This document shows, in pieces, positions 1 through 46,612 of a stretch of 46,612 nt of DNA (positions are counted from its first letter, which is position 1; each line of letters opens with the position of its first letter). The DNA is from a virus. A program made the position numbers and the translations under genes. The DNA lies in IMG/VR virus record IMGVR_UViG_3300027708_000114, positions 1-46,612 of that record. The stretch is one strand, 5' to 3'. The notes beneath the pieces were generated by a model. The model was not told the origin of the DNA, did not search any database, and saw only the letters and a program-made list of their open reading frames with translations.

Positions 1-317
1 GTCGGGGCTTAGGGCGTGCTGATCCATGATTGAGACCCCCCATGCCCCGGACCAGCGCAAATGCACTCACAAGTTACTGATGACGGCATTGCAGTAACAT
101 CTAACCAGGCTTTAGGAGTGGTAGGGTCTTAATAGACTGAACCTATGAAATCCCTGTGTAGGGACTCCTGGCAAGGCACTCCTGCTCGACCATCCCCGAA
201 CACCTGTTCGATATGCGCGAACACCTGTTCGAAGGGACTCTTTTTATTCACTTCCGAGCGGGTTTATGCACGGCAATGCACCCATCCCGCTATCTCTAAA
301 TGGGCGGGAGATCCGCG
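1..317. other. Left-end non-coding region
   Basis: No convincing gene lies downstream of the last minus-strand stop at 318. The stretch holds an inverted repeat (GTTACTG at 73-79 with CAGTAAC at 92-98, 12-nt loop), a short hairpin TCCCTGTGTAGGGA near 152-165, and two SOS-like boxes at 197-231 listed separately. If the genome circularises, this region joins the right-end leader, so it is the natural place for cos and for the control region upstream of the terminase genes. I cannot identify the cohesive end itself. Confidence 0.6.
197..231. promoter_or_regulatory. Tandem LexA/SOS-box-like operators (left end)
   Basis: Two identical 14-bp dyads CGAACACCTGTTCG lie at 197-210 and 218-231, exactly 21 bp apart (two helical turns). 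They fit the actinobacterial/Bacillus-type SOS box core CGAAC-N4-GTTCG. A similar pair with the same 21-bp spacing lies at the right end. Whether host LexA or the phage repressor binds them is not shown by the sequence. Confidence 0.6.
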
Positions 318-641
318 CTACTGGCCTGCCACGCAGAGATAGGTCACGCTGGCACCAGTGGCAGAGGCGATGGCGTACAGACTGGACTGGGCACCACCGA
401 GTGAGGGCACCAGCACCGATGACCCGGCGGCCAGCTTGAACCCAGCGGTCGCACCACTGGCGGTGACTGCGCTGTTGCCGAGGTACACGACCTGCGACGA
501 GCCGCTGTTGTTCTGCACCAGGATGCCACCGTTGGTCTTGGCTGTGATCAGCAGGACTGCCGTGGTTCCCACCGTGGCCGTACCCGAGGAATAGGTCGCT
601 GACCTGGGCTCCGATGAGTACGTGTAGTAGGGCTGGGTCAC
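318..641 (-). CDS. Beta-rich structural/decoration protein, paralogue 2
   Basis: A 107-aa Ser/Thr/Gly/Ala-rich protein with a GTG start, two bases after the stop of its upstream neighbour. It shares a block with that neighbour: VYLGNSxVT, then a gapped stretch ending SSLY(A/G)I and a C-terminal SVTxYxxxA. The two are therefore a tandem duplication. Composition and repeat pattern suggest a small beta-sandwich that decorates virions or fibres, but I recognise no named family. It is the last gene of the minus-strand series and would sit just upstream of the terminase genes in a circular map. Confidence 0.75.
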   Translation of the reverse strand: MTQPYYTYSSEPRSATYSSGTATVGTTAVLLITAKTNGGILVQNNSGSSQVVYLGNSAVTASGATAGFKLAAGSSVLVPSLGGAQSSLYAIASATGASVTYLCVAGQ

Positions 642-642
642 G

Positions 643-1011
643 TTAGTTCACACCAGGCCATGCGGTGAAGGTGTACACGGTGACGCTGCTGGTGCCGCTG
701 GCGGTGATGCCGTACAGGCTGCACGAGTTGCCACCGTACTGCGGGGCGAACTCGCCGTAGGACAGGTACACCGCGCTGGATGCGGCCAGGGCGTACCCGG
801 TGGTGGTGGTGACACCGGAGTTGCCGAGGTACACGGTGCCACCGGAGCCGTTGACGAGCAGCACGGGGCTGCCGTTGCCGGGAACGGTGGCCAGCGAAGT
901 GCCGCCGGCAGTGGAAGCGACCGACACGCTGGCAGAGCTCACCGGCACGACGGCGGGGTCGCTGGTCGCGGCAGAGCTGTTACGCGGGTTCTGCTGAGGG
1001 AAAACGGCCAT
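643..1011 (-). CDS. Beta-rich structural/decoration protein, paralogue 1
   Basis: A 122-aa protein rich in Ser, Thr, Val and Gly, preceded by a strong AAAAAAAGGAG ribosome-binding site. Its C-terminal 75 residues align with the following gene (VYLGNSGVT, SSAVYLS, SCSLYGI, SVTVYTF). A capsid-decoration or fibre-associated role is inferred from composition only. The position, between HNH and the genome end, is far from the other virion genes on the linear map but adjacent to them in a circular map. Confidence 0.75.
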   Translation of the reverse strand: MAVFPQQNPRNSSAATSDPAVVPVSSASVSVASTAGGTSLATVPGNGSPVLLVNGSGGTVYLGNSGVTTTTGYALAASSAVYLSYGEFAPQYGGNSCSLYGITASGTSSVTVYTFTAWPGVN

Positions 1012-1032
1012 GAGTTGTGGTGCTCCTTTTTT

Positions 1033-1335
1033 TCAGGTATTGCGGGTGGCTGCCGCAGACCTATTACAGCGGCGGTGTTCTGGACCGGCGTAGCGTTGCC
1101 GGTTGGTGTCGTCGTGCCCTAGATCCCACGGTTCGGTCGGTGAGATCGGCTCTGTGCAGCGCCAGCAGTAGGCGCGGCCCTGGGCGACGGCGAGCTCGTA
1201 GCTGGCGCGTCGGCGTTTGTGTTCCTCGCCGTAGCCGCGGTCCACGGTTTTCGGGCGCTGGTGGCGCTCGCAACGGCTGCGCGATACCGCAGGCTGGCCG
1301 CAGAACGTGCAGGGGCTGCTAGGCGCTGTCGGCAT
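1033..1335 (-). CDS. HNH endonuclease
   Basis: A 100-aa protein with a small HNH fold: N-terminal CTFCG knuckle, RGYGEEHKRRR segment, WRC, then the catalytic region WDLGHDD and a C-terminal PEHRRCN. HNH proteins of this size are typically encoded beside the small terminase and assist DNA packaging or cos cleavage (established for HK97-like phages). Here the gene would be four genes upstream of the terminase large subunit after circularisation. The start overlaps the upstream small gene by 17 bases. Confidence 0.85.
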   Translation of the reverse strand: MPTAPSSPCTFCGQPAVSRSRCERHQRPKTVDRGYGEEHKRRRASYELAVAQGRAYCWRCTEPISPTEPWDLGHDDTNRQRYAGPEHRRCNRSAAATRNT

Positions 1336-1489
1336 GGCGAAGCGAGATTGTCAGTGAACTGGATTTCTTCGTGACCTTGACGACCACTTTGATGCCGAGT
1401 TGCTCGGCGGTGCGCTTGATCAGTCCGATGATCAGCGTGTCAATCACCGCCTCAAGCATCGGCCATGTGTCATTCTTCGTCGGCAGCAT
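1319..1489 (-). CDS. Hypothetical 56-aa protein
   Basis: A short frame starting MLPTKNDTWPMLEAVIDTLI and ending at a TAG at 1319. It overlaps the preceding gene by 20 bases and the HNH gene by 17, and fills an otherwise empty interval. An internal ATG 27 bases later (MLEAV) is an alternative start; neither has a strong ribosome-binding site. The protein has a mixed helix/strand pattern and a basic stretch (KVTKKSSS). Function unknown. Confidence 0.5.
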   Translation of the reverse strand: MLPTKNDTWPMLEAVIDTLIIGLIKRTAEQLGIKVVVKVTKKSSSLTISLRHADSA

Positions 1490-1733
1490 GTTTGCGTGGC
1501 CGGCCGGGGCGTTTCTTCAGTTTGTCGTTGGCCTCAAGCAGCAACACGATGGCCTCGCAGAACCGCTTCTTGACCTCACGAACGCCATCGGGGTTGTCGG
1601 AGAATCGCTCATCGAAGTACGGGTGCTTGATCCAACCCATCGGGTGCGACAGGTTGGCGATGTTGTCGACGAGAAGCGCCAGGACTTCTTCGTCCTCGAC
1701 CTTGACGGTGAATGGCTGTGCTGCAGTGGTCAC
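1470..1733 (-). CDS. Hypothetical 87-aa protein with basic C-terminus
   Basis: The GTG start overlaps the upstream stop as GTGA, implying translational coupling. The acidic N-terminus (VKVEDEEVLALLVDN) leads into a helical middle (REVKKRFCEAIVLLLEAND). The tail KKRPGRPRK resembles an AT-hook core (GRP), suggesting contact with DNA. No family recognised. Confidence 0.7.
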   Translation of the reverse strand: MTTAAQPFTVKVEDEEVLALLVDNIANLSHPMGWIKHPYFDERFSDNPDGVREVKKRFCEAIVLLLEANDKLKKRPGRPRKHAADEE

Positions 1734-1897
1734 GCGATGACGTCCTTCGGGCCGAACTGCGCCGCCCAGTGCATGATGCAATCGACGGAACAGAAATGGT
1801 TATCCTTGCTGTCCTGGCCTGTGAGAACCAGGAACGACTGGGAGGGCTCGCGCTGCCAGCTATCGCACTGGTCGTAGTCGCAGTGGATGGCTAGCAA
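1730..1897 (-). CDS. Small Cys-rich protein, TTG start
   Basis: A 55-aa frame beginning at TTG with a GAGG ribosome-binding site seven bases upstream. It has paired cysteines and histidines (CDYDQC near the N-terminus, FCSVDC then MHW near the C-terminus), a likely one-zinc knuckle of the kind common in actinophage early regions. It overlaps the upstream gene by 7 bases and the next by 4. The non-ATG start makes it easy to miss. Confidence 0.6.
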   Translation of the reverse strand: MLAIHCDYDQCDSWQREPSQSFLVLTGQDSKDNHFCSVDCIMHWAAQFGPKDVIA

Positions 1898-2040
1898 CGT
1901 GGCACCTCGTCCAACAGGTCGTTGAGTCTGCCTTCGGCAAAGCCGATTTCGACGTCGTTGTTGACTTTTCGGGCCAATCGCAACCGCGACAGCGCGTTGA
2001 TCAGGTCAACCGTCAGCTTCGCGGAAATCGTCGGCGCCAT
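1891..2040 (-). CDS. Hypothetical 49-aa protein
   Basis: ATG at 2040, five bases beyond the upstream stop. The product MAPTISAKLTVDLINALSRL... is a predicted helical protein with a charged middle (RLARKVNNDVEIGFAEGRL). It has no cysteine knuckle and no recognised family. Support is positional: it fills the gap in a tightly packed early operon. Confidence 0.55.
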   Translation of the reverse strand: MAPTISAKLTVDLINALSRLRLARKVNNDVEIGFAEGRLNDLLDEVPRC

Positions 2041-2044
2041 CGGC

Positions 2045-2305
2045 CTACGGTGCGGTCGCTGGTATGTGCCCGAGGATCATGTGCGAACCAACCGGTACGT
2101 AGCTCTTGGCGCGTGTTCGCAAACCCACGATGGACGGCGGTGCCATGTCGGCGGCGGCCTGGGGGTATCGCTGGTCGCGGAACGTCCGGATGGTTTCCCA
2201 GTCGATCGGGTTGAGCATGATTTCAAGGAACTCGATGTCGGGTTCTTGGATGCGCCACGCGGTCATGGATTTGAGCACCTGCGTGCAAATCTCCAAGGGC
2301 GTCAT
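2045..2305 (-). CDS. Hypothetical 86-aa protein
   Basis: Begins MTPLEICTQVLKSMTAWR. Likely alpha-helical N-terminal half, then IDWETIRTFRDQRYPQ and a Pro/Val-rich end. I recognise no domain. The 183 bases upstream (2306-2488) hold no convincing gene; a GTG-initiated 76-aa frame there overlaps this gene and is rejected. The interval probably carries this gene's leader. Confidence 0.65.
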   Translation of the reverse strand: MTPLEICTQVLKSMTAWRIQEPDIEFLEIMLNPIDWETIRTFRDQRYPQAAADMAPPSIVGLRTRAKSYVPVGSHMILGHIPATAP

Positions 2306-2488
2306 GGCGTGGTCTTTCGCGGTGTAATCCTGGCGGCGGGTCGGTCCATGCGCGTCTGCTGAGAAACCGGGTGCTGCCCGCCCTTACCCGCGCATCGGCC
2401 AGGTTTTCACTGGTCGGAAGGGGTGGGGGAAATGTGAAACGATATTCGGGCACAGCGGTGCTACCACATCGTCACGGCCACAATATCA

Positions 2489-3010
2489 TCAAACTACACG
2501 CTTGTCATTCCAGTCGGCGTCGTGTCGTGCGTATTTGCGGCGCATCGCGCGCACGTCAGCCAGCAAGTAGCCCGGTTCTCCGTACAGTTCGCCCGCGGGC
2601 TTGACCTGACCGAGCTCGCGCCAGCGCCGCCAGGTGCGGTCAGCGATGGGTTGACCGATGCGGCCCATGACGGCCAGCACGTCCTTGGCGCGGAACAGCA
2701 GATACTCCGCTTCGGTGAGCCGTGCCTCAATGAGCGATTCGATGTTGTGGCTGGTGCGGCATCGCCAGCAGATGACCTCAACGGCGCCGCGCTTGGCTGA
2801 CAATCCCGCGCCGCACGGCTGCTGCTTGTCGTTCAACGCCGGACACGGGCCGCACTCCACCGGGTGCAGCGGCCGGTTGATGATCCGCTCAATTTCTAAA
2901 ATCGCGTTCTCGATGTCGCGGAAATACTGGCCGGCCGATTCGTCGGCGGCGATGGCGCTGATGTTCGCGGCGAGCCAGCGCGCGGCGGTGTTGGGGTGCA
3001 TCGAAATCAT
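2489..3010 (-). CDS. Zinc-finger plus HTH DNA-binding protein
   Basis: A 173-aa protein. The first 50 residues are helical; residues about 52-85 hold four cysteines (CGPC ... ICWRC), a zinc ribbon. The C-terminal half has a winged/MerR-like helix-turn-helix with MGRIGQPIADRTWRRWRELGQV followed by GEPGYLLADVRAMRR. Such zinc-plus-HTH proteins recur in actinophage early operons, often as regulators or replication accessories. Start overlaps the upstream stop as ATGA. No target is evident. Confidence 0.7.
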   Translation of the reverse strand: MISMHPNTAARWLAANISAIAADESAGQYFRDIENAILEIERIINRPLHPVECGPCPALNDKQQPCGAGLSAKRGAVEVICWRCRTSHNIESLIEARLTEAEYLLFRAKDVLAVMGRIGQPIADRTWRRWRELGQVKPAGELYGEPGYLLADVRAMRRKYARHDADWNDKRVV

Positions 3011-3300
3011 GGGATGGTGACTCCTCGGCTTTCGCAGATGTCCTGCAGGATGCGGAACAACGTCATGCTGACTTGGGAATACAGGTCGCTGGCTGAGATG
3101 TTGACCGGCATCGGTGTGCTCTGGTCACTGGACCGGCGTTCCGATTCGCCGAGCCTGGTCTGACCGACGGCGGCGTCGTGCAAATAGTTCAACCACATCG
3201 GCAGGCCGATGAGCATGTCGCGCAGTTCGGTGGCGCACTCGCCGCACAGGAACGCATCGGGTGATTTTCTGGCGCAGTGCCCACAAGTTGCGGTGGCCAT
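3007..3300 (-). CDS. Small zinc-finger protein
   Basis: A 97-aa protein starting with a compact zinc finger: CGHC followed by FLCGEC within the first 25 residues. The remainder is helical (ELRDMLIGLPMWLNYLHDA ... SQVSMTLFRILQDICESRG). The ATG overlaps the upstream TGA (TGATG), so this internal start is preferred to the longer frame. It pairs with the zinc/HTH protein that follows. Function unknown. Confidence 0.75.
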   Translation of the reverse strand: MATATCGHCARKSPDAFLCGECATELRDMLIGLPMWLNYLHDAAVGQTRLGESERRSSDQSTPMPVNISASDLYSQVSMTLFRILQDICESRGVTIP

Positions 3301-3608
3301 CAGATCTCCCTGATCTCTCGAACGACGTCGGACACTGCTGCCAGTGGTGCGCCGCAGGTCGGGCATTGCAACGGGTCGCGGCGGTATCGCCGTAAACGTT
3401 GGCCCACGGCGTGGTAGAGGCTCAGGACGCACGGGGTGCACCGCAGTTCCACGCGGTCGCCGTGCAACAAGCCGGCGTCGTTGCACCTGTCGATGGCGTG
3501 GATATGGACGACGAATCGGGCGCGGTTGTGGCAGCGGTGCTCGGGGCATTGGCAGGCCACGCTGTGCCAGTCGTGCTGGCGCAGGAAGTCGGTCTCGGTC
3601 TGCGTCAT
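3300..3608 (-). CDS. Cys/His-rich zinc-binding protein
   Basis: A 102-aa protein with several potential metal ligands: ACQCPEHRCHN, then HIHAIDRC, a CTPC pair and a C-terminal CPTCG. Probably binds two zinc ions. Start overlaps the stop of the WhiB-like gene upstream (ATGA), so it is co-translated with the regulators. No enzymatic motif seen. Confidence 0.7.
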   Translation of the reverse strand: MTQTETDFLRQHDWHSVACQCPEHRCHNRARFVVHIHAIDRCNDAGLLHGDRVELRCTPCVLSLYHAVGQRLRRYRRDPLQCPTCGAPLAAVSDVVREIREI

Positions 3609-3877
3609 CGGTTCACCACCAAGCGCAGCTTGCTGCGTACGTCACGTCGGCGGCGTTGTCGCTCCGGAGGCGTCAGACCGCCCCAGATGCCGTAGACCTC
3701 GTCCAAGCCCGCCAGTGTGCAGTCGGCCTTGACCGGGCAACCGCGGCAGATCTGCTTGGCTGCGACGATGCGCCACGGCTGACTGTCGGCCGGAAACCAC
3801 AGGTCGGGTGCGTGGTCGCGGCAGGCGGCGTAAAAATGCCAGGAGTTGTCTCGCGTGTTATCCGGTGTCACGGTCAT
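3605..3877 (-). CDS. WhiB-family Fe-S transcription factor (second copy)
   Basis: A 90-aa protein with the WhiB signature: Cys19, Cys44, Cys47 and Cys53 (Cx24Cx2Cx5C) to hold a [4Fe-4S] cluster, the VYGIWGG turn at 62-67, and an Arg-rich tail ERQRRRRDVR for DNA contact. WhiB proteins are restricted to actinobacteria and their phages; phage copies can interfere with host WhiB2-controlled septation and with superinfection (known for TM4). It overlaps the first WhiB gene by 20 bases. Confidence 0.95.
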   Translation of the reverse strand: MTVTPDNTRDNSWHFYAACRDHAPDLWFPADSQPWRIVAAKQICRGCPVKADCTLAGLDEVYGIWGGLTPPERQRRRRDVRSKLRLVVNR

Positions 3878-4235
3878 ACTCCGTCCTGAGCTTGCGCAGG
3901 TTTTTCTTGCGGGCTGTGATGCGCTGACACGGCAAACACCGGCCAGCGGAGCCTCTGTTTTCGGGTGTCCTGGGGTGGCCGTTGGGGCAGAAGTTGGGAT
4001 CGACTATCGGCTTGTGAGTCCTGCGTCCTCGAGGATTGACGCCGCCCCAGATTCCATCGGTGATACCGTGGCGAACGGCGTAGTCCAGGCATTGCTTGGA
4101 GACATCGCAGCGTCGGCATACGGCGTAGGCTTCACGCCCCGGTGTTCCTGCCAAAGGGAAGAAAATCTCAGGATCGACCTGGGCGCACAGCGCGTCGTCG
4201 CGCCAGTCGCCGCGATTTTCCGTCCCGCTAGACAT
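3858..4235 (-). CDS. WhiB-family protein with extra zinc-like C-terminus
   Basis: From ATG 4235 the product is 125 aa with Cys17, Cys40, Cys43 and Cys49 (Cx22Cx2Cx5C) and GIWGG at 61-65. Beyond the usual WhiB end there is a second module with CPNGH at 83-87 and CLPC at 100-103, then a basic tail (ARKKNLRKLR). The add-on looks like a small zinc knuckle. A TTG start at 4268 would add 11 residues. The gene follows directly after the iteron-like region, which could hold its promoter. Confidence 0.92.
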   Translation of the reverse strand: MSSGTENRGDWRDDALCAQVDPEIFFPLAGTPGREAYAVCRRCDVSKQCLDYAVRHGITDGIWGGVNPRGRRTHKPIVDPNFCPNGHPRTPENRGSAGRCLPCQRITARKKNLRKLRTEYDRDTG

Positions 4236-4326
4236 GAAATTTCTGCCGAATCTCGCGCGCGTTACCAAACGTAAGATTTAATCTCAAGGTAAGTAAGAGT
4301 CTCCGTAAGTACGTCCGTACGTACGT

Positions 4327-4404
4327 GCATATGCTCGGTGCAATGCGAACGCATATGCTCGGAGCATTGCTACCGAGCATTGCTACCGAGCATTGCTTGA
4401 GCAT
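4327..4404. repeat. Iteron-like repeat array (candidate origin or operator cluster)
   Basis: GAGCATTGC occurs at 4362-4370, 4375-4383 and 4388-4396 with an exact 13-bp period; the last two lie in a 15-bp identical block GCTACCGAGCATTGC. In the opposite orientation, GCATATGCTCGG is repeated at 4327-4338 and 4351-4362, so the region forms inverted families around the core TGCTCGG. A GTACGT-rich segment precedes it (about 4309-4326), and the area is AT-richer than its surroundings. It sits between a replication-initiator-like HTH gene and the WhiB genes. Confidence 0.75.
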
Positions 4405-4748
4405 CATTGATCCGGATGCCATCGGCTCATGGCAGCATCACGCGCCTTCCTCTTTCGCTTCTGTGTTTCCTCGTCGCTGATCTGGAACTCATCCCAACCG
4501 TTGATCTGCCAGCCGCCCACGTCGCCGTGCCATAAACCGGCCTTGACCAGTTCGTTCGCTTCTTTCTTGGTGGCATGGATGAACGGCAGGACCGCGTCGG
4601 ACAGGTAGCCGTCGGTGCCGTGTGCGCCGGCATAGGCCAGGGCGGCGACGTAGGCAAAGCAGGCCCGCCAACGGTTCTGCGCGGCAAGGTCGAGCATCTT
4701 CGGATTCGATGCAAACTGGGTGTCCAAACGCACCCACGGCAGCCCCAT
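4404..4748 (-). CDS. Winged-HTH replication-initiator-like protein
   Basis: A 114-aa protein of a type common in actinophages: VRLDTQFASNPKMLDLA, then AYVAALAYAGAHGTDGYLS, an HTH-like HATKKEANELVKAGLW and a WxINGWDEFQ strand, ending in a basic tail (KRKRKARDAAMSRW). The layout resembles the N-terminal DNA-binding half of phage replisome organisers. It starts within TGATG of the upstream stop and ends at the edge of the iteron array, which could be its target. Function inferred. Confidence 0.7.
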   Translation of the reverse strand: MGLPWVRLDTQFASNPKMLDLAAQNRWRACFAYVAALAYAGAHGTDGYLSDAVLPFIHATKKEANELVKAGLWHGDVGGWQINGWDEFQISDEETQKRKRKARDAAMSRWHPDQ

Positions 4749-4930
4749 CAGCGCCCCTTGTCCATGTGTTGTTGAGCCCGTTCCAGATGCACAACGCGGT
4801 CGAAAACGTCCTTGGTTTGCCACGGATGGCGGCAATTTTGGCCCGGTTTTACCCCGCAGATGCCGCATTTTCTGTCCAGCGCGGCCAGAACTCGGGCATC
4901 TGCGGGGTCGTTGAGCCATGCCAAGCTCAC
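4748..4930 (-). CDS. Small zinc-binding protein (CxxC)
   Basis: A 60-aa protein with a GTG start overlapping the RecT stop (GTGA). It contains CGICGVKPGQNCRHP, a zinc-knuckle type seen in many actinophage proteins, and a helical tail (RVVHLERAQQHMDK). Position between RecT and the initiator-like gene suggests an accessory of recombination or replication, but no activity can be assigned. Confidence 0.7.
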   Translation of the reverse strand: MSLAWLNDPADARVLAALDRKCGICGVKPGQNCRHPWQTKDVFDRVVHLERAQQHMDKGR

Positions 4931-5691
4931 TCGCTAATCTCCGGTGTCGGCTCAATTTCTGCCTCGATGTACTCAGTTGGCACACCCAGTAGGTCGGCCG
5001 CGGTGTCGGTGACGCTGATGTCGCGCACGATTTCGTCCTGCTGCGCGGCGACGTTGAACTCACTCGACATCGGCAGCCATTTGGCCAACTGCTTGACGGC
5101 GGTCTTCTTGGCCATCGCCGCCCAGTCGGTCACCCACGGTCCCGACTTGCCTGCCTTGGACCGCGAGCGAATGGCCTCGACCTCGTCAACGCCCATCACG
5201 ATGAACGGCGTACCACCGGACTTCAGCCGCGCTGCGGCGTAGACATGAGTGGGCTTGCCACGCTCGCCCAGTGCCGGCTTGTGCGTGAGGTCGCGCGCCA
5301 GGCCCAGGTCGTAGGCGAACTCATCCTTCTCATGCACGACCTCGGCCCAGATGTCGGACAGTTGCTCGGACTGCCACGCCAGCTTGATCAGACCGCGATA
5401 GCCGGGGATGAACGTGCAGGTCTGGCCGTAGGGCACCAAGTACGCCTCACCGAGCGGTCCCGGCTCGAGGCCGAGCTGGCTGGCGGTGAGCAGCGCACCC
5501 AGGAAGCTCTCGGGTGTGCAGCGGGACAGGCCGGGGTTCTGCCGCAGCACGGTCGTGGCGATGCGGGCCATTCGGTCGCCACTCATGTGTTTGGGCAGTG
5601 CGCGCGCCAGTTCGGGTTTCATCCGTTCGATGAGTTGAACAAGCGTCAGCTTGCCGTTCTGCGACACGGGCTTGTAATCAGTGCTGGTCAT
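4927..5691 (-). CDS. recT: RecT-family single-strand annealing protein
   Basis: A 254-aa protein with the RecT/Redbeta-like family layout: N-terminal LARALPKHMSGDRMARIATTVLRQNP, the hallmark block CTPESFLGALLTASQLGLEPG, then LGEAYLVPYG and FIPGYRGLIKLA. The C-terminal part has VTDWAAMAKKTAVKQLAKWLP. It anneals complementary single strands exposed by a 5'-3' exonuclease. The partner nuclease gene lies two genes upstream. The ATGA overlap with the upstream gene fixes the start at 5691. Confidence 0.95.
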   Translation of the reverse strand: MTSTDYKPVSQNGKLTLVQLIERMKPELARALPKHMSGDRMARIATTVLRQNPGLSRCTPESFLGALLTASQLGLEPGPLGEAYLVPYGQTCTFIPGYRGLIKLAWQSEQLSDIWAEVVHEKDEFAYDLGLARDLTHKPALGERGKPTHVYAAARLKSGGTPFIVMGVDEVEAIRSRSKAGKSGPWVTDWAAMAKKTAVKQLAKWLPMSSEFNVAAQQDEIVRDISVTDTAADLLGVPTEYIEAEIEPTPEISE

Positions 5692-5933
5692 TTCTTCTTC
5701 TCCCTTGGTTGTGTTCTTTTCCTCGTCCCTTTCGGGCCGTACATCTGCCGATCCCGATTCGCTCGGATGGTCGGATCGGGAAAGCAGACCGCGCACATGG
5801 TGCACGCGACCTGGACGGGCTCGACATGGCACAGCTTGCAAAGGCCGGCGAGAAACGCTTCGTTGTCGACGGCGCTGGCGCGGCGATACCAGCGGTCGTC
5901 GTGCAGGGTGGGAATCTCGACGGTGGCGGTCAC
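5688..5933 (-). CDS. Small zinc-finger protein between RecE and RecT
   Basis: An 81-aa protein from a GTG that overlaps the exonuclease stop (GTGA); the longer upstream frame runs through the exonuclease gene and is rejected. It has two Cys pairs in CKLCHVEPVQVACTMCAVC and a very basic C-terminus (RKRTQPREKKK). The basic tail and position suggest a nucleic-acid-binding accessory of the RecE/RecT pair; this is inference. Confidence 0.75.
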   Translation of the reverse strand: MTATVEIPTLHDDRWYRRASAVDNEAFLAGLCKLCHVEPVQVACTMCAVCFPDPTIRANRDRQMYGPKGTRKRTQPREKKK

Positions 5934-6922
5934 TTGATCTCCAACAATTCGCCAATCGACTCCTGCGCCCCGAACGCCCACCTCGGCAGATACATCGGCG
6001 TAATGCCCTCGAAATAGCCGCCCCAGAAATCCGATTCCATGCACCGCGCGTAGGTGTCGATGGCTTGGCGCATCAGCAGCGCGCCCTCCTGCATCGCCTC
6101 GCCGTCCCACTCGGTGACGCTGACGAGGTACGGCGGTTCCTTTTCCACGGCAACGAACACGAACGCCGCGCACGGGTCCAGCTCGAGCAGCGCCGCCACC
6201 TGGACGTACCACGCGGCCTGAAGGTGGTACTTGTAGTCGGCTGCCCTGCGCGCGAATGCTTTGGGCTCAGCGGTCACCGTCGTCTTGAGATCCACCAGCC
6301 ACAGCCGACCGCCAATCGTCGCCGACCAGTCGGGCCGCGCCTTGAGTCGCACGCCGGTTGTCGGGTCATCGGTGAGCAGTGATACCTCGGCCTCGCCCAA
6401 ACCTTCGCCGATGATTCCGCTCGCCATCGGGTGCGCCAGCACCGCGTCGGCCATTGCTTTGATCTGCGCGAAGTCGCCGCTCAGAATCGGAATCACACCA
6501 GCCGCATATGCCTCATTGCGCGCCTCGGACGCCGCCTTACTGCGCCAGTCCTTGGCGTCAATGATGTGCAGCGGCGCGCCCTCGCCCAGCACCAGACCGT
6601 GAACCGCTTTGCCCAGGTCGAACACGGCGTTGCTCGGCGGCGGGTTGTCGCGCTGCTGCCTAAACTTGGCTGGGCATGACGGCGGCACCAGCAGTTTGGC
6701 GCCGCTGGCCGACAGACCCGGCAGCCGGTGGTACACCGTGTCGGGTATGCCACGCCACCGTCCGGACGGGATGTCGGCGACAGGCAGCAGGATGTCGCTG
6801 CTGACGTGCAACGTGTCACTGCCTACTGTGACGGCGGTCTGCTCGTCACCGACCTCGGTGACGGTGCCGACGTTCAGCCAGTCGGCGGTATGCCGCCACC
6901 AGACTTGGTCTCCGATGTTCAT
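5930..6922 (-). CDS. RecE/RecB-like exonuclease (PD-(D/E)XK)
   Basis: A 330-aa protein. Residues about 90-240 carry the RecB/RecE-type nuclease motifs: GKAVHGL (Gly104, His108), ARPDW with Asp198, VDLKTT with Asp211 and Lys213, and YHLQAAWY with Gln235. Residues 1-50 form a separate Trp/Val-rich beta segment (MNIGDQVWWRHTADWLN) resembling an SH3-like add-on. The enzyme would resect dsDNA ends to load the RecT protein encoded downstream. Start overlaps the upstream stop as ATGA. Confidence 0.88.
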   Translation of the reverse strand: MNIGDQVWWRHTADWLNVGTVTEVGDEQTAVTVGSDTLHVSSDILLPVADIPSGRWRGIPDTVYHRLPGLSASGAKLLVPPSCPAKFRQQRDNPPPSNAVFDLGKAVHGLVLGEGAPLHIIDAKDWRSKAASEARNEAYAAGVIPILSGDFAQIKAMADAVLAHPMASGIIGEGLGEAEVSLLTDDPTTGVRLKARPDWSATIGGRLWLVDLKTTVTAEPKAFARRAADYKYHLQAAWYVQVAALLELDPCAAFVFVAVEKEPPYLVSVTEWDGEAMQEGALLMRQAIDTYARCMESDFWGGYFEGITPMYLPRWAFGAQESIGELLEIK

Positions 6923-7944
6923 GCCTTTGCTCCCTTGGTGGTGCGAGTTGTAGACCGCAGCGGCGAGCGCGTTATGGGTTTCGTGAGCCGACTGGCCACT
7001 GCGGTTGTCTTTGTTTTTCGCGCCTTTTTGACCGCCTTCGTTCCGGTCATTTCGGTGGTTATGGACCGCAGCGGCGTTGCACCACTGGGCTTCAAAGGTG
7101 GTCTGGCCGCTGCGGTTGCTTCATGGATGCGCTTGGACTCAACCCACAAGTCCTTCAGGAACTCCTTGGCGACAGCGCGAATCGCCCGAGCCCTCTGATG
7201 TCCCATCGATAACGGCGAGCCAGCAAGTGCCGGTTTGCCGGCGGGGCCGCAGCGCACGCAGTCATGGGCGTGAACGGAGTCGGCGTACTTGTCGCGGATG
7301 CTCTCGTAGTACGCGCGGTAAGGGCGACTGGCGACGGGTGACCCATCGGGCATGGGCCAAGTGCGACCGCCCTCCTTGACCAAAGATTCCGCGATCAGGA
7401 AGCACCGCTTGCGTGCGGTGTCATTCCAGTTGGCCTTCTGCCCTCGCTGGCGACGTGGTGCGTCGCCGTTGATGACGTGGTAGCCGCAGTACGCCCACAG
7501 TTCACTGACGGTGCGCGGTCGGTTGTGTAGGTCATTCCAGTAGGGGTCGCGCACCGATTGCAAAAGCCGTCCGAACTGCTTGGCGCCCAGGCCGGTGATC
7601 GGCTTGGCCCACCCCCACAGCGCGTGCGCGCGCATGGATTTCTCCAAGTGCTTGATCGCGTCTTTTTCCAGATTCTCAATGGCATTGACCAACGCCGTAA
7701 GAACCATGACGTTGTCCTCAAACGGGTCCATACCATGACCGCGCTCGCTGGTATCAGTCAGCGTTCGCAGGCGATTGCACTCTGCGGTGCGAACCGCTTC
7801 TAAGTCATCCACTACGTCGGCGGCGATGCCGATGGACGGGTCGGCGAGGATGGGGCCGAGAGCGACAATCTGCGATTGGGTGTCGCCTGTTTCCTGGTCG
7901 CTCTCGGGGTCTGGGTCGGGCGTGCCGATTAAGGTGATGGTCAT
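6919..7944 (-). CDS. Tas-like protein: Nop/IS110-C-terminal-like domain, no nuclease
   Basis: A 341-aa protein. Residues 35-105 are a helical, probably coiled-coil segment. At 111-190 is a block typical of the IS110 transposase C-terminal domain: GWAKPITGLGAKQFGRLL (helix-hairpin-helix), TVSELWAYCGYHV, then RRQRGQKANWND and RKRCFLIAESLVK. A later segment has YRAYYESIRDKY, a CVRC pair (229-232) and GHQRARAIRAVAKEFLKDLW. The last 60 residues are Lys/Arg/Thr-rich. The DEDD/RuvC-like catalytic half of IS110 is absent. This domain is structurally related to the Nop domain of box C/D RNPs and of TIGR-associated (Tas) proteins. It directly follows the five-unit array and has its own AAGGAG site eight bases before ATG. 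Family assignment is by motif reading only. Confidence 0.62.
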   Translation of the reverse strand: MTITLIGTPDPDPESDQETGDTQSQIVALGPILADPSIGIAADVVDDLEAVRTAECNRLRTLTDTSERGHGMDPFEDNVMVLTALVNAIENLEKDAIKHLEKSMRAHALWGWAKPITGLGAKQFGRLLQSVRDPYWNDLHNRPRTVSELWAYCGYHVINGDAPRRQRGQKANWNDTARKRCFLIAESLVKEGGRTWPMPDGSPVASRPYRAYYESIRDKYADSVHAHDCVRCGPAGKPALAGSPLSMGHQRARAIRAVAKEFLKDLWVESKRIHEATAAARPPLKPSGATPLRSITTEMTGTKAVKKARKTKTTAVASRLTKPITRSPLRSTTRTTKGAKA

Positions 7945-8288
7945 GGTGCTAACTCCTTGCGTGGGATAGAAGAAAAACCGACAACGGCAAATGTCGCCTG
8001 GAAATCGCCGCTGGCGTGGCCGTTGTCGGTGGTCTGATCGTCAACAGCGGCGGAGCTATGGGACGCGCGCGGTAATTGGCTGTTGACGATGGTCAGTTCG
8101 CCGCCGACGCCGCGAGCTTGGGCTGCGGCATGGTCTTGGTCGGCGGCAAAGTGTGAACCGAGAGCGGCGGGTTGAGGCTGGATTTCGCTGGCGCGATGGC
8201 CGCTCTCGGTGGTCTGGTTCCTTGCCGAGGCGCTCGACGCTTGGGGCTCGGCAGTTTGTTGGCCTCGGCGGGGAAGTGTGACGCTCAT
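7941..8288 (-). CDS. Open frame spanning the hairpin array (115 aa, coding status doubtful)
   Basis: The frame starts in an ATGA overlap with the upstream gene and ends in an ATGA overlap with the Tas-like gene, which favours translation or at least ribosome passage. The product is low-complexity (Ala, Gln, Ser, His) with no hydrophobic core. The DNA periodicity of 60 bases makes a weak 20-aa repeat. Since the nucleotide-level pattern (complementary arms) explains the sequence better than the protein does, the frame may be open mainly because the unit length is a multiple of three. Confidence 0.35.
   Translation of the reverse strand: MSVTLPRRGQQTAEPQASSASARNQTTESGHRASEIQPQPAALGSHFAADQDHAAAQARGVGGELTIVNSQLPRASHSSAAVDDQTTDNGHASGDFQATFAVVGFSSIPRKELAP
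7977..8281 (-). repeat. Five-unit tandem array of paired complementary arms (TIGR-like guide array)
   Basis: Each unit is arm A (12 nt), loop (30 nt), arm B (12 nt, reverse complement of A), then a conserved hexamer. Arms: 7977-7988/8019-8030 (12 of 12 pair), 8037-8048/8079-8090 (12), 8097-8108/8139-8150 (11), 8157-8168/8199-8210 (12), 8220-8231/8262-8273 (10). Unit starts are spaced 60, 60, 60 and 63. Hexamers (plus strand) at 8031, 8091, 8151, 8211 and 8276 are GGTCTG, GGTCAG, GTGTGA, GGTCTG, GTGTGA. On the minus strand all five loops start with CA and share CG at loop positions 12-13 and CCA at 18-20. Arm sequences differ between units although pairing is kept. It lies immediately 5' of the Tas-like gene on the same strand. 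Confidence 0.85.
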
Positions 8289-8818
8289 TTGTCGCCCTTC
8301 AAGATGTCTGAGGCCACAACGGCCTTCTTGCGGCGCATGAGCGTGATGACGTGACGCAGGTTGGCAATCTGCTTTTCGGTTCGGTCAATCAACTGCTGCC
8401 GTTGCTCAATGGCGATGGTCAAGTCATCGACGGTGCAGTCGCCGATCAGCTTCCACTCGTTGGCGCCGAGGTTGACCTTGCACCGGAACAGGTCACGCAT
8501 TGAGTCTTGATACGCGCGGCGTTCGGCAAGTTTGACTGAGTAGTTCGACCCAGCCTGCGCGGCCGATGGCACAATCGGCTCTGCCAGCACGCTGTCCATC
8601 GCGCGGCGCCGGTCCTCGCCGATGACGTTGACAACGTAGGGGTACAGCGTGACGGCGAACAGGTCGCGCAGGTCATCGTCTTCTACCAAATCGTTGACGA
8701 TGGCGGCAACCTTGCCAGGGTCATCGTTGGGATGGTTGGCGACGGTGTCGCGGATCATTCGACGCAGCCGGAATGACGGCTTCTCGTCGCTGAACTCAAT
8801 TGCTTCTGCTGTACTCAT
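8285..8818 (-). CDS. Hypothetical 177-aa protein
   Basis: A mostly alpha-helical protein (VAAIVNDLVEDDDLRDLFAVTLYPYVVNVIGEDRRRAM) with a C-terminal heptad-like segment (TIAIEQRQQLIDRTEKQIANLRHVITLMRRKK). The family recurs in actinophage early regions without known function, as far as I can tell. ATGA overlaps at both ends tie it to the DUF732-like gene upstream and the array/Tas-like locus downstream. Confidence 0.7.
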   Translation of the reverse strand: MSTAEAIEFSDEKPSFRLRRMIRDTVANHPNDDPGKVAAIVNDLVEDDDLRDLFAVTLYPYVVNVIGEDRRRAMDSVLAEPIVPSAAQAGSNYSVKLAERRAYQDSMRDLFRCKVNLGANEWKLIGDCTVDDLTIAIEQRQQLIDRTEKQIANLRHVITLMRRKKAVVASDILKGDK

Positions 8819-9123
8819 GCCAATACCTCTCCCTGTTGAATCTGATTCCCTTGCCCCGCGAACTGCTTAAGCACCGGCACAAACTGCGGGCAGTACGCAT
8901 ACACCGCGATTCCAATGACCTGCCCCGCCTGGTATTCGCTCCACCCGGTCTCGCCCTCAATGGCGTCAGCGGTGGCGATGATGCCGTCTTGGCCGTGACG
9001 GCCAATGGTGAGGCACACCGACGGTGCGATGGCCATCGCGTAGCCGCGGAGGTCTGGGTCGGCGTGGGCTGGCGCGGCCAAGGTGACGGTGGTGATGGCG
9101 GCGGCGGTGAGTTTGAGGATCAT
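8815..9123 (-). CDS. Secreted DUF732-like protein
   Basis: From ATG 9123, in an ATGA overlap with the methyltransferase stop, the product is 102 aa. Residues 1-22 are a signal peptide (MILKLTAAAITTVTLAAPAHA, cleavage after AHA). The mature part has the DUF732-type pattern: a Cys in IAPSVCLTI, a GxxGI turn, then an amphipathic YQAGQVIGIAVYAYCPQ with a second Cys, likely disulfide-bonded. DUF732 proteins are typical of mycobacteria; a phage copy may alter the lysogen's envelope. Function unknown. Confidence 0.75.
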   Translation of the reverse strand: MILKLTAAAITTVTLAAPAHADPDLRGYAMAIAPSVCLTIGRHGQDGIIATADAIEGETGWSEYQAGQVIGIAVYAYCPQFVPVLKQFAGQGNQIQQGEVLA

Positions 9124-10535
9124 GCGACTGCCTCGCACACGCCCAGCAGGTACTCCAGCGCCGCCACCGCCTGTTGCGGGCACACACCGTTGCCCACGAT
9201 CCGCAACTGGTCATTTCGGCTGATACCGATGGCCGCGTCGGTGACCCAGCCGTCAGGCCATCCCATGAGCCACTGGCTAAACGCCGCCGACAGGCGCGGG
9301 TTGCCGTTCTTGTTCGGCTCGGTGGGTGCCGGGGCGGGTCGGGTCAGGGATTCCCAGCGTCGGATGGCGGGGGCGTACTTACCCCAGTTGGTGTGCATTT
9401 CGCGCGCTTGGCCACCAAGCAGCGGCTCATCAATGCGGCCACCGGAGCGGGATGTCTTGCCGCCTGCGCCGCCTGATGCGGAGGGTGTGCAGAGCAGCGG
9501 AGCTATTTCGCACAACACCACGCCGGTCAGCATTTTATCGCCATTAGTGCGGTGCTGGTTTGGAGAACCGTGACGTGCTTCGCCGGACAATGGCGTCGGC
9601 AGCAACTGCACCGCCACGCTCAGCGGCATACCCATGCCGTTGCCGTTCTTAATTCGATCCTTGACCGCAGCCTGCCTCGCTAGCCACTGCTGGGCGTCCT
9701 CGCCGTCGTTGAAGTTTCCAGCGGCTGGCGTGGGCAGCAGCGGCGCGTCACTTACTGCCGCCATCTGCCACAACACATCGGTGAGCGTCGTGCCGCTGTG
9801 GTGCTTGGAGTCGGGTTGCCGACTGGACGTGGCGTTGCGTGCGCCGACTGAGTCCATCGCGACGGGCGTCGGCAGCAGGTCTACATCAGGTTGTTTTCGA
9901 TCACGATTGCCAAATCGGTCACCGCTTTGCGACCAGGCTTCTTGCGAAGGTGATCCTCCGGTGAACATCCCGACTGCTGCGCGACTGGCGTAGGCAACAA
10001 CAAAGACCCGCTCTCGCCTGTGCGGTGCCCCAACATCGCCAGCGGCAACAGTCGTCCATTGCGCGTCATACCCGAGGTCGGCCAGGTCTCCGAGTACGGC
10101 TCCTGCTGCTCGGAGAATAAATCGCTCTGACTTGTTTCCCAGAGTTGTGTCTGCGGATTCCACGTTGCGATGGGCTCGGGCACTGAGCAGTCCTCTGACG
10201 TTTTCGATGATGACGATGGACGGGCGCAATACTCCGATGGCGACGGCCATTTCCGACCACAGACCTGAGCGCGTTCCCTCCGCGATTCCAGCGCGCTTGC
10301 CTGCGGCAGAAACGTCGGTGCAAGGAAACCCACCGCACAGCACGTCCACCGGCTCCACGGCGGTCCAGTCCACGGCGGTGATGTCGCCCAGGTTCGGCAC
10401 ATTGGGCCAGCGGTGAGCCAGCACCTTGCTTGCGGCCTTGTCCTGCTCGCAGTGCCAGACCACGTTGCCGCCGAACACATGCTCGACGGCCATGTCAAGA
10501 CCGCCGGCACCGCTGAATAGCGAGCCGATGTTCAC
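9120..10535 (-). CDS. C5-cytosine DNA methyltransferase (Dcm type)
   Basis: Start GTG 10535 overlaps the upstream stop (GTGA); the product is 471 aa. Motif I LFSGAGGLD (6-14), motif IV GGFPCTDVS with catalytic Cys72, motif VI IENVRG (Glu111), motif VIII HRRERVF (172-178) and C-terminal motif X VGNGVCPQQAV are all present, so it should be active. The long variable region contains repeated LLPTPxxG-like segments typical of actinophage methylases. It transfers methyl groups from SAM to cytosine; a role in evading host restriction is inferred. No cognate restriction enzyme is visible. Confidence 0.93.
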   Translation of the reverse strand: MNIGSLFSGAGGLDMAVEHVFGGNVVWHCEQDKAASKVLAHRWPNVPNLGDITAVDWTAVEPVDVLCGGFPCTDVSAAGKRAGIAEGTRSGLWSEMAVAIGVLRPSIVIIENVRGLLSARAHRNVESADTTLGNKSERFILRAAGAVLGDLADLGYDAQWTTVAAGDVGAPHRRERVFVVAYASRAAVGMFTGGSPSQEAWSQSGDRFGNRDRKQPDVDLLPTPVAMDSVGARNATSSRQPDSKHHSGTTLTDVLWQMAAVSDAPLLPTPAAGNFNDGEDAQQWLARQAAVKDRIKNGNGMGMPLSVAVQLLPTPLSGEARHGSPNQHRTNGDKMLTGVVLCEIAPLLCTPSASGGAGGKTSRSGGRIDEPLLGGQAREMHTNWGKYAPAIRRWESLTRPAPAPTEPNKNGNPRLSAAFSQWLMGWPDGWVTDAAIGISRNDQLRIVGNGVCPQQAVAALEYLLGVCEAVA

Positions 10536-10831
10536 CGCTCCCCCATCCGCTCCACCCAGCCCAGCAACTGCCGCCGCGTCATTTCCACCGGAACGCACGC
10601 CAGCGCGACGACGCACAGTTCCCGCACCTCGCGTTCAGGCATTCGCGCCAACTGGCCCCAGACGATGGTGGCGTCCTCGTCACGCAGGACGGCGGCGAGG
10701 CGCAGCGCCAGCGGGACCAGCCCCTCAAGGTGTTTGATCTGCTCGTCGGTGGCGCCGTCAGCGTGGTAGAGCCGCCGCGGGATGCCCTCGGCTTCGTGCG
10801 CGTAGCGCAGTTTCTCCATTGCGGTGGACAT
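10532..10831 (-). CDS. Hypothetical 99-aa protein
   Basis: From ATG 10831 (TGATG coupling with the upstream stop) rather than the longer frame. The protein is helical: YAHEAEGIPRRLYHADGATDEQ, then HLEGLVPLALRLAAVLRDED and REVRELCVVALACVPVEMTRRQLLGWVERM. No motif recognised. Confidence 0.65.
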   Translation of the reverse strand: MSTAMEKLRYAHEAEGIPRRLYHADGATDEQIKHLEGLVPLALRLAAVLRDEDATIVWGQLARMPEREVRELCVVALACVPVEMTRRQLLGWVERMGER

Positions 10832-11166
10832 CAGCGTTCTTCCCGCCTGGCCCACACCGCATCGCGGTACTCGCGTCGGCGCTGGCGTTCGTAATCGAGG
10901 TGGTCAATGAGAAACACGCCGCCGAGCGACAGGATGGCGACCAGCGCGCCAACGGTGGTGTCGCCGGTAAACCCGGTCAGCCACGACACGATTGACCACA
11001 CCGTCGCGGCGAGGGCCGCGAAGATGAGCGCGAGCTTGACTCCGCTGGCCGGAATGGGTTCGGGCTCACGCTCGGGCGCGCAGAGGTCGGCTCTGGCGGC
11101 GGCCAGCCGCCGCAGTTCGCGGTGAAACTCCGCGTCGTCGTCGGGGTCGTCAAGGTAGTGGGTCAC
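10831..11166 (-). CDS. Small membrane protein with two TM helices
   Basis: The GTG at 11166 overlaps the upstream stop (GTGA); 111 aa. The charged N-terminal 45 residues precede two hydrophobic helices (LALIFAALAATVWSIVSWLTG and TTVGALVAILSLGGVFLIDHL), then a strongly basic tail (YERQRRREYRDAVWARREER). Looks like an inner-membrane protein with both termini cytoplasmic. Located among early genes, so superinfection exclusion or membrane anchoring is possible but unproven. Confidence 0.7.
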   Translation of the reverse strand: MTHYLDDPDDDAEFHRELRRLAAARADLCAPEREPEPIPASGVKLALIFAALAATVWSIVSWLTGFTGDTTVGALVAILSLGGVFLIDHLDYERQRRREYRDAVWARREER

Positions 11167-11336
11167 AGGCGTCCCTTCGTGGCTGTGCGGGTGATGGGTT
11201 GTTGGGGCGAAACGTTCTGCGAGCGTTGGCCGAGCCAACACGGGTTGCAGAGGCAACTCGGTGGTGTGCTGCGGCAGCGGAACACGTCGCCGCAGCGGTC
11301 GCAGACGGCACCGACGGCGCTGGCCAAGCGGTTCAT
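11163..11336 (-). CDS. Cys-rich 57-aa protein
   Basis: ATG 11336 lies in an ATGA overlap with the upstream stop, and its own stop overlaps the next GTG. The N-terminal half holds seven cysteines (CDRCG, CRS, SCLCNPC), a likely two-zinc or zinc-ribbon fold; the C-terminal half is polar and basic. The tight overlaps at both ends support it as a real gene despite its size. Confidence 0.6.
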   Translation of the reverse strand: MNRLASAVGAVCDRCGDVFRCRSTPPSCLCNPCWLGQRSQNVSPQQPITRTATKGRL

Positions 11337-11467
11337 ATTTCGTCCACCACCGTGACGGCGGCAAGGATGTCGGCGCTCATGCGCTCGGCGAGTTGTGCGT
11401 GAGCCAGGACTGCGTCGGCCAGGGCGCTCAGTTCAGCCAGCGCGGAGGTGAACTCGTCGTCGGTCAT
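11333..11467 (-). CDS. Hypothetical 44-aa helical protein
   Basis: ATG 11467 overlaps the upstream TGA (ATGA). The product MTDDEFTSALAELSALADAV... is a single long amphipathic helix with Ala/Leu heptads, so it probably oligomerises or binds a partner. No family known. Confidence 0.55.
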   Translation of the reverse strand: MTDDEFTSALAELSALADAVLAHAQLAERMSADILAAVTVVDEI

Positions 11468-11706
11468 GCTTGACTCGCCGTCGCGTAGGCGCGGCAGTCG
11501 CAGTCCGTCTGACAGCACGGCCCGACGCCTACCTCGCGCCATTCGTGATCGCCGCAACGGTGGTCGCAGCCGGCGCAGGCATCGCTGACCGACACGGGCT
11601 CGTAGCCGTGCGTGCAGGCGTGCGATTCAAACTCGTCGCGGGCCTGGGCGCTGCTGAACATCGCGGCCTGGTGGCATCGGTCGCAGACGCCGAGGTAATG
11701 TGTCAC
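11464..11706 (-). CDS. Cys-rich zinc-binding protein, 80 aa
   Basis: Nine Cys and several His in spaced pairs: GVCDRCHQA at the N-terminus, CAGCDHRCGDH in the middle, CCQTDCDC near the end. It likely holds two zinc ions. ATGA overlaps on both sides. Related by style, not by evident sequence, to the other Cys-rich small proteins of this early operon. Confidence 0.65.
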   Translation of the reverse strand: MTHYLGVCDRCHQAAMFSSAQARDEFESHACTHGYEPVSVSDACAGCDHRCGDHEWREVGVGPCCQTDCDCRAYATASQA

Positions 11707-11906
11707 GGCGACACCACCATCGGCTCGCGCTCCAGCGTTTCGACCTGCGAGATGAGGCAGGAAAATAGCGCGGTCAGTTCCTGCTTGGTGAAATGCAATG
11801 CGTTTTCTGGATCGCCAGTAATCTGCGCCGTGTAACAGCCGGGGTGTCCTTTAATGTTGTGAACCTTCGGTGTGCTGGACACCTTCTTGCTCAGGTAGAT
11901 GTTCAT
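11703..11906 (-). CDS. Hypothetical 67-aa protein
   Basis: MNIYLSKKVSSTPKVHNIKG..., with a possible beta-hairpin N-terminus and a helical C-terminal half (FTKQELTALFSCLISQVETLERE). ATGA overlaps with both neighbours. Function unknown. Confidence 0.6.
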   Translation of the reverse strand: MNIYLSKKVSSTPKVHNIKGHPGCYTAQITGDPENALHFTKQELTALFSCLISQVETLEREPMVVSP

Positions 11907-12184
11907 TGAGCCATCTGCTCCGCTGCGTCACGCAGTTCGTCGGCCGACCAGCCAACGTGTTCGATGTCGTCGTAGTCGTAGAGGTCCGACAGGCGCTGCA
12001 CCACGTCGGCCGCGGCCTGCACCTCAAGGACGGTCAGCGGCGCGGGCTTGGGCTTGTCGAGCAGTCCAGGCTGAACGTCGTCGTCGTCCAGGTCTGTGGG
12101 CCACCAGAAGTCGGGCGATGGCCAGAGGATGTCAAGGATGCTGCTGATGCGGTACTGCCTCATCGCCGCGATGAATCGGTCCAT
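11903..12184 (-). CDS. Hypothetical acidic 93-aa protein
   Basis: Preceded by an AAGGGAG ribosome-binding site. The protein is acidic (DLDDDDVQPG; YDYDDIEHVGWSADELRDAAEQM) with a Trp/Pro-rich stretch near residue 22. It starts 47 bases after the PAPS-reductase-like gene, the first gap in this run, which marks the boundary of the AT-richer cassette upstream. No motif identified. Confidence 0.65.
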   Translation of the reverse strand: MDRFIAAMRQYRISSILDILWPSPDFWWPTDLDDDDVQPGLLDKPKPAPLTVLEVQAAADVVQRLSDLYDYDDIEHVGWSADELRDAAEQMAQ

Positions 12185-12231
12185 GTGTGTTCTCCCTTGT
12201 TGTGTGATGCGCTGCGTTGAAACAAAACGTG

Positions 12232-13524
12232 TTATGCCATTGCCTCGGTAATTTCAAACAAGTTTTGAGTCACGATGATTGCTTTATCCGCTTTGTGAGA
12301 CTCAAGTTCTGCGCGCGCAGCGGCTTCACGTTGTTTACGCGCGAATTTGATTTCTTTGTAGGCTTGGTAAGCGTCAGATTTTGGTTGCGCTTGGCCGAGG
12401 CTGTGGCACCAGTAGTCATTGCGGAGCAGTGCTTTGGCCATGCGCCGCCATGATGGCGCCCATTGCTTTGCTTCAAGGACGGCGGGCGCTTCGTCGGGCA
12501 TCGTTGTGTAACCACGACCCTGCCAGCCTTTGATGAATCTACGAAAGCGGTCAATGTAATGATCGCGGGTTGTTTTAGGCAAACTGGCTAGCAGCAGGTT
12601 GGTGAATGATTTCCAGGTATGCCCTTCGGGCAGCGTCACCGTGCGGTAGCCGGCGATGTTGCCAGATTCCTGAACATAAAGTGCGCCGGTATTGGCGCCG
12701 TTGACTCGGGCGATGAGCTTGAACCATGTGTCGGGTTCAAGAATGTGGTACAGCCATAGCCCTTGGCGCTGGTCGTCGCCAAAAGGTTGGCACAAACGTT
12801 GTTTGGATAACGGCACACCGGCCTTAAACATCAGGTCGTAAACTCGGTTGGAGGGCAGTTCTGGTTGGCGACCGTGGAAACGCCAGATGTCCTCGGTGGC
12901 CCAATCGTAGATTGGGTAGATGTTGTAGAGGTTGTCGGTCAAACCAGTTGTCCATCGTTTACCGTCGCGCATGGGTTTGCTGTTCCAGCGAACAATGGAT
13001 GCCAGCCGCTTTAAGGATTCGTCGGCGCGAATGCCGACAAATGCTCCAGTCATTTGATCGCCTGCGTACCACTTCCCCCATAAGACGATGAACTCCTCAA
13101 ACTCCATGCCAGGTACAAACCACTCGTAGTCAATGACGGCATCGGCGGGTTTCGGTCGCACCCAAAGTTCTGGGCAATCGTCGTCCCAGCACGTCCATTG
13201 CGGCTCGTAGTTGGTCACAGCATTGCGAAGGTTCATGGGTAGGCATACCCAGTGCAGGTCAATGTGGTCCCGGTAAAGGTCAACGCAGTTTTGAATGTGT
13301 TCGACAGTGGCGCGGTACTGCGCCTCCATGTCGATGATGAGAACTCCAACGGTGCGGCCGCGGCGCTTGGCTTCGTCCATAACCAGGTGCAGCATCACGG
13401 TGGAATCTTTGCCGCCGGAAAAGGAAATGTATAACTTCTCAAACTGGTCAAACGCCCAAGCGATGCGTTCGCGTGCAGCCGCAAGCACTGTTTTGTTGGG
13501 GTTATAGATTTTGCGTGCATCCAT
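12232..13524 (-). CDS. PAPS-reductase-like / IbrA-like protein
   Basis: From ATG 13524 (TAATG overlap) the product is 430 aa. Residues 30-60 carry the PP-loop SFSGGKDST that binds the nucleotide in PAPS reductases, tRNA thiolation enzymes and DndC. The middle and C-terminal regions (GAFVGIRADESLKR, YPIYDWATEDIWRF, LCQPFGDDQRQGLWLYHI) match the DUF3440-type extension of IbrA. With the ParB-like gene upstream it forms an IbrB/IbrA-type pair. Sulfur or nucleotide chemistry on DNA is possible, but the reaction is not known. Codons are AT-richer than neighbours, suggesting recent acquisition. Confidence 0.88.
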   Translation of the reverse strand: MDARKIYNPNKTVLAAARERIAWAFDQFEKLYISFSGGKDSTVMLHLVMDEAKRRGRTVGVLIIDMEAQYRATVEHIQNCVDLYRDHIDLHWVCLPMNLRNAVTNYEPQWTCWDDDCPELWVRPKPADAVIDYEWFVPGMEFEEFIVLWGKWYAGDQMTGAFVGIRADESLKRLASIVRWNSKPMRDGKRWTTGLTDNLYNIYPIYDWATEDIWRFHGRQPELPSNRVYDLMFKAGVPLSKQRLCQPFGDDQRQGLWLYHILEPDTWFKLIARVNGANTGALYVQESGNIAGYRTVTLPEGHTWKSFTNLLLASLPKTTRDHYIDRFRRFIKGWQGRGYTTMPDEAPAVLEAKQWAPSWRRMAKALLRNDYWCHSLGQAQPKSDAYQAYKEIKFARKQREAAARAELESHKADKAIIVTQNLFEITEAMA

Positions 13525-13952
13525 TAGTACAACTCCGGTTGCGTTGTGCGTTCGGCGTCTTTTAACGTCGCCAGCGTGGGTTCGCCACGAGATTTCAGCC
13601 ATTTGTTAAGGTATTCCAAAGCGGCCAGGTTCGCTTGATGTTGCTGTTCAATCGTCAGCAGATTGAAACCGTTACAAAACGCTGACGGCATTCCCGTCGC
13701 GTAGCACATCGCGGCTTGGCCCAACCATGCGATGCGGTTCATGCGGTCGTTGGACAGGTAATGCTCGGTGGAGTTCGACCACTCGCGTAGTACGCCTGCC
13801 ATCGCTTTTTTGAATCGCGGTATGTCGGCTAAGAACTCGGCGTACATTGCCTTGCATGCGCCCTCGGACAGATTGCGGGTTTTGAGTTTGGTGTCGTAGA
13901 AGCCGGCCGGGTAGCATTCCCACTTGTCCCATGTGTGATAGATGCGTTTCAT
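13524..13952 (-). CDS. Unknown middle gene of the ParB/PAPSR cassette
   Basis: From ATG 13952 (TAATG overlap with the ParB-like stop) the product is 142 aa. It is helical and aromatic-rich: MKRIYHTWDKWECYPAGFYD, then DIPRFKKAMAGVLREWSNSTEHYLS, and RMNRIAWLGQAAMCYATG followed by EQQHQANLAALEYLNKWL. I recognise no named domain. Single-base overlaps with both neighbours show that the three genes are expressed as a unit, so it is probably a third component of that system. Confidence 0.8.
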   Translation of the reverse strand: MKRIYHTWDKWECYPAGFYDTKLKTRNLSEGACKAMYAEFLADIPRFKKAMAGVLREWSNSTEHYLSNDRMNRIAWLGQAAMCYATGMPSAFCNGFNLLTIEQQHQANLAALEYLNKWLKSRGEPTLATLKDAERTTQPELY

Positions 13953-14701
13953 TAGTACGGGTCGCTTTCGCTGAAGCCGTTGAAGTCGTCGCCCTTTCCG
14001 ACGACATCCCAAGACGCGGAAAACTCCTCATCGGAAAACAACTCCTGAAGGCCGGAGATTTGACAAAGCCGCAAAACCTCGTCGGGTTCCATGCCGAGCT
14101 CGCGGCCAATCTTGTCCTCTGCCCATCCTCGCCGCTTTAGTTCGACCACGATGTCGCTCATGGCATCGACGCGATGTTTGCCGCGAGCGCGGTTGTGTCG
14201 AATGGTGGATGCGATGCGGTCGCCGCGTTCTTCGCGGTCGTTGCGGATTCGGACTACGGGTAGGTAGCCGTGGATGCGGCGCTGGACGTCGGGCATTTCG
14301 CGCCCGACGCGATGACGATGGAAACCGTCGATGACTACGCGGCCCTCGTCGTCGGGCATCGTAACGATGGGCTGGGTAAAACCGTCGGCCATGACCGACA
14401 AGCGCAACAGCTCCATCTCGGGTGGCGCCACGCTATTGGGGTTGTAGTCATTCGCGTGAACGGTGTCGGCGGGCACCCACTCAACTAGGTCAACCGGTTC
14501 GCCCCCGAACGGAGAAAGCTCGCAGATGGCAGCGCGCAGCTTGTTCAGGCGCAAGACCCGTTCGGCTAGACCGTTGGCCGACATCAGGTATTCGGTGATA
14601 GCGGGAATGGGGTCGCAGTCGTCAGGGTCGAACGGGTACGTCGGTTCGTAAGACGGGTCGGGAATCTCAAGCTGTTCGTGAGCGGAATCGGTGGTCGTCA
14701 T
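13952..14701 (-). CDS. ParB-like (IbrB-like) protein
   Basis: From ATG 14701 (ATGA overlap with the excisionase-like stop) the product is 249 aa; the longer frame runs back over that gene and is rejected. The ParB/sulfiredoxin-like domain spans about 75-150: VPADTVHANDYNPN, LRLSVMADGFTQPIVTM, VVIDGFHRHRVGREM (the DGFHRHR loop at 125-131). A helical RHNRARGKH segment and an HTH (WAEDKIGRELGMEPDEVLRLCQIS) follow. ParB-like domains of this type bind nucleotides; partner of the PAPS-reductase-like protein downstream. Confidence 0.87.
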   Translation of the reverse strand: MTTTDSAHEQLEIPDPSYEPTYPFDPDDCDPIPAITEYLMSANGLAERVLRLNKLRAAICELSPFGGEPVDLVEWVPADTVHANDYNPNSVAPPEMELLRLSVMADGFTQPIVTMPDDEGRVVIDGFHRHRVGREMPDVQRRIHGYLPVVRIRNDREERGDRIASTIRHNRARGKHRVDAMSDIVVELKRRGWAEDKIGRELGMEPDEVLRLCQISGLQELFSDEEFSASWDVVGKGDDFNGFSESDPY

Positions 14702-14868
14702 GCGCCGGCCTGGATCTGCGCCAGGTCGGCCTCGGAAAACCGGTAGTGCCCGCCCGGTGTGACAAATGCGGGTTTCAGCCGGTGTTTGGCAACCCAACGG
14801 CGCACTGTGGAGATGTCGACGCGCATCCGGTCGGCAACTTCGGATGTGGTGAGTAGCACATGATTCAT
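14698..14868 (-). CDS. Excisionase/MerR-type HTH protein
   Basis: A 56-aa protein: LLTTSEVADRMRVDISTVRRW, then AKHRLKPAFVTPGGHYRF. This is the HTH_17/Xis-type winged helix-turn-helix, with GGHYRF forming the wing. It is the first gene of the leftward early operon, divergent from the repressor and integrase, as expected for a recombination directionality factor; an early transcriptional regulator is the alternative. A 23-bp dyad operator lies 25 bases upstream. Confidence 0.8.
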   Translation of the reverse strand: MNHVLLTTSEVADRMRVDISTVRRWVAKHRLKPAFVTPGGHYRFSEADLAQIQAGA

Positions 14869-14892
14869 AGCGCGAATGGTGCCATATCGTTA

Positions 14893-14915
14893 CAAATGGT
14901 GTCAAGCACCATTTG
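14893..14915. promoter_or_regulatory. Dyad operator in the early/repressor divergent promoter region
   Basis: CAAATGGTG at 14893-14901 and CACCATTTG at 14907-14915 form a perfect 9-bp inverted repeat around TCAAG. On the minus strand the centre creates TTGACA (14905-14900), a consensus -35 element, placing the start site close to the excisionase ATG, possibly leaderless. A related short dyad ATGGTGCCAT lies at 14876-14885. Likely repressor operator for the leftward early promoter. Confidence 0.6.
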
Positions 14916-14988
14916 CAGCGACACGCGGGTAAATCTCACACATGGTTGAAGTTGCGCGATATGCGCGTTTTAGCGCACACTGTGACTC

Positions 14989-15321
14989 ATGAGTACCGAT
15001 AACAACGTGCGATGGATACCGGACACGACAGGGTTCCCGGTGCGGTTGATGCTGGTGCGTCACCAGATGGGGTGGAATCTTAAAGAGGCGGCGCTTGCCT
15101 GCGGCCTGCCACCACAATGTTGGCGGCACTGGGAGCTTCAGGGTCGGAGACCGCGGGACTACGAAAGTTTGTGTAAACAGATCGCCGAGCACACCGGATG
15201 CGACCTACTGTGGTTGATGTCAGGTCAGGCGGGCGATGGTGCCACGGCGGCTCCCATTGCAACAATCAGGGGACGATCCTCGCCAACATTCCAACCCACC
15301 GGTTGGTTTGCGGTAGCATAG
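14989..15321 (+). CDS. Xre-type HTH protein, probable immunity repressor
   Basis: A 110-aa protein with an N-terminal helix-turn-helix: RLMLVRHQMGWNLKEAALAC, then LPPQCWRHWELQGRRP, and a helix LCKQIAEHTGCDLLWLM. The remaining 35 residues are a flexible tail. It is encoded on the plus strand just upstream of the integrase and divergent from the early operon, the usual place for a phage repressor. The 120-bp intergenic region before it holds dyads that could be auto-operators. Confidence 0.8.
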   Translation: MSTDNNVRWIPDTTGFPVRLMLVRHQMGWNLKEAALACGLPPQCWRHWELQGRRPRDYESLCKQIAEHTGCDLLWLMSGQAGDGATAAPIATIRGRSSPTFQPTGWFAVA

Positions 15322-15343
15322 ACAGTAACGGCGGGCCGTCACG

Positions 15344-16198
15344 ATGCGAGATACCGGCATGAAAACCTACGAACTCCCCCACGCCTGGGATGCCAGCATC
15401 AACCTATGGCGCGGATACCTGCGGATGCGCGGCCTGAGCCGAGCAACCATTACCGTGCGCGTGGATCACGTGAGATCCATCGCGCGCGCCAGCAACACCG
15501 CTGGCCCCGAATCGCTTACCGCGGTGAATTTGGCCAACCTGTGCGCGTCTAGGCCGTGGTCAGCAGAACACCGTAGAGGCGTGCGAGCTAGCCTCAAGGG
15601 TTTTTACGGCTACCTAGTGGAGCATGGACTCGCCGCCGAGGACATCAGCCTCGCGCTTCCACCGGTCAAATCGGCCATGCCTCGGCCTCGGCCGGCCACC
15701 GACGACATTTGGGCGCAGATCATGGCCACGGCGCCGCCGCGGGAGCGGCTGATGGCACGACTGGCGGGCGAGGCGGGGCTGCGCCGCGCCGAGGTGGCCC
15801 AGGTGCATCGCGACGATGTGGTGGCCGACGGCTCGGGCTGGACTTTGATCGTCCACGGCAAAGGCGGCAAGCAACGCGGCGTTCCGCTCACCGCATCATT
15901 GGCCGCCGACATCAACGCCACCGCTTCCACAGGGTTTCTGTTCCCCGGCGACGTTGACGGCCATATGTCGCCGATGTGGGTGGGCGTACTGATCAGCCGA
16001 CTGATGCCGGAGGGCTGGTCAATGCATAAGCTAAGGCACAGGTTTGCGACGAGGGGTTACGCGGGAACCGGCAACCTGCGAGCGGTACAGGAGGCACTGG
16101 GGCACGCTTCGGTGGCGACGACGCAGCGGTACACCGCTGTCAGTGGCCGCGAGATCCGCGCGGTGGCCGACGCGGCTGCCGATCCTGGCGCCGCATAA
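15344..16198 (+). CDS. int: Tyrosine integrase
   Basis: A 284-aa recombinase. Residues 15-110 form the SAM-like core-binding domain. The catalytic domain shows GLRRAE (Arg147 or Arg148), the beta-hairpin Lys in HGKGGKQR (about 172-176), HKLR with His228 and Arg231, LGH with His254 and nucleophile Tyr263 in TQRYTAV. It is short and lacks a long N-terminal arm-binding domain. It starts 22 bases after the repressor gene, so the two are probably co-transcribed. Candidate attP follows immediately after the stop. Confidence 0.95.
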   Translation: MRDTGMKTYELPHAWDASINLWRGYLRMRGLSRATITVRVDHVRSIARASNTAGPESLTAVNLANLCASRPWSAEHRRGVRASLKGFYGYLVEHGLAAEDISLALPPVKSAMPRPRPATDDIWAQIMATAPPRERLMARLAGEAGLRRAEVAQVHRDDVVADGSGWTLIVHGKGGKQRGVPLTASLAADINATASTGFLFPGDVDGHMSPMWVGVLISRLMPEGWSMHKLRHRFATRGYAGTGNLRAVQEALGHASVATTQRYTAVSGREIRAVADAAADPGAA

Positions 16199-16217
16199 GC
16201 TAAGGGGACTCGAACCC
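16197..16217. other. Candidate attP core (tRNA 3'-end-like)
   Basis: Directly after the integrase stop, the minus strand reads GGGTTCGAGTCCCCTTAGCTTA. This contains a tRNA T-loop (TTCGAGT) flanked by T-stem bases and an acceptor-like CTTAGCT, resembling the 3' end of an actinobacterial tRNA such as an Ala tRNA. No complete tRNA is present, so this is expected to be the shared core for integration into a host tRNA gene. The resemblance is from memory, not a search. Confidence 0.5.
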
Positions 16218-16322
16218 TATTAGAACTGCGACTAAATACATTCTGACCTGCGGCGATGCAAAACTGCTGGTCGTGGTAGCGTGCGTCTGTCAACGGCAAA
16301 ACGCAAGGTCGCGCAGCGGGTG

Positions 16323-16339
16323 CATTGACAGTGTCAATG
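16323..16339. promoter_or_regulatory. 17-bp perfect palindrome downstream of attP core
   Basis: CATTGACA-G-TGTCAATG is a perfect dyad with 8-bp arms and carries TTGACA on both strands. A related TGTCAACGG lies at about 16289-16297, and GGTCAAGGGG follows the palindrome. These may be integrase or excisionase arm-type sites, or an operator. The 16199-16355 interval has no gene. Confidence 0.5.
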
Positions 16340-16355
16340 GTCAAGGGGTGATGAG

Positions 16356-16568
16356 TTAAGCCTTAAATCGCGGATTGGCCAGATGCACCCTTGGCTCGCA
16401 CTGCGGCGGCCAGGAGGGCTCGCACATGGTCGGCCCGCCGACGCGCAGCCCTTCCTCGGGCGGCGCTTCCACGGGTGGTGTTGGCTTGTCCCAGAACATG
16501 CACGCGGCTGCGAACAGCCAAACGCTGGTAACGATCCAGACCCGCACGATGCGGGCCGCGCGCATCAT
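16356..16568 (-). CDS. Small putative lipoprotein or membrane protein
   Basis: From ATG 16568 (or ATG 16565, in TGATG overlap with the exonuclease stop) the product is about 70 aa. A basic N-terminus (MMRAARIVR) precedes a hydrophobic stretch VWIVTSVWLFAAACMFWDK, with LFAAAC resembling a lipobox, then a Pro/Glu-rich segment. It is the last gene before the convergent integrase. A phage-encoded lipoprotein could act in superinfection exclusion; inferred only. Confidence 0.6.
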   Translation of the reverse strand: MMRAARIVRVWIVTSVWLFAAACMFWDKPTPPVEAPPEEGLRVGGPTMCEPSWPPQCEPRVHLANPRFKA

Positions 16569-17386
16569 CGCACCGATCTCAACTCGGTGGTGATCTTGGC
16601 CCTCTTGCCGCGGCTGACACCACCGCACGACGCGCAGCGATAAAGCTGATACCCGGCGACTCCGGTGTAGGTGATGCCGTCGCGCACGAGCTTGCCGGTC
16701 GTGCCACAGGTTGTGCAGACCAGTAGTTCGTCGTCGTCGGCGTGCGCCTGGAACAAGCCGAGGTTGACCGGCGAGTACGGCAGGTAGACCTCAAGCCACA
16801 GCCGCTCGGTCAACTCGACATCGCGGATGTTGTACTGGCGCATGGTGCGCTGAGCGTCCTTCTGCTGGGTCTTAGTGCCGTGCCGGATGTCGTGCCAGAG
16901 ATCCCGGCCGCCGTGGGCCAACTTGGACTCGCGCAGGTACATGCGGCTACTCCAGTCAAGGCTCTTGTAGGTGAGCCCTTGGCCGAACTTTCTCCGCGCC
17001 AGCTTGATGAGGTCGATGGATTTGTAGGGACGCACACGCGGCAGGCCAACCGTCGAGCACGCCTGCTCGCACCATTGAAGGTCGAAGCGGTCGCCATTGA
17101 ACGTAATAATCACGTCCGCGGCGTCCATCCACTTGTGAATGGTGCTCAGCATCTTCGTCATGGCCTCGGCGTCATCGTCGCGCCAGGCGTGAGTGAACAG
17201 AGTTTTGTCCTCGCCGACCCACTTGCCGGCGGCGCAGAGGATGCGCGGGGGAACCAAGCACCGAGCTGCTGGAAGAAACTCGGTCTTGGGTTGAAAGGAC
17301 TCCCACACGCCGCGCTGGGTTTCGATGTCCAACGTCAGGATCTTCGCCGTTGTGTTGACCTCGGCGACACGCTCAGCCAGACTCAC
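16565..17386 (-). CDS. DEDD-type 3'-5' exonuclease with zinc ribbon
   Basis: From GTG 17386 (GTGA overlap) the product is 273 aa. ExoI motif LTLDIET (Asp20, Glu22), ExoII ITFNGDRFD (Asn97, Asp99, Asp102), ExoIII YNIRDV (Tyr185, Asp189) define an RNase H-fold DnaQ-like nuclease. The C-terminus adds a zinc ribbon with CTTC (224-227) and CASC (251-254). Phage enzymes of this type are often annotated DnaQ-like or RNase H-like. Its placement between lysis genes and attP is common in actinophages. Confidence 0.85.
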   Translation of the reverse strand: MSLAERVAEVNTTAKILTLDIETQRGVWESFQPKTEFLPAARCLVPPRILCAAGKWVGEDKTLFTHAWRDDDAEAMTKMLSTIHKWMDAADVIITFNGDRFDLQWCEQACSTVGLPRVRPYKSIDLIKLARRKFGQGLTYKSLDWSSRMYLRESKLAHGGRDLWHDIRHGTKTQQKDAQRTMRQYNIRDVELTERLWLEVYLPYSPVNLGLFQAHADDDELLVCTTCGTTGKLVRDGITYTGVAGYQLYRCASCGGVSRGKRAKITTELRSVR

Positions 17387-17619
17387 TGGCGCACCCCATG
17401 ATGATTGGCGACGTGGTCCCGAAACGGTGAGCAGGTCACCGGCAACCCTTCGGCCGAGCACATCTTCCACAGGCCGCGAACAGATTTACCATCGGTCACC
17501 CAAGTGTCGAACGCTTGCCTGTCTCCCTTGTTCAGCGATGCGTACCACGCGCACGACGCGCATCCCCGGCGTCCTGCAAGGCTTTCCCCTTCTTCAACGA
17601 TTCGTTCTGCCAATCCCAT
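17383..17619 (-). CDS. Small Cys-containing protein, 78 aa
   Basis: RRGCASCAWYASL followed by WKMCSAEGLPVTCSPF gives four cysteines that could bind one metal. It begins at the base overlapping the upstream stop and ends in a GTGA overlap with the exonuclease gene. No function assigned. Confidence 0.65.
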   Translation of the reverse strand: MGLAERIVEEGESLAGRRGCASCAWYASLNKGDRQAFDTWVTDGKSVRGLWKMCSAEGLPVTCSPFRDHVANHHGVRQ

Positions 17620-17846
17620 CAGTGCACCTTTCCTAATGACGCAAGCAGCGCCAGCGGATCAAGCTTCTGCGGTAGGAGATTGAGTAAATGCGCGGCGACA
17701 GTAACCACAACCGCGCGCGTCACGCACGGGCGCGCTTCCAGGTATCGGTCAACGGCCTCGCTCATGAGTTGCCCTTCGGGCGCCAGCGCGTCATACGCGG
17801 CAACACCAATGGCTAGGACGAGCCAGGCGGCGTTCGCTGGTTTCAT
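17619..17846 (-). CDS. Small membrane protein, 75 aa
   Basis: N-terminal hydrophobic helix (AAWLVLAIGVAAYDAL), a polar linker, and a second hydrophobic helix (TRAVVVTVAAHLLNLLP). Small proteins with this start are common near actinophage lysis cassettes. It may assist lysis or act at the membrane in another way. ATGA overlap with the gene upstream. Confidence 0.7.
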   Translation of the reverse strand: MKPANAAWLVLAIGVAAYDALAPEGQLMSEAVDRYLEARPCVTRAVVVTVAAHLLNLLPQKLDPLALLASLGKVH

Positions 17847-18064
17847 TGGAACCCGAAACCCTTGCGCTCGGTGAACTCCCAGTCAAACCTGGGCAGCACC
17901 GGGTCAAGGGGCGCCGGGTCTCGCTCGAGGGAGCCGGAACCGCCGCCGCCGGACCATTCGTCGGCGTCGAGCTCCTCGTATTCGCCGCGAGTCAGTGTCA
18001 GCTCGAGAATGGTGTAGCCAAGTACCCGCAGGAGAATCGTCACTGTGACACTACAGCCCGTCAT
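17843..18064 (-). CDS. Hypothetical protein with N-terminal hydrophobic segment
   Basis: From ATG 18064 the product is 73 aa: a hydrophobic start (CSVTVTILLRVLGYTILELTL), then an acidic, Gly-rich region (YEELDADEWSGGGGSGS) and an aromatic C-terminus (FDWEFTERKGFGF). It overlaps the upstream gene by 14 bases. Possibly membrane-associated; no family recognised. Confidence 0.55.
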   Translation of the reverse strand: MTGCSVTVTILLRVLGYTILELTLTRGEYEELDADEWSGGGGSGSLERDPAPLDPVLPRFDWEFTERKGFGFQ

Positions 18065-18254
18065 CAAGGTCGAATTGGCCGCAGCCGCAGTCGCACTGCT
18101 GCTGCGTGTAGCTGGCTCTCGGGTTGTTGTAGCTGATGTTGGCGTAGCGCAATTCGCCCATGAGGTAATACGGCTTGCGATTGTGATTGATGATCGGCAC
18201 GCTCAGTGTCACGGGCCGGTGCGATGCTCGGTCATGCCCGCACACGCAGAGCAT
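18051..18254 (-). CDS. Small zinc-ribbon-like protein, 67 aa
   Basis: CVCGHDRASH at the N-terminus and CDCGCGQF at the C-terminus form two Cys pairs bracketing a beta-like segment, a typical zinc ribbon. TGATG overlap with the upstream membrane gene. Function unknown. Confidence 0.65.
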   Translation of the reverse strand: MLCVCGHDRASHRPVTLSVPIINHNRKPYYLMGELRYANISYNNPRASYTQQQCDCGCGQFDLDDGL

Positions 18255-18601
18255 CAGGAAATCCGTAGCTCAACTTCGGTGAGTCTGTCGGACACTCTGG
18301 CCACGTCGGAGCGCAGCGAGCGCACGTCTGTGAGCAATTCCGTCAGGTCGTCGCGCAGGTTCGTCGTGTGGTTGTTCTTGACCTGGCTCTGAATCTCATC
18401 AAGCCGCTTGATTAAGTTTTGCCGTTCCTCCAGCAACTGCTTTGACCATCCGAGCAGGGTTTGCGAGTCAGTCTCGTAATGCTGCTCGCGGGCTTCTGCC
18501 GCAGCGGAATACTCACTCGCGGCGCGGTTGTGTCGCGCGCCTGCCCACGCTCCGAACGCGGCGGCTGCGGCGAAGATCGTCGGCAGCCAGTCCATGATCA
18601 T
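18254..18601 (-). CDS. Membrane-anchored coiled-coil protein, candidate lysis accessory
   Basis: A 115-aa protein: N-terminal TM helix (WLPTIFAAAAAFGAWAGA) then a long charged coiled coil (LEERQNLIKRLDEIQSQV ... LLTDVRSLRSDVARVSDRLTEVEL). This architecture, directly after the holin gene, is seen in actinophages as a second membrane protein of the lysis cassette. Overlap with the holin gene is ATGA. Confidence 0.7.
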   Translation of the reverse strand: MIMDWLPTIFAAAAAFGAWAGARHNRAASEYSAAAEAREQHYETDSQTLLGWSKQLLEERQNLIKRLDEIQSQVKNNHTTNLRDDLTELLTDVRSLRSDVARVSDRLTEVELRIS

Positions 18602-18870
18602 GAATCAGACACCACATGAGGATTGAGCGAGGCCGTGCCGTTGTAGCGCGTTCCAGGCGGCCCGACGTGCAGGCTGGCAAAGCTCTTGAGAATTGAGGCC
18701 AACGCACCAAGCGCCGCGGCGCCGGCCAGCGCCTGCCACGGCACGCTGTTGATGTCTTGGATTCTCATGCCGGTCCAGACGGCCATTGCGGCTGCGGCTG
18801 CTGAGCCCAGCGCGTTTTCCAGCGCGTGTTCAAACCACACCGTGCCGGGAAGTTCAAAGAATGAGGGCAT
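18598..18870 (-). CDS. Holin
   Basis: A 90-aa protein with two hydrophobic helices (LGSAAAAAMAVWTGMRI and WQALAGAAALGALASILKSFASL), a short N-terminus and a polar C-terminus with GPPGTRYNGTASL. The layout matches the r1t-type holin family of actinophages. It follows lysins A and B in the operon and has an AGGAAAC ribosome-binding site. It would form membrane lesions that release or activate lysin A. Confidence 0.75.
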   Translation of the reverse strand: MPSFFELPGTVWFEHALENALGSAAAAAMAVWTGMRIQDINSVPWQALAGAAALGALASILKSFASLHVGPPGTRYNGTASLNPHVVSDS

Positions 18871-18978
18871 GTTCGTTTCCTGTTCTCTCGGAGGTATGTG
18901 CCCGATTTGGGTGCTGACCGTCGGGGCCGCGGTCGGCGCGTGACGGTGGGGAGGGGCCGTCGAGCGCGGTGGGGCGGT

Positions 18979-19800
18979 CTAAATGCGCGAGAGGATGTAC
19001 TCGCACAACGGATTTATAAATCCCTGATACTGCCAATGTGGTGCGTTCGTGCCAGCGGCGAAAAACAGAATCGCGTTATACAGAGCCTCGACGGTGGCGA
19101 CGGGCATGAAGAAGTCTTTCGCGATGGAGATGACATCGCGGAACGTGGGCTGCATGACGATGTCGAAGATGTTTGTCTCAACATCGCCGACGTGTGACTC
19201 CGCGCGCCAAGGGTTGTCACCTACCGGAGCGCAGGCGTACATATCGCCGTCCAGCGCGCATGACAGATAGAACTCAGGAGTCTGCGCTGGCGTCAGGCAA
19301 CCGGGTCCAGCGATGCCGCCAGTAACAAAGGTTTCCAGTTTCTTCGGCATTGGCAGGCCAGCAACCACATTGCCATTGGCGATGCCGGGACACCGCAGCG
19401 GATCTCCGAACTGGATGATTCCGCGAACGTCCGGCAGTCGGTTGTGCAGCACTCCGTTGGTGGCGAGGATGTCCAGCGCCCAGGTGCGCCCGGTGACGAT
19501 GGCGCCTTGGGAATACCCACTGAGAAACAACGGCGTTCCGAGCGGGCGCATCGCTATCTGTCGGACCAGTTCTGCACGGCCTGCTTCAACGCTGGGCGCC
19601 ATCGGGAACACTCCAGCCGGGTAGCCAATCGGCTGCCACATCAGCGCCGATTTAGGAGCCAGCAGCCCGTCGAGCTTGTTGGCTATCGCCTGCCAGGGAT
19701 TGATGACGCCGAGCGCACGACCCAGGTCTGCGGAGAAGCCGGGGCCATACGGGTCGGGCACACCTGTGCCGTTGACCGTGAGCAGCAACGCCTGACTCAC
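18979..19800 (-). CDS. lysB: Lysin B (mycolylarabinogalactan esterase)
   Basis: A 273-aa alpha/beta-hydrolase of the cutinase type: LLLTVNGTGVPDPYGPGF at the N-terminus, nucleophile elbow GYSQG with Ser97, and IIQFGDPLRCPG before the acid region; the His is probably in the AESHVGD segment. Lysin B cleaves the bond linking mycolic acids to arabinogalactan, so the host must have a mycomembrane. GTG start overlaps the upstream stop. The 108 bases downstream are non-coding and carry GC-rich dyads. Confidence 0.95.
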   Translation of the reverse strand: MSQALLLTVNGTGVPDPYGPGFSADLGRALGVINPWQAIANKLDGLLAPKSALMWQPIGYPAGVFPMAPSVEAGRAELVRQIAMRPLGTPLFLSGYSQGAIVTGRTWALDILATNGVLHNRLPDVRGIIQFGDPLRCPGIANGNVVAGLPMPKKLETFVTGGIAGPGCLTPAQTPEFYLSCALDGDMYACAPVGDNPWRAESHVGDVETNIFDIVMQPTFRDVISIAKDFFMPVATVEALYNAILFFAAGTNAPHWQYQGFINPLCEYILSRI

Positions 19801-20150
19801 TTGGGCGCCGCCCGACGGTGATTGACGCTGTTGACCTCGTCATCGTTGATGTACGGGTTCGCCATGATCAATGCCTTGCAGAGAGTTGCGAGCATGTCCA
19901 GTGCGTCGTAGCTGTTCCCATCGGCCATCTTCACCTTGCGCGTCAGCACCTTCGCCAGGGTGGTGATCTGATCCAGCGCCGATGAGGATACGTTGCCGCC
20001 CTCGGGGAATGCGTAGTCAGTCTCCAAGCCCAAGATGTTGGCGTCGTAGAGCATGGCGACACGGCGAAACGGCTCAGAGTTTCCGGCGTTGACGCCGTCG
20101 AGCTTGTCGAGGATGTTCTGCGCGCTGGCGCCGTCATTAGGTGCTGTCAT
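19797..20150 (-). CDS. Hypothetical protein between lysin A and lysin B
   Basis: From ATG 20150 (GAGGA ribosome-binding site) the product is 117 aa: MTAPNDGASAQNILDKLDGV, then a helical region (LDQITTLAKVLTRKVKM; LDMLATLCKALIMANPYIND). Length and helical content fit a small chaperone or structural protein. I know no function for it; the position within the lysis cassette is the only hint. Confidence 0.65.
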   Translation of the reverse strand: MTAPNDGASAQNILDKLDGVNAGNSEPFRRVAMLYDANILGLETDYAFPEGGNVSSSALDQITTLAKVLTRKVKMADGNSYDALDMLATLCKALIMANPYINDDEVNSVNHRRAAPK

Positions 20151-20157
20151 GATGTCC

Positions 20158-21459
20158 TCAGTGGCCGGGGTTAGTAAAGCCGGAAATGCCAAGCTGCGCG
20201 CCGATGGCGGCGACAGCGTCTACGAGCGAGCGGCCACCAAGCTGCGGCCATGAGATGCGAAGCTGGTCGTACACCTCCGACACTTGCGCTTCTTCACTCT
20301 GCGGTTTTGTCACTGTTCCTCCTATGTGAATGCCACACCGAGCGGCGAATGCCACCGGGTCAAGTCCATCTGCGCTGTTCATGTCGCAGTTGCCGAATGG
20401 TGGTGCGCCGTCGGGCAGGCCGTCGCGTGCGCCGTAGCCCTGGCCGTCGGTGTACTGATGCGCGAGCTTGATGAGGTCGGGGTCATACGGGTTGGCGCCG
20501 TAGCCCGCCAAAATGAACTTGATGTCGCTTGGACGGCACTGCCACATTGTGCGTTCGTCGCCGAGGTTGGCGTAGCCGATGACGCGCTTCTCGTTGCCAC
20601 CCAGCCAGCGCACCAGTTGGTTGTACTCATCGTTGAGCACGGCGCTCTGGTCGTAGTTGGGGTTGCCGCCCGACTCAAGGTCGATCATGGACACCATGCG
20701 TGGGTGCGGCCCGCCCGCATTGTTGACCATCGCCATGTGGTTGGCGACTCCGGTCTGTCCTGGGCGCCAGTAAAAATATACAATTATCAGGTCGAGCTTG
20801 CCCGCATCGCATGCGGCGGTCGCCCAGGCGTAATTCGCATCAAAGTTGGCGTCTAGATGCGTGCCGTCATTGCTACGGAAGGACAGCACGCGATAGCCAG
20901 CGTCGGTGTAGGAATCATCGACGGGACACTGAAACTCGCTGACATCAGCGAAGATTGTGCTAGTCACGGTTTCCTTCGGGAGGTAGTGATAATCGGTCCA
21001 GTACGGGCTGGTTTGGTTCATCGCGCCGCAGGTTTCGTCGCACACGCCGTAGGTTCCGTTGTCTTCCATCATTCGCCAGACACCGGGTGCGAGTTGAACG
21101 CGAACTTGCGTGTGGCTGTTCGCTCCACCGCCGTGGTGACCGACACTGACCACGGCCACGGCGTCGTCGGGCACGTCGTTCAGCGAGGCGACGGCGATGG
21201 TGCCGTAGGGGCCAACGGCTCCCGGCTCGGCGGGGCTGCCGGTGGCGTAGTCAAACCACCATGATTCAGTGCTGATCGGGTGGCCCCACTGCATCGCTGG
21301 GCCTTGAGTAAGCGCGGCCAGAATCATGCTGACGAGCCCGCTGCAATCGGTGCCGGCGTAGATGTTGTCGCCATCCCACGACCCGCCGTAGACGTAGCCC
21401 TGGCCGATGCGCTGGTTGAAGATCCTGTTAGCGAGGTCGATGTTTGAGAGAGGTATCAC
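20158..21459 (-). CDS. lysA: Lysin A: NlpC/P60-like peptidase plus GH25 muramidase
   Basis: A 433-aa endolysin from a GTG with an AAGG site. Domain 1 (about 15-150): GYVYGG and TDCSGLVS with Cys39, plus His116 in NSHTQVRV, an NlpC/P60-like peptidase. Domain 2 (about 168-385): FADVSEFQ (Asp173), VSMIDLESGG (Asp260, Glu262), HQYTDGQGY and CDMN, a GH25 lysozyme. No separate wall-binding domain is obvious; the last 45 residues are a short tail. It degrades peptidoglycan after holin action. Confidence 0.92.
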   Translation of the reverse strand: MIPLSNIDLANRIFNQRIGQGYVYGGSWDGDNIYAGTDCSGLVSMILAALTQGPAMQWGHPISTESWWFDYATGSPAEPGAVGPYGTIAVASLNDVPDDAVAVVSVGHHGGGANSHTQVRVQLAPGVWRMMEDNGTYGVCDETCGAMNQTSPYWTDYHYLPKETVTSTIFADVSEFQCPVDDSYTDAGYRVLSFRSNDGTHLDANFDANYAWATAACDAGKLDLIIVYFYWRPGQTGVANHMAMVNNAGGPHPRMVSMIDLESGGNPNYDQSAVLNDEYNQLVRWLGGNEKRVIGYANLGDERTMWQCRPSDIKFILAGYGANPYDPDLIKLAHQYTDGQGYGARDGLPDGAPPFGNCDMNSADGLDPVAFAARCGIHIGGTVTKPQSEEAQVSEVYDQLRISWPQLGGRSLVDAVAAIGAQLGISGFTNPGH

Positions 21460-21553
21460 GGCGCGCCTTCGGGTCGTCTAGTCCTTGGAACTTCTCGGCC
21501 AGCATCTTTTTCATAGCGTCGATGTCGTGTGTGGTGTTGTCGGTGTCGCTCAC
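21428..21553 (-). CDS. Hypothetical 41-aa protein
   Basis: A GTG start overlaps the upstream stop (GTGA): VSDTDNTTHDIDAMKKMLAE followed by KFQGLDDPKARRDTSLKHRPR. It overlaps the lysin A start by 32 bases, so it may work as a leader that couples lysin A translation. Helical, highly charged. Moderate support. Confidence 0.45.
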   Translation of the reverse strand: MSDTDNTTHDIDAMKKMLAEKFQGLDDPKARRDTSLKHRPR

Positions 21554-21705
21554 CATCCGCTGCGAGCCCTCAGTTCGCGCATCGTCACCGCGTCGGCGGG
21601 CACGCGGTGGCGACGTGGCGGGAAGCGCAGCGCGAGGTCGCGGAACTGCTCAGCCAGCTCGGCCTTCGCGTCGTCGCTCAGTTCGTCGGTGAGCGGGTTA
21701 GGCAA
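21550..21705 (-). CDS. Hypothetical 51-aa protein, TTG start
   Basis: Starts at TTG (LPNPLTDELSDDAKAELAEQ) behind AGGGGA and overlaps the protease gene's stop by 8 bases. Predicted helix followed by a basic tail (RFPPRRHRVPADAVTMRELR). No hydrophobic segment. Uncertain start and function. Confidence 0.45.
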   Translation of the reverse strand: MPNPLTDELSDDAKAELAEQFRDLALRFPPRRHRVPADAVTMRELRARSGW

Positions 21706-22459
21706 CGGTTCCCCTGTTGAGCAGGTTGAGATCCGCAAGCAAGCTGGCCCGGTCAAACCCGTCGATGGTCTTGCCGCTGCCGTTGAGCATCTCGTCGGTG
21801 AAATGCACGACGGCCACGTTAGAGAACCGCTGGTAGAACGCGCGGGTCATTTTGATGCTGCGGCCCCATGTCAGGATGTCGATGCTGTTGCCGTTGCGTG
21901 CGACTGCGGGAATGTAGTGGCCGCCGACGATGTCGTGGTGACCGCGCAGCGGAGTCCACGGCCCACCGTGGGCAAACTGGGTTTGCAGGTAATCGGGGCA
22001 TTGGATGCCGATGCCGACAACCTGAAACAGGTACAGCGCCTGGAGCAATTCGTCCCAGTTGCCGGGGGTCAGGCCGACGTAGGCCGCGAGGGTGTGCCGT
22101 TTGCCTGCGTCGTCAATGATGCCGGTGTGCTTCCGGTAGCGGTAAAGCTCGGCCATGTCAGTGCCCTGGTCGGTGTTCGGGTCCGACGGGTTGTAGCCGG
22201 TGATATCGCTGTAATTCCGCAAAGCCGTCGCCGTGGTGAACGGAACGGTCACACCGCGCTCGGCGTTGAGAAGCCGGATTTCCTCGATGCTCCCCGCGAC
22301 GGCGCAATCGCCGACCTGATCGTTACCCAGCATCATCGGAGTGATGAGGTTGCCATGGCCGAACCGCAGTGGTGGTGGTGGCAGGTTGGGCGCGAGGTAG
22401 TTGACCAGCCTGAGCTTCGGTAGCTGGGTGACCGGCTTCAGGCCAAACTTATAGTCCAC
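21698..22459 (-). CDS. Papain-like cysteine peptidase domain protein
   Basis: From GTG 22459 (AGGAG site, TAGTG overlap) the product is 253 aa; an upstream ATG at 22495 is possible but would overlap the neighbour by 37 bases. MLGNDQVGDCAVA places Cys52 after a Gln-Gly pair as in papain-like enzymes, GGHYIPAV gives His181, and ILTWGRS at 195-201 fits the Asn/Trp region. Located between fibre genes and lysin A, it may be a virion-associated or lysis-related peptidase. Confidence 0.7.
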   Translation of the reverse strand: MDYKFGLKPVTQLPKLRLVNYLAPNLPPPPLRFGHGNLITPMMLGNDQVGDCAVAGSIEEIRLLNAERGVTVPFTTATALRNYSDITGYNPSDPNTDQGTDMAELYRYRKHTGIIDDAGKRHTLAAYVGLTPGNWDELLQALYLFQVVGIGIQCPDYLQTQFAHGGPWTPLRGHHDIVGGHYIPAVARNGNSIDILTWGRSIKMTRAFYQRFSNVAVVHFTDEMLNGSGKTIDGFDRASLLADLNLLNRGTVA

Positions 22460-22617
22460 TAATTCTCCTGATGGTCGCTGAATCGGCAGGCCCATACACC
22501 TCGGCCGTTGAGCAGGGCGCGGTCTATGTCGTGGCCCAGGGCGCTGTCATTGTCAGCGGGGATCAGTCCGGCTTGGAGTAGGGCAAGGTGGAGATTGTCT
22601 CGGGCGTGGTCATTCAT
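22459..22617 (-). CDS. Hypothetical 52-aa protein
   Basis: ATG 22617 lies in an ATGA overlap with the fibre-like gene upstream, and the stop overlaps the next GTG (TAGTG). Product: helical MNDHARDNLHLALLQAGLIP then a short WACRFSDHQEN end. The tight coupling supports a real gene. Function unknown. Confidence 0.6.
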   Translation of the reverse strand: MNDHARDNLHLALLQAGLIPADNDSALGHDIDRALLNGRGVWACRFSDHQEN

Positions 22618-23288
22618 GCAACGGCGATGAGCGGGACGGCACTGCTTGCCCATGCTCCTGACGCACACGTCGCAGAAAACGTGACCGATGAGGCACCGAG
22701 AGCGTCACCAAGAAGGTTCGGAACGTAAGCACCATTTGCGCCGGGCACGTTGTATCTTTGCGTTTTGTTATAACCGGAAATGGTTCCGTTAGTTGCGGGA
22801 AAAATCAAATTCACGACTCTGTTTTGACTCTTAATCCCGTTTATTGTTTGTGCCACTGACGTGCCCGATCCTGTGACTGTTGCCATTGTTCCGAAACTAG
22901 ACACGTTAAAATACGAAACAGAGTCAACAGCTATGGCGACAGCATTACCGCCAGCACTGTTAACGCTAACGCTGAATGTTTGAGAACCCGTTGGTGGATT
23001 TAATAATCCATAAAAATATGACGTATATGGATAGGTTGATACATACTGATAACTGCCGATAAGGTTCAACGAAGTTGTCCCTATTTTTACTGATGAGATG
23101 GCAACGGTTCCAGTTCCACCAAATAAATTCGCTCCAACTATTACAGCGTTGCCCGAAATGTTGTGCGTCCAACTAAAAGATGTTCCAACGGTGTTAACTG
23201 AATTAGTTCCCGCGCCGGTGCTGTCATACACGACTTGCGGCCTAGCATTGCTGACCGGAACCGGAAACCCGCGCCCCATGCGAACCAC
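22614..23288 (-). CDS. AT-rich fibre/carbohydrate-binding-like beta protein
   Basis: From GTG 23288 (GAGGAA site) or ATG 23279; about 224 aa of beta-rich, Ser/Thr/Asn-heavy sequence. It aligns with an internal module of the 949-aa minor tail protein: YDSTGAGTNS, FSWTHN, AVDSVSYFN, ISGYNKTQRY, and GDALGASSVTF each have counterparts there. GC content is clearly lower than in the genes around it, and rare AT-rich codons are common. Likely a horizontally acquired receptor-binding or decoration module. Confidence 0.75.
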   Translation of the reverse strand: MVRMGRGFPVPVSNARPQVVYDSTGAGTNSVNTVGTSFSWTHNISGNAVIVGANLFGGTGTVAISSVKIGTTSLNLIGSYQYVSTYPYTSYFYGLLNPPTGSQTFSVSVNSAGGNAVAIAVDSVSYFNVSSFGTMATVTGSGTSVAQTINGIKSQNRVVNLIFPATNGTISGYNKTQRYNVPGANGAYVPNLLGDALGASSVTFSATCASGAWASSAVPLIAVA

Positions 23289-23290
23289 GG

Positions 23291-23794
23291 TTATTCCTCG
23301 AAAATCACGTAGCACAGCACCGTGACGCTGGCGCTGGACGACGGCGTTGCCCTGATCCGCAAGCTGTAGCCGTTCTGCACTTCAGGCTCGCGCCCGAGCG
23401 GGAATTGCTGCGAGAACACCGTCGATAAATCAGAGGTCTGCGCAAGCAGTCGCGTCGCCGTGACGCTGCCTTCGGCCGATGCGTTGAACCCGGTTGCCGA
23501 CGTGCCGGTCGACGCCAAGCTCGCCACGCCCGTGGTGTCGTTGTAGTTGGCGACAGTGCCGGCGGTGACGGTGGCGAACACCGTTCCCGTTTCCACCAAC
23601 TCCATCTGCACGGGCGCGGCCGGGGCCGTGGTGAAGCGGTAGCCCCACTCGATGATGCGGATCTTTTGCGTGCCGGGTTTCAGTTGCAGAATCGTCTTGA
23701 CCGTTCCCGACGTGCCCGACGTGGCCGTGCCGCTCATCGGCGATGACAGCGCGGTCGTGCTGGCGTTCCAGGTGATGTAGCAAGGGGCTGCCAT
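23291..23794 (-). CDS. Minor structural protein, 167 aa
   Basis: ATG 23794 has an AGGAGACA site; the longer upstream frame is rejected. Beta-rich with KTILQLKPGTQKIRIIEWGYRF and VQMELVETGTVFATVTAGTV and an LCYVIFEE end. Resembles beta-sandwich tail or decoration proteins of actinophages. No enzymatic motif. Confidence 0.7.
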   Translation of the reverse strand: MAAPCYITWNASTTALSSPMSGTATSGTSGTVKTILQLKPGTQKIRIIEWGYRFTTAPAAPVQMELVETGTVFATVTAGTVANYNDTTGVASLASTGTSATGFNASAEGSVTATRLLAQTSDLSTVFSQQFPLGREPEVQNGYSLRIRATPSSSASVTVLCYVIFEE

Positions 23795-23805
23795 GTGTTT
23801 GTCTC

Positions 23806-24111
23806 CTAGCTTGCGACGGTGAACGTTGAGTCGAATGCGGCTTCGGGGTACACCAACACGACCGGGCCGAACGGCAATTGCTGGCCGGTGACGATCCAGT
23901 CGTGCAGGTTGCCGATTTGCGCGTTGTACCCCGGCTGGCAGATCGTGACCTGCCAGTTGGCGCCGCCGTCCACGATGATCGGTTCGCACGATGACTGCAC
24001 GCCGTCCTGGTGCAGCGAGGCGAGCAACGTCACCACCTCGGCGGCGTTGGCCATCGTGATCTGCACAGCCGAGTAGGTCGGCGGCGTGGTGAGGGTGGGG
24101 GTGATGGGCAT
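23806..24111 (-). CDS. Minor structural protein, 101 aa
   Basis: Begins MPITPTLTTPPTYSAVQITM and contains CEPIIVDGGANWQVTICQPGY. Small beta-rich protein between two fibre-like genes. No family recognised; a tail-associated role is inferred from position. Confidence 0.65.
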   Translation of the reverse strand: MPITPTLTTPPTYSAVQITMANAAEVVTLLASLHQDGVQSSCEPIIVDGGANWQVTICQPGYNAQIGNLHDWIVTGQQLPFGPVVLVYPEAAFDSTFTVAS

Positions 24112-24118
24112 GGGGCTC

Positions 24119-25864
24119 CTAAATCGTTGCGGCGCGTTGGACGGCGATGGACAGGGAGGGCTGCGCGGGTGTGACCGTCTTTGTGGTCGCGGCGGTCGTG
24201 GTCGCGGTGGTGGTGATGGTGGGCGTGACCGTCAGCGCGACGGCACCGTATCGGGTCTTACTGGCCGCCGTAGATACGACCGGCACGACCGACAGTGCAG
24301 CCGCTCCGAACGCTTTGCGGGTCGCCGCCGTGGGTGTGGTCGGCGTGACCGTCAGCGCGGCAGATGCGAACGCTTTCCGAGTCGCCGCCGTGGACGTGAC
24401 TGGCGTGACCGTCAGCGCGGCAGATGCGGTCAGACGCTTGCCTGTCGCCGTGGACACGGTGGGCGTGACCGTCAGCGCGGCAGATGCGGTAATTGCTGCC
24501 GTGGTTTTCGTCGCAGTGGTGGTGATGGTGGGCGTGACGGTGAGTGACGAGGATGCGTAATGCTTGACCGTTGGTGAACCAAGCGCAGGGAACGGCGTAG
24601 TCGCCGGCGTGAAGGTGGACGTGTACCGGGCGTAGCCTTTGGTGACGCGGATTTCGTCTACATACCCATTAAAAGGTGTCGTTGCGCTCCCAAGTTTACC
24701 GACTGCAAACGAACTAGTGGCGGCATAGTTCGTTGAGTCTGACCAGGTGGAACCCTTCTGCACACCGTCAACGAACATCCTGGTCGAACCACCGGAACGG
24801 CTTACGGCGATGTGCTGCCAAGCCCCGGTGGTGATTGCAGCAGCGCCGCTATTGATCTGCTGAACATTGTCAATGTCCCAAAGCAGCACCCCGTTTGAAA
24901 CAAGCAACCACTGAATATCTGGATTAGCGAACCCTACGTCAAAGCTCCCGTTAACCGGAAGCGATATTGTGTACAGCCACATCTCAATCGTGAAATCGCC
25001 CGTTCCGAAAGCAAAGGTCGACAACGCCGCGCTGGATGCAATATAGCTGTTTGAATTGGGGAAGCTGACCGATGCACTACCGAACTTTGACTGCGCGGTG
25101 GAGAGTATCGCGCCATTGATGGAGTTGAAGTTCGCCGCGAGGGATGACGAGTCGGTGAACGTGGTTGAACCGTTTGACCCGTCGGCGTGGAGCAGCGCAA
25201 CAACCTGAGAGTAGGCGGCATCGCCTGTAGATACGACCGGGGTGACGGTGAGCGCAGCGTTGGCGTGGATGACCTTTGCCGCGCTGACCGTGCGCGCCGG
25301 GGTGACGGTGAGCGCCACGGCGGGCTTCGCGGTGAGCTTCGTCGCCGCCGTGAATACCGGCGTGACTGTCAGCAGCGCGCCCTTGGAGGTCTGGCGCACC
25401 TCGATGGCAATCTCCACTGGGGTCACGGTCAGCGATGCCGTGGCGTAGGCGCCGCGCTTGGCCGCGGCGACAAGAGCCGGGGTGACCGCCAGTGTGGACG
25501 ACGCGAACCGGATGCGCTTGCCAGCAGTCGACACCGCAGGCGTCACCGTCAGCGAGGCGCTGGCGTGAATGACCTTGGTGACCGCAGCGGCACGCGACGG
25601 TGTGACGGTGAGCGATGCGCTGGCGATCTTGGCGCGCACACCCGATGTCGATACCGCTGGCGTCACCGTCAGCACACCGACAATCGACTTTATGCCCGTG
25701 CGGCCGGACACCAGAACTCTCGGCGACACCAGCAGCGACACATCCGCGAGGTAACGCACGCTGCTCACGATGAGCGATGCGCCCGAAACCATCGTCGTGG
25801 ACGATTCCGGCGCAACCAGAACTGACGTTGACTCAGGTGCGACAACCGCGACGGGAGTGGTCAT
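24119..25864 (-). CDS. Repeat-rich tail fibre with LamG/concanavalin-like domain
   Basis: A 581-aa protein. Many copies of a roughly 17-20-aa unit (xxSAxLTVTPxxSTAxxx) flank a central LamG-like domain at about 215-420 (VVALLHADGSNGSTTFTDSS, GTGDFTIEMWLY, GAWQHIAVSR, MFVDGVQKGS, GYVDEIRVTKGYARY). LamG domains bind glycans, so this is a plausible adsorption protein with spacer-like repeats. The DNA repeats at 24342-24480 have an exact 60-bp period. Start ATG 25864 has AGGTGAG just upstream. Confidence 0.82.
   Translation of the reverse strand: MTTPVAVVAPESTSVLVAPESSTTMVSGASLIVSSVRYLADVSLLVSPRVLVSGRTGIKSIVGVLTVTPAVSTSGVRAKIASASLTVTPSRAAAVTKVIHASASLTVTPAVSTAGKRIRFASSTLAVTPALVAAAKRGAYATASLTVTPVEIAIEVRQTSKGALLTVTPVFTAATKLTAKPAVALTVTPARTVSAAKVIHANAALTVTPVVSTGDAAYSQVVALLHADGSNGSTTFTDSSSLAANFNSINGAILSTAQSKFGSASVSFPNSNSYIASSAALSTFAFGTGDFTIEMWLYTISLPVNGSFDVGFANPDIQWLLVSNGVLLWDIDNVQQINSGAAAITTGAWQHIAVSRSGGSTRMFVDGVQKGSTWSDSTNYAATSSFAVGKLGSATTPFNGYVDEIRVTKGYARYTSTFTPATTPFPALGSPTVKHYASSSLTVTPTITTTATKTTAAITASAALTVTPTVSTATGKRLTASAALTVTPVTSTAATRKAFASAALTVTPTTPTAATRKAFGAAALSVVPVVSTAASKTRYGAVALTVTPTITTTATTTAATTKTVTPAQPSLSIAVQRAATI
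24342..24480. repeat. Exact 60-bp-period coding repeats
   Basis: The 19-mer GGCGTGACCGTCAGCGCGG recurs at 24342-24360, 24402-24420 and 24462-24480, with further degenerate copies through 24560 and across about 25230-25690. They encode the VTP-type repeats of the LamG protein. Direct repeats such as these allow copy-number change by recombination or slippage. Confidence 0.85.
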
Positions 25865-25879
25865 CTCACCTCATCTATG

Positions 25880-26167
25880 TCAGGACTGGCGCTGGCGAAT
25901 TGTCACGTATTTTTGCGTGTCGTAGCGATTGTGCTGGCCGGTGGCGTTCGTGGTGTTGACCATGCACGACAGCAATGACTGCGTTCCGGCCGTGCCACCA
26001 GACACCTGAATCAGCACCGACGTTGTGGTCGAACTGTCGGCTACCTTGGTCAACGCGCTGTCACAGGTGACGGTGTAGGACGAGATGGTTTCGCCTGTGG
26101 CCAAGAAGCTCGACCAGTCGAAGGTAAACAGTCGGATGTCGTCAGGGTCTTTAACCCAGACACTCAC
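25880..26167 (-). CDS. Minor tail-associated protein, 95 aa
   Basis: GTG 26167 starts two bases after the upstream stop: VSVWVKDPDDIRLFTFDWSS. Beta-rich, with LATGETISSYTVTCDSALTKV and ending KYVTIRQRQS, like a small Ig-type domain. The long N-terminal extension in the same frame lies inside the upstream gene and is excluded. Ribosome-binding site is weak. Confidence 0.6.
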   Translation of the reverse strand: MSVWVKDPDDIRLFTFDWSSFLATGETISSYTVTCDSALTKVADSSTTTSVLIQVSGGTAGTQSLLSCMVNTTNATGQHNRYDTQKYVTIRQRQS

Positions 26168-26169
26168 GG

Positions 26170-26565
26170 TTAGCTCGCGGTCGGGATGCTGACAGCCAGC
26201 GAGGAGAGCTGGAGCGTGTCGCCCGAGGCCCAGGCTTTCGACGCGCTCAGAGCTGCTGAAAATAAGAAGGTTCCAGCGGTCGCCGCGCTCCACACCGAGA
26301 TGTCGGTGATGGTCTCGGAGGTCGCGGTGCCGCCCGTTCCGTTCGTCCACGACGGCGTGTTGCTGAGCGCCAGGGCGCCGGCCGATGCCGTTGAGAACGT
26401 GGCAGCCACGCGGGTAGTCGTGGCCACGCTGGTGTTTGCGGTGCCCGCACTACCGGGCGCTCCGGTGTGAAGTAACGCGTAGCCACCTGAGTACGCCGTG
26501 GGCGCGGTGTTGGTGAGCGCGTTGAGCAGCGAGTTGGCGAATGTGGTGGAGAAGCCGTCAGCCAT
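26170..26565 (-). CDS. Minor tail protein, 131 aa
   Basis: ATG 26565 with AAGGA upstream; MADGFSTTFANSLLNALTNT, HTGAPGSAGTAN and SWTNGTGGTATSETITDISVW are typical of a widespread actinophage virion protein family annotated as tail or fibre protein. Ala/Ser/Thr-rich beta structure. Overlaps the 30-aa gene by 8 bases. Confidence 0.72.
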   Translation of the reverse strand: MADGFSTTFANSLLNALTNTAPTAYSGGYALLHTGAPGSAGTANTSVATTTRVAATFSTASAGALALSNTPSWTNGTGGTATSETITDISVWSAATAGTFLFSAALSASKAWASGDTLQLSSLAVSIPTAS

Positions 26566-26650
26566 TGTTTTCGTCCTTGTCTTTCGTGTTGGCGGGAATT
26601 ACCTCGGCGGTGGCCTCTACGTCCACCACGATGTTGATCTGGTCGGGCAT
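26558..26650 (-). CDS. Very small protein, 30 aa
   Basis: MPDQINIVVDVEATAEVIPA plus KDKDENNG. It has an excellent TAGGAG ribosome-binding site and its stop lies inside the start region of the next gene (ATGGCTGA), so translation coupling is likely. Its role may simply be as a coupling peptide. Confidence 0.55.
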   Translation of the reverse strand: MPDQINIVVDVEATAEVIPANTKDKDENNG

Positions 26651-26658
26651 GGTTGCTC

Positions 26659-26979
26659 CTATGTCGATGTGACGGTGTAGTCGGCCTCAACCTCGGCCTG
26701 GGTAAACAGCCGTGCGTATTGGCCGTCGGTGGCGAACCAATCGGTGTCGTGCACGATGATCGCGGGAAAGCCGCCCTTGGTTAACTGCATGCGCCACAAC
26801 GTGTTCGTGTCGTCCAGTGGATCTGCCTCGATGATGGGAAGCCAGCCGGTCGCGCGCATGACTCCCATGCCCTCGTATACGTCGGCGAACGTCGCGCCGG
26901 TGAAGTGCCAGCCCAGAAACGGATTGGCAAGTCCGGTCACCGAGTCGGCGACGTTCGGTGTGAGCGTGTGAGTCGTCAT
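26659..26979 (-). CDS. Minor tail-associated protein, 106 aa
   Basis: Begins MTTHTLTPNVADSVTGLANP; contains FLGWHFTGATFADVYEGMGV and MRATGWLPIIEADPLDD. Good AAGGGG site. Small mixed alpha/beta protein within the fibre cluster, no recognised family. A virion role is inferred from location. Confidence 0.65.
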   Translation of the reverse strand: MTTHTLTPNVADSVTGLANPFLGWHFTGATFADVYEGMGVMRATGWLPIIEADPLDDTNTLWRMQLTKGGFPAIIVHDTDWFATDGQYARLFTQAEVEADYTVTST

Positions 26980-26988
26980 GATTTCCCC

Positions 26989-29838
26989 TTACTGATAGGC
27001 CAGGATGAACACGGCGCCAGGCGCTCCGGCCCCGCCAAACGGATTGCCTTGCCCGCCACCGCCGGGTGCGTTTGCCGCTCCTGCGGCGCCTCCGTAATAC
27101 GTGTTGCCGTTAAATGCGGTGTTTCCTGGACTCATGCCAGCGGAGTAATACCACGAGCCCAAAATGCTTGACGCATATGCGTATCCGTAGGTGCTGCCGC
27201 CAGCAGTTCCACCGGCTCCGCTCACGGTGGTTCGCCCGGTCGCTACAGCACTGGAGGGGTATGCCGCTCCCTGCGCTGCGCCGCCCGCGCCCACTGTCAC
27301 CGCAACGGTGGACAACCCGGTCGCTGTCCATGTTCCGGTCGCCCACTGGCCAGCCAGGCCGCCCGTGTAATACGTGCTTGTCGTTGTCGTGGTGAACATT
27401 CCACCGCCGCCGCCCACCACAACCACGTCCAATTTGGTTGCCCATGTCGGCACCGAGTAGCTAAATGTTCCCGCCGTCGAGAACGTCGTCAGCACGGGCG
27501 GGTAGGCCGTGGACGCGTTGCCGCCGGACAGGGCGAGCCACGGTGTGACTGCGGCGTAGGTGGGGCTGGCGATGGTACTCGGAGCAATAGTCGATAGAGA
27601 CTGTTGCAATACCACTGCGATGCCAGCGGTGTATCCCGCGCTGACTGTTGCGGCAAAGGTCACCGAGCCGACAGTTGAGGAATCGCCAATGACGATGTTG
27701 CCCGAGTATGTTGCGTTGCTGCTATACAGGAATCGTTGCGTCTTGGTGTAACCGCTCAATGTGGCGGCGCTGGACAATGATGTGCCACAAATTGCGTTGA
27801 CGACGATGCCGCCCGTCACTCCGGTTGCGGTGACCGAAGGCGACGTGCTGCTGCCATATGACGTGGTCACCGTTGAGGCTAAGCCGGTATTGAGGTATGA
27901 AACGCTGTCGCCAGCAAGCGAGTTGTTGATGGTTCCACTGAACGTCGCCGTCACGGTGACCGTTTGTGTTCCACCGGAGACATTTGCGAGGCCGAACATT
28001 TGAAGCAAACCACTGTTCGCGGTGTTATTTGGAGAAACCGAGCCAAGCGATGTCATGGTGACGCCGCCGTAGGTGACGGTAATTGAGGACACCGAACCCG
28101 ACAGGTTGAGTTGCGCGAACGCTGACACGACGACGTAGGCCCCCGCCGTCGCGGTGTGTGACCAGGAAATCGTGGAAGACGACGAGGTCTGGTTATTCAG
28201 GTGCGCGCCAGCACCGGCCGCATCGTAAGCAACAGAACTGGCCGCCCTACTCGCACCCAGCCGCTGCGGATACATGCCCGACGCAGTAATCGCCGGAACC
28301 AGCGAGGTCTGCCCGACGAGGTTGTAGGTGCCGCTGCCCACGACGACCAGCTCGACGGCGTACACGTCACCTTGGAACACGCCGACATACGGACTCACCG
28401 CCGCCGTGGTGTTGCTGCCCGTCAGCGAACTGGTGATTGTCAGCATCGTCTGCGCGGTGTTGGCGAGCGTGCCGGTAAAAGTCACGATGAACGGGCCGCC
28501 GTAGGCGGCGGTAATCGGATTGACCGCGACGACACTGACGTTGCCGGTGCCGATGCCCGACAGCGCGGCCAGCGCCGTCTGCACAGTCGCGGCTGAATCG
28601 TTCCATTGCAACGTCGATGTGGTGGCCGAGCCGAACGTCAGCTTGTAGGTGCCGCCGGTCGGCGTGCCGAGGTTGACCGTCTGCACGGCGCACGCCGTCA
28701 CCGTGCCCGACGTGGTGGTGTTGGGGATGGTGTAGTAGTTCCACAATACTGACGAACCGCCGGCCACTGAGCCTTGCAGGTTCGGCGTCGTGTACACCCA
28801 TGACAGCGCCCCGGTGGACAGGTTCATCGCGTACAGGTTGAAGTAGAAACCTGTCAGCGTGGACATACTGCCGCCGCTGGGGTAGCCCAACCACGCGAAC
28901 TGGTCTTTCTGCGCGGCGACATCGGGAATGGAAATCATGCCGATGACCGAACCGGCCTGCGTCACTGCCGTTGTCGGCATCGTCGTGCTGACCGTGGATA
29001 GATGAAAAGTAGGGTCCAGAGTCGGGTCGACGTTGTTGGCGATCTGCTTGGTGGTCGCCTGGCCCTTGTTGAAACCGTCGGTGGTTTGGGAGAACGCAGC
29101 TAGCGAGTTGCCGGGTGGCGTTCCCGGTTGGGCGCCAGACGATGCCGGCGGCGCATAGCCGATAAAGCCTTTCGTGAATGCCGTCCACTGATTCTGGATT
29201 GCCGTCAGCGAGCCGGTGGTTTGGCCGCTGATGTTGCCGACAAAACTGTTGGCCCATTTTTGGAGATCGTCACCGATATGGGCGCCGCCTAGTACCGGCA
29301 GCATGTTCGCGGTCGGGATGAGTTTGAGCGCGGTTTCAATGCTGGCTATGGTCGTTCCGGCCTGGCCCAGCGCGGTGTTGATGCTGTTGATGATGTTTTG
29401 CTCGGTGGCGGTCACGCCGGTGATAAAACTCGCCGGAATGGATTGCAGCGCGGCATTAAGGTCGGTCAGCGCATGATTCGTGCCAGAGCCGCCGGTTATC
29501 AGGTTGATCACGTCGTCAATGATTCGCTGCGCGAGCTTGATGGCCGCGACGACATCGGCGATGACGGTGCCGCCGATGCCGTTGATGAGGGCTTCAATAT
29601 CGTTGATCGTTTGAAGCACCGGGGCGAGCGCGGTCTCCAACGCCGCAAGTTGCTCCTGCCAGCCCGCCGGTAGAACGCCGTTGAGCGCCCGGATGATTGC
29701 CTCAACCACCAGCTTCGTCATCGCTGCGGGCAGTTGTTGCGCCCAGTACTGAAGCTGATGCTCGGCTAGAAGAAACTGCTGCTGGCGGTTGTAGCTGTCA
29801 TCGTGGATGCCGGGGTTCGGCGTGATCGGATAGGTCAC
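26989..29838 (-). CDS. Large minor tail protein / fibre, 949 aa
   Basis: The N-terminal third is long helical (QFLLAEHQLQYWAQQLPAAM; repeated ALxxALxPIxxxIxxI segments), a baseplate-anchored stalk. The middle is beta-rich and contains a module paralogous to the AT-rich 22614-23288 gene (SRAASSVAYDAAGAG, TISWSHTAT, SGYTKTQRF). The last 150 residues are a glycine-rich domain (VVVVGGGGGMF; VTVGAGGAAQGA; PGGGGQGNPFGGAGAPGAVF), as in host-recognition tips of other phage fibres. Likely a receptor-binding protein. GTG start. Confidence 0.82.
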   Translation of the reverse strand: MTYPITPNPGIHDDSYNRQQQFLLAEHQLQYWAQQLPAAMTKLVVEAIIRALNGVLPAGWQEQLAALETALAPVLQTINDIEALINGIGGTVIADVVAAIKLAQRIIDDVINLITGGSGTNHALTDLNAALQSIPASFITGVTATEQNIINSINTALGQAGTTIASIETALKLIPTANMLPVLGGAHIGDDLQKWANSFVGNISGQTTGSLTAIQNQWTAFTKGFIGYAPPASSGAQPGTPPGNSLAAFSQTTDGFNKGQATTKQIANNVDPTLDPTFHLSTVSTTMPTTAVTQAGSVIGMISIPDVAAQKDQFAWLGYPSGGSMSTLTGFYFNLYAMNLSTGALSWVYTTPNLQGSVAGGSSVLWNYYTIPNTTTSGTVTACAVQTVNLGTPTGGTYKLTFGSATTSTLQWNDSAATVQTALAALSGIGTGNVSVVAVNPITAAYGGPFIVTFTGTLANTAQTMLTITSSLTGSNTTAAVSPYVGVFQGDVYAVELVVVGSGTYNLVGQTSLVPAITASGMYPQRLGASRAASSVAYDAAGAGAHLNNQTSSSSTISWSHTATAGAYVVVSAFAQLNLSGSVSSITVTYGGVTMTSLGSVSPNNTANSGLLQMFGLANVSGGTQTVTVTATFSGTINNSLAGDSVSYLNTGLASTVTTSYGSSTSPSVTATGVTGGIVVNAICGTSLSSAATLSGYTKTQRFLYSSNATYSGNIVIGDSSTVGSVTFAATVSAGYTAGIAVVLQQSLSTIAPSTIASPTYAAVTPWLALSGGNASTAYPPVLTTFSTAGTFSYSVPTWATKLDVVVVGGGGGMFTTTTTSTYYTGGLAGQWATGTWTATGLSTVAVTVGAGGAAQGAAYPSSAVATGRTTVSGAGGTAGGSTYGYAYASSILGSWYYSAGMSPGNTAFNGNTYYGGAAGAANAPGGGGQGNPFGGAGAPGAVFILAYQ

Positions 29839-29841
29839 GGG

Positions 29842-30717
29842 CTACACCGGCAAGGCGAGAACCTGGAACGACGTGGTCGCGGCCGACGTCGTCCAAGCGT
29901 CGGTGGTGGATGCGACCTGCTGCGCATAGAGCACGATGGTGGCCGTGGTTCCCGCCGAGACCTGGCCGTAGGTGGAACCTGAGCCGGTCGGCACGTTGGA
30001 CGTCAACACCGGAGCCTGGGTCGCCGTACCCGGTGCGCTGTATCCGATGCCGACCTGCTGGCCACTGGAGTTGCCGATGTAGGCGTAGAGGTTGCACTGG
30101 GTGTTAACCGTGCCGGTGACGATGCACTGGCCCGAGACCACCGGGAAGAAGTTGTAGGGCTGGGCGGGGATGACGATCTGCGCAAGCTGGCGTGGACCGG
30201 CAGTGTTGCCCGACGTTGCCGAAATGGACGTCGGGAAGTACACCGCGCCCTTCGGTGGCGGCACCGGGCTGAACTTGCTGGTGGTGGCATTCCACATCAG
30301 CGTGAAACCGTTGGCCAGCGCCAGCGTTCCGAGCCCCGACGGTGCGCTCGTTGTCGCCGTGGATGTACCGGCGACGTAATCGGTGGATGCGCCGATGCTG
30401 TAGCTTCCAGTGCTGCCGGTAGCACCCGCGGGCAGACCCAGGTTCAGCGAGTAGGTGGACGCCACTCCTGCGCCACCTGCGGTCAACTGCGTCAACGTCG
30501 CAGTGGCCGAGCTTCCCGCCGACAGCGTGGTCACGGTGCCGATGGAAATGGTGGGCGGCAGGCCGGGTGTGCCGTTGACGAGCGCGGGAAGCGTGCCGAG
30601 GCCACCGGATGGCGTGATGGTGAGGGTGGCGATTCCCGTCGTCGGGTCGAATGCGTTGTTCAGTGTCAGCGTGCAGTTGTCAACGACGAGCGAGTTACCG
30701 CTTACCGAGATGCTCAT
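29842..30717 (-). CDS. Minor tail protein, 291 aa
   Basis: Beta-rich N-terminus (SISVSGNSLVVDNCTLTLNN), a short collagen-like GLPAGATGSTGSYS segment near residue 100, and a C-terminal beta domain (YNFFPVVSGQCIVTGTVNTQ ... AYIGNSSGQQVGIGYS). The Gly-X-Y-like linker and Ser/Thr richness fit a trimeric fibre subunit. AGGA site upstream of ATG. Confidence 0.72.
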   Translation of the reverse strand: MSISVSGNSLVVDNCTLTLNNAFDPTTGIATLTITPSGGLGTLPALVNGTPGLPPTISIGTVTTLSAGSSATATLTQLTAGGAGVASTYSLNLGLPAGATGSTGSYSIGASTDYVAGTSTATTSAPSGLGTLALANGFTLMWNATTSKFSPVPPPKGAVYFPTSISATSGNTAGPRQLAQIVIPAQPYNFFPVVSGQCIVTGTVNTQCNLYAYIGNSSGQQVGIGYSAPGTATQAPVLTSNVPTGSGSTYGQVSAGTTATIVLYAQQVASTTDAWTTSAATTSFQVLALPV

Positions 30718-30723
30718 AGTGTC

Positions 30724-32550
30724 CTAGTGGCTGCTCAGAGTGATGATTTGGAACGCCTTCTCGAAGCTCACGAGCTTGCGGTATAGCTTGGCCAGTGGCG
30801 ATTCGACCAGAGATCCGTCGCCCACGGTGATCTCCATTTTCCCCAGCCGCGTGGTGCGGTCATCGGTGAAGACCACGGAGTTGACGTAGTCGGTGTAGAG
30901 CAGGCCGCGGCTGGCGAAGCTGGCCATCTGCCCGACGTGAATATCAACCCCAAGGGTGTACGGATACCCATTGAAGGCTGTCCACTGATAGGTGTACTGG
31001 CCGCGTGTCTCCCACATCGCGTTCTGCATGGCGAACCAGGAGTCAAGCGTGTACGCCGATGAGCCGGTCTGGCAGAAGTATTCAGGGAACCCGTAGGGTC
31101 CGAGGTCTTGGCGACGGCCGAAGTTTTCCGAGCGCCAGAACGCTAGCAGGACGTCGTCGATGATGCCGTTGAACAGGTCAGTAGGTATGCCGCTGATGCC
31201 GATGATGATGGACAGCGACGAAATGGCGAAACCTACGACGAGATTGAGAAGGTCGTTGATCCATTGAGGACTTTTGCCGCCGGCGACAATCGTGTGCGCT
31301 AATGCGTGCCGCGCTTTGATGCTGTACTGCAGCGTGCCACCAGCGGGGTCGTCCGTCATAACAACCCACGGCTGAACAAAGTTGACGCCCAGCTTCGGCG
31401 CGATGTTGATGCCCTGTGGCGCGTACTCATGTGACGGGTTGAGGAACGGGGCGAGCACTTGGCCCAGCGCCGAGTTTTCAAGGTCAACGGCGGTCTGCAG
31501 GATTCCGTCAAGGAACGTGCCGGTCGGGCCGGTGACATTGAGGTTGGACTTGGCGTCCATGACGATGGTGGCTTGGGTCAGCGTGGCGCGCAAACCCTTG
31601 GGCTGCGGGTCACCCGGTAGCCACAGTTGCATCGTGACGGTGATGCCGGTGTCCTTGCAGACCTGGGCAATGAGCGTGTCCAGTTGATCCATGCGCCCCG
31701 AAAAGCTGACCCACGGCGAGGTGTCGAACCAGAAGTTCGTCGGCACCACCACAATCGGCGTCATGAGTTCCTGCTGCAGGTTGCCGTTGGACATCAACAA
31801 CGTCCCGAACCAGGACTCCCAGTTCAGTTCACCCGAGCCCAGATTGTCGACCATTTCCCAGATGCCACTCTGTAGCCTGAAGCATTGCTCCGCGACCAGG
31901 GTCTTGATGCAGGTGATGGCAGGGCCGATGTAGACGGCAGTCGAGGGGAACTGTATTTCGATGGGCAGGAGAAATGCAGGCCAGCACAAGATTTTCGACA
32001 GCCATGCGTAGTCGCTGACACACGTCACGACGATGGTGTTGATTGAATTGTGGTATCTGTCCTCGGCGGTGAAGACGCGGCCCGAGTAACGGATGGTGCC
32101 CGTTTCGATGGTGATGGGCACGACGGTTTTGGCGCAATTCAGCAATGCGGGAACCAGTGGGTCGTTGCCTTTGATGACGATTTCGGCCGACCCGACAGCG
32201 TTGCGCGCCAACTGGAACGTCAGCGAAATGTAGTCGTTGAGCTCGCCGATGGCGCGGTACACCTTGTCATACACCGTGATGCGGATGTCATCGGACGGCC
32301 GATTGACGGCGTCGGCGGCGATGCTGGCGGCTTCAATGGCGACTGCGGGCGTGCCGTTGTAGTAACCGGTTTCGATGAGCTCAAGAAGCGAACGGCCTCC
32401 GGTGAACTGGCCGTCGGTGTAGGACAGTGGCGGCTGGAACGGCAGCAGGACTTCGCCGGCCGGGAACGTGCTCGGTATCGGTGCGGGCGCCACCGGCTGC
32501 ACGATCTGCTGCGGCGGCAGGTTGGGGTTGAATGGTCCTTGCAGGCTCAC
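30724..32550 (-). CDS. Minor tail protein (baseplate hub/tail endopeptidase-like), 608 aa
   Basis: The best start is GTG 32550, which overlaps the upstream stop (GTGA) and follows AGGACG; the ATG at 32631 would overlap by 85 bases. The N-terminus is Pro-rich; 90-230 is beta-rich (DIRITVYDKVYRAIGELNDY; TIETGTIRYSGRVFTAEDRY) as in siphovirus Tal/hub proteins. A central helical part and C-terminal beta region follow. It probably forms the tail-tip hub that the fibres attach to. Confidence 0.75.
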   Translation of the reverse strand: MSLQGPFNPNLPPQQIVQPVAPAPIPSTFPAGEVLLPFQPPLSYTDGQFTGGRSLLELIETGYYNGTPAVAIEAASIAADAVNRPSDDIRITVYDKVYRAIGELNDYISLTFQLARNAVGSAEIVIKGNDPLVPALLNCAKTVVPITIETGTIRYSGRVFTAEDRYHNSINTIVVTCVSDYAWLSKILCWPAFLLPIEIQFPSTAVYIGPAITCIKTLVAEQCFRLQSGIWEMVDNLGSGELNWESWFGTLLMSNGNLQQELMTPIVVVPTNFWFDTSPWVSFSGRMDQLDTLIAQVCKDTGITVTMQLWLPGDPQPKGLRATLTQATIVMDAKSNLNVTGPTGTFLDGILQTAVDLENSALGQVLAPFLNPSHEYAPQGINIAPKLGVNFVQPWVVMTDDPAGGTLQYSIKARHALAHTIVAGGKSPQWINDLLNLVVGFAISSLSIIIGISGIPTDLFNGIIDDVLLAFWRSENFGRRQDLGPYGFPEYFCQTGSSAYTLDSWFAMQNAMWETRGQYTYQWTAFNGYPYTLGVDIHVGQMASFASRGLLYTDYVNSVVFTDDRTTRLGKMEITVGDGSLVESPLAKLYRKLVSFEKAFQIITLSSH

Positions 32551-33683
32551 CAGGGCCACGTCCTGTACGGAGTGGATGCGGCAATGATTTTGCTGTTGGA
32601 GTTGCCGCCGTTGATGGACACCGGAATCCACGACGTCACGGGCATCTGGCCATCTTTTTTGGGCGGCAACGCTGACGCACTGGTGAATCGGCCGTTGAGT
32701 AACGAGTACATCGGACCCTGTGGCGGCAGAATGCCGAACAGTGACTCGAACTGCTGCAACAAGGGCGGCACGTTGTTGTTCGTGACGAAGTTGACGACCT
32801 GCTCAACGAGAGTCTGGAACTGCGACAGCGCCTGCGCCGGCTGACCGACCGAGACGTCAACGACGCTGCGAAGACGCGGCATTGTGGTGATCAGCGCGAC
32901 CTGACCCGCATACAGCGGCCCGAAGCGCACGGTGCTGGTGGTGGTGCTGAGCAGGCCGGGACCGCCGCCCGATATGGCGTTCGACCCGGTCGCGTACACG
33001 TTGGCGCCGTTGCCCAGGGAAAAAGTTCCCGGCCCGTACACCAGGAATCGCGGCCATGACGGTCGGGTGCCGAGGTTTGTCAGCGGCAGGAACCCTGAAC
33101 CGTTTGCGCCGTCAGGAAGCGCCGACAACGCTCCTGCGTGCTTACCGCCGGGAAACTGGCTGACGCTGTCGATACCCTGCCAGAAAGCGTCATCGCCGCG
33201 GCATTCCCAGGTGAAGCTGAATCGGCGGTGCAGCGATGGGTCTTGCTGCAGCGCATCGGGAATGCGGGACTTTTGGCGCACCGGCATCCACCACTGGCCG
33301 AGCTCTTGGGTGAACACGTTGAGCGTGCCGACGTTGGGCGGGTTCCATGCGGAGATCCAGCTTCGGACAACCGTCCGCAGTGACGCGGGGGTTTTTCCGG
33401 ATGCTTCCAAGGTGAGCTTGATGGTGGCTGGCTCAAAGACGGTGTCAAGGTAGGTGACACCATCCTGGCGTGCTGCCTGTTGGTCAAGGATCGAAAACGG
33501 CGCCTGGAATCCTTCAGTGCCGAGCAGACCGATTCCGTCCTCAGTGCCAAGGTCTGGCGCCTTGCCGCCTTGCAGAAAGAAGATGCTGCCCTCGGCTCCC
33601 ACAAAGCTGATGTCAGGAACGGCGCCTTTAAGGGCACGCCGATCACCCATCGGGGAGATGATGCCGGGAGGATAGGTGCTCAT
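32547..33683 (-). CDS. Distal tail-like minor tail protein, 378 aa
   Basis: ATG 33683 overlaps the tape-measure stop (ATGA). Immediate position after the tape measure, size and beta-rich content (TVFEPATIKLTLEASGKTPA, RRFSFTWECRGDDAFW, GQWWMPVR) match the Dit-like distal tail proteins of siphoviruses. It would cap the tail tube and hold the hub encoded next. Confidence 0.78.
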   Translation of the reverse strand: MSTYPPGIISPMGDRRALKGAVPDISFVGAEGSIFFLQGGKAPDLGTEDGIGLLGTEGFQAPFSILDQQAARQDGVTYLDTVFEPATIKLTLEASGKTPASLRTVVRSWISAWNPPNVGTLNVFTQELGQWWMPVRQKSRIPDALQQDPSLHRRFSFTWECRGDDAFWQGIDSVSQFPGGKHAGALSALPDGANGSGFLPLTNLGTRPSWPRFLVYGPGTFSLGNGANVYATGSNAISGGGPGLLSTTTSTVRFGPLYAGQVALITTMPRLRSVVDVSVGQPAQALSQFQTLVEQVVNFVTNNNVPPLLQQFESLFGILPPQGPMYSLLNGRFTSASALPPKKDGQMPVTSWIPVSINGGNSNSKIIAASTPYRTWPW

Positions 33684-36115
33684 AATTGGAGCTGCGGCAA
33701 GTTACCCGCACCCATGTTCATGTTGTTCGACGCCGCTCCCTGCGGTGGCTGCTGCGGCGCATCGGCAGACTTGACGTGAATCGGATCGTCCTTGCCGCCG
33801 CTGGGTCCATTTGGCGTCCCGGCTGGCGGTTGGTTTCCGTTGAGCGGGTCGTGTTTGTCATCAGGTTTTTTCGGATCTGCCGTCGCACCGGCAATGTTGG
33901 GCGTGTTCGCCTGCTGGCCGACCAAGCCGCCCAGAATCTTTCCGGCCCAGCCGCCTAGCTGCACTGTCGGGGCACCGAACTGGCCGCCTTGAAGCCCGAA
34001 TGTCTGCAGTGGTGCGCTGGCCAGAATGGATGCGGCTTGCACGCCGGTGGAAATGGCCTGGTTGGCGATCTGTGTTCCGGCCTGGGCCGCCATGCCTGCC
34101 AGTGGCCCGCCCGCGCCCATGAATCCTGCTGCTGTCGCTGCGCCGACGATACCCTGCTCGGCTAGGCCGATCAGGCCGCCGCCGCTGACGCCGCCACCGG
34201 GGCCGCTACCGAACGGCACCTGCTGCTTGGGTCCGGTGGGCGCCGGTCCTGCGGCGTTGGGCATGGTGGGTGGGGAAACGATGCCGGGGCCAAAGAACAT
34301 ATCCTGGCCCATGCCGGGAACGCCGCCGCCGTAGCCTTGGCTCATCCCGCCTCGACGGCCACCACCGGCTGCGCCGGCAGGGCTGACAACGCTCGCTGCG
34401 CTTGGCCCGCCAGAACCATAGATGTAACCGCGGCCCGCTGTGGCGGCGGCGGCATTCTGCGCGGAAATCCAGTAGTCACTACCTTTGCCTTGCGGCGCAG
34501 GGTCTGCTACGCGAATGTTGCCGCCTTTTTCATCCACGCCCATGACGGCGACGTAGTGCTGTGTGCCTTCAGAATAGTTGGGCGCATTGGTTCCGTTGAC
34601 GCCTTGAACCCTGACACCGTTGACAAGGTCGTAATTGAGGACACCGCCATAGCCAGATTCCACCGACTTGGACAGATCTGCCATAAGTTTTTGAGGGTTG
34701 TTTTGTCCAGTGACCCCGGTGTATCCAGCCTGCGGCGCGTACCTTTGCAGGGTCGCCAATTCGGTGCCAAAAGGGGTTTGCCCATTGGCGACGGTGTTCA
34801 TGTCGGCGGTCAATCCTTGCTGACCCCTAAAGATGCCTTGGCCGTTGAGAACGATGTTGGCCGCGCTCGGGCCGCAGTTGATTGCCAGCGTCTGGGCCTG
34901 AATGCTTCGGTCGTAAGGCAGTTGAAACATGCCCGCCCCGGTGGCATTGACACCGCCGCCGCTGCCACTGCTGGCGCCGCCCGAAAAACCACCCGCCGAG
35001 GCTCCGTTGGCAAACCCGTCAACGATGACGTGGACCGGGCCGCGACCTGATCTACCGAGGGCGCCGCCGGCATTCTCGCTTGAACCGCTGGCCGTATCGT
35101 CGGCTGAGCTCTTGCTCGATTCTGATTCGGCATTGGTTGCCGGTGCGGGGTTCTTGGCGAAAAACCACCCTTTTCCTGGCTCAATGAAGTTATTGTTATT
35201 GTCGACCAAGTGGTCGTACCCGTCAGCGCCCTTGGCGACTTTCCGTCCATACATATCGGTTTTAACTTCCGGCCCGAACATACCGCCTGGCTTTTGCAGT
35301 TGAGGATCTGTGGGAGCCGTGGGAAGCCCGAGATGGTCGTGTAGCCACTTGCCAGCATTTGCTGGTCCCTGGAACAGCATTTTGTCAAGGGTGCTGTTGT
35401 CGCCGATGATTGGTGCAGTATGCAGCATCTTGTCAATTTCGGGGTCATTGACTAGCTGGCCAATGGTATTGAGCGTTGAGACAATGCTGCTCAACGCGCC
35501 GAGCTTGCCGCCAATCCTCCCGAGCTTGCCCTCAAGGCCGCCAGCATTTTTATCAAATCCGCTAAACAGTTCCTTGCCGTCGCTCAAATGCCTATTGAGG
35601 TCTGTGAGGTACGGGATTTCTTTTGATGTTGCATCAGCGAACTTGTTGAGTGTGTCAGCAGCTTTGCTGCCACCAATTTTTTCCAAACCTTCGGAAACTG
35701 CTCTGAGGCTTTCGCTAAGGTTTTTGTCACCCACGGCATCTTTTAGATGCTTGAACGGGTCTCCGATTTTCTTTTCAAGAAACTCTGACAGGTTTCCGCC
35801 GAGGCTGCTACCCAGCTTTTTGGTATCGCCCAGCGAGTCGACCAGACTGGCCGCTAACGAATTGCCAACTTCTTTGCCGGCAGTTTTAGCACCGTCTTTG
35901 AGTGTCTTTTCGAGAACGGCTGCAGCTTTGTTCCCGTTGCTTGATATCGAACTTGCGATTTCGTCGGTGATCTGCTTGCCGATTTCGGTGCCAGTGTTTT
36001 TGGCGCCGCCTTTGATTTTCTCGGCGGTTTCTTTACCGGCTTTTTCGGCAGCTTTCTCGTCCACCTTGGGCACGACGTCGACATAGATGACATCTTCGTC
36101 ATTGGCCATCGACAC
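33680..36115 (-). CDS. Tape measure protein with embedded C39-like peptidase domain
   Basis: An 811-aa protein. GTG 36115 is preferred since AAGG lies seven bases before it; ATG 36109 is possible. The N-terminal half is helical (KVDEKAAEKAGKETAEKIKG, DSLGDTKKLGSSLGGNLSEF). About 395-560 is a globular domain with NCGPSAANIVLNG (Cys414), THYVAVMG-type HYVAVMGVDEKGG (His520) and IRVADP (Asp538), matching the C39-like papain-fold pattern. The C-terminal part is Gly/Pro/Ala-rich. The protein sets tail length (about 120 nm by the usual 0.15 nm per residue) and may help penetrate the wall. Confidence 0.9.
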   Translation of the reverse strand: MSMANDEDVIYVDVVPKVDEKAAEKAGKETAEKIKGGAKNTGTEIGKQITDEIASSISSNGNKAAAVLEKTLKDGAKTAGKEVGNSLAASLVDSLGDTKKLGSSLGGNLSEFLEKKIGDPFKHLKDAVGDKNLSESLRAVSEGLEKIGGSKAADTLNKFADATSKEIPYLTDLNRHLSDGKELFSGFDKNAGGLEGKLGRIGGKLGALSSIVSTLNTIGQLVNDPEIDKMLHTAPIIGDNSTLDKMLFQGPANAGKWLHDHLGLPTAPTDPQLQKPGGMFGPEVKTDMYGRKVAKGADGYDHLVDNNNNFIEPGKGWFFAKNPAPATNAESESSKSSADDTASGSSENAGGALGRSGRGPVHVIVDGFANGASAGGFSGGASSGSGGGVNATGAGMFQLPYDRSIQAQTLAINCGPSAANIVLNGQGIFRGQQGLTADMNTVANGQTPFGTELATLQRYAPQAGYTGVTGQNNPQKLMADLSKSVESGYGGVLNYDLVNGVRVQGVNGTNAPNYSEGTQHYVAVMGVDEKGGNIRVADPAPQGKGSDYWISAQNAAAATAGRGYIYGSGGPSAASVVSPAGAAGGGRRGGMSQGYGGGVPGMGQDMFFGPGIVSPPTMPNAAGPAPTGPKQQVPFGSGPGGGVSGGGLIGLAEQGIVGAATAAGFMGAGGPLAGMAAQAGTQIANQAISTGVQAASILASAPLQTFGLQGGQFGAPTVQLGGWAGKILGGLVGQQANTPNIAGATADPKKPDDKHDPLNGNQPPAGTPNGPSGGKDDPIHVKSADAPQQPPQGAASNNMNMGAGNLPQLQL

Positions 36116-36945
36116 TCACCGCCCTTCGTCGTCTGTGTGCCCGCGCATCTGCGCAACGATTTGGTCATGGACGGCGCGAGTCTCCGCGCGCTTGGCTTCC
36201 TCAATCCGCACCGAAGACGGCGGCAGGATCGGCTTGTAGGTCATCTGCTCTTTGCCAAGCAGCGCCCAGAGATCCCCGCGCATCGCTTTGATCTCGTTGA
36301 CGATGGCGGCCAGCAGATGATCGGTCAGTCGCCAGTCCTGGGCCAACCGGAACGATGACGTGTCCGACAGGTTCTCCACACGGTTGATGACCGTGCGGCT
36401 GGACAACGTGCCGCGATGCCAGTCGGCGATGTCTAGGCCGTACTCGCGGGCCAGGTCGGCTTCAATCTCGCTGGCGTACTCCGCGAGCAGCGCCAGGACT
36501 ACTTGCCTTTTGGGTCGTCGTCGTCATCCTCGTCACCGCTCTCGGCGAGGTCGTTCCAGATGGAGTGAATCTCGCGGGCGGTGAAGCCGTGGTCAACCAG
36601 CTTGACGTAGTCCTCGTCACCGAGGATTGCCTTCATCAACCGCACCAGATACGGCTCTGCGGGCTTGCCGTCAATCTGCGGCGGTTCTACGGCGCGGGTC
36701 ATTGGCCGACCGGTCTCAGGGTCTTTCTTCGGCTTTCCGGCATCGTCCAGCAGTGGCTCGCGGTCCAGGCCGTCGCCGCGCTGCATTGCCTCAAAGCGAC
36801 CCAGTGCGGCGTCGTCAATCCGCAGCGGGTGCGGCAACCGGATGGTGCTGCCGTCCTTGAGCTCAAAGTCGACGTAGGGCTGTTGACCCAGGGCTTCGAT
36901 GCGCTGCTCTCCATACCCGAGAGCCTTCACACGACGATCTTTCAT
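36116..36945 (-). CDS. Tail assembly chaperone G-T frameshift product
   Basis: A -1 slip at CCCAAAA (36508-36514), three codons before the stop of the first frame, continues translation as RQVVLALLAEYASEIEADLA and on through SSRTVINRV to the TGA at 36116, giving about 275 residues. Two overlapping reading frames between the major tail and tape measure genes, joined by a programmed slip, are a conserved feature of long-tailed phages. The second frame lacks its own good start. The fusion recruits the tape measure during tail assembly. Confidence 0.88.
36499..36945 (-). CDS. Tail assembly chaperone G
   Basis: The unshifted 148-aa product: MKDRRVKALGYGEQRIEALG, a beta segment YVDFELKDGSTIRLPHPLRI, a helical AEPYLVRLMKAILGDEDYVK and an acidic end (ESGDEDDDDDPKGK). 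The acidic end codons (GAC)n run into the slippery site. Lambda gpG equivalent by position and size. AGGACAG upstream of ATG. Confidence 0.85.
   Translation of the reverse strand: MKDRRVKALGYGEQRIEALGQQPYVDFELKDGSTIRLPHPLRIDDAALGRFEAMQRGDGLDREPLLDDAGKPKKDPETGRPMTRAVEPPQIDGKPAEPYLVRLMKAILGDEDYVKLVDHGFTAREIHSIWNDLAESGDEDDDDDPKGK
36508..36514 (-). other. Programmed -1 ribosomal frameshift site
   Basis: On the minus strand the heptamer is C CCA AAA in frame, so both tRNAs can re-pair after a one-base slip (CCC AAA). The downstream -1 frame is open for about 130 codons. Stop of the zero frame is at 36499-36501. Confidence 0.85.
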
Positions 36946-36985
36946 GGCTGTCCTGATTTTCTGGCTGTGCGTGCAAACGGTGAAA

Positions 36986-37030
36986 CCAGGACCGGGCGGT
37001 CAGCACAGCCATGCACCCCGCCCGGCCTGG
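36986..37030 (-). terminator. Strong hairpin downstream of the major tail gene
   Basis: CCGGGCGG (36992-36999) pairs with CCGCCCGG (37018-37025), extended by CCAGG (36986-36990) with CCTGG (37026-37030). It lies in the 91-bp gap between the major tail stop and the chaperone start. No long U tract follows on the minus strand, so it is likely an attenuator or mRNA-stabilising element rather than a full terminator. Confidence 0.6.
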
Positions 37031-37036
37031 CGTTCG

Positions 37037-38038
37037 TTACGACGCCGTGGACGTGATGGAGTTGGACGCGGCCGACGTGATGCTGACGCTGTTGGCGTCG
37101 GTCGCCGTCACCGTGAAAGCGTTGTACGCGGTCGATGCGGTCAGGCCGGTCACGGTCACCACGGTGTTGGAGCCGCTGGCGACACCAGCAGCGGCCTGCA
37201 CGGTCGCCGCACTGAACGAGCCACCGGAGGTCAACTGCTTCTGCACCGTGTAGCTCACGGGCGTCGTAAAGCCGTATGGGGTGGCAAACGTCAACGTCGC
37301 TTTCAGGCCGGTCACTGCAGCGGCAACCGGAGCGGTCACGGCGAAGTTGGACTCGCCCTGTGCGCGCCACGCGGGTCCGTCGCGCAAGATCCACCGCGGC
37401 GAGCCGTAGTCGCCGATGGGCGGGTTGCTCCACGGGTCGGGCACGGCCATGCCTTTGACCATCACGGTGGCGGCTTCGTTGATGTTCCAGTTTGTCTTGC
37501 CGAAGTCGCCGATCAGCACCTTCGGGTAGACCCGCACGATGTAGTAGTTCTGACCGTTCTTGCCGTCCACGCCGATGAACAGGCATTGCCGCCAGATGAG
37601 GTCGGTATCCACCTGGGCCGCCGAGGAATACCCCGGCGTACCAATGGCCTGCAAGCTGGACAGGGGCGCCGAGTTGTACAGGGCATCCAACACCGGGTTG
37701 GACTCCATGATGGTCGCCGACATTTCTTCGGACTGCTCGGTGAAGTCGTAGCGCGCCGGCCACCGGGACTGCATGACCTGCGTCGGCTTCATTGACAGCT
37801 TGGGCGTGAACTCCGGGCCCTTCTCGTCCATGTAGCCCAGGTCGTACCAGGGACCACCGGAGTTGCTGGACGAGAACAGCGTGGACGACAGGTTGCCGTC
37901 AGTGCCGAACGGGGTAAACCCGGTCAGGCTGGTGGTCGAGTAGTTCCAGTCGCGGATCAGCCACGACCCGTAGAGGACTTTGCGGATGTTGTCCTCGTTG
38001 CCCTGAAACAGTGCGGGCCACAAGATGCCGTTGGGCAT
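37037..38038 (-). CDS. Major tail protein with C-terminal Ig/FN3-like domain
   Basis: From ATG 38038 (GGAAGGA site; the longer frame lies in the upstream gene) the product is 333 aa. The main body (MPNGILWPALFQGNEDNIRK ... NWNINEAATVMVKGMAVPDP) is the tail-tube subunit. Residues about 250-333 form a fibronectin-III/Ig-like fold (ATLTFATPYGFTTPVSYTVQ; VTVTGLTASTAYNAFTVTAT), as often displayed on siphovirus tails. High expression is expected from its strong ribosome-binding site. Confidence 0.88.
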   Translation of the reverse strand: MPNGILWPALFQGNEDNIRKVLYGSWLIRDWNYSTTSLTGFTPFGTDGNLSSTLFSSSNSGGPWYDLGYMDEKGPEFTPKLSMKPTQVMQSRWPARYDFTEQSEEMSATIMESNPVLDALYNSAPLSSLQAIGTPGYSSAAQVDTDLIWRQCLFIGVDGKNGQNYYIVRVYPKVLIGDFGKTNWNINEAATVMVKGMAVPDPWSNPPIGDYGSPRWILRDGPAWRAQGESNFAVTAPVAAAVTGLKATLTFATPYGFTTPVSYTVQKQLTSGGSFSAATVQAAAGVASGSNTVVTVTGLTASTAYNAFTVTATDANSVSITSAASNSITSTAS

Positions 38039-38063
38039 GGCAGTTCCTTCCGAAATGGGTGTG

Positions 38064-38495
38064 TTAGAAGCCGGTGATGGTGGGAAGTCGCAGTCGTAGC
38101 CGATAGCGTCCGACGTAGCGGAAGATGACCGCACCGCCGCCGCCGGGTTCCCACTCCATGTAAATCGGGGTGAGCTCAACCTGCGTCGGCGCATACGGTG
38201 TGACGACTATGCCACCAGGGAGCGTGACAGGAGTCTTGGAGCGCAAAGTTCGCATCGCGTGATGCACCGTGCGGGCGATGTCGCTGGCCGCGGTTTGCGT
38301 GCTGTGAAACGAGTGGATAGAGATGGTCGGGTAGTCAACGAAGTAGTCGTCATCCCCGGCGATGCGCTGCACCAGGACGAACGGCAGCGGGGGTTTGGGT
38401 GGCATCCGCGCGGCAATCTGGCCGGTGGGTACGATGCCCAGACCGCCGAGATAGGCGATGACGAAGTCCTCGACGTCGATCTCTGATGTGGTCAT
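38064..38495 (-). CDS. Tail terminator-like protein
   Basis: A 143-aa protein in the standard position between the tail-completion and major tail genes. IDVEDFVIAYLGGLG, PLPFVLVQRIAGDDD, and C-terminal RYVGRYRLRLRLP resemble gpU-like tail terminators of actinophages. It would cap the tail tube and set the joint to the head. ATGA overlap with the upstream gene. Confidence 0.72.
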   Translation of the reverse strand: MTTSEIDVEDFVIAYLGGLGIVPTGQIAARMPPKPPLPFVLVQRIAGDDDYFVDYPTISIHSFHSTQTAASDIARTVHHAMRTLRSKTPVTLPGGIVVTPYAPTQVELTPIYMEWEPGGGGAVIFRYVGRYRLRLRLPTITGF

Positions 38496-38923
38496 GGTTT
38501 GCGGAAGTGCGCTTTGACTTTGGCCATCAGACCGTATTCGGGCATGTGAACCACTCCGGTGTCGCTGGAGTGCTTGCCCCTGCCGTGACTGCGTGAGCCG
38601 CCGGGTTTCTGAGAATCTGCGCGATACCGGGTGCCGAACTCAATCCAGTACATCTTCGCATCGGTGGGCTTGACCCTCCACCGCACCGTTGTGTCATCAC
38701 TGGCGTTTTTGATGATCAGTGAATCGCGGTAGTCGCCGGGATTGCCGAACGCCGGTTCATCGCGGTGTGGCGGTTTGTCGCCGAATACCGGAGCAATGCT
38801 TCTCCAGTAGACCCACACCTCAACGGCCTTTTCGCCGACCTTTTTATTGACAAGGTCGCTGTGCAGGACTTTGTCGATCTCTGATTGTTTGATGCCTGGA
38901 ATCTTTTTAACCATTGAGACCAC
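38492..38923 (-). CDS. HK97 gp10-like tail-completion protein
   Basis: A 143-aa protein with an N-terminal helix (GIKQSEIDKVLHSDLVNKKV), central AVEVWVYWRSIAP, then the beta-strand block DYRDSLIIKN and KMYWIEFGTRYR typical of the gp10/minor-tail family. Basic C-terminus. Alternate ATG at 38914. Overlaps the upstream stop by 17 bases. Confidence 0.75.
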   Translation of the reverse strand: MVSMVKKIPGIKQSEIDKVLHSDLVNKKVGEKAVEVWVYWRSIAPVFGDKPPHRDEPAFGNPGDYRDSLIIKNASDDTTVRWRVKPTDAKMYWIEFGTRYRADSQKPGGSRSHGRGKHSSDTGVVHMPEYGLMAKVKAHFRKP

Positions 38924-39245
38924 TTGGGTTCTCGCACATGATCACAACGTGGTGGGGCGCACCGTTGACGCGCGGCTGAACCTTGGCTCCGTACACGCGG
39001 TATGTCGTTCCCTGGGCGTCAACGATGCGGTCTGTGGCCTTCGCGGCTAGGGCGGCCGGCGTCGGCGATGTGATGAATCGAAACTGCGTGATCGTGTAGT
39101 CGATGTTGCTGGCCGATTCCTTGACTTCCGTCGGCTGCAGGATGCCGTACAGCGTCGTCGGGGTGTAGGACAGCGCGGCGATGCCCTTGCGGTCCAGGGC
39201 TCCTGCGACGGCGGTCTGGTAGGTGACCGATTGCGCGCCGATCAC
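38907..39245 (-). CDS. Head-tail stopper-like protein
   Basis: A 112-aa protein from GTG 39245 (GTGA overlap). Small beta-barrel pattern: GILQPTEVKE, YTITQFRFITSP, DRIVDAQGTTYRVYGAKVQP. Size and order match head-completion/stopper proteins of siphoviruses. Confidence 0.72.
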   Translation of the reverse strand: MIGAQSVTYQTAVAGALDRKGIAALSYTPTTLYGILQPTEVKESASNIDYTITQFRFITSPTPAALAAKATDRIVDAQGTTYRVYGAKVQPRVNGAPHHVVIMCENPSGLNG

Positions 39246-39883
39246 AGGTAGATCATCCGGTAGTCGCCGAGCAGTTTCTCATCCAACCAGCCGGCCGCCG
39301 ACATGCTCGGGTCATTGAATCGGTTGGTGACCTCACCGACGCGGACCTCAGAGGCTCCAGTGGGATTGTCCAGGTACAGCGCCGCACCGCGAATGACGGC
39401 GTTGACGATGCCCGAGGGCAACGTCGGCACGCCGGTCACGGTCGCCGATTCGGGCAGCGTGTAGCCGTGGCTGTAGGTGACCTGCAGGCTGCGCGGCAGC
39501 GACGGCCAGGTCGGCACGTTTGAGGTGGATGTCACGCCGTAGTAGCCGTAGTAGCGCGAGGTGTCATAGATAAGACCATCGGTTGCCCAGCCGTAATTGG
39601 TCAGCGTCACCCACTGCAGACCGGAGCCGAGGTTTTCCTGGGCCTGGACGGTGGTGACCGCCGATACGGGCGGGTTGGGCAGCATCGCCATAGGCTGGCC
39701 GCCGTTGCCGACGAACGGGTCCACGAACACGGTCTCAGATGCAACGTAAGCGAACTTGCGTTCGCAATAGGACTCCACCGAGTCCGACGCCCAATCCAGC
39801 GCAAGCTGAACTTCGGCGACGCTGTGCGCGCCGACGATCATCGGGTAACTTGACGTCACCAGCGATGCGGGAACGAGGCTCAT
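39242..39883 (-). CDS. Head-tail adaptor (connector) protein
   Basis: A 213-aa protein. The helical N-terminus (HSVAEVQLALDWASDSVESY CERKF) followed by FVDPFVGNGGQPMAMLPNPP and a late helical GIVNAVIRGAALYLDN matches the gp6/gp15-like adaptor family that docks on the portal. ATGA overlap with the small gene upstream. Confidence 0.78.
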   Translation of the reverse strand: MSLVPASLVTSSYPMIVGAHSVAEVQLALDWASDSVESYCERKFAYVASETVFVDPFVGNGGQPMAMLPNPPVSAVTTVQAQENLGSGLQWVTLTNYGWATDGLIYDTSRYYGYYGVTSTSNVPTWPSLPRSLQVTYSHGYTLPESATVTGVPTLPSGIVNAVIRGAALYLDNPTGASEVRVGEVTNRFNDPSMSAAGWLDEKLLGDYRMIYL

Positions 39884-40020
39884 TTGGTTTTCACATCCGT
39901 TGTGGATGCTGTGACCTTCTGTGCTTTTGGCGCTTTGACGACCTTGGCTGTGACGTTGTGACTTTTTTGCAGGAACTCCATGCGCGCAGCAACCTCCTCA
40001 ACGTGGCGGGTCTGGGTCAT
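39880..40020 (-). CDS. Small basic protein between capsid and connector genes, 46 aa
   Basis: ATG 40020 has a clear AAGGA site eight bases upstream and its stop overlaps the connector start (ATGA). Product: MTQTRHVEEVAARMEFLQKS then a Lys/Thr-rich tail (KVVKAPKAQKVTASTTDVKTK). Similar short genes occur at this place in other actinophages; function unknown. Confidence 0.7.
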   Translation of the reverse strand: MTQTRHVEEVAARMEFLQKSHNVTAKVVKAPKAQKVTASTTDVKTK

Positions 40021-40052
40021 GGCGTGCGTCCTTGCGTCAAGAGTGAATGAGT

Positions 40053-40083
40053 GCGGGGCGCACCATGTTTGGGTGCGCCCCGC
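40053..40083 (-). terminator. 12-bp perfect stem-loop after the capsid gene
   Basis: GCGGGGCGCACC (40053-40064) and GGTGCGCCCCGC (40072-40083) pair perfectly around a 7-nt loop. It begins 11 bases beyond the capsid stop. No U tract follows, so it may be a leaky terminator or 3'-end stabiliser that raises capsid mRNA relative to downstream genes. Confidence 0.75.
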
Positions 40084-40093
40084 CTCATCATGG

Positions 40094-41521
40094 TCAGCCG
40101 TTCTTCAGGACAGCCAACTCGAACAGCTCAGGCCGCTCGATGGCGAGGCCGACACGGGTGTATGCCCGCATTGACCACAGCCCCTGCTCGAAATCGGTGC
40201 CGTTGGTGTTGGCGAGCTCGACCCGCAGGCCGCCCTTGCGCAGCACCTGGCCGCCGTTGGCGAAGTCGCCAACCAGGATGTACCCCTGCGGGATCGCCGG
40301 AGTGAGTACAACCCGCTTGCCCCACAGCGAGTAGGACGTGTCCGTCGCCTGGATGTCGGGGCGCACGTTGGTCTGAGCCTGACCGTAATCGGCCATGAAC
40401 GGCGAACCAGCAAAATACTGGCCGTTCTGGTCCTGCCATGTGCGGATGGTGAAGAAGTCCGCGGGGTTCATGACGATGGCGGTGGGCTCAAAGAAGTGCG
40501 TGGTGCGGATGTCGGTCAGCATCGCCAGGATGCCGTTGGCGATCTGCGTTGCGGTCGGCGCAACGCCGCTCGCTCCGGTGATCGCACGACCGGGGGTCAC
40601 CGACGTCACGGTTGCACTCGCCGCACCTTCACCGGGAGTGTTCAGCGCGGGCACCACGAAGTTGGTGACAGCGGTGACCGTCTGCGGCTGCGTGAACGAC
40701 GCCGACAAGGTCAGCAGTCCCTGCACACCGGGGTAGCCACTGCCGGCCAGGATCTGCACTTCCTCTTGGCGGGCAACACCCTGAGCAAGACGCTTCTGGA
40801 TGAGCGCCCAGAAGTACGGGGCGTCGGCCAGTGTTTCATCGCTGGTGCGAGTCAGGTTGGCGACCTTGCCAAGCTGCGCGGTCCAGCGCGAGATTTGGTT
40901 GCTCGACGTCGGGAACGTCTGACCCTCGCCAGTCGCCGCGGCGTTGTTCGTCCACGAGTTCTCGCGCACGTAGCTCACGATGGGCGACTCGGTCGGGAAC
41001 GACGGGAACAGGCTTGCGACGACGTTGTCGTAGAACCGCAACTCCATGATCCCAGGAATGAACGTGGGCAGGATGTCCGGTCCAGCGGTGCCGGGAAGGA
41101 AGTACTGACCTTCGGCGGTGGGCAGGCCCGCGGTGGTGCCGTAGGCGTTCTCGCCCTGCATCCCGGATGCGCCCTGCGCCTTGAAGTTCAGGTCAAACGC
41201 GAACGAGCCCTGACGCTTCTCGATGGCAAACTGCTTCATCCGGTTGTATTCGTCGTTGACGGCCTTGGCGTGGGCGTAGCGGCTGTCGACGGCCTGGGCG
41301 GCGTCGGAGTTCAGCGTGGCGACTTCGGTGCCGCCGCTCATCCGCTTGGCCTGGTCGTATGCCTTGAGGGTGGTCTCGATTTCCTCAGACTCGGTGTACG
41401 CCTTGCCGACGAACTCGCCGAACTCGGCCTTGGTGATGGTGCCGGCTTCCATGTCGGCGGTCTTGGCGTTGACTTCCTTCTGGAGGTCAAGTGCGCGCTT
41501 GCGCAGGTCTTCACGATTCAT
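40094..41521 (-). CDS. Major capsid protein, HK97 fold
   Basis: From ATG 41521 (MNREDLRKRALDLQKEVNAK) the product is 475 aa; the eight-residue longer start lacks a ribosome-binding site. The first ~110 residues are a charged coiled-coil delta domain acting as internal scaffold, followed by a linker. The mature shell part includes PTFIPGIMELRFYDNVVASL, TGEGQTFPTSS and the C-terminal AIVMNPADFFTIRTWQDQNG with YILVGDFANGGQVLRKGGLR. Cleaved by the protease encoded upstream. Confidence 0.93.
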   Translation of the reverse strand: MNREDLRKRALDLQKEVNAKTADMEAGTITKAEFGEFVGKAYTESEEIETTLKAYDQAKRMSGGTEVATLNSDAAQAVDSRYAHAKAVNDEYNRMKQFAIEKRQGSFAFDLNFKAQGASGMQGENAYGTTAGLPTAEGQYFLPGTAGPDILPTFIPGIMELRFYDNVVASLFPSFPTESPIVSYVRENSWTNNAAATGEGQTFPTSSNQISRWTAQLGKVANLTRTSDETLADAPYFWALIQKRLAQGVARQEEVQILAGSGYPGVQGLLTLSASFTQPQTVTAVTNFVVPALNTPGEGAASATVTSVTPGRAITGASGVAPTATQIANGILAMLTDIRTTHFFEPTAIVMNPADFFTIRTWQDQNGQYFAGSPFMADYGQAQTNVRPDIQATDTSYSLWGKRVVLTPAIPQGYILVGDFANGGQVLRKGGLRVELANTNGTDFEQGLWSMRAYTRVGLAIERPELFELAVLKNG

Positions 41522-41593
41522 GGTGTGTGTCTGCCTTTCGGGCATGACGAATCGCCAGACGTTCTCGCCTGGTGATTCGGTGAGTGGTGCTGG

Positions 41594-42604
41594 CTAGTCC
41601 TCTAGACCGCGCAGCTTGATCGCCAGCCGCATGGCCAGCAGTGCCACGTCATCAGCGGAGTCGTCAGCGGCGGCGGCCTTGACGGCGGCGGCGGCGGGCT
41701 TCTCGGTGGATTCCGGTGGCGAAGATTCTTTGGTGACAGCGTCGGACACGCTGCGGTTGCCCATCCCGTTGAGAACGCCGGGAGTGGCCTGGGGGTCAGA
41801 CGACGGACACCCGGCGCCCAGCTTGACGGCCATGTCGTGCATGTCCTGAATGCCTTGCTCGTGGTCTTGAGCGTCATCGTCGCCGAACATTTCCGCGACG
41901 GCGTCGTTGTCGTTGTTCATGTAGTTCGATGAGACCTGCGACTTCTCAGACGCTTCGTCCATCTCGTTGGGGTTGTAGACGCCCAGCACGGTCATGAGCG
42001 AGTCGATGGATTGTGACGCACCGACAAGCAGGTCAAGGGCTTGACCAACGGGCTCGGGAAGCAATGAGCGGTCGATGTTCTCGCACAGGTCGCACGCCTC
42101 GTCAATGATGGCATCGACACCGGCCAGCAGCAGCCGCGGGTTCTTGGTCTGCACAGTGGCGGCTTTTGATGCCAGCACGCGCGCTTCGGGGTTGGCGGGC
42201 ACGGCGACGAACGCACCGTTGAGCAATTCGCGCTGCGGCTTGGCGTCTTTTTTCGTCTTGCCTTCCATGAAGGCCACCGACACCCGGTCGATGTGGCCTT
42301 CGTTGACGAGTGTGCGAACGGCCTGGCCGTGCGGAGTGGACGCGAACGTGCCGCGAACCTGAAGCTGGCCGTTGTCGTTAATGAACGGCTTACCGGAGCC
42401 GACGCAGGTTGCCACGCTCATGCCGTGGTCGGAGTCGAAGGTGATCTTGTCCGGTAACGGCATTTTCCACTCGTCAGGGTGGAGCTCGTCGCCGTCGCGG
42501 TCCAGCGCGCTGGTGCTCAAGATGACGTCAAACTCGCCGTGCTTGCTGCCGGGATTGTCGACCGGCTCAACGGTGGCGGTGGCTTTGGTGACCACGTCCA
42601 TCAT
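41594..42604 (-). CDS. HK97-type prohead protease (S78)
   Basis: A 336-aa protein. Residues 1-150 are the protease: FDSDHGM with His60 and HIDRVSVAFM with Ser109. The C-terminal 180 residues are acidic and Ala-rich (FGDDDAQDHEQ; AAAAVKAAAADDSADDVALL) and may act as scaffold; longer than minimal S78 proteases. ATGA overlap with the portal gene upstream, capsid gene downstream. Confidence 0.9.
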   Translation of the reverse strand: MMDVVTKATATVEPVDNPGSKHGEFDVILSTSALDRDGDELHPDEWKMPLPDKITFDSDHGMSVATCVGSGKPFINDNGQLQVRGTFASTPHGQAVRTLVNEGHIDRVSVAFMEGKTKKDAKPQRELLNGAFVAVPANPEARVLASKAATVQTKNPRLLLAGVDAIIDEACDLCENIDRSLLPEPVGQALDLLVGASQSIDSLMTVLGVYNPNEMDEASEKSQVSSNYMNNDNDAVAEMFGDDDAQDHEQGIQDMHDMAVKLGAGCPSSDPQATPGVLNGMGNRSVSDAVTKESSPPESTEKPAAAAVKAAAADDSADDVALLAMRLAIKLRGLED

Positions 42605-44091
42605 GCGGTCCTCTCTACAAGCTGGTGATAGGCGTCAACGATGTGCGCCTCGTCGTGCGGATTGGCGGTCAGAACGGCCAGCAGCGCCTGCTCAAGTGGC
42701 TGGCCCCGGCCGACGCGGCCCGCTAAATCGCGCATGTATTTGCGGCCCGACACCGATGGCACGCCGCTGCCGCCGCCGGCCGGGGTGGTCTGTACATCGC
42801 CGCCTGGGGGAAGCGCCAATTGCGCTCGGTTATTCGGGTCGGAGGTCAGTTGGCCCTGTAGGCGCACCGTTTCCGGCGTTGCGCCGAGGGGCTGTAGCGC
42901 GGAGTTGGCGTACAACTGGTTCGCTAGGTCACCGGCATCGCCGAGGTCAAACTCCGGACGGGCCTCGGAGGGTTTCTCAATGCCAGCCTGTACAAGCTGT
43001 ACATGGGCGGTCGCGCGGGCGGTGAAGTCGCCGCGCATGACCTGCGTGGTGTTGAACTTCATCTGAATTTGTTTGCCGAAGCTAGTGCCGATGTGGTAGT
43101 TGAACACCGACTCAAAGAACTCCAGCCGCGGGCAGATGCTGTCGCGGTAGACGCTGCGCAAGTTTTCGCTGACGTTGCTGTACGTAGCGTGATCAAGGAT
43201 GTGAACGGCGGTCGGTGAGATGTCGTAGACGGCGCAGACTTCCTCGCGGTTGAGCTTGCGGCTGTCGATGTACTGCATTTCCTCGCTGGACAGTTGCCAC
43301 TGCTCCAGCTTGGAGCCGTTCTCAAGGACGGCCACCTTGCCAGCGTTCTCCGCGCCCTGGTACATCATCTGTAGCTGCTCACGCAGAGCTTGCTTGGCCT
43401 GCGGGTTGAGCTTGCCCTCAACGTGCATGACCGCGCTCGGGCGTCCCATGTTTTTCCACCACGACGCGGTAGCCCTGCGGCTGGCGTCCTCGTTGAGCAG
43501 CGTGGAACGCAGCGGCTCCAGCCGGGACACGCCGCGCATCGCGGTGTCTGGGTTGTAGCTGCGGAACGGCACGACCATGTCCTCGGACATAAGCTCGTTG
43601 GGCTGGCCCATGAATCGGTAGGTCAGTTCGCCGTACTGATTGCGGAAGATCTGCACCAGCGACGGGTGCATGGGGATGAACCCGTTGACGCGGCCGACGT
43701 CGTCCTTGATCTTGACGAGGTAGACCTCGCCGTACACCTCATGCGTGGCGGCCAGCCACAGACGGAAGCTGTAGGGGTCCATCGTCGGGCACGGGTCGGC
43801 CATCAGCTTGGCGTACTGGTGGGCGCCGGTTCCCTCGGCGGGCATCAAGATGTTGCCGGTGGCGGGGCTGGTGTCCCACACGCACATCTGCAGCCGCGCA
43901 ATCGCGTGACTGATGCGGTTGACCACGGTCGCTACCCACGGTTGACGCTTGTAGAGTTGCGCGTAGGTGGCGAAGCTGGTCTCAAGCTGCACGCCCTGGT
44001 TGGCCGTGAAATAGCCGTTGAAGAACAGCGGTGCGGTCTCGGCGAACGCCTGGGGTGCAATGGGCTGGCTTAGGCCATTTTCGAGTATCAC
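42601..44091 (-). CDS. Portal protein (HK97 family)
   Basis: A 496-aa protein. Typical segments: WVATVVNRISHAIARLQMCV near residue 55, EVYGEVYLVKIKDD, MRGVSRLEPLRSTLL, and YIDSRKLNREEVCAVYDISP followed by NVSENLRSVYRDSICPRLEF of the PF04860-type portal fold. It forms the dodecameric DNA entry ring. ATGA overlaps at both ends. Confidence 0.93.
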   Translation of the reverse strand: MILENGLSQPIAPQAFAETAPLFFNGYFTANQGVQLETSFATYAQLYKRQPWVATVVNRISHAIARLQMCVWDTSPATGNILMPAEGTGAHQYAKLMADPCPTMDPYSFRLWLAATHEVYGEVYLVKIKDDVGRVNGFIPMHPSLVQIFRNQYGELTYRFMGQPNELMSEDMVVPFRSYNPDTAMRGVSRLEPLRSTLLNEDASRRATASWWKNMGRPSAVMHVEGKLNPQAKQALREQLQMMYQGAENAGKVAVLENGSKLEQWQLSSEEMQYIDSRKLNREEVCAVYDISPTAVHILDHATYSNVSENLRSVYRDSICPRLEFFESVFNYHIGTSFGKQIQMKFNTTQVMRGDFTARATAHVQLVQAGIEKPSEARPEFDLGDAGDLANQLYANSALQPLGATPETVRLQGQLTSDPNNRAQLALPPGGDVQTTPAGGGSGVPSVSGRKYMRDLAGRVGRGQPLEQALLAVLTANPHDEAHIVDAYHQLVERTA

Positions 44092-44318
44092 GACGGCAGC
44101 TCCTGCAGGTACGCCACCGTGTCGCGGTCAACGAAGACGCGACCGACGATGGGCGACGATGTGCCGCCCTCGTTGGTAGGTACGGTCTGGCACTGCTCAA
44201 AGACAAAAGTTTTCGGGTCGTACTCTGTCAGCACGCCCGAGAACACGCCCTCGCCCGATTTGAGCGTGACGGCGAATCGTCGCCTCACCACACCGCGCAT
44301 CAGACGATTTCGCATCAA
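44088..44318 (-). CDS. Small basic protein between terminase and portal, 76 aa
   Basis: MMRNRLMRGVVRRRFAVTLK then SGEGVFSGVLTEYDPKTFVF: a basic start followed by five short beta-strands, a small barrel reminiscent of Sm-like or head-tail barrel folds. Small genes here are common in actinophages. Second ATG (44315) is an alternative start. Function unknown. Confidence 0.7.
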   Translation of the reverse strand: MMRNRLMRGVVRRRFAVTLKSGEGVFSGVLTEYDPKTFVFEQCQTVPTNEGGTSSPIVGRVFVDRDTVAYLQELPS

Positions 44319-44323
44319 ATTCC

Positions 44324-46027
44324 TTAGACGATCAACATCGCCGACTCGTTGTAGACGGATTCGTATTTATCGCCGCGGGTCCACCAGGCGTTGACTGCCA
44401 TGACCGCAGAGGCCACAGCGTCGATGCGGTTGGCTGACAGATCGCGTTTCACCTTGGCCGGCATGATCAGGTCAGGGTCGGTGGTGTGCAGCTTCGCTTC
44501 GCAGTTGTCAAAACACCAGCGGGCCAATGGGTTGCCGTGATGCCGGAACTGGCGCTGGCTGACCATTTCGAACGTGCGGTGCATCCCGCCGCTCATGTGG
44601 GTGAAGTCACAGGTGTAGGCCATGACGTCGTTGACGTAGGTGCGGTAGCCGATTTCCTGCAGCACCGGGTCGGCCGACCAGCGGTCAGCGTCGATGCCGA
44701 GGATGGTGTACCGCTGCGCGTCGGCATCGATGGCGTCGTACACGGCGGCGAAGTCGAGCACGTTGCCTTCGGTGATCTCGAGCCAGCCGTCGCGCACCCA
44801 GGGGGCCAGCTTGCCGTTGTTGGCGCGGTCCAAGCGCTCATACATCTCACGCGGCATCCAGTGGCGCCACACGAGGTCGCAGTTCTCGCCGTCGGGAAAC
44901 AGGTAACAGATGGACGTGAGGTCTTGGCGGGCGGCGAGGTCGATGCCCATCCAGCACTCGCGTCCCGCAAATGCGTCCAGCGTTGTCCTGGCGTCGGGGA
45001 AAACGGTGCCTGCGGTCTCGTCGTAGATGTGCATCGGCATCCAGTGAACTTCGCTCGACAGCGTCTGGTTCATCTGAAAGCGCCGGAACGCGAGCTCGCG
45101 CACCGGATCGTTGCGGGCTTCCTGCGCCATGCGGCGCATTTCCTCCAGCGACAGGAAATCGCCGAGCGCGGGATTGGGGATGTACCAATTTGCTTCGTCG
45201 TAGATATCGGCATCGAGCGGCAGGTTGCGGATAAACGTGTGGACGTGTGGCGCGCGTTCGGGATCTTCCTGCACACGAATCATTTCGCGGTGCATGTCGC
45301 CGCCAAAGGTTTCGCTGTCACCGGGCGCCGTGGTGGCCGCAACCATGAGCGGCTGCATCCGGTCCATTGAGCCCATGCCCGAGCGCAGCGCGTCCCAGAT
45401 TTCCGGTGAGGGCCACGCGAGGATTTCGTCGGCGGCTACTCCGGACGGGTTAGACCCGAGCGCTCGGCCGGCGTCGGCAGCGATGACGCGGTAGACGCTG
45501 TTGGTGGACAGCCGCACGATGCGCTTGGTGCTGGGGATGACCTTGGCCTCGCGGCTCAGGATCGGCGACAGCAGCACCATGCGGGACGCGACGTCGAACA
45601 CTAGGCCCGCCTGGTTGCGGTCTTTGGCCACCGAGAATATCTCTGCGGATTCTTCGCCATCGGCAAACAGAAGGTAAAGCATAATGCCTGCTAGAAGCTG
45701 GCTCTTGCCGTTTTTTCGGGCAAGCTCGATGTAGGCGATTCTGGTGGCTCGGACGAAACTCAAGTGATCTTTCGACCACACCACCTGGCCGAATATCGGA
45801 CGCAGAATGTCAGCCTGCCAGTCGCGCAGCGCGAACCGCTGGCGAGCGTGACGGCCCTTGGTGTGAACCAGCAGGTTCTCAAAGAAGCCGCAGACGTGAT
45901 CAGCGCGCGGAATGCAGAAGTGATCGTCGACCTCGGTGCATTCGTGCTGGTTGGCAGCGTTGATCCAACCGCACGGCGGCGTCGAGTCAGACGATGTAGG
46001 CTTCGGCGCCGGTCTTTTGTCCACCAC
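44324..46027 (-). CDS. terL: Terminase large subunit
   Basis: A 567-aa packaging motor. ATPase: Walker A-like ARKNGKSQ (103-110) and Walker B VAADEILAW (Asp200, Glu201), then AATTAPGDSET coupling motif. Nuclease: WMGIDLAARQDLTS with Asp363 and a C-terminal ANRIDAVASAVMA. The sequence is of the Terminase_1/HK97-like type. It overlaps the small subunit gene by 41 bases. Confidence 0.95.
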   Translation of the reverse strand: MVDKRPAPKPTSSDSTPPCGWINAANQHECTEVDDHFCIPRADHVCGFFENLLVHTKGRHARQRFALRDWQADILRPIFGQVVWSKDHLSFVRATRIAYIELARKNGKSQLLAGIMLYLLFADGEESAEIFSVAKDRNQAGLVFDVASRMVLLSPILSREAKVIPSTKRIVRLSTNSVYRVIAADAGRALGSNPSGVAADEILAWPSPEIWDALRSGMGSMDRMQPLMVAATTAPGDSETFGGDMHREMIRVQEDPERAPHVHTFIRNLPLDADIYDEANWYIPNPALGDFLSLEEMRRMAQEARNDPVRELAFRRFQMNQTLSSEVHWMPMHIYDETAGTVFPDARTTLDAFAGRECWMGIDLAARQDLTSICYLFPDGENCDLVWRHWMPREMYERLDRANNGKLAPWVRDGWLEITEGNVLDFAAVYDAIDADAQRYTILGIDADRWSADPVLQEIGYRTYVNDVMAYTCDFTHMSGGMHRTFEMVSQRQFRHHGNPLARWCFDNCEAKLHTTDPDLIMPAKVKRDLSANRIDAVASAVMAVNAWWTRGDKYESVYNESAMLIV

Positions 46028-46445
46028 TGTGATCGACTCTCAACTGGGCGCGGTCGCCGGGGGTCAGGCCGAAGCGGCTCCAGATTGACCGCAGCGTGGC
46101 CTCAAGGCTGGTGACGACGCGGATGGCCGGATTCATGATGGTGTTTCCGTTGGAGCCGTCGCTGGTCAGCGGCGCGTGCTCGACTTCTTCAAGGGCGCGG
46201 TTGAGTAATGCCTGGATTCGGCAGCCGTTAGCGAACTCATCGACATCCCAGCAGGTCAGAACCCTTTTGCCGATCATGTCGGGAGCGAGCCGGTCCCAGA
46301 TTGCCTGCGCGGCCGGTTCTAGGCCAACCGGTGACACGATGGCGTTCTCCGACGGGATCGGTTCATCGCGGTTGAGGCGCGATTCCTCGACGCCCTCCAG
46401 GGCGCGCAGATGAGTCGGGCGTGGTGTAAATCCTCGCTTTCCCAT
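45987..46445 (-). CDS. terS: Terminase small subunit (P27-like)
   Basis: A 152-aa protein: PTHLRALEGVEESRLNRDEP at the start, AAQAIWDRLAPDMIGKRVLT helix, NTIMNPAIRVVTSLEATLRS and FGLTPGDRAQLRV near the end, matching the P27-type small terminase. It recognises the packaging site. ATG 46445 has AAGGACAG upstream, and it is the first gene after the right-end leader. Confidence 0.88.
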   Translation of the reverse strand: MGKRGFTPRPTHLRALEGVEESRLNRDEPIPSENAIVSPVGLEPAAQAIWDRLAPDMIGKRVLTCWDVDEFANGCRIQALLNRALEEVEHAPLTSDGSNGNTIMNPAIRVVTSLEATLRSIWSRFGLTPGDRAQLRVDHSGGQKTGAEAYIV

Positions 46446-46502
46446 CTGGCTGTCCTTTGCATAAAATGTTGGCCGGCGAACCGTGTCGCACGCACTCAGA
46501 AT

Positions 46503-46537
46503 CGAACAGGTGTTCTATGGCATCGCACAGGCGTTCG
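46503..46537. promoter_or_regulatory. Tandem LexA/SOS-box-like operators and candidate late promoter (right end)
   Basis: CGAACAGGTGTTCT (46503-46516) and CGCACAGGCGTTCG (46524-46537) are degenerate versions of the left-end dyads, again 21 bp apart. On the minus strand a CATAAT -10-like hexamer (about 46538-46543) abuts the second box, 100 bases before the terminase start. An operator over the first promoter of the structural operon fits lysogenic repression or SOS control. The 46446-46612 interval has no gene. Confidence 0.55.
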
Positions 46538-46612
46538 ATTATGCCCTATTGGACCGAATCGCTATTAGACACGACCCAAAAAATTGAGAAGTTGTGGGCA
46601 TTCACGCCCGCT

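Follow-up and report, generated by a model that had tools for sequence, protein, structure and literature searches.

The 46,612-nt virus record IMGVR_UViG_3300027708_000114, which was analyzed over its full length and is called the window below, carries on its minus strand a gene for a 177-aa protein, a row of five hairpin units, and a gene for a 341-aa protein, in this order. This locus raises the question of whether the hairpins are the guides of an RNA-guided system and, if so, how such guides are built and what they serve. In the published mechanism of TIGR-Tas systems, a Tas dimer works with a single guide; the two spacers of this guide base-pair with adjoining 9-bp half-sites, each spacer on a different strand. 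As described in the main text of PMC12045711, TIGR arrays of the stem-loop type combine two 8-12-nt spacers, set between boxes C and D, with palindromic closing sequences, and their effector is TasA. The best overall explanation of our results is that the phage carries a nuclease-less TIGR-TasA RNA-guide system with a stem-loop array, and we assign a probability of about 0.93 to this reading. The partner gene, the five guide units and tasA, which contains three more units, probably constitute one operon-like stretch of the minus strand.

Features of the putative TIGR-TasA locus in the window (guide units numbered in transcript order)
Feature	Coordinates	Strand	Remarks
Partner gene, 177 aa, PHROG 4604	8285..8818	-	upstream of the array; order partner - array - tas kept in relatives
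115-aa open frame through guide units 1-5	7941..8288	-	ATGA overlap with the neighbour at each end
Guide unit 1	8218..8275	-	spacer A ACAAACTGC, spacer B AGCGTCGAG
Guide unit 2	8157..8210	-	spacer A TCGCGCCAG, spacer B GCCTCAACC
Guide unit 3	8097..8150	-	spacer A AGACCATGC, spacer B AGCTCGCGG
Guide unit 4	8037..8090	-	spacer A ATTACCGCG, spacer B TAGCTCCGC
Guide unit 5	7977..8030	-	spacer A CGCCAGCGG, spacer B GGCGACATT
tasA, predicted 341-aa Nop-domain protein without nuclease domain	6919..7944	-	homology and predicted fold
Guide unit 6, within tasA, codes for part of the N-terminal extension	7856..7907	-	spacer A GGAAACAGG, spacer B ATCGCAGAT
Guide unit 7, within tasA, codes for part of the C-terminal tail	7065..7116	-	spacer A GACCACCTT, spacer B GTGGTGCAA
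Guide unit 8, within tasA, C-terminal tail	6954..7005	-	spacer A GTCGGCTCA, spacer B TAACGCGCT

The identity of the effector was established by sequence and by predicted structure. The 341-aa protein scores 211 bits against the NCBIfam TIGR_Tas model NF052498 (cut-off 100), and it is matched by the solved TasR (9mty) with E-values of 3.5e-14 in a single-sequence phmmer search and 3.1e-27 with a profile, as well as by TasH (2.2e-13). The AlphaFold model of the protein has a mean pLDDT of 84.6, and a Foldseek search with this model against the PDB returned TasR (1.9e-9) and TasH (4.6e-7) at the top, with a probability of 1.00, followed by Nop5 (1nt2, E 0.23). By these sequence matches and the modeled fold, the 341-aa protein is a member of the Tas family with a Nop domain. 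It has no match in Pfam, including none to a nuclease domain, and its alignment to TasR begins at TasR residue 146, past the RuvC part. We call the protein TasA-like because a nuclease domain (RuvC or HNH) is absent, although the name of the NCBI family reads ‘endonuclease’. The conserved core of tasA spans approximately residues 38-277 (approximately positions 7114-7833). The low-confidence parts of the model, namely the first ~30 and the last ~65 residues, correspond to guide units 6, 7 and 8 in the gene, and the N- and C-terminal extensions are missing from the close relatives L001-L004.

A sequence-only reading of the same DNA had proposed a nuclease-less TIGR-Tas system in an actinophage, with a 341-aa frame co-directional with and downstream of the hairpins, and both points hold. 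The structural similarity to Nop or IS110 domains that it had put forward as a check was also found, in the form of the matches to TasR, TasH and Nop5. The family assigned by that reading is right, while the anatomy that it gave to the guides is wrong, as described below.

The five tandem units at 7977-8275, each with a 30-nt loop, have arms complementary at 12, 12, 11, 12 and 10 of 12 positions, which confirms the values noted previously. Hairpins with arms complementary at 11 or more of 12 positions and a 30-nt loop occur eight times in the window, compared with a mean of 0.14 and a maximum of one when the whole window was dinucleotide-shuffled 100 times, and six of the eight fall in the guide/tas locus. 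Within 500 bp around the array there are four such hairpins (shuffle mean 0.0005). The two of the eight that lie outside this locus, at 1183 and 4853, were rejected as guide units, as they have no internal CCA/YG frame. The inventory of five units given by the earlier reading stands, but it missed the three further units inside the 341-aa frame, and RNA folding of all eight is better than that of their own shuffles (z = -3.4 to -5.4). A tandem repeat with a period of 60 (three copies, 24307-24488) inside a 581-aa frame with a Laminin_G_3 domain is unrelated to the guide array.

Read in the direction of the transcript, each unit consists of stem, C/T, CA, nine bases, YG, four bases, CCA, nine bases, Y, G/A, and stem. 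The consensus of 290 unique canonical units from relatives is [CT]CA-N9-YG(98%)-N4-CCA-N9-Y[GA]. These units were gathered by the stem and the CA/CCA positions alone, and the YG after the first nine bases was not imposed; its first base was nonetheless always C or T, and its second base was G in 98% of the 290 units. In the reverse test, 328 of 364 sites selected by boxes only, on the tas strand near tas, had at least 7 of 8 stem pairs, whereas on the opposite strand this was the case for none of 20. The unit is defined by the internal CCA and YG motifs, and not by the hexamers noted earlier between units, for which relatives show no conservation. Within the 30-nt loop lie two spacers of 9 nt, each between a box C (CCA) and a box D (YG), and spacers A and B of a unit have no mutual complementarity. 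The complementary arms form a palindromic closing stem that is variable between units. A conserved edge repeat is absent and the period is ~60 nt, so the array differs from dual-repeat arrays, which have two alternating 8-12-nt repeats and a period of ~36 nt; it has the organization of stem-loop arrays, in which a variable palindromic closing sequence replaces the edge repeats. No matching family was found in Rfam. The 60-nt period had been considered longer than expected for the published class, but a hairpin unit of ~60 nt is that of the stem-loop array already presented in the main text of PMC12045711, and the inference of a divergent subtype therefore does not follow.

The tas gene was detected in 84 phage records, 60 IMG/VR contigs and eight bacterial genome assemblies (Mycobacterium, Actinomadura, Parafrankia, Nocardia, and MAGs), and the TIGR-TasA system was found at 72 other loci. 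The array of the cluster A1 mycobacteriophages is present in 74 records at a fixed syntenic place. Comparison of slots 1-4 among ~30 cluster A1 phages revealed one to five stem variants per slot versus 12-17 distinct loops, and some stem variants differ by compensatory changes (GACCGGACC/GGTCCGGTC versus GACCGGGCC/GGCCCGGTC, and CCCCTGAACGCC/GGCCTTCAGGGG versus CCCCTGAAGTTC/GAACTTCAGGGG). Stems and boxes are conserved in cluster A1, and the spacers are hypervariable. In the earlier reading, the two arms were themselves the spacers, aimed at one site; because the stems are kept and the loop interiors vary in cluster A1, the reverse of what this assignment requires, we conclude that the arms are not spacers. 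The cluster A1 guides (L002-L004, L009-L022, L102-L105, L126-L140) are mosaic, with some A halves paired with several B halves, and related guides occupy different slots, as in phage Barriga, where the guide of slot 1 is like the slot 3 guides of other phages.

Guide units also lie within the effector gene itself. Altogether, 29 loci have 44 units inside tas; these units occupy an insertion that separates the conserved motifs ELWxYCG and NWS and has conserved tas sequence at either end. Examples of this insertion of the Nop domain, with one to three units per gene, are L044:4405-4460, L016:4449-4565 and L056:4434-4610. Of the 61 units that lie within the core of the frame or follow it, 54 have one reading phase in common, perhaps because the insertions have a common ancestor. 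This placement of guides in the tas coding sequence appears to be a new feature, and it poses the puzzle of a transcript that would be translated as well as cut into guides.

The second feature that appears to be new is a linked partner directly upstream of the array, and this linkage holds within the set searched. An iterated profile of the 177-aa partner, an unannotated member of PHROG 4604 (function unknown), matched in 71 of 72 tas loci, always upstream on the same strand; a single-sequence search of viral contigs with the partner gave nothing. When the partner and tas were searched separately in 118 Mycobacterium-group genomes, each gave three strong hits, in the same three genomes, all of which also carry guide units alongside. 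One weak partner match (8e-5) in this set was in a genome without tas and without guide units. No relative of the partner was found in Pfam, NCBIfam, PADLOC or the PDB. Its predicted fold, helical with a beta hairpin and without a match in the PDB, is similar to that of uncharacterised proteins from the phages Omega and Rich. We consider the odds about even that the actinophage TIGR-TasA is a two-protein system, in which the partner would be obligate (e.g., for guide processing, for diversification, or as an effector recruited by TasA) and, with guides nested in the effector coding sequence, one transcript would be both guide precursor and effector mRNA. Other genes were noted nearby and elsewhere on the phage. 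RecT and a PDDEXK (DUF3799) exonuclease are encoded directly downstream of tas (4927-6922), a RecB/Cas4-like exonuclease gene is found two genes downstream of tas in cluster A1 phages, and a PAPS reductase / DUF3440 phosphoadenosine-type gene is located at 12232-13602 of the window.

Two other origins of the locus were weighed against a guide system, and we regard both as highly improbable. The locus could be the remnant or domesticated derivative of an IS110-type transposase, with the hairpins as relics of a bridge RNA for transposition or integration: PHROG 4285 is labelled transposase, many records annotate the tas gene as ‘transposase’, Pfam Transposase_20 matches two of 44 relatives, and the Nop and IS110 domains are related. 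Against this, the window protein has no DEDD catalytic domain and no match to Pfam Transposase_20 or the NCBIfam IS110 model (which reaches 14 bits in one relative, with a cut-off of 140), and TasR and TasH, rather than IS110, rank first by structure and by sequence. Many tandem guide units, instead of a single two-loop bridge RNA, and the constant syntenic position across 74 cluster A1 records also argue against a transposase. The 115-aa frame, in turn, could be a real gene for a repetitive protein, with the inverted repeats as a by-product of coding; it is open, it overlaps both neighbours through ATGA, and most of the tas-internal units hold one reading phase. Yet a tblastn search with this protein found no relative in the 72 other loci (0/72), where stems and boxes are kept, the spacers vary freely among isolates while the stems persist, and in nearly all cluster A1 records viewed, the stretch that carries the units has no gene annotated. 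By this sequence comparison, the 115-aa frame is not conserved as a protein. Conservation of the 115-aa protein with loss of arm complementarity had been named as the pattern that would speak against a guide array, and the opposite was seen.

The remaining alternative concerns the targets of the guides. Candidate targets were defined as sites in which spacer A and then the reverse complement of spacer B occur, with gaps from -2 to 5. The search covered loci (~0.65 Mb, both strands), contigs (0.35 Mb) and mycobacteriophage genomes (0.36 Mb), and real pairs matched about as often as shuffled pairs. Exact scans of IMG/VR with six guide patterns yielded 0-14 scattered, chance-like matches, one guide had zero matches in 148 Mycobacterium genomes, and no plasmid match was found. 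One guide of locus L060 (L060:3801) matches the tas gene of L044 (L044:4712) at 17 of 18 positions with gap 2, possibly by chance; we leave this pairing unproven because the sole exact IMG/VR match of this guide lies in an unrelated reading frame, nuclease-like by eye. The differences between guide alleles are third-codon-like (gap 2 assumed; few alleles), and a peptide search prompted by this pattern gave chance-level matches only. Thus, no natural target was found in the phage DNA, IMG/VR or Mycobacterium genomes searched, and for this reason our claims on the purpose of the system are limited. That the array regulates the phage's own genes, through self-targeting guides or attenuator-like hairpins, and not other DNA, would be consistent with units located in the effector mRNA, partly within the effector gene, and with an effector that lacks a nuclease. 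We consider it unlikely, since the guides have no above-chance match to own or related phage sequences in the loci, contigs and mycobacteriophage genomes listed above, and external targets are better suited to hypervariable spacers.

For the preferred reading, a nuclease-less TIGR-TasA system with a stem-loop array, the function beyond anatomy is proposed from analogues, namely TasR, TasH and a single published TasA array. The transcript would be cut between hairpins into guides of ~54-60 nt, in line with the cleavage in linkers that the main text of PMC12045711 describes for stem-loop arrays. Each guide would comprise the closing stem and two spacers of 9 nt, both with a box C (CCA) on one side and a box D (YG) on the other, and would be held by a pseudo-symmetric TasA dimer. 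Following the published TasR rule, the guide would recognize one DNA site made of two adjoining 9-bp halves, with spacer A pairing to one strand and spacer B to the other, and the nuclease-free TasA would bind and bend this site. If the site belongs to a competing phage, prophage or plasmid, bound TasA may block its transcription, replication or recombination; alternatively, TasA may regulate a gene.

According to the main text of PMC12045711, the field has yet to settle the role of nuclease-less TasA and the targets of TIGR spacers, and progress on both is held back because most systems are known from metagenomes. The actinophage branch is a variant worth study through its linked partner and guide nesting, and it is tractable through the cluster A1 isolates. 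The 74 records of sequenced mycobacteriophages, with M. smegmatis as the isolation host, have four to five array slots; their fixed stems and isolate-specific guides amount to a natural allele series for which deletion, swapping and assay are possible in a laboratory host. With dozens of related laboratory mycobacteriophages, the job of the system is open to testing, as is the strictly linked partner as its second component.

Among known systems, the archaeal box C/D snoRNP protein Nop5 shares with the phage protein a distant fold match and the logic of box C/D guides, but it acts on RNA together with L7Ae and fibrillarin, neither of which was seen at the phage locus. IS110 family transposases with bridge RNA have a related C-terminal RNA-binding domain, whereas the phage protein lacks DEDD and is accompanied by a tandem array instead of a single bridge RNA. 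TasH (PDB 21kl, 9vzx) has the same Nop domain fold and, in contrast to the phage protein, an HNH nuclease. TaTasR (PDB 9mty) is alike in its Nop domain, coiled coil, CCA box C, UG box D and 9-nt spacers, and unlike in its N-terminal RuvC nuclease and its dual-repeat array with 36-nt guides, both absent from the phage system. The TIGR-TasA of a Peromyscus leucopus gut contig (Faure et al. 2025, PMC12045711, Fig. 7) likewise combines a Nop-only Tas with tandem hairpins and variable palindromic stems, and the main text of that paper describes neither tas-internal guide units nor an upstream partner. Compared with the system of this contig, the one described here belongs to an actinophage host group, has in nearly every unit a CCA box C and a YG box D, with 9-nt spacers, and carries guide units within tas as well as a conserved partner upstream of the array.
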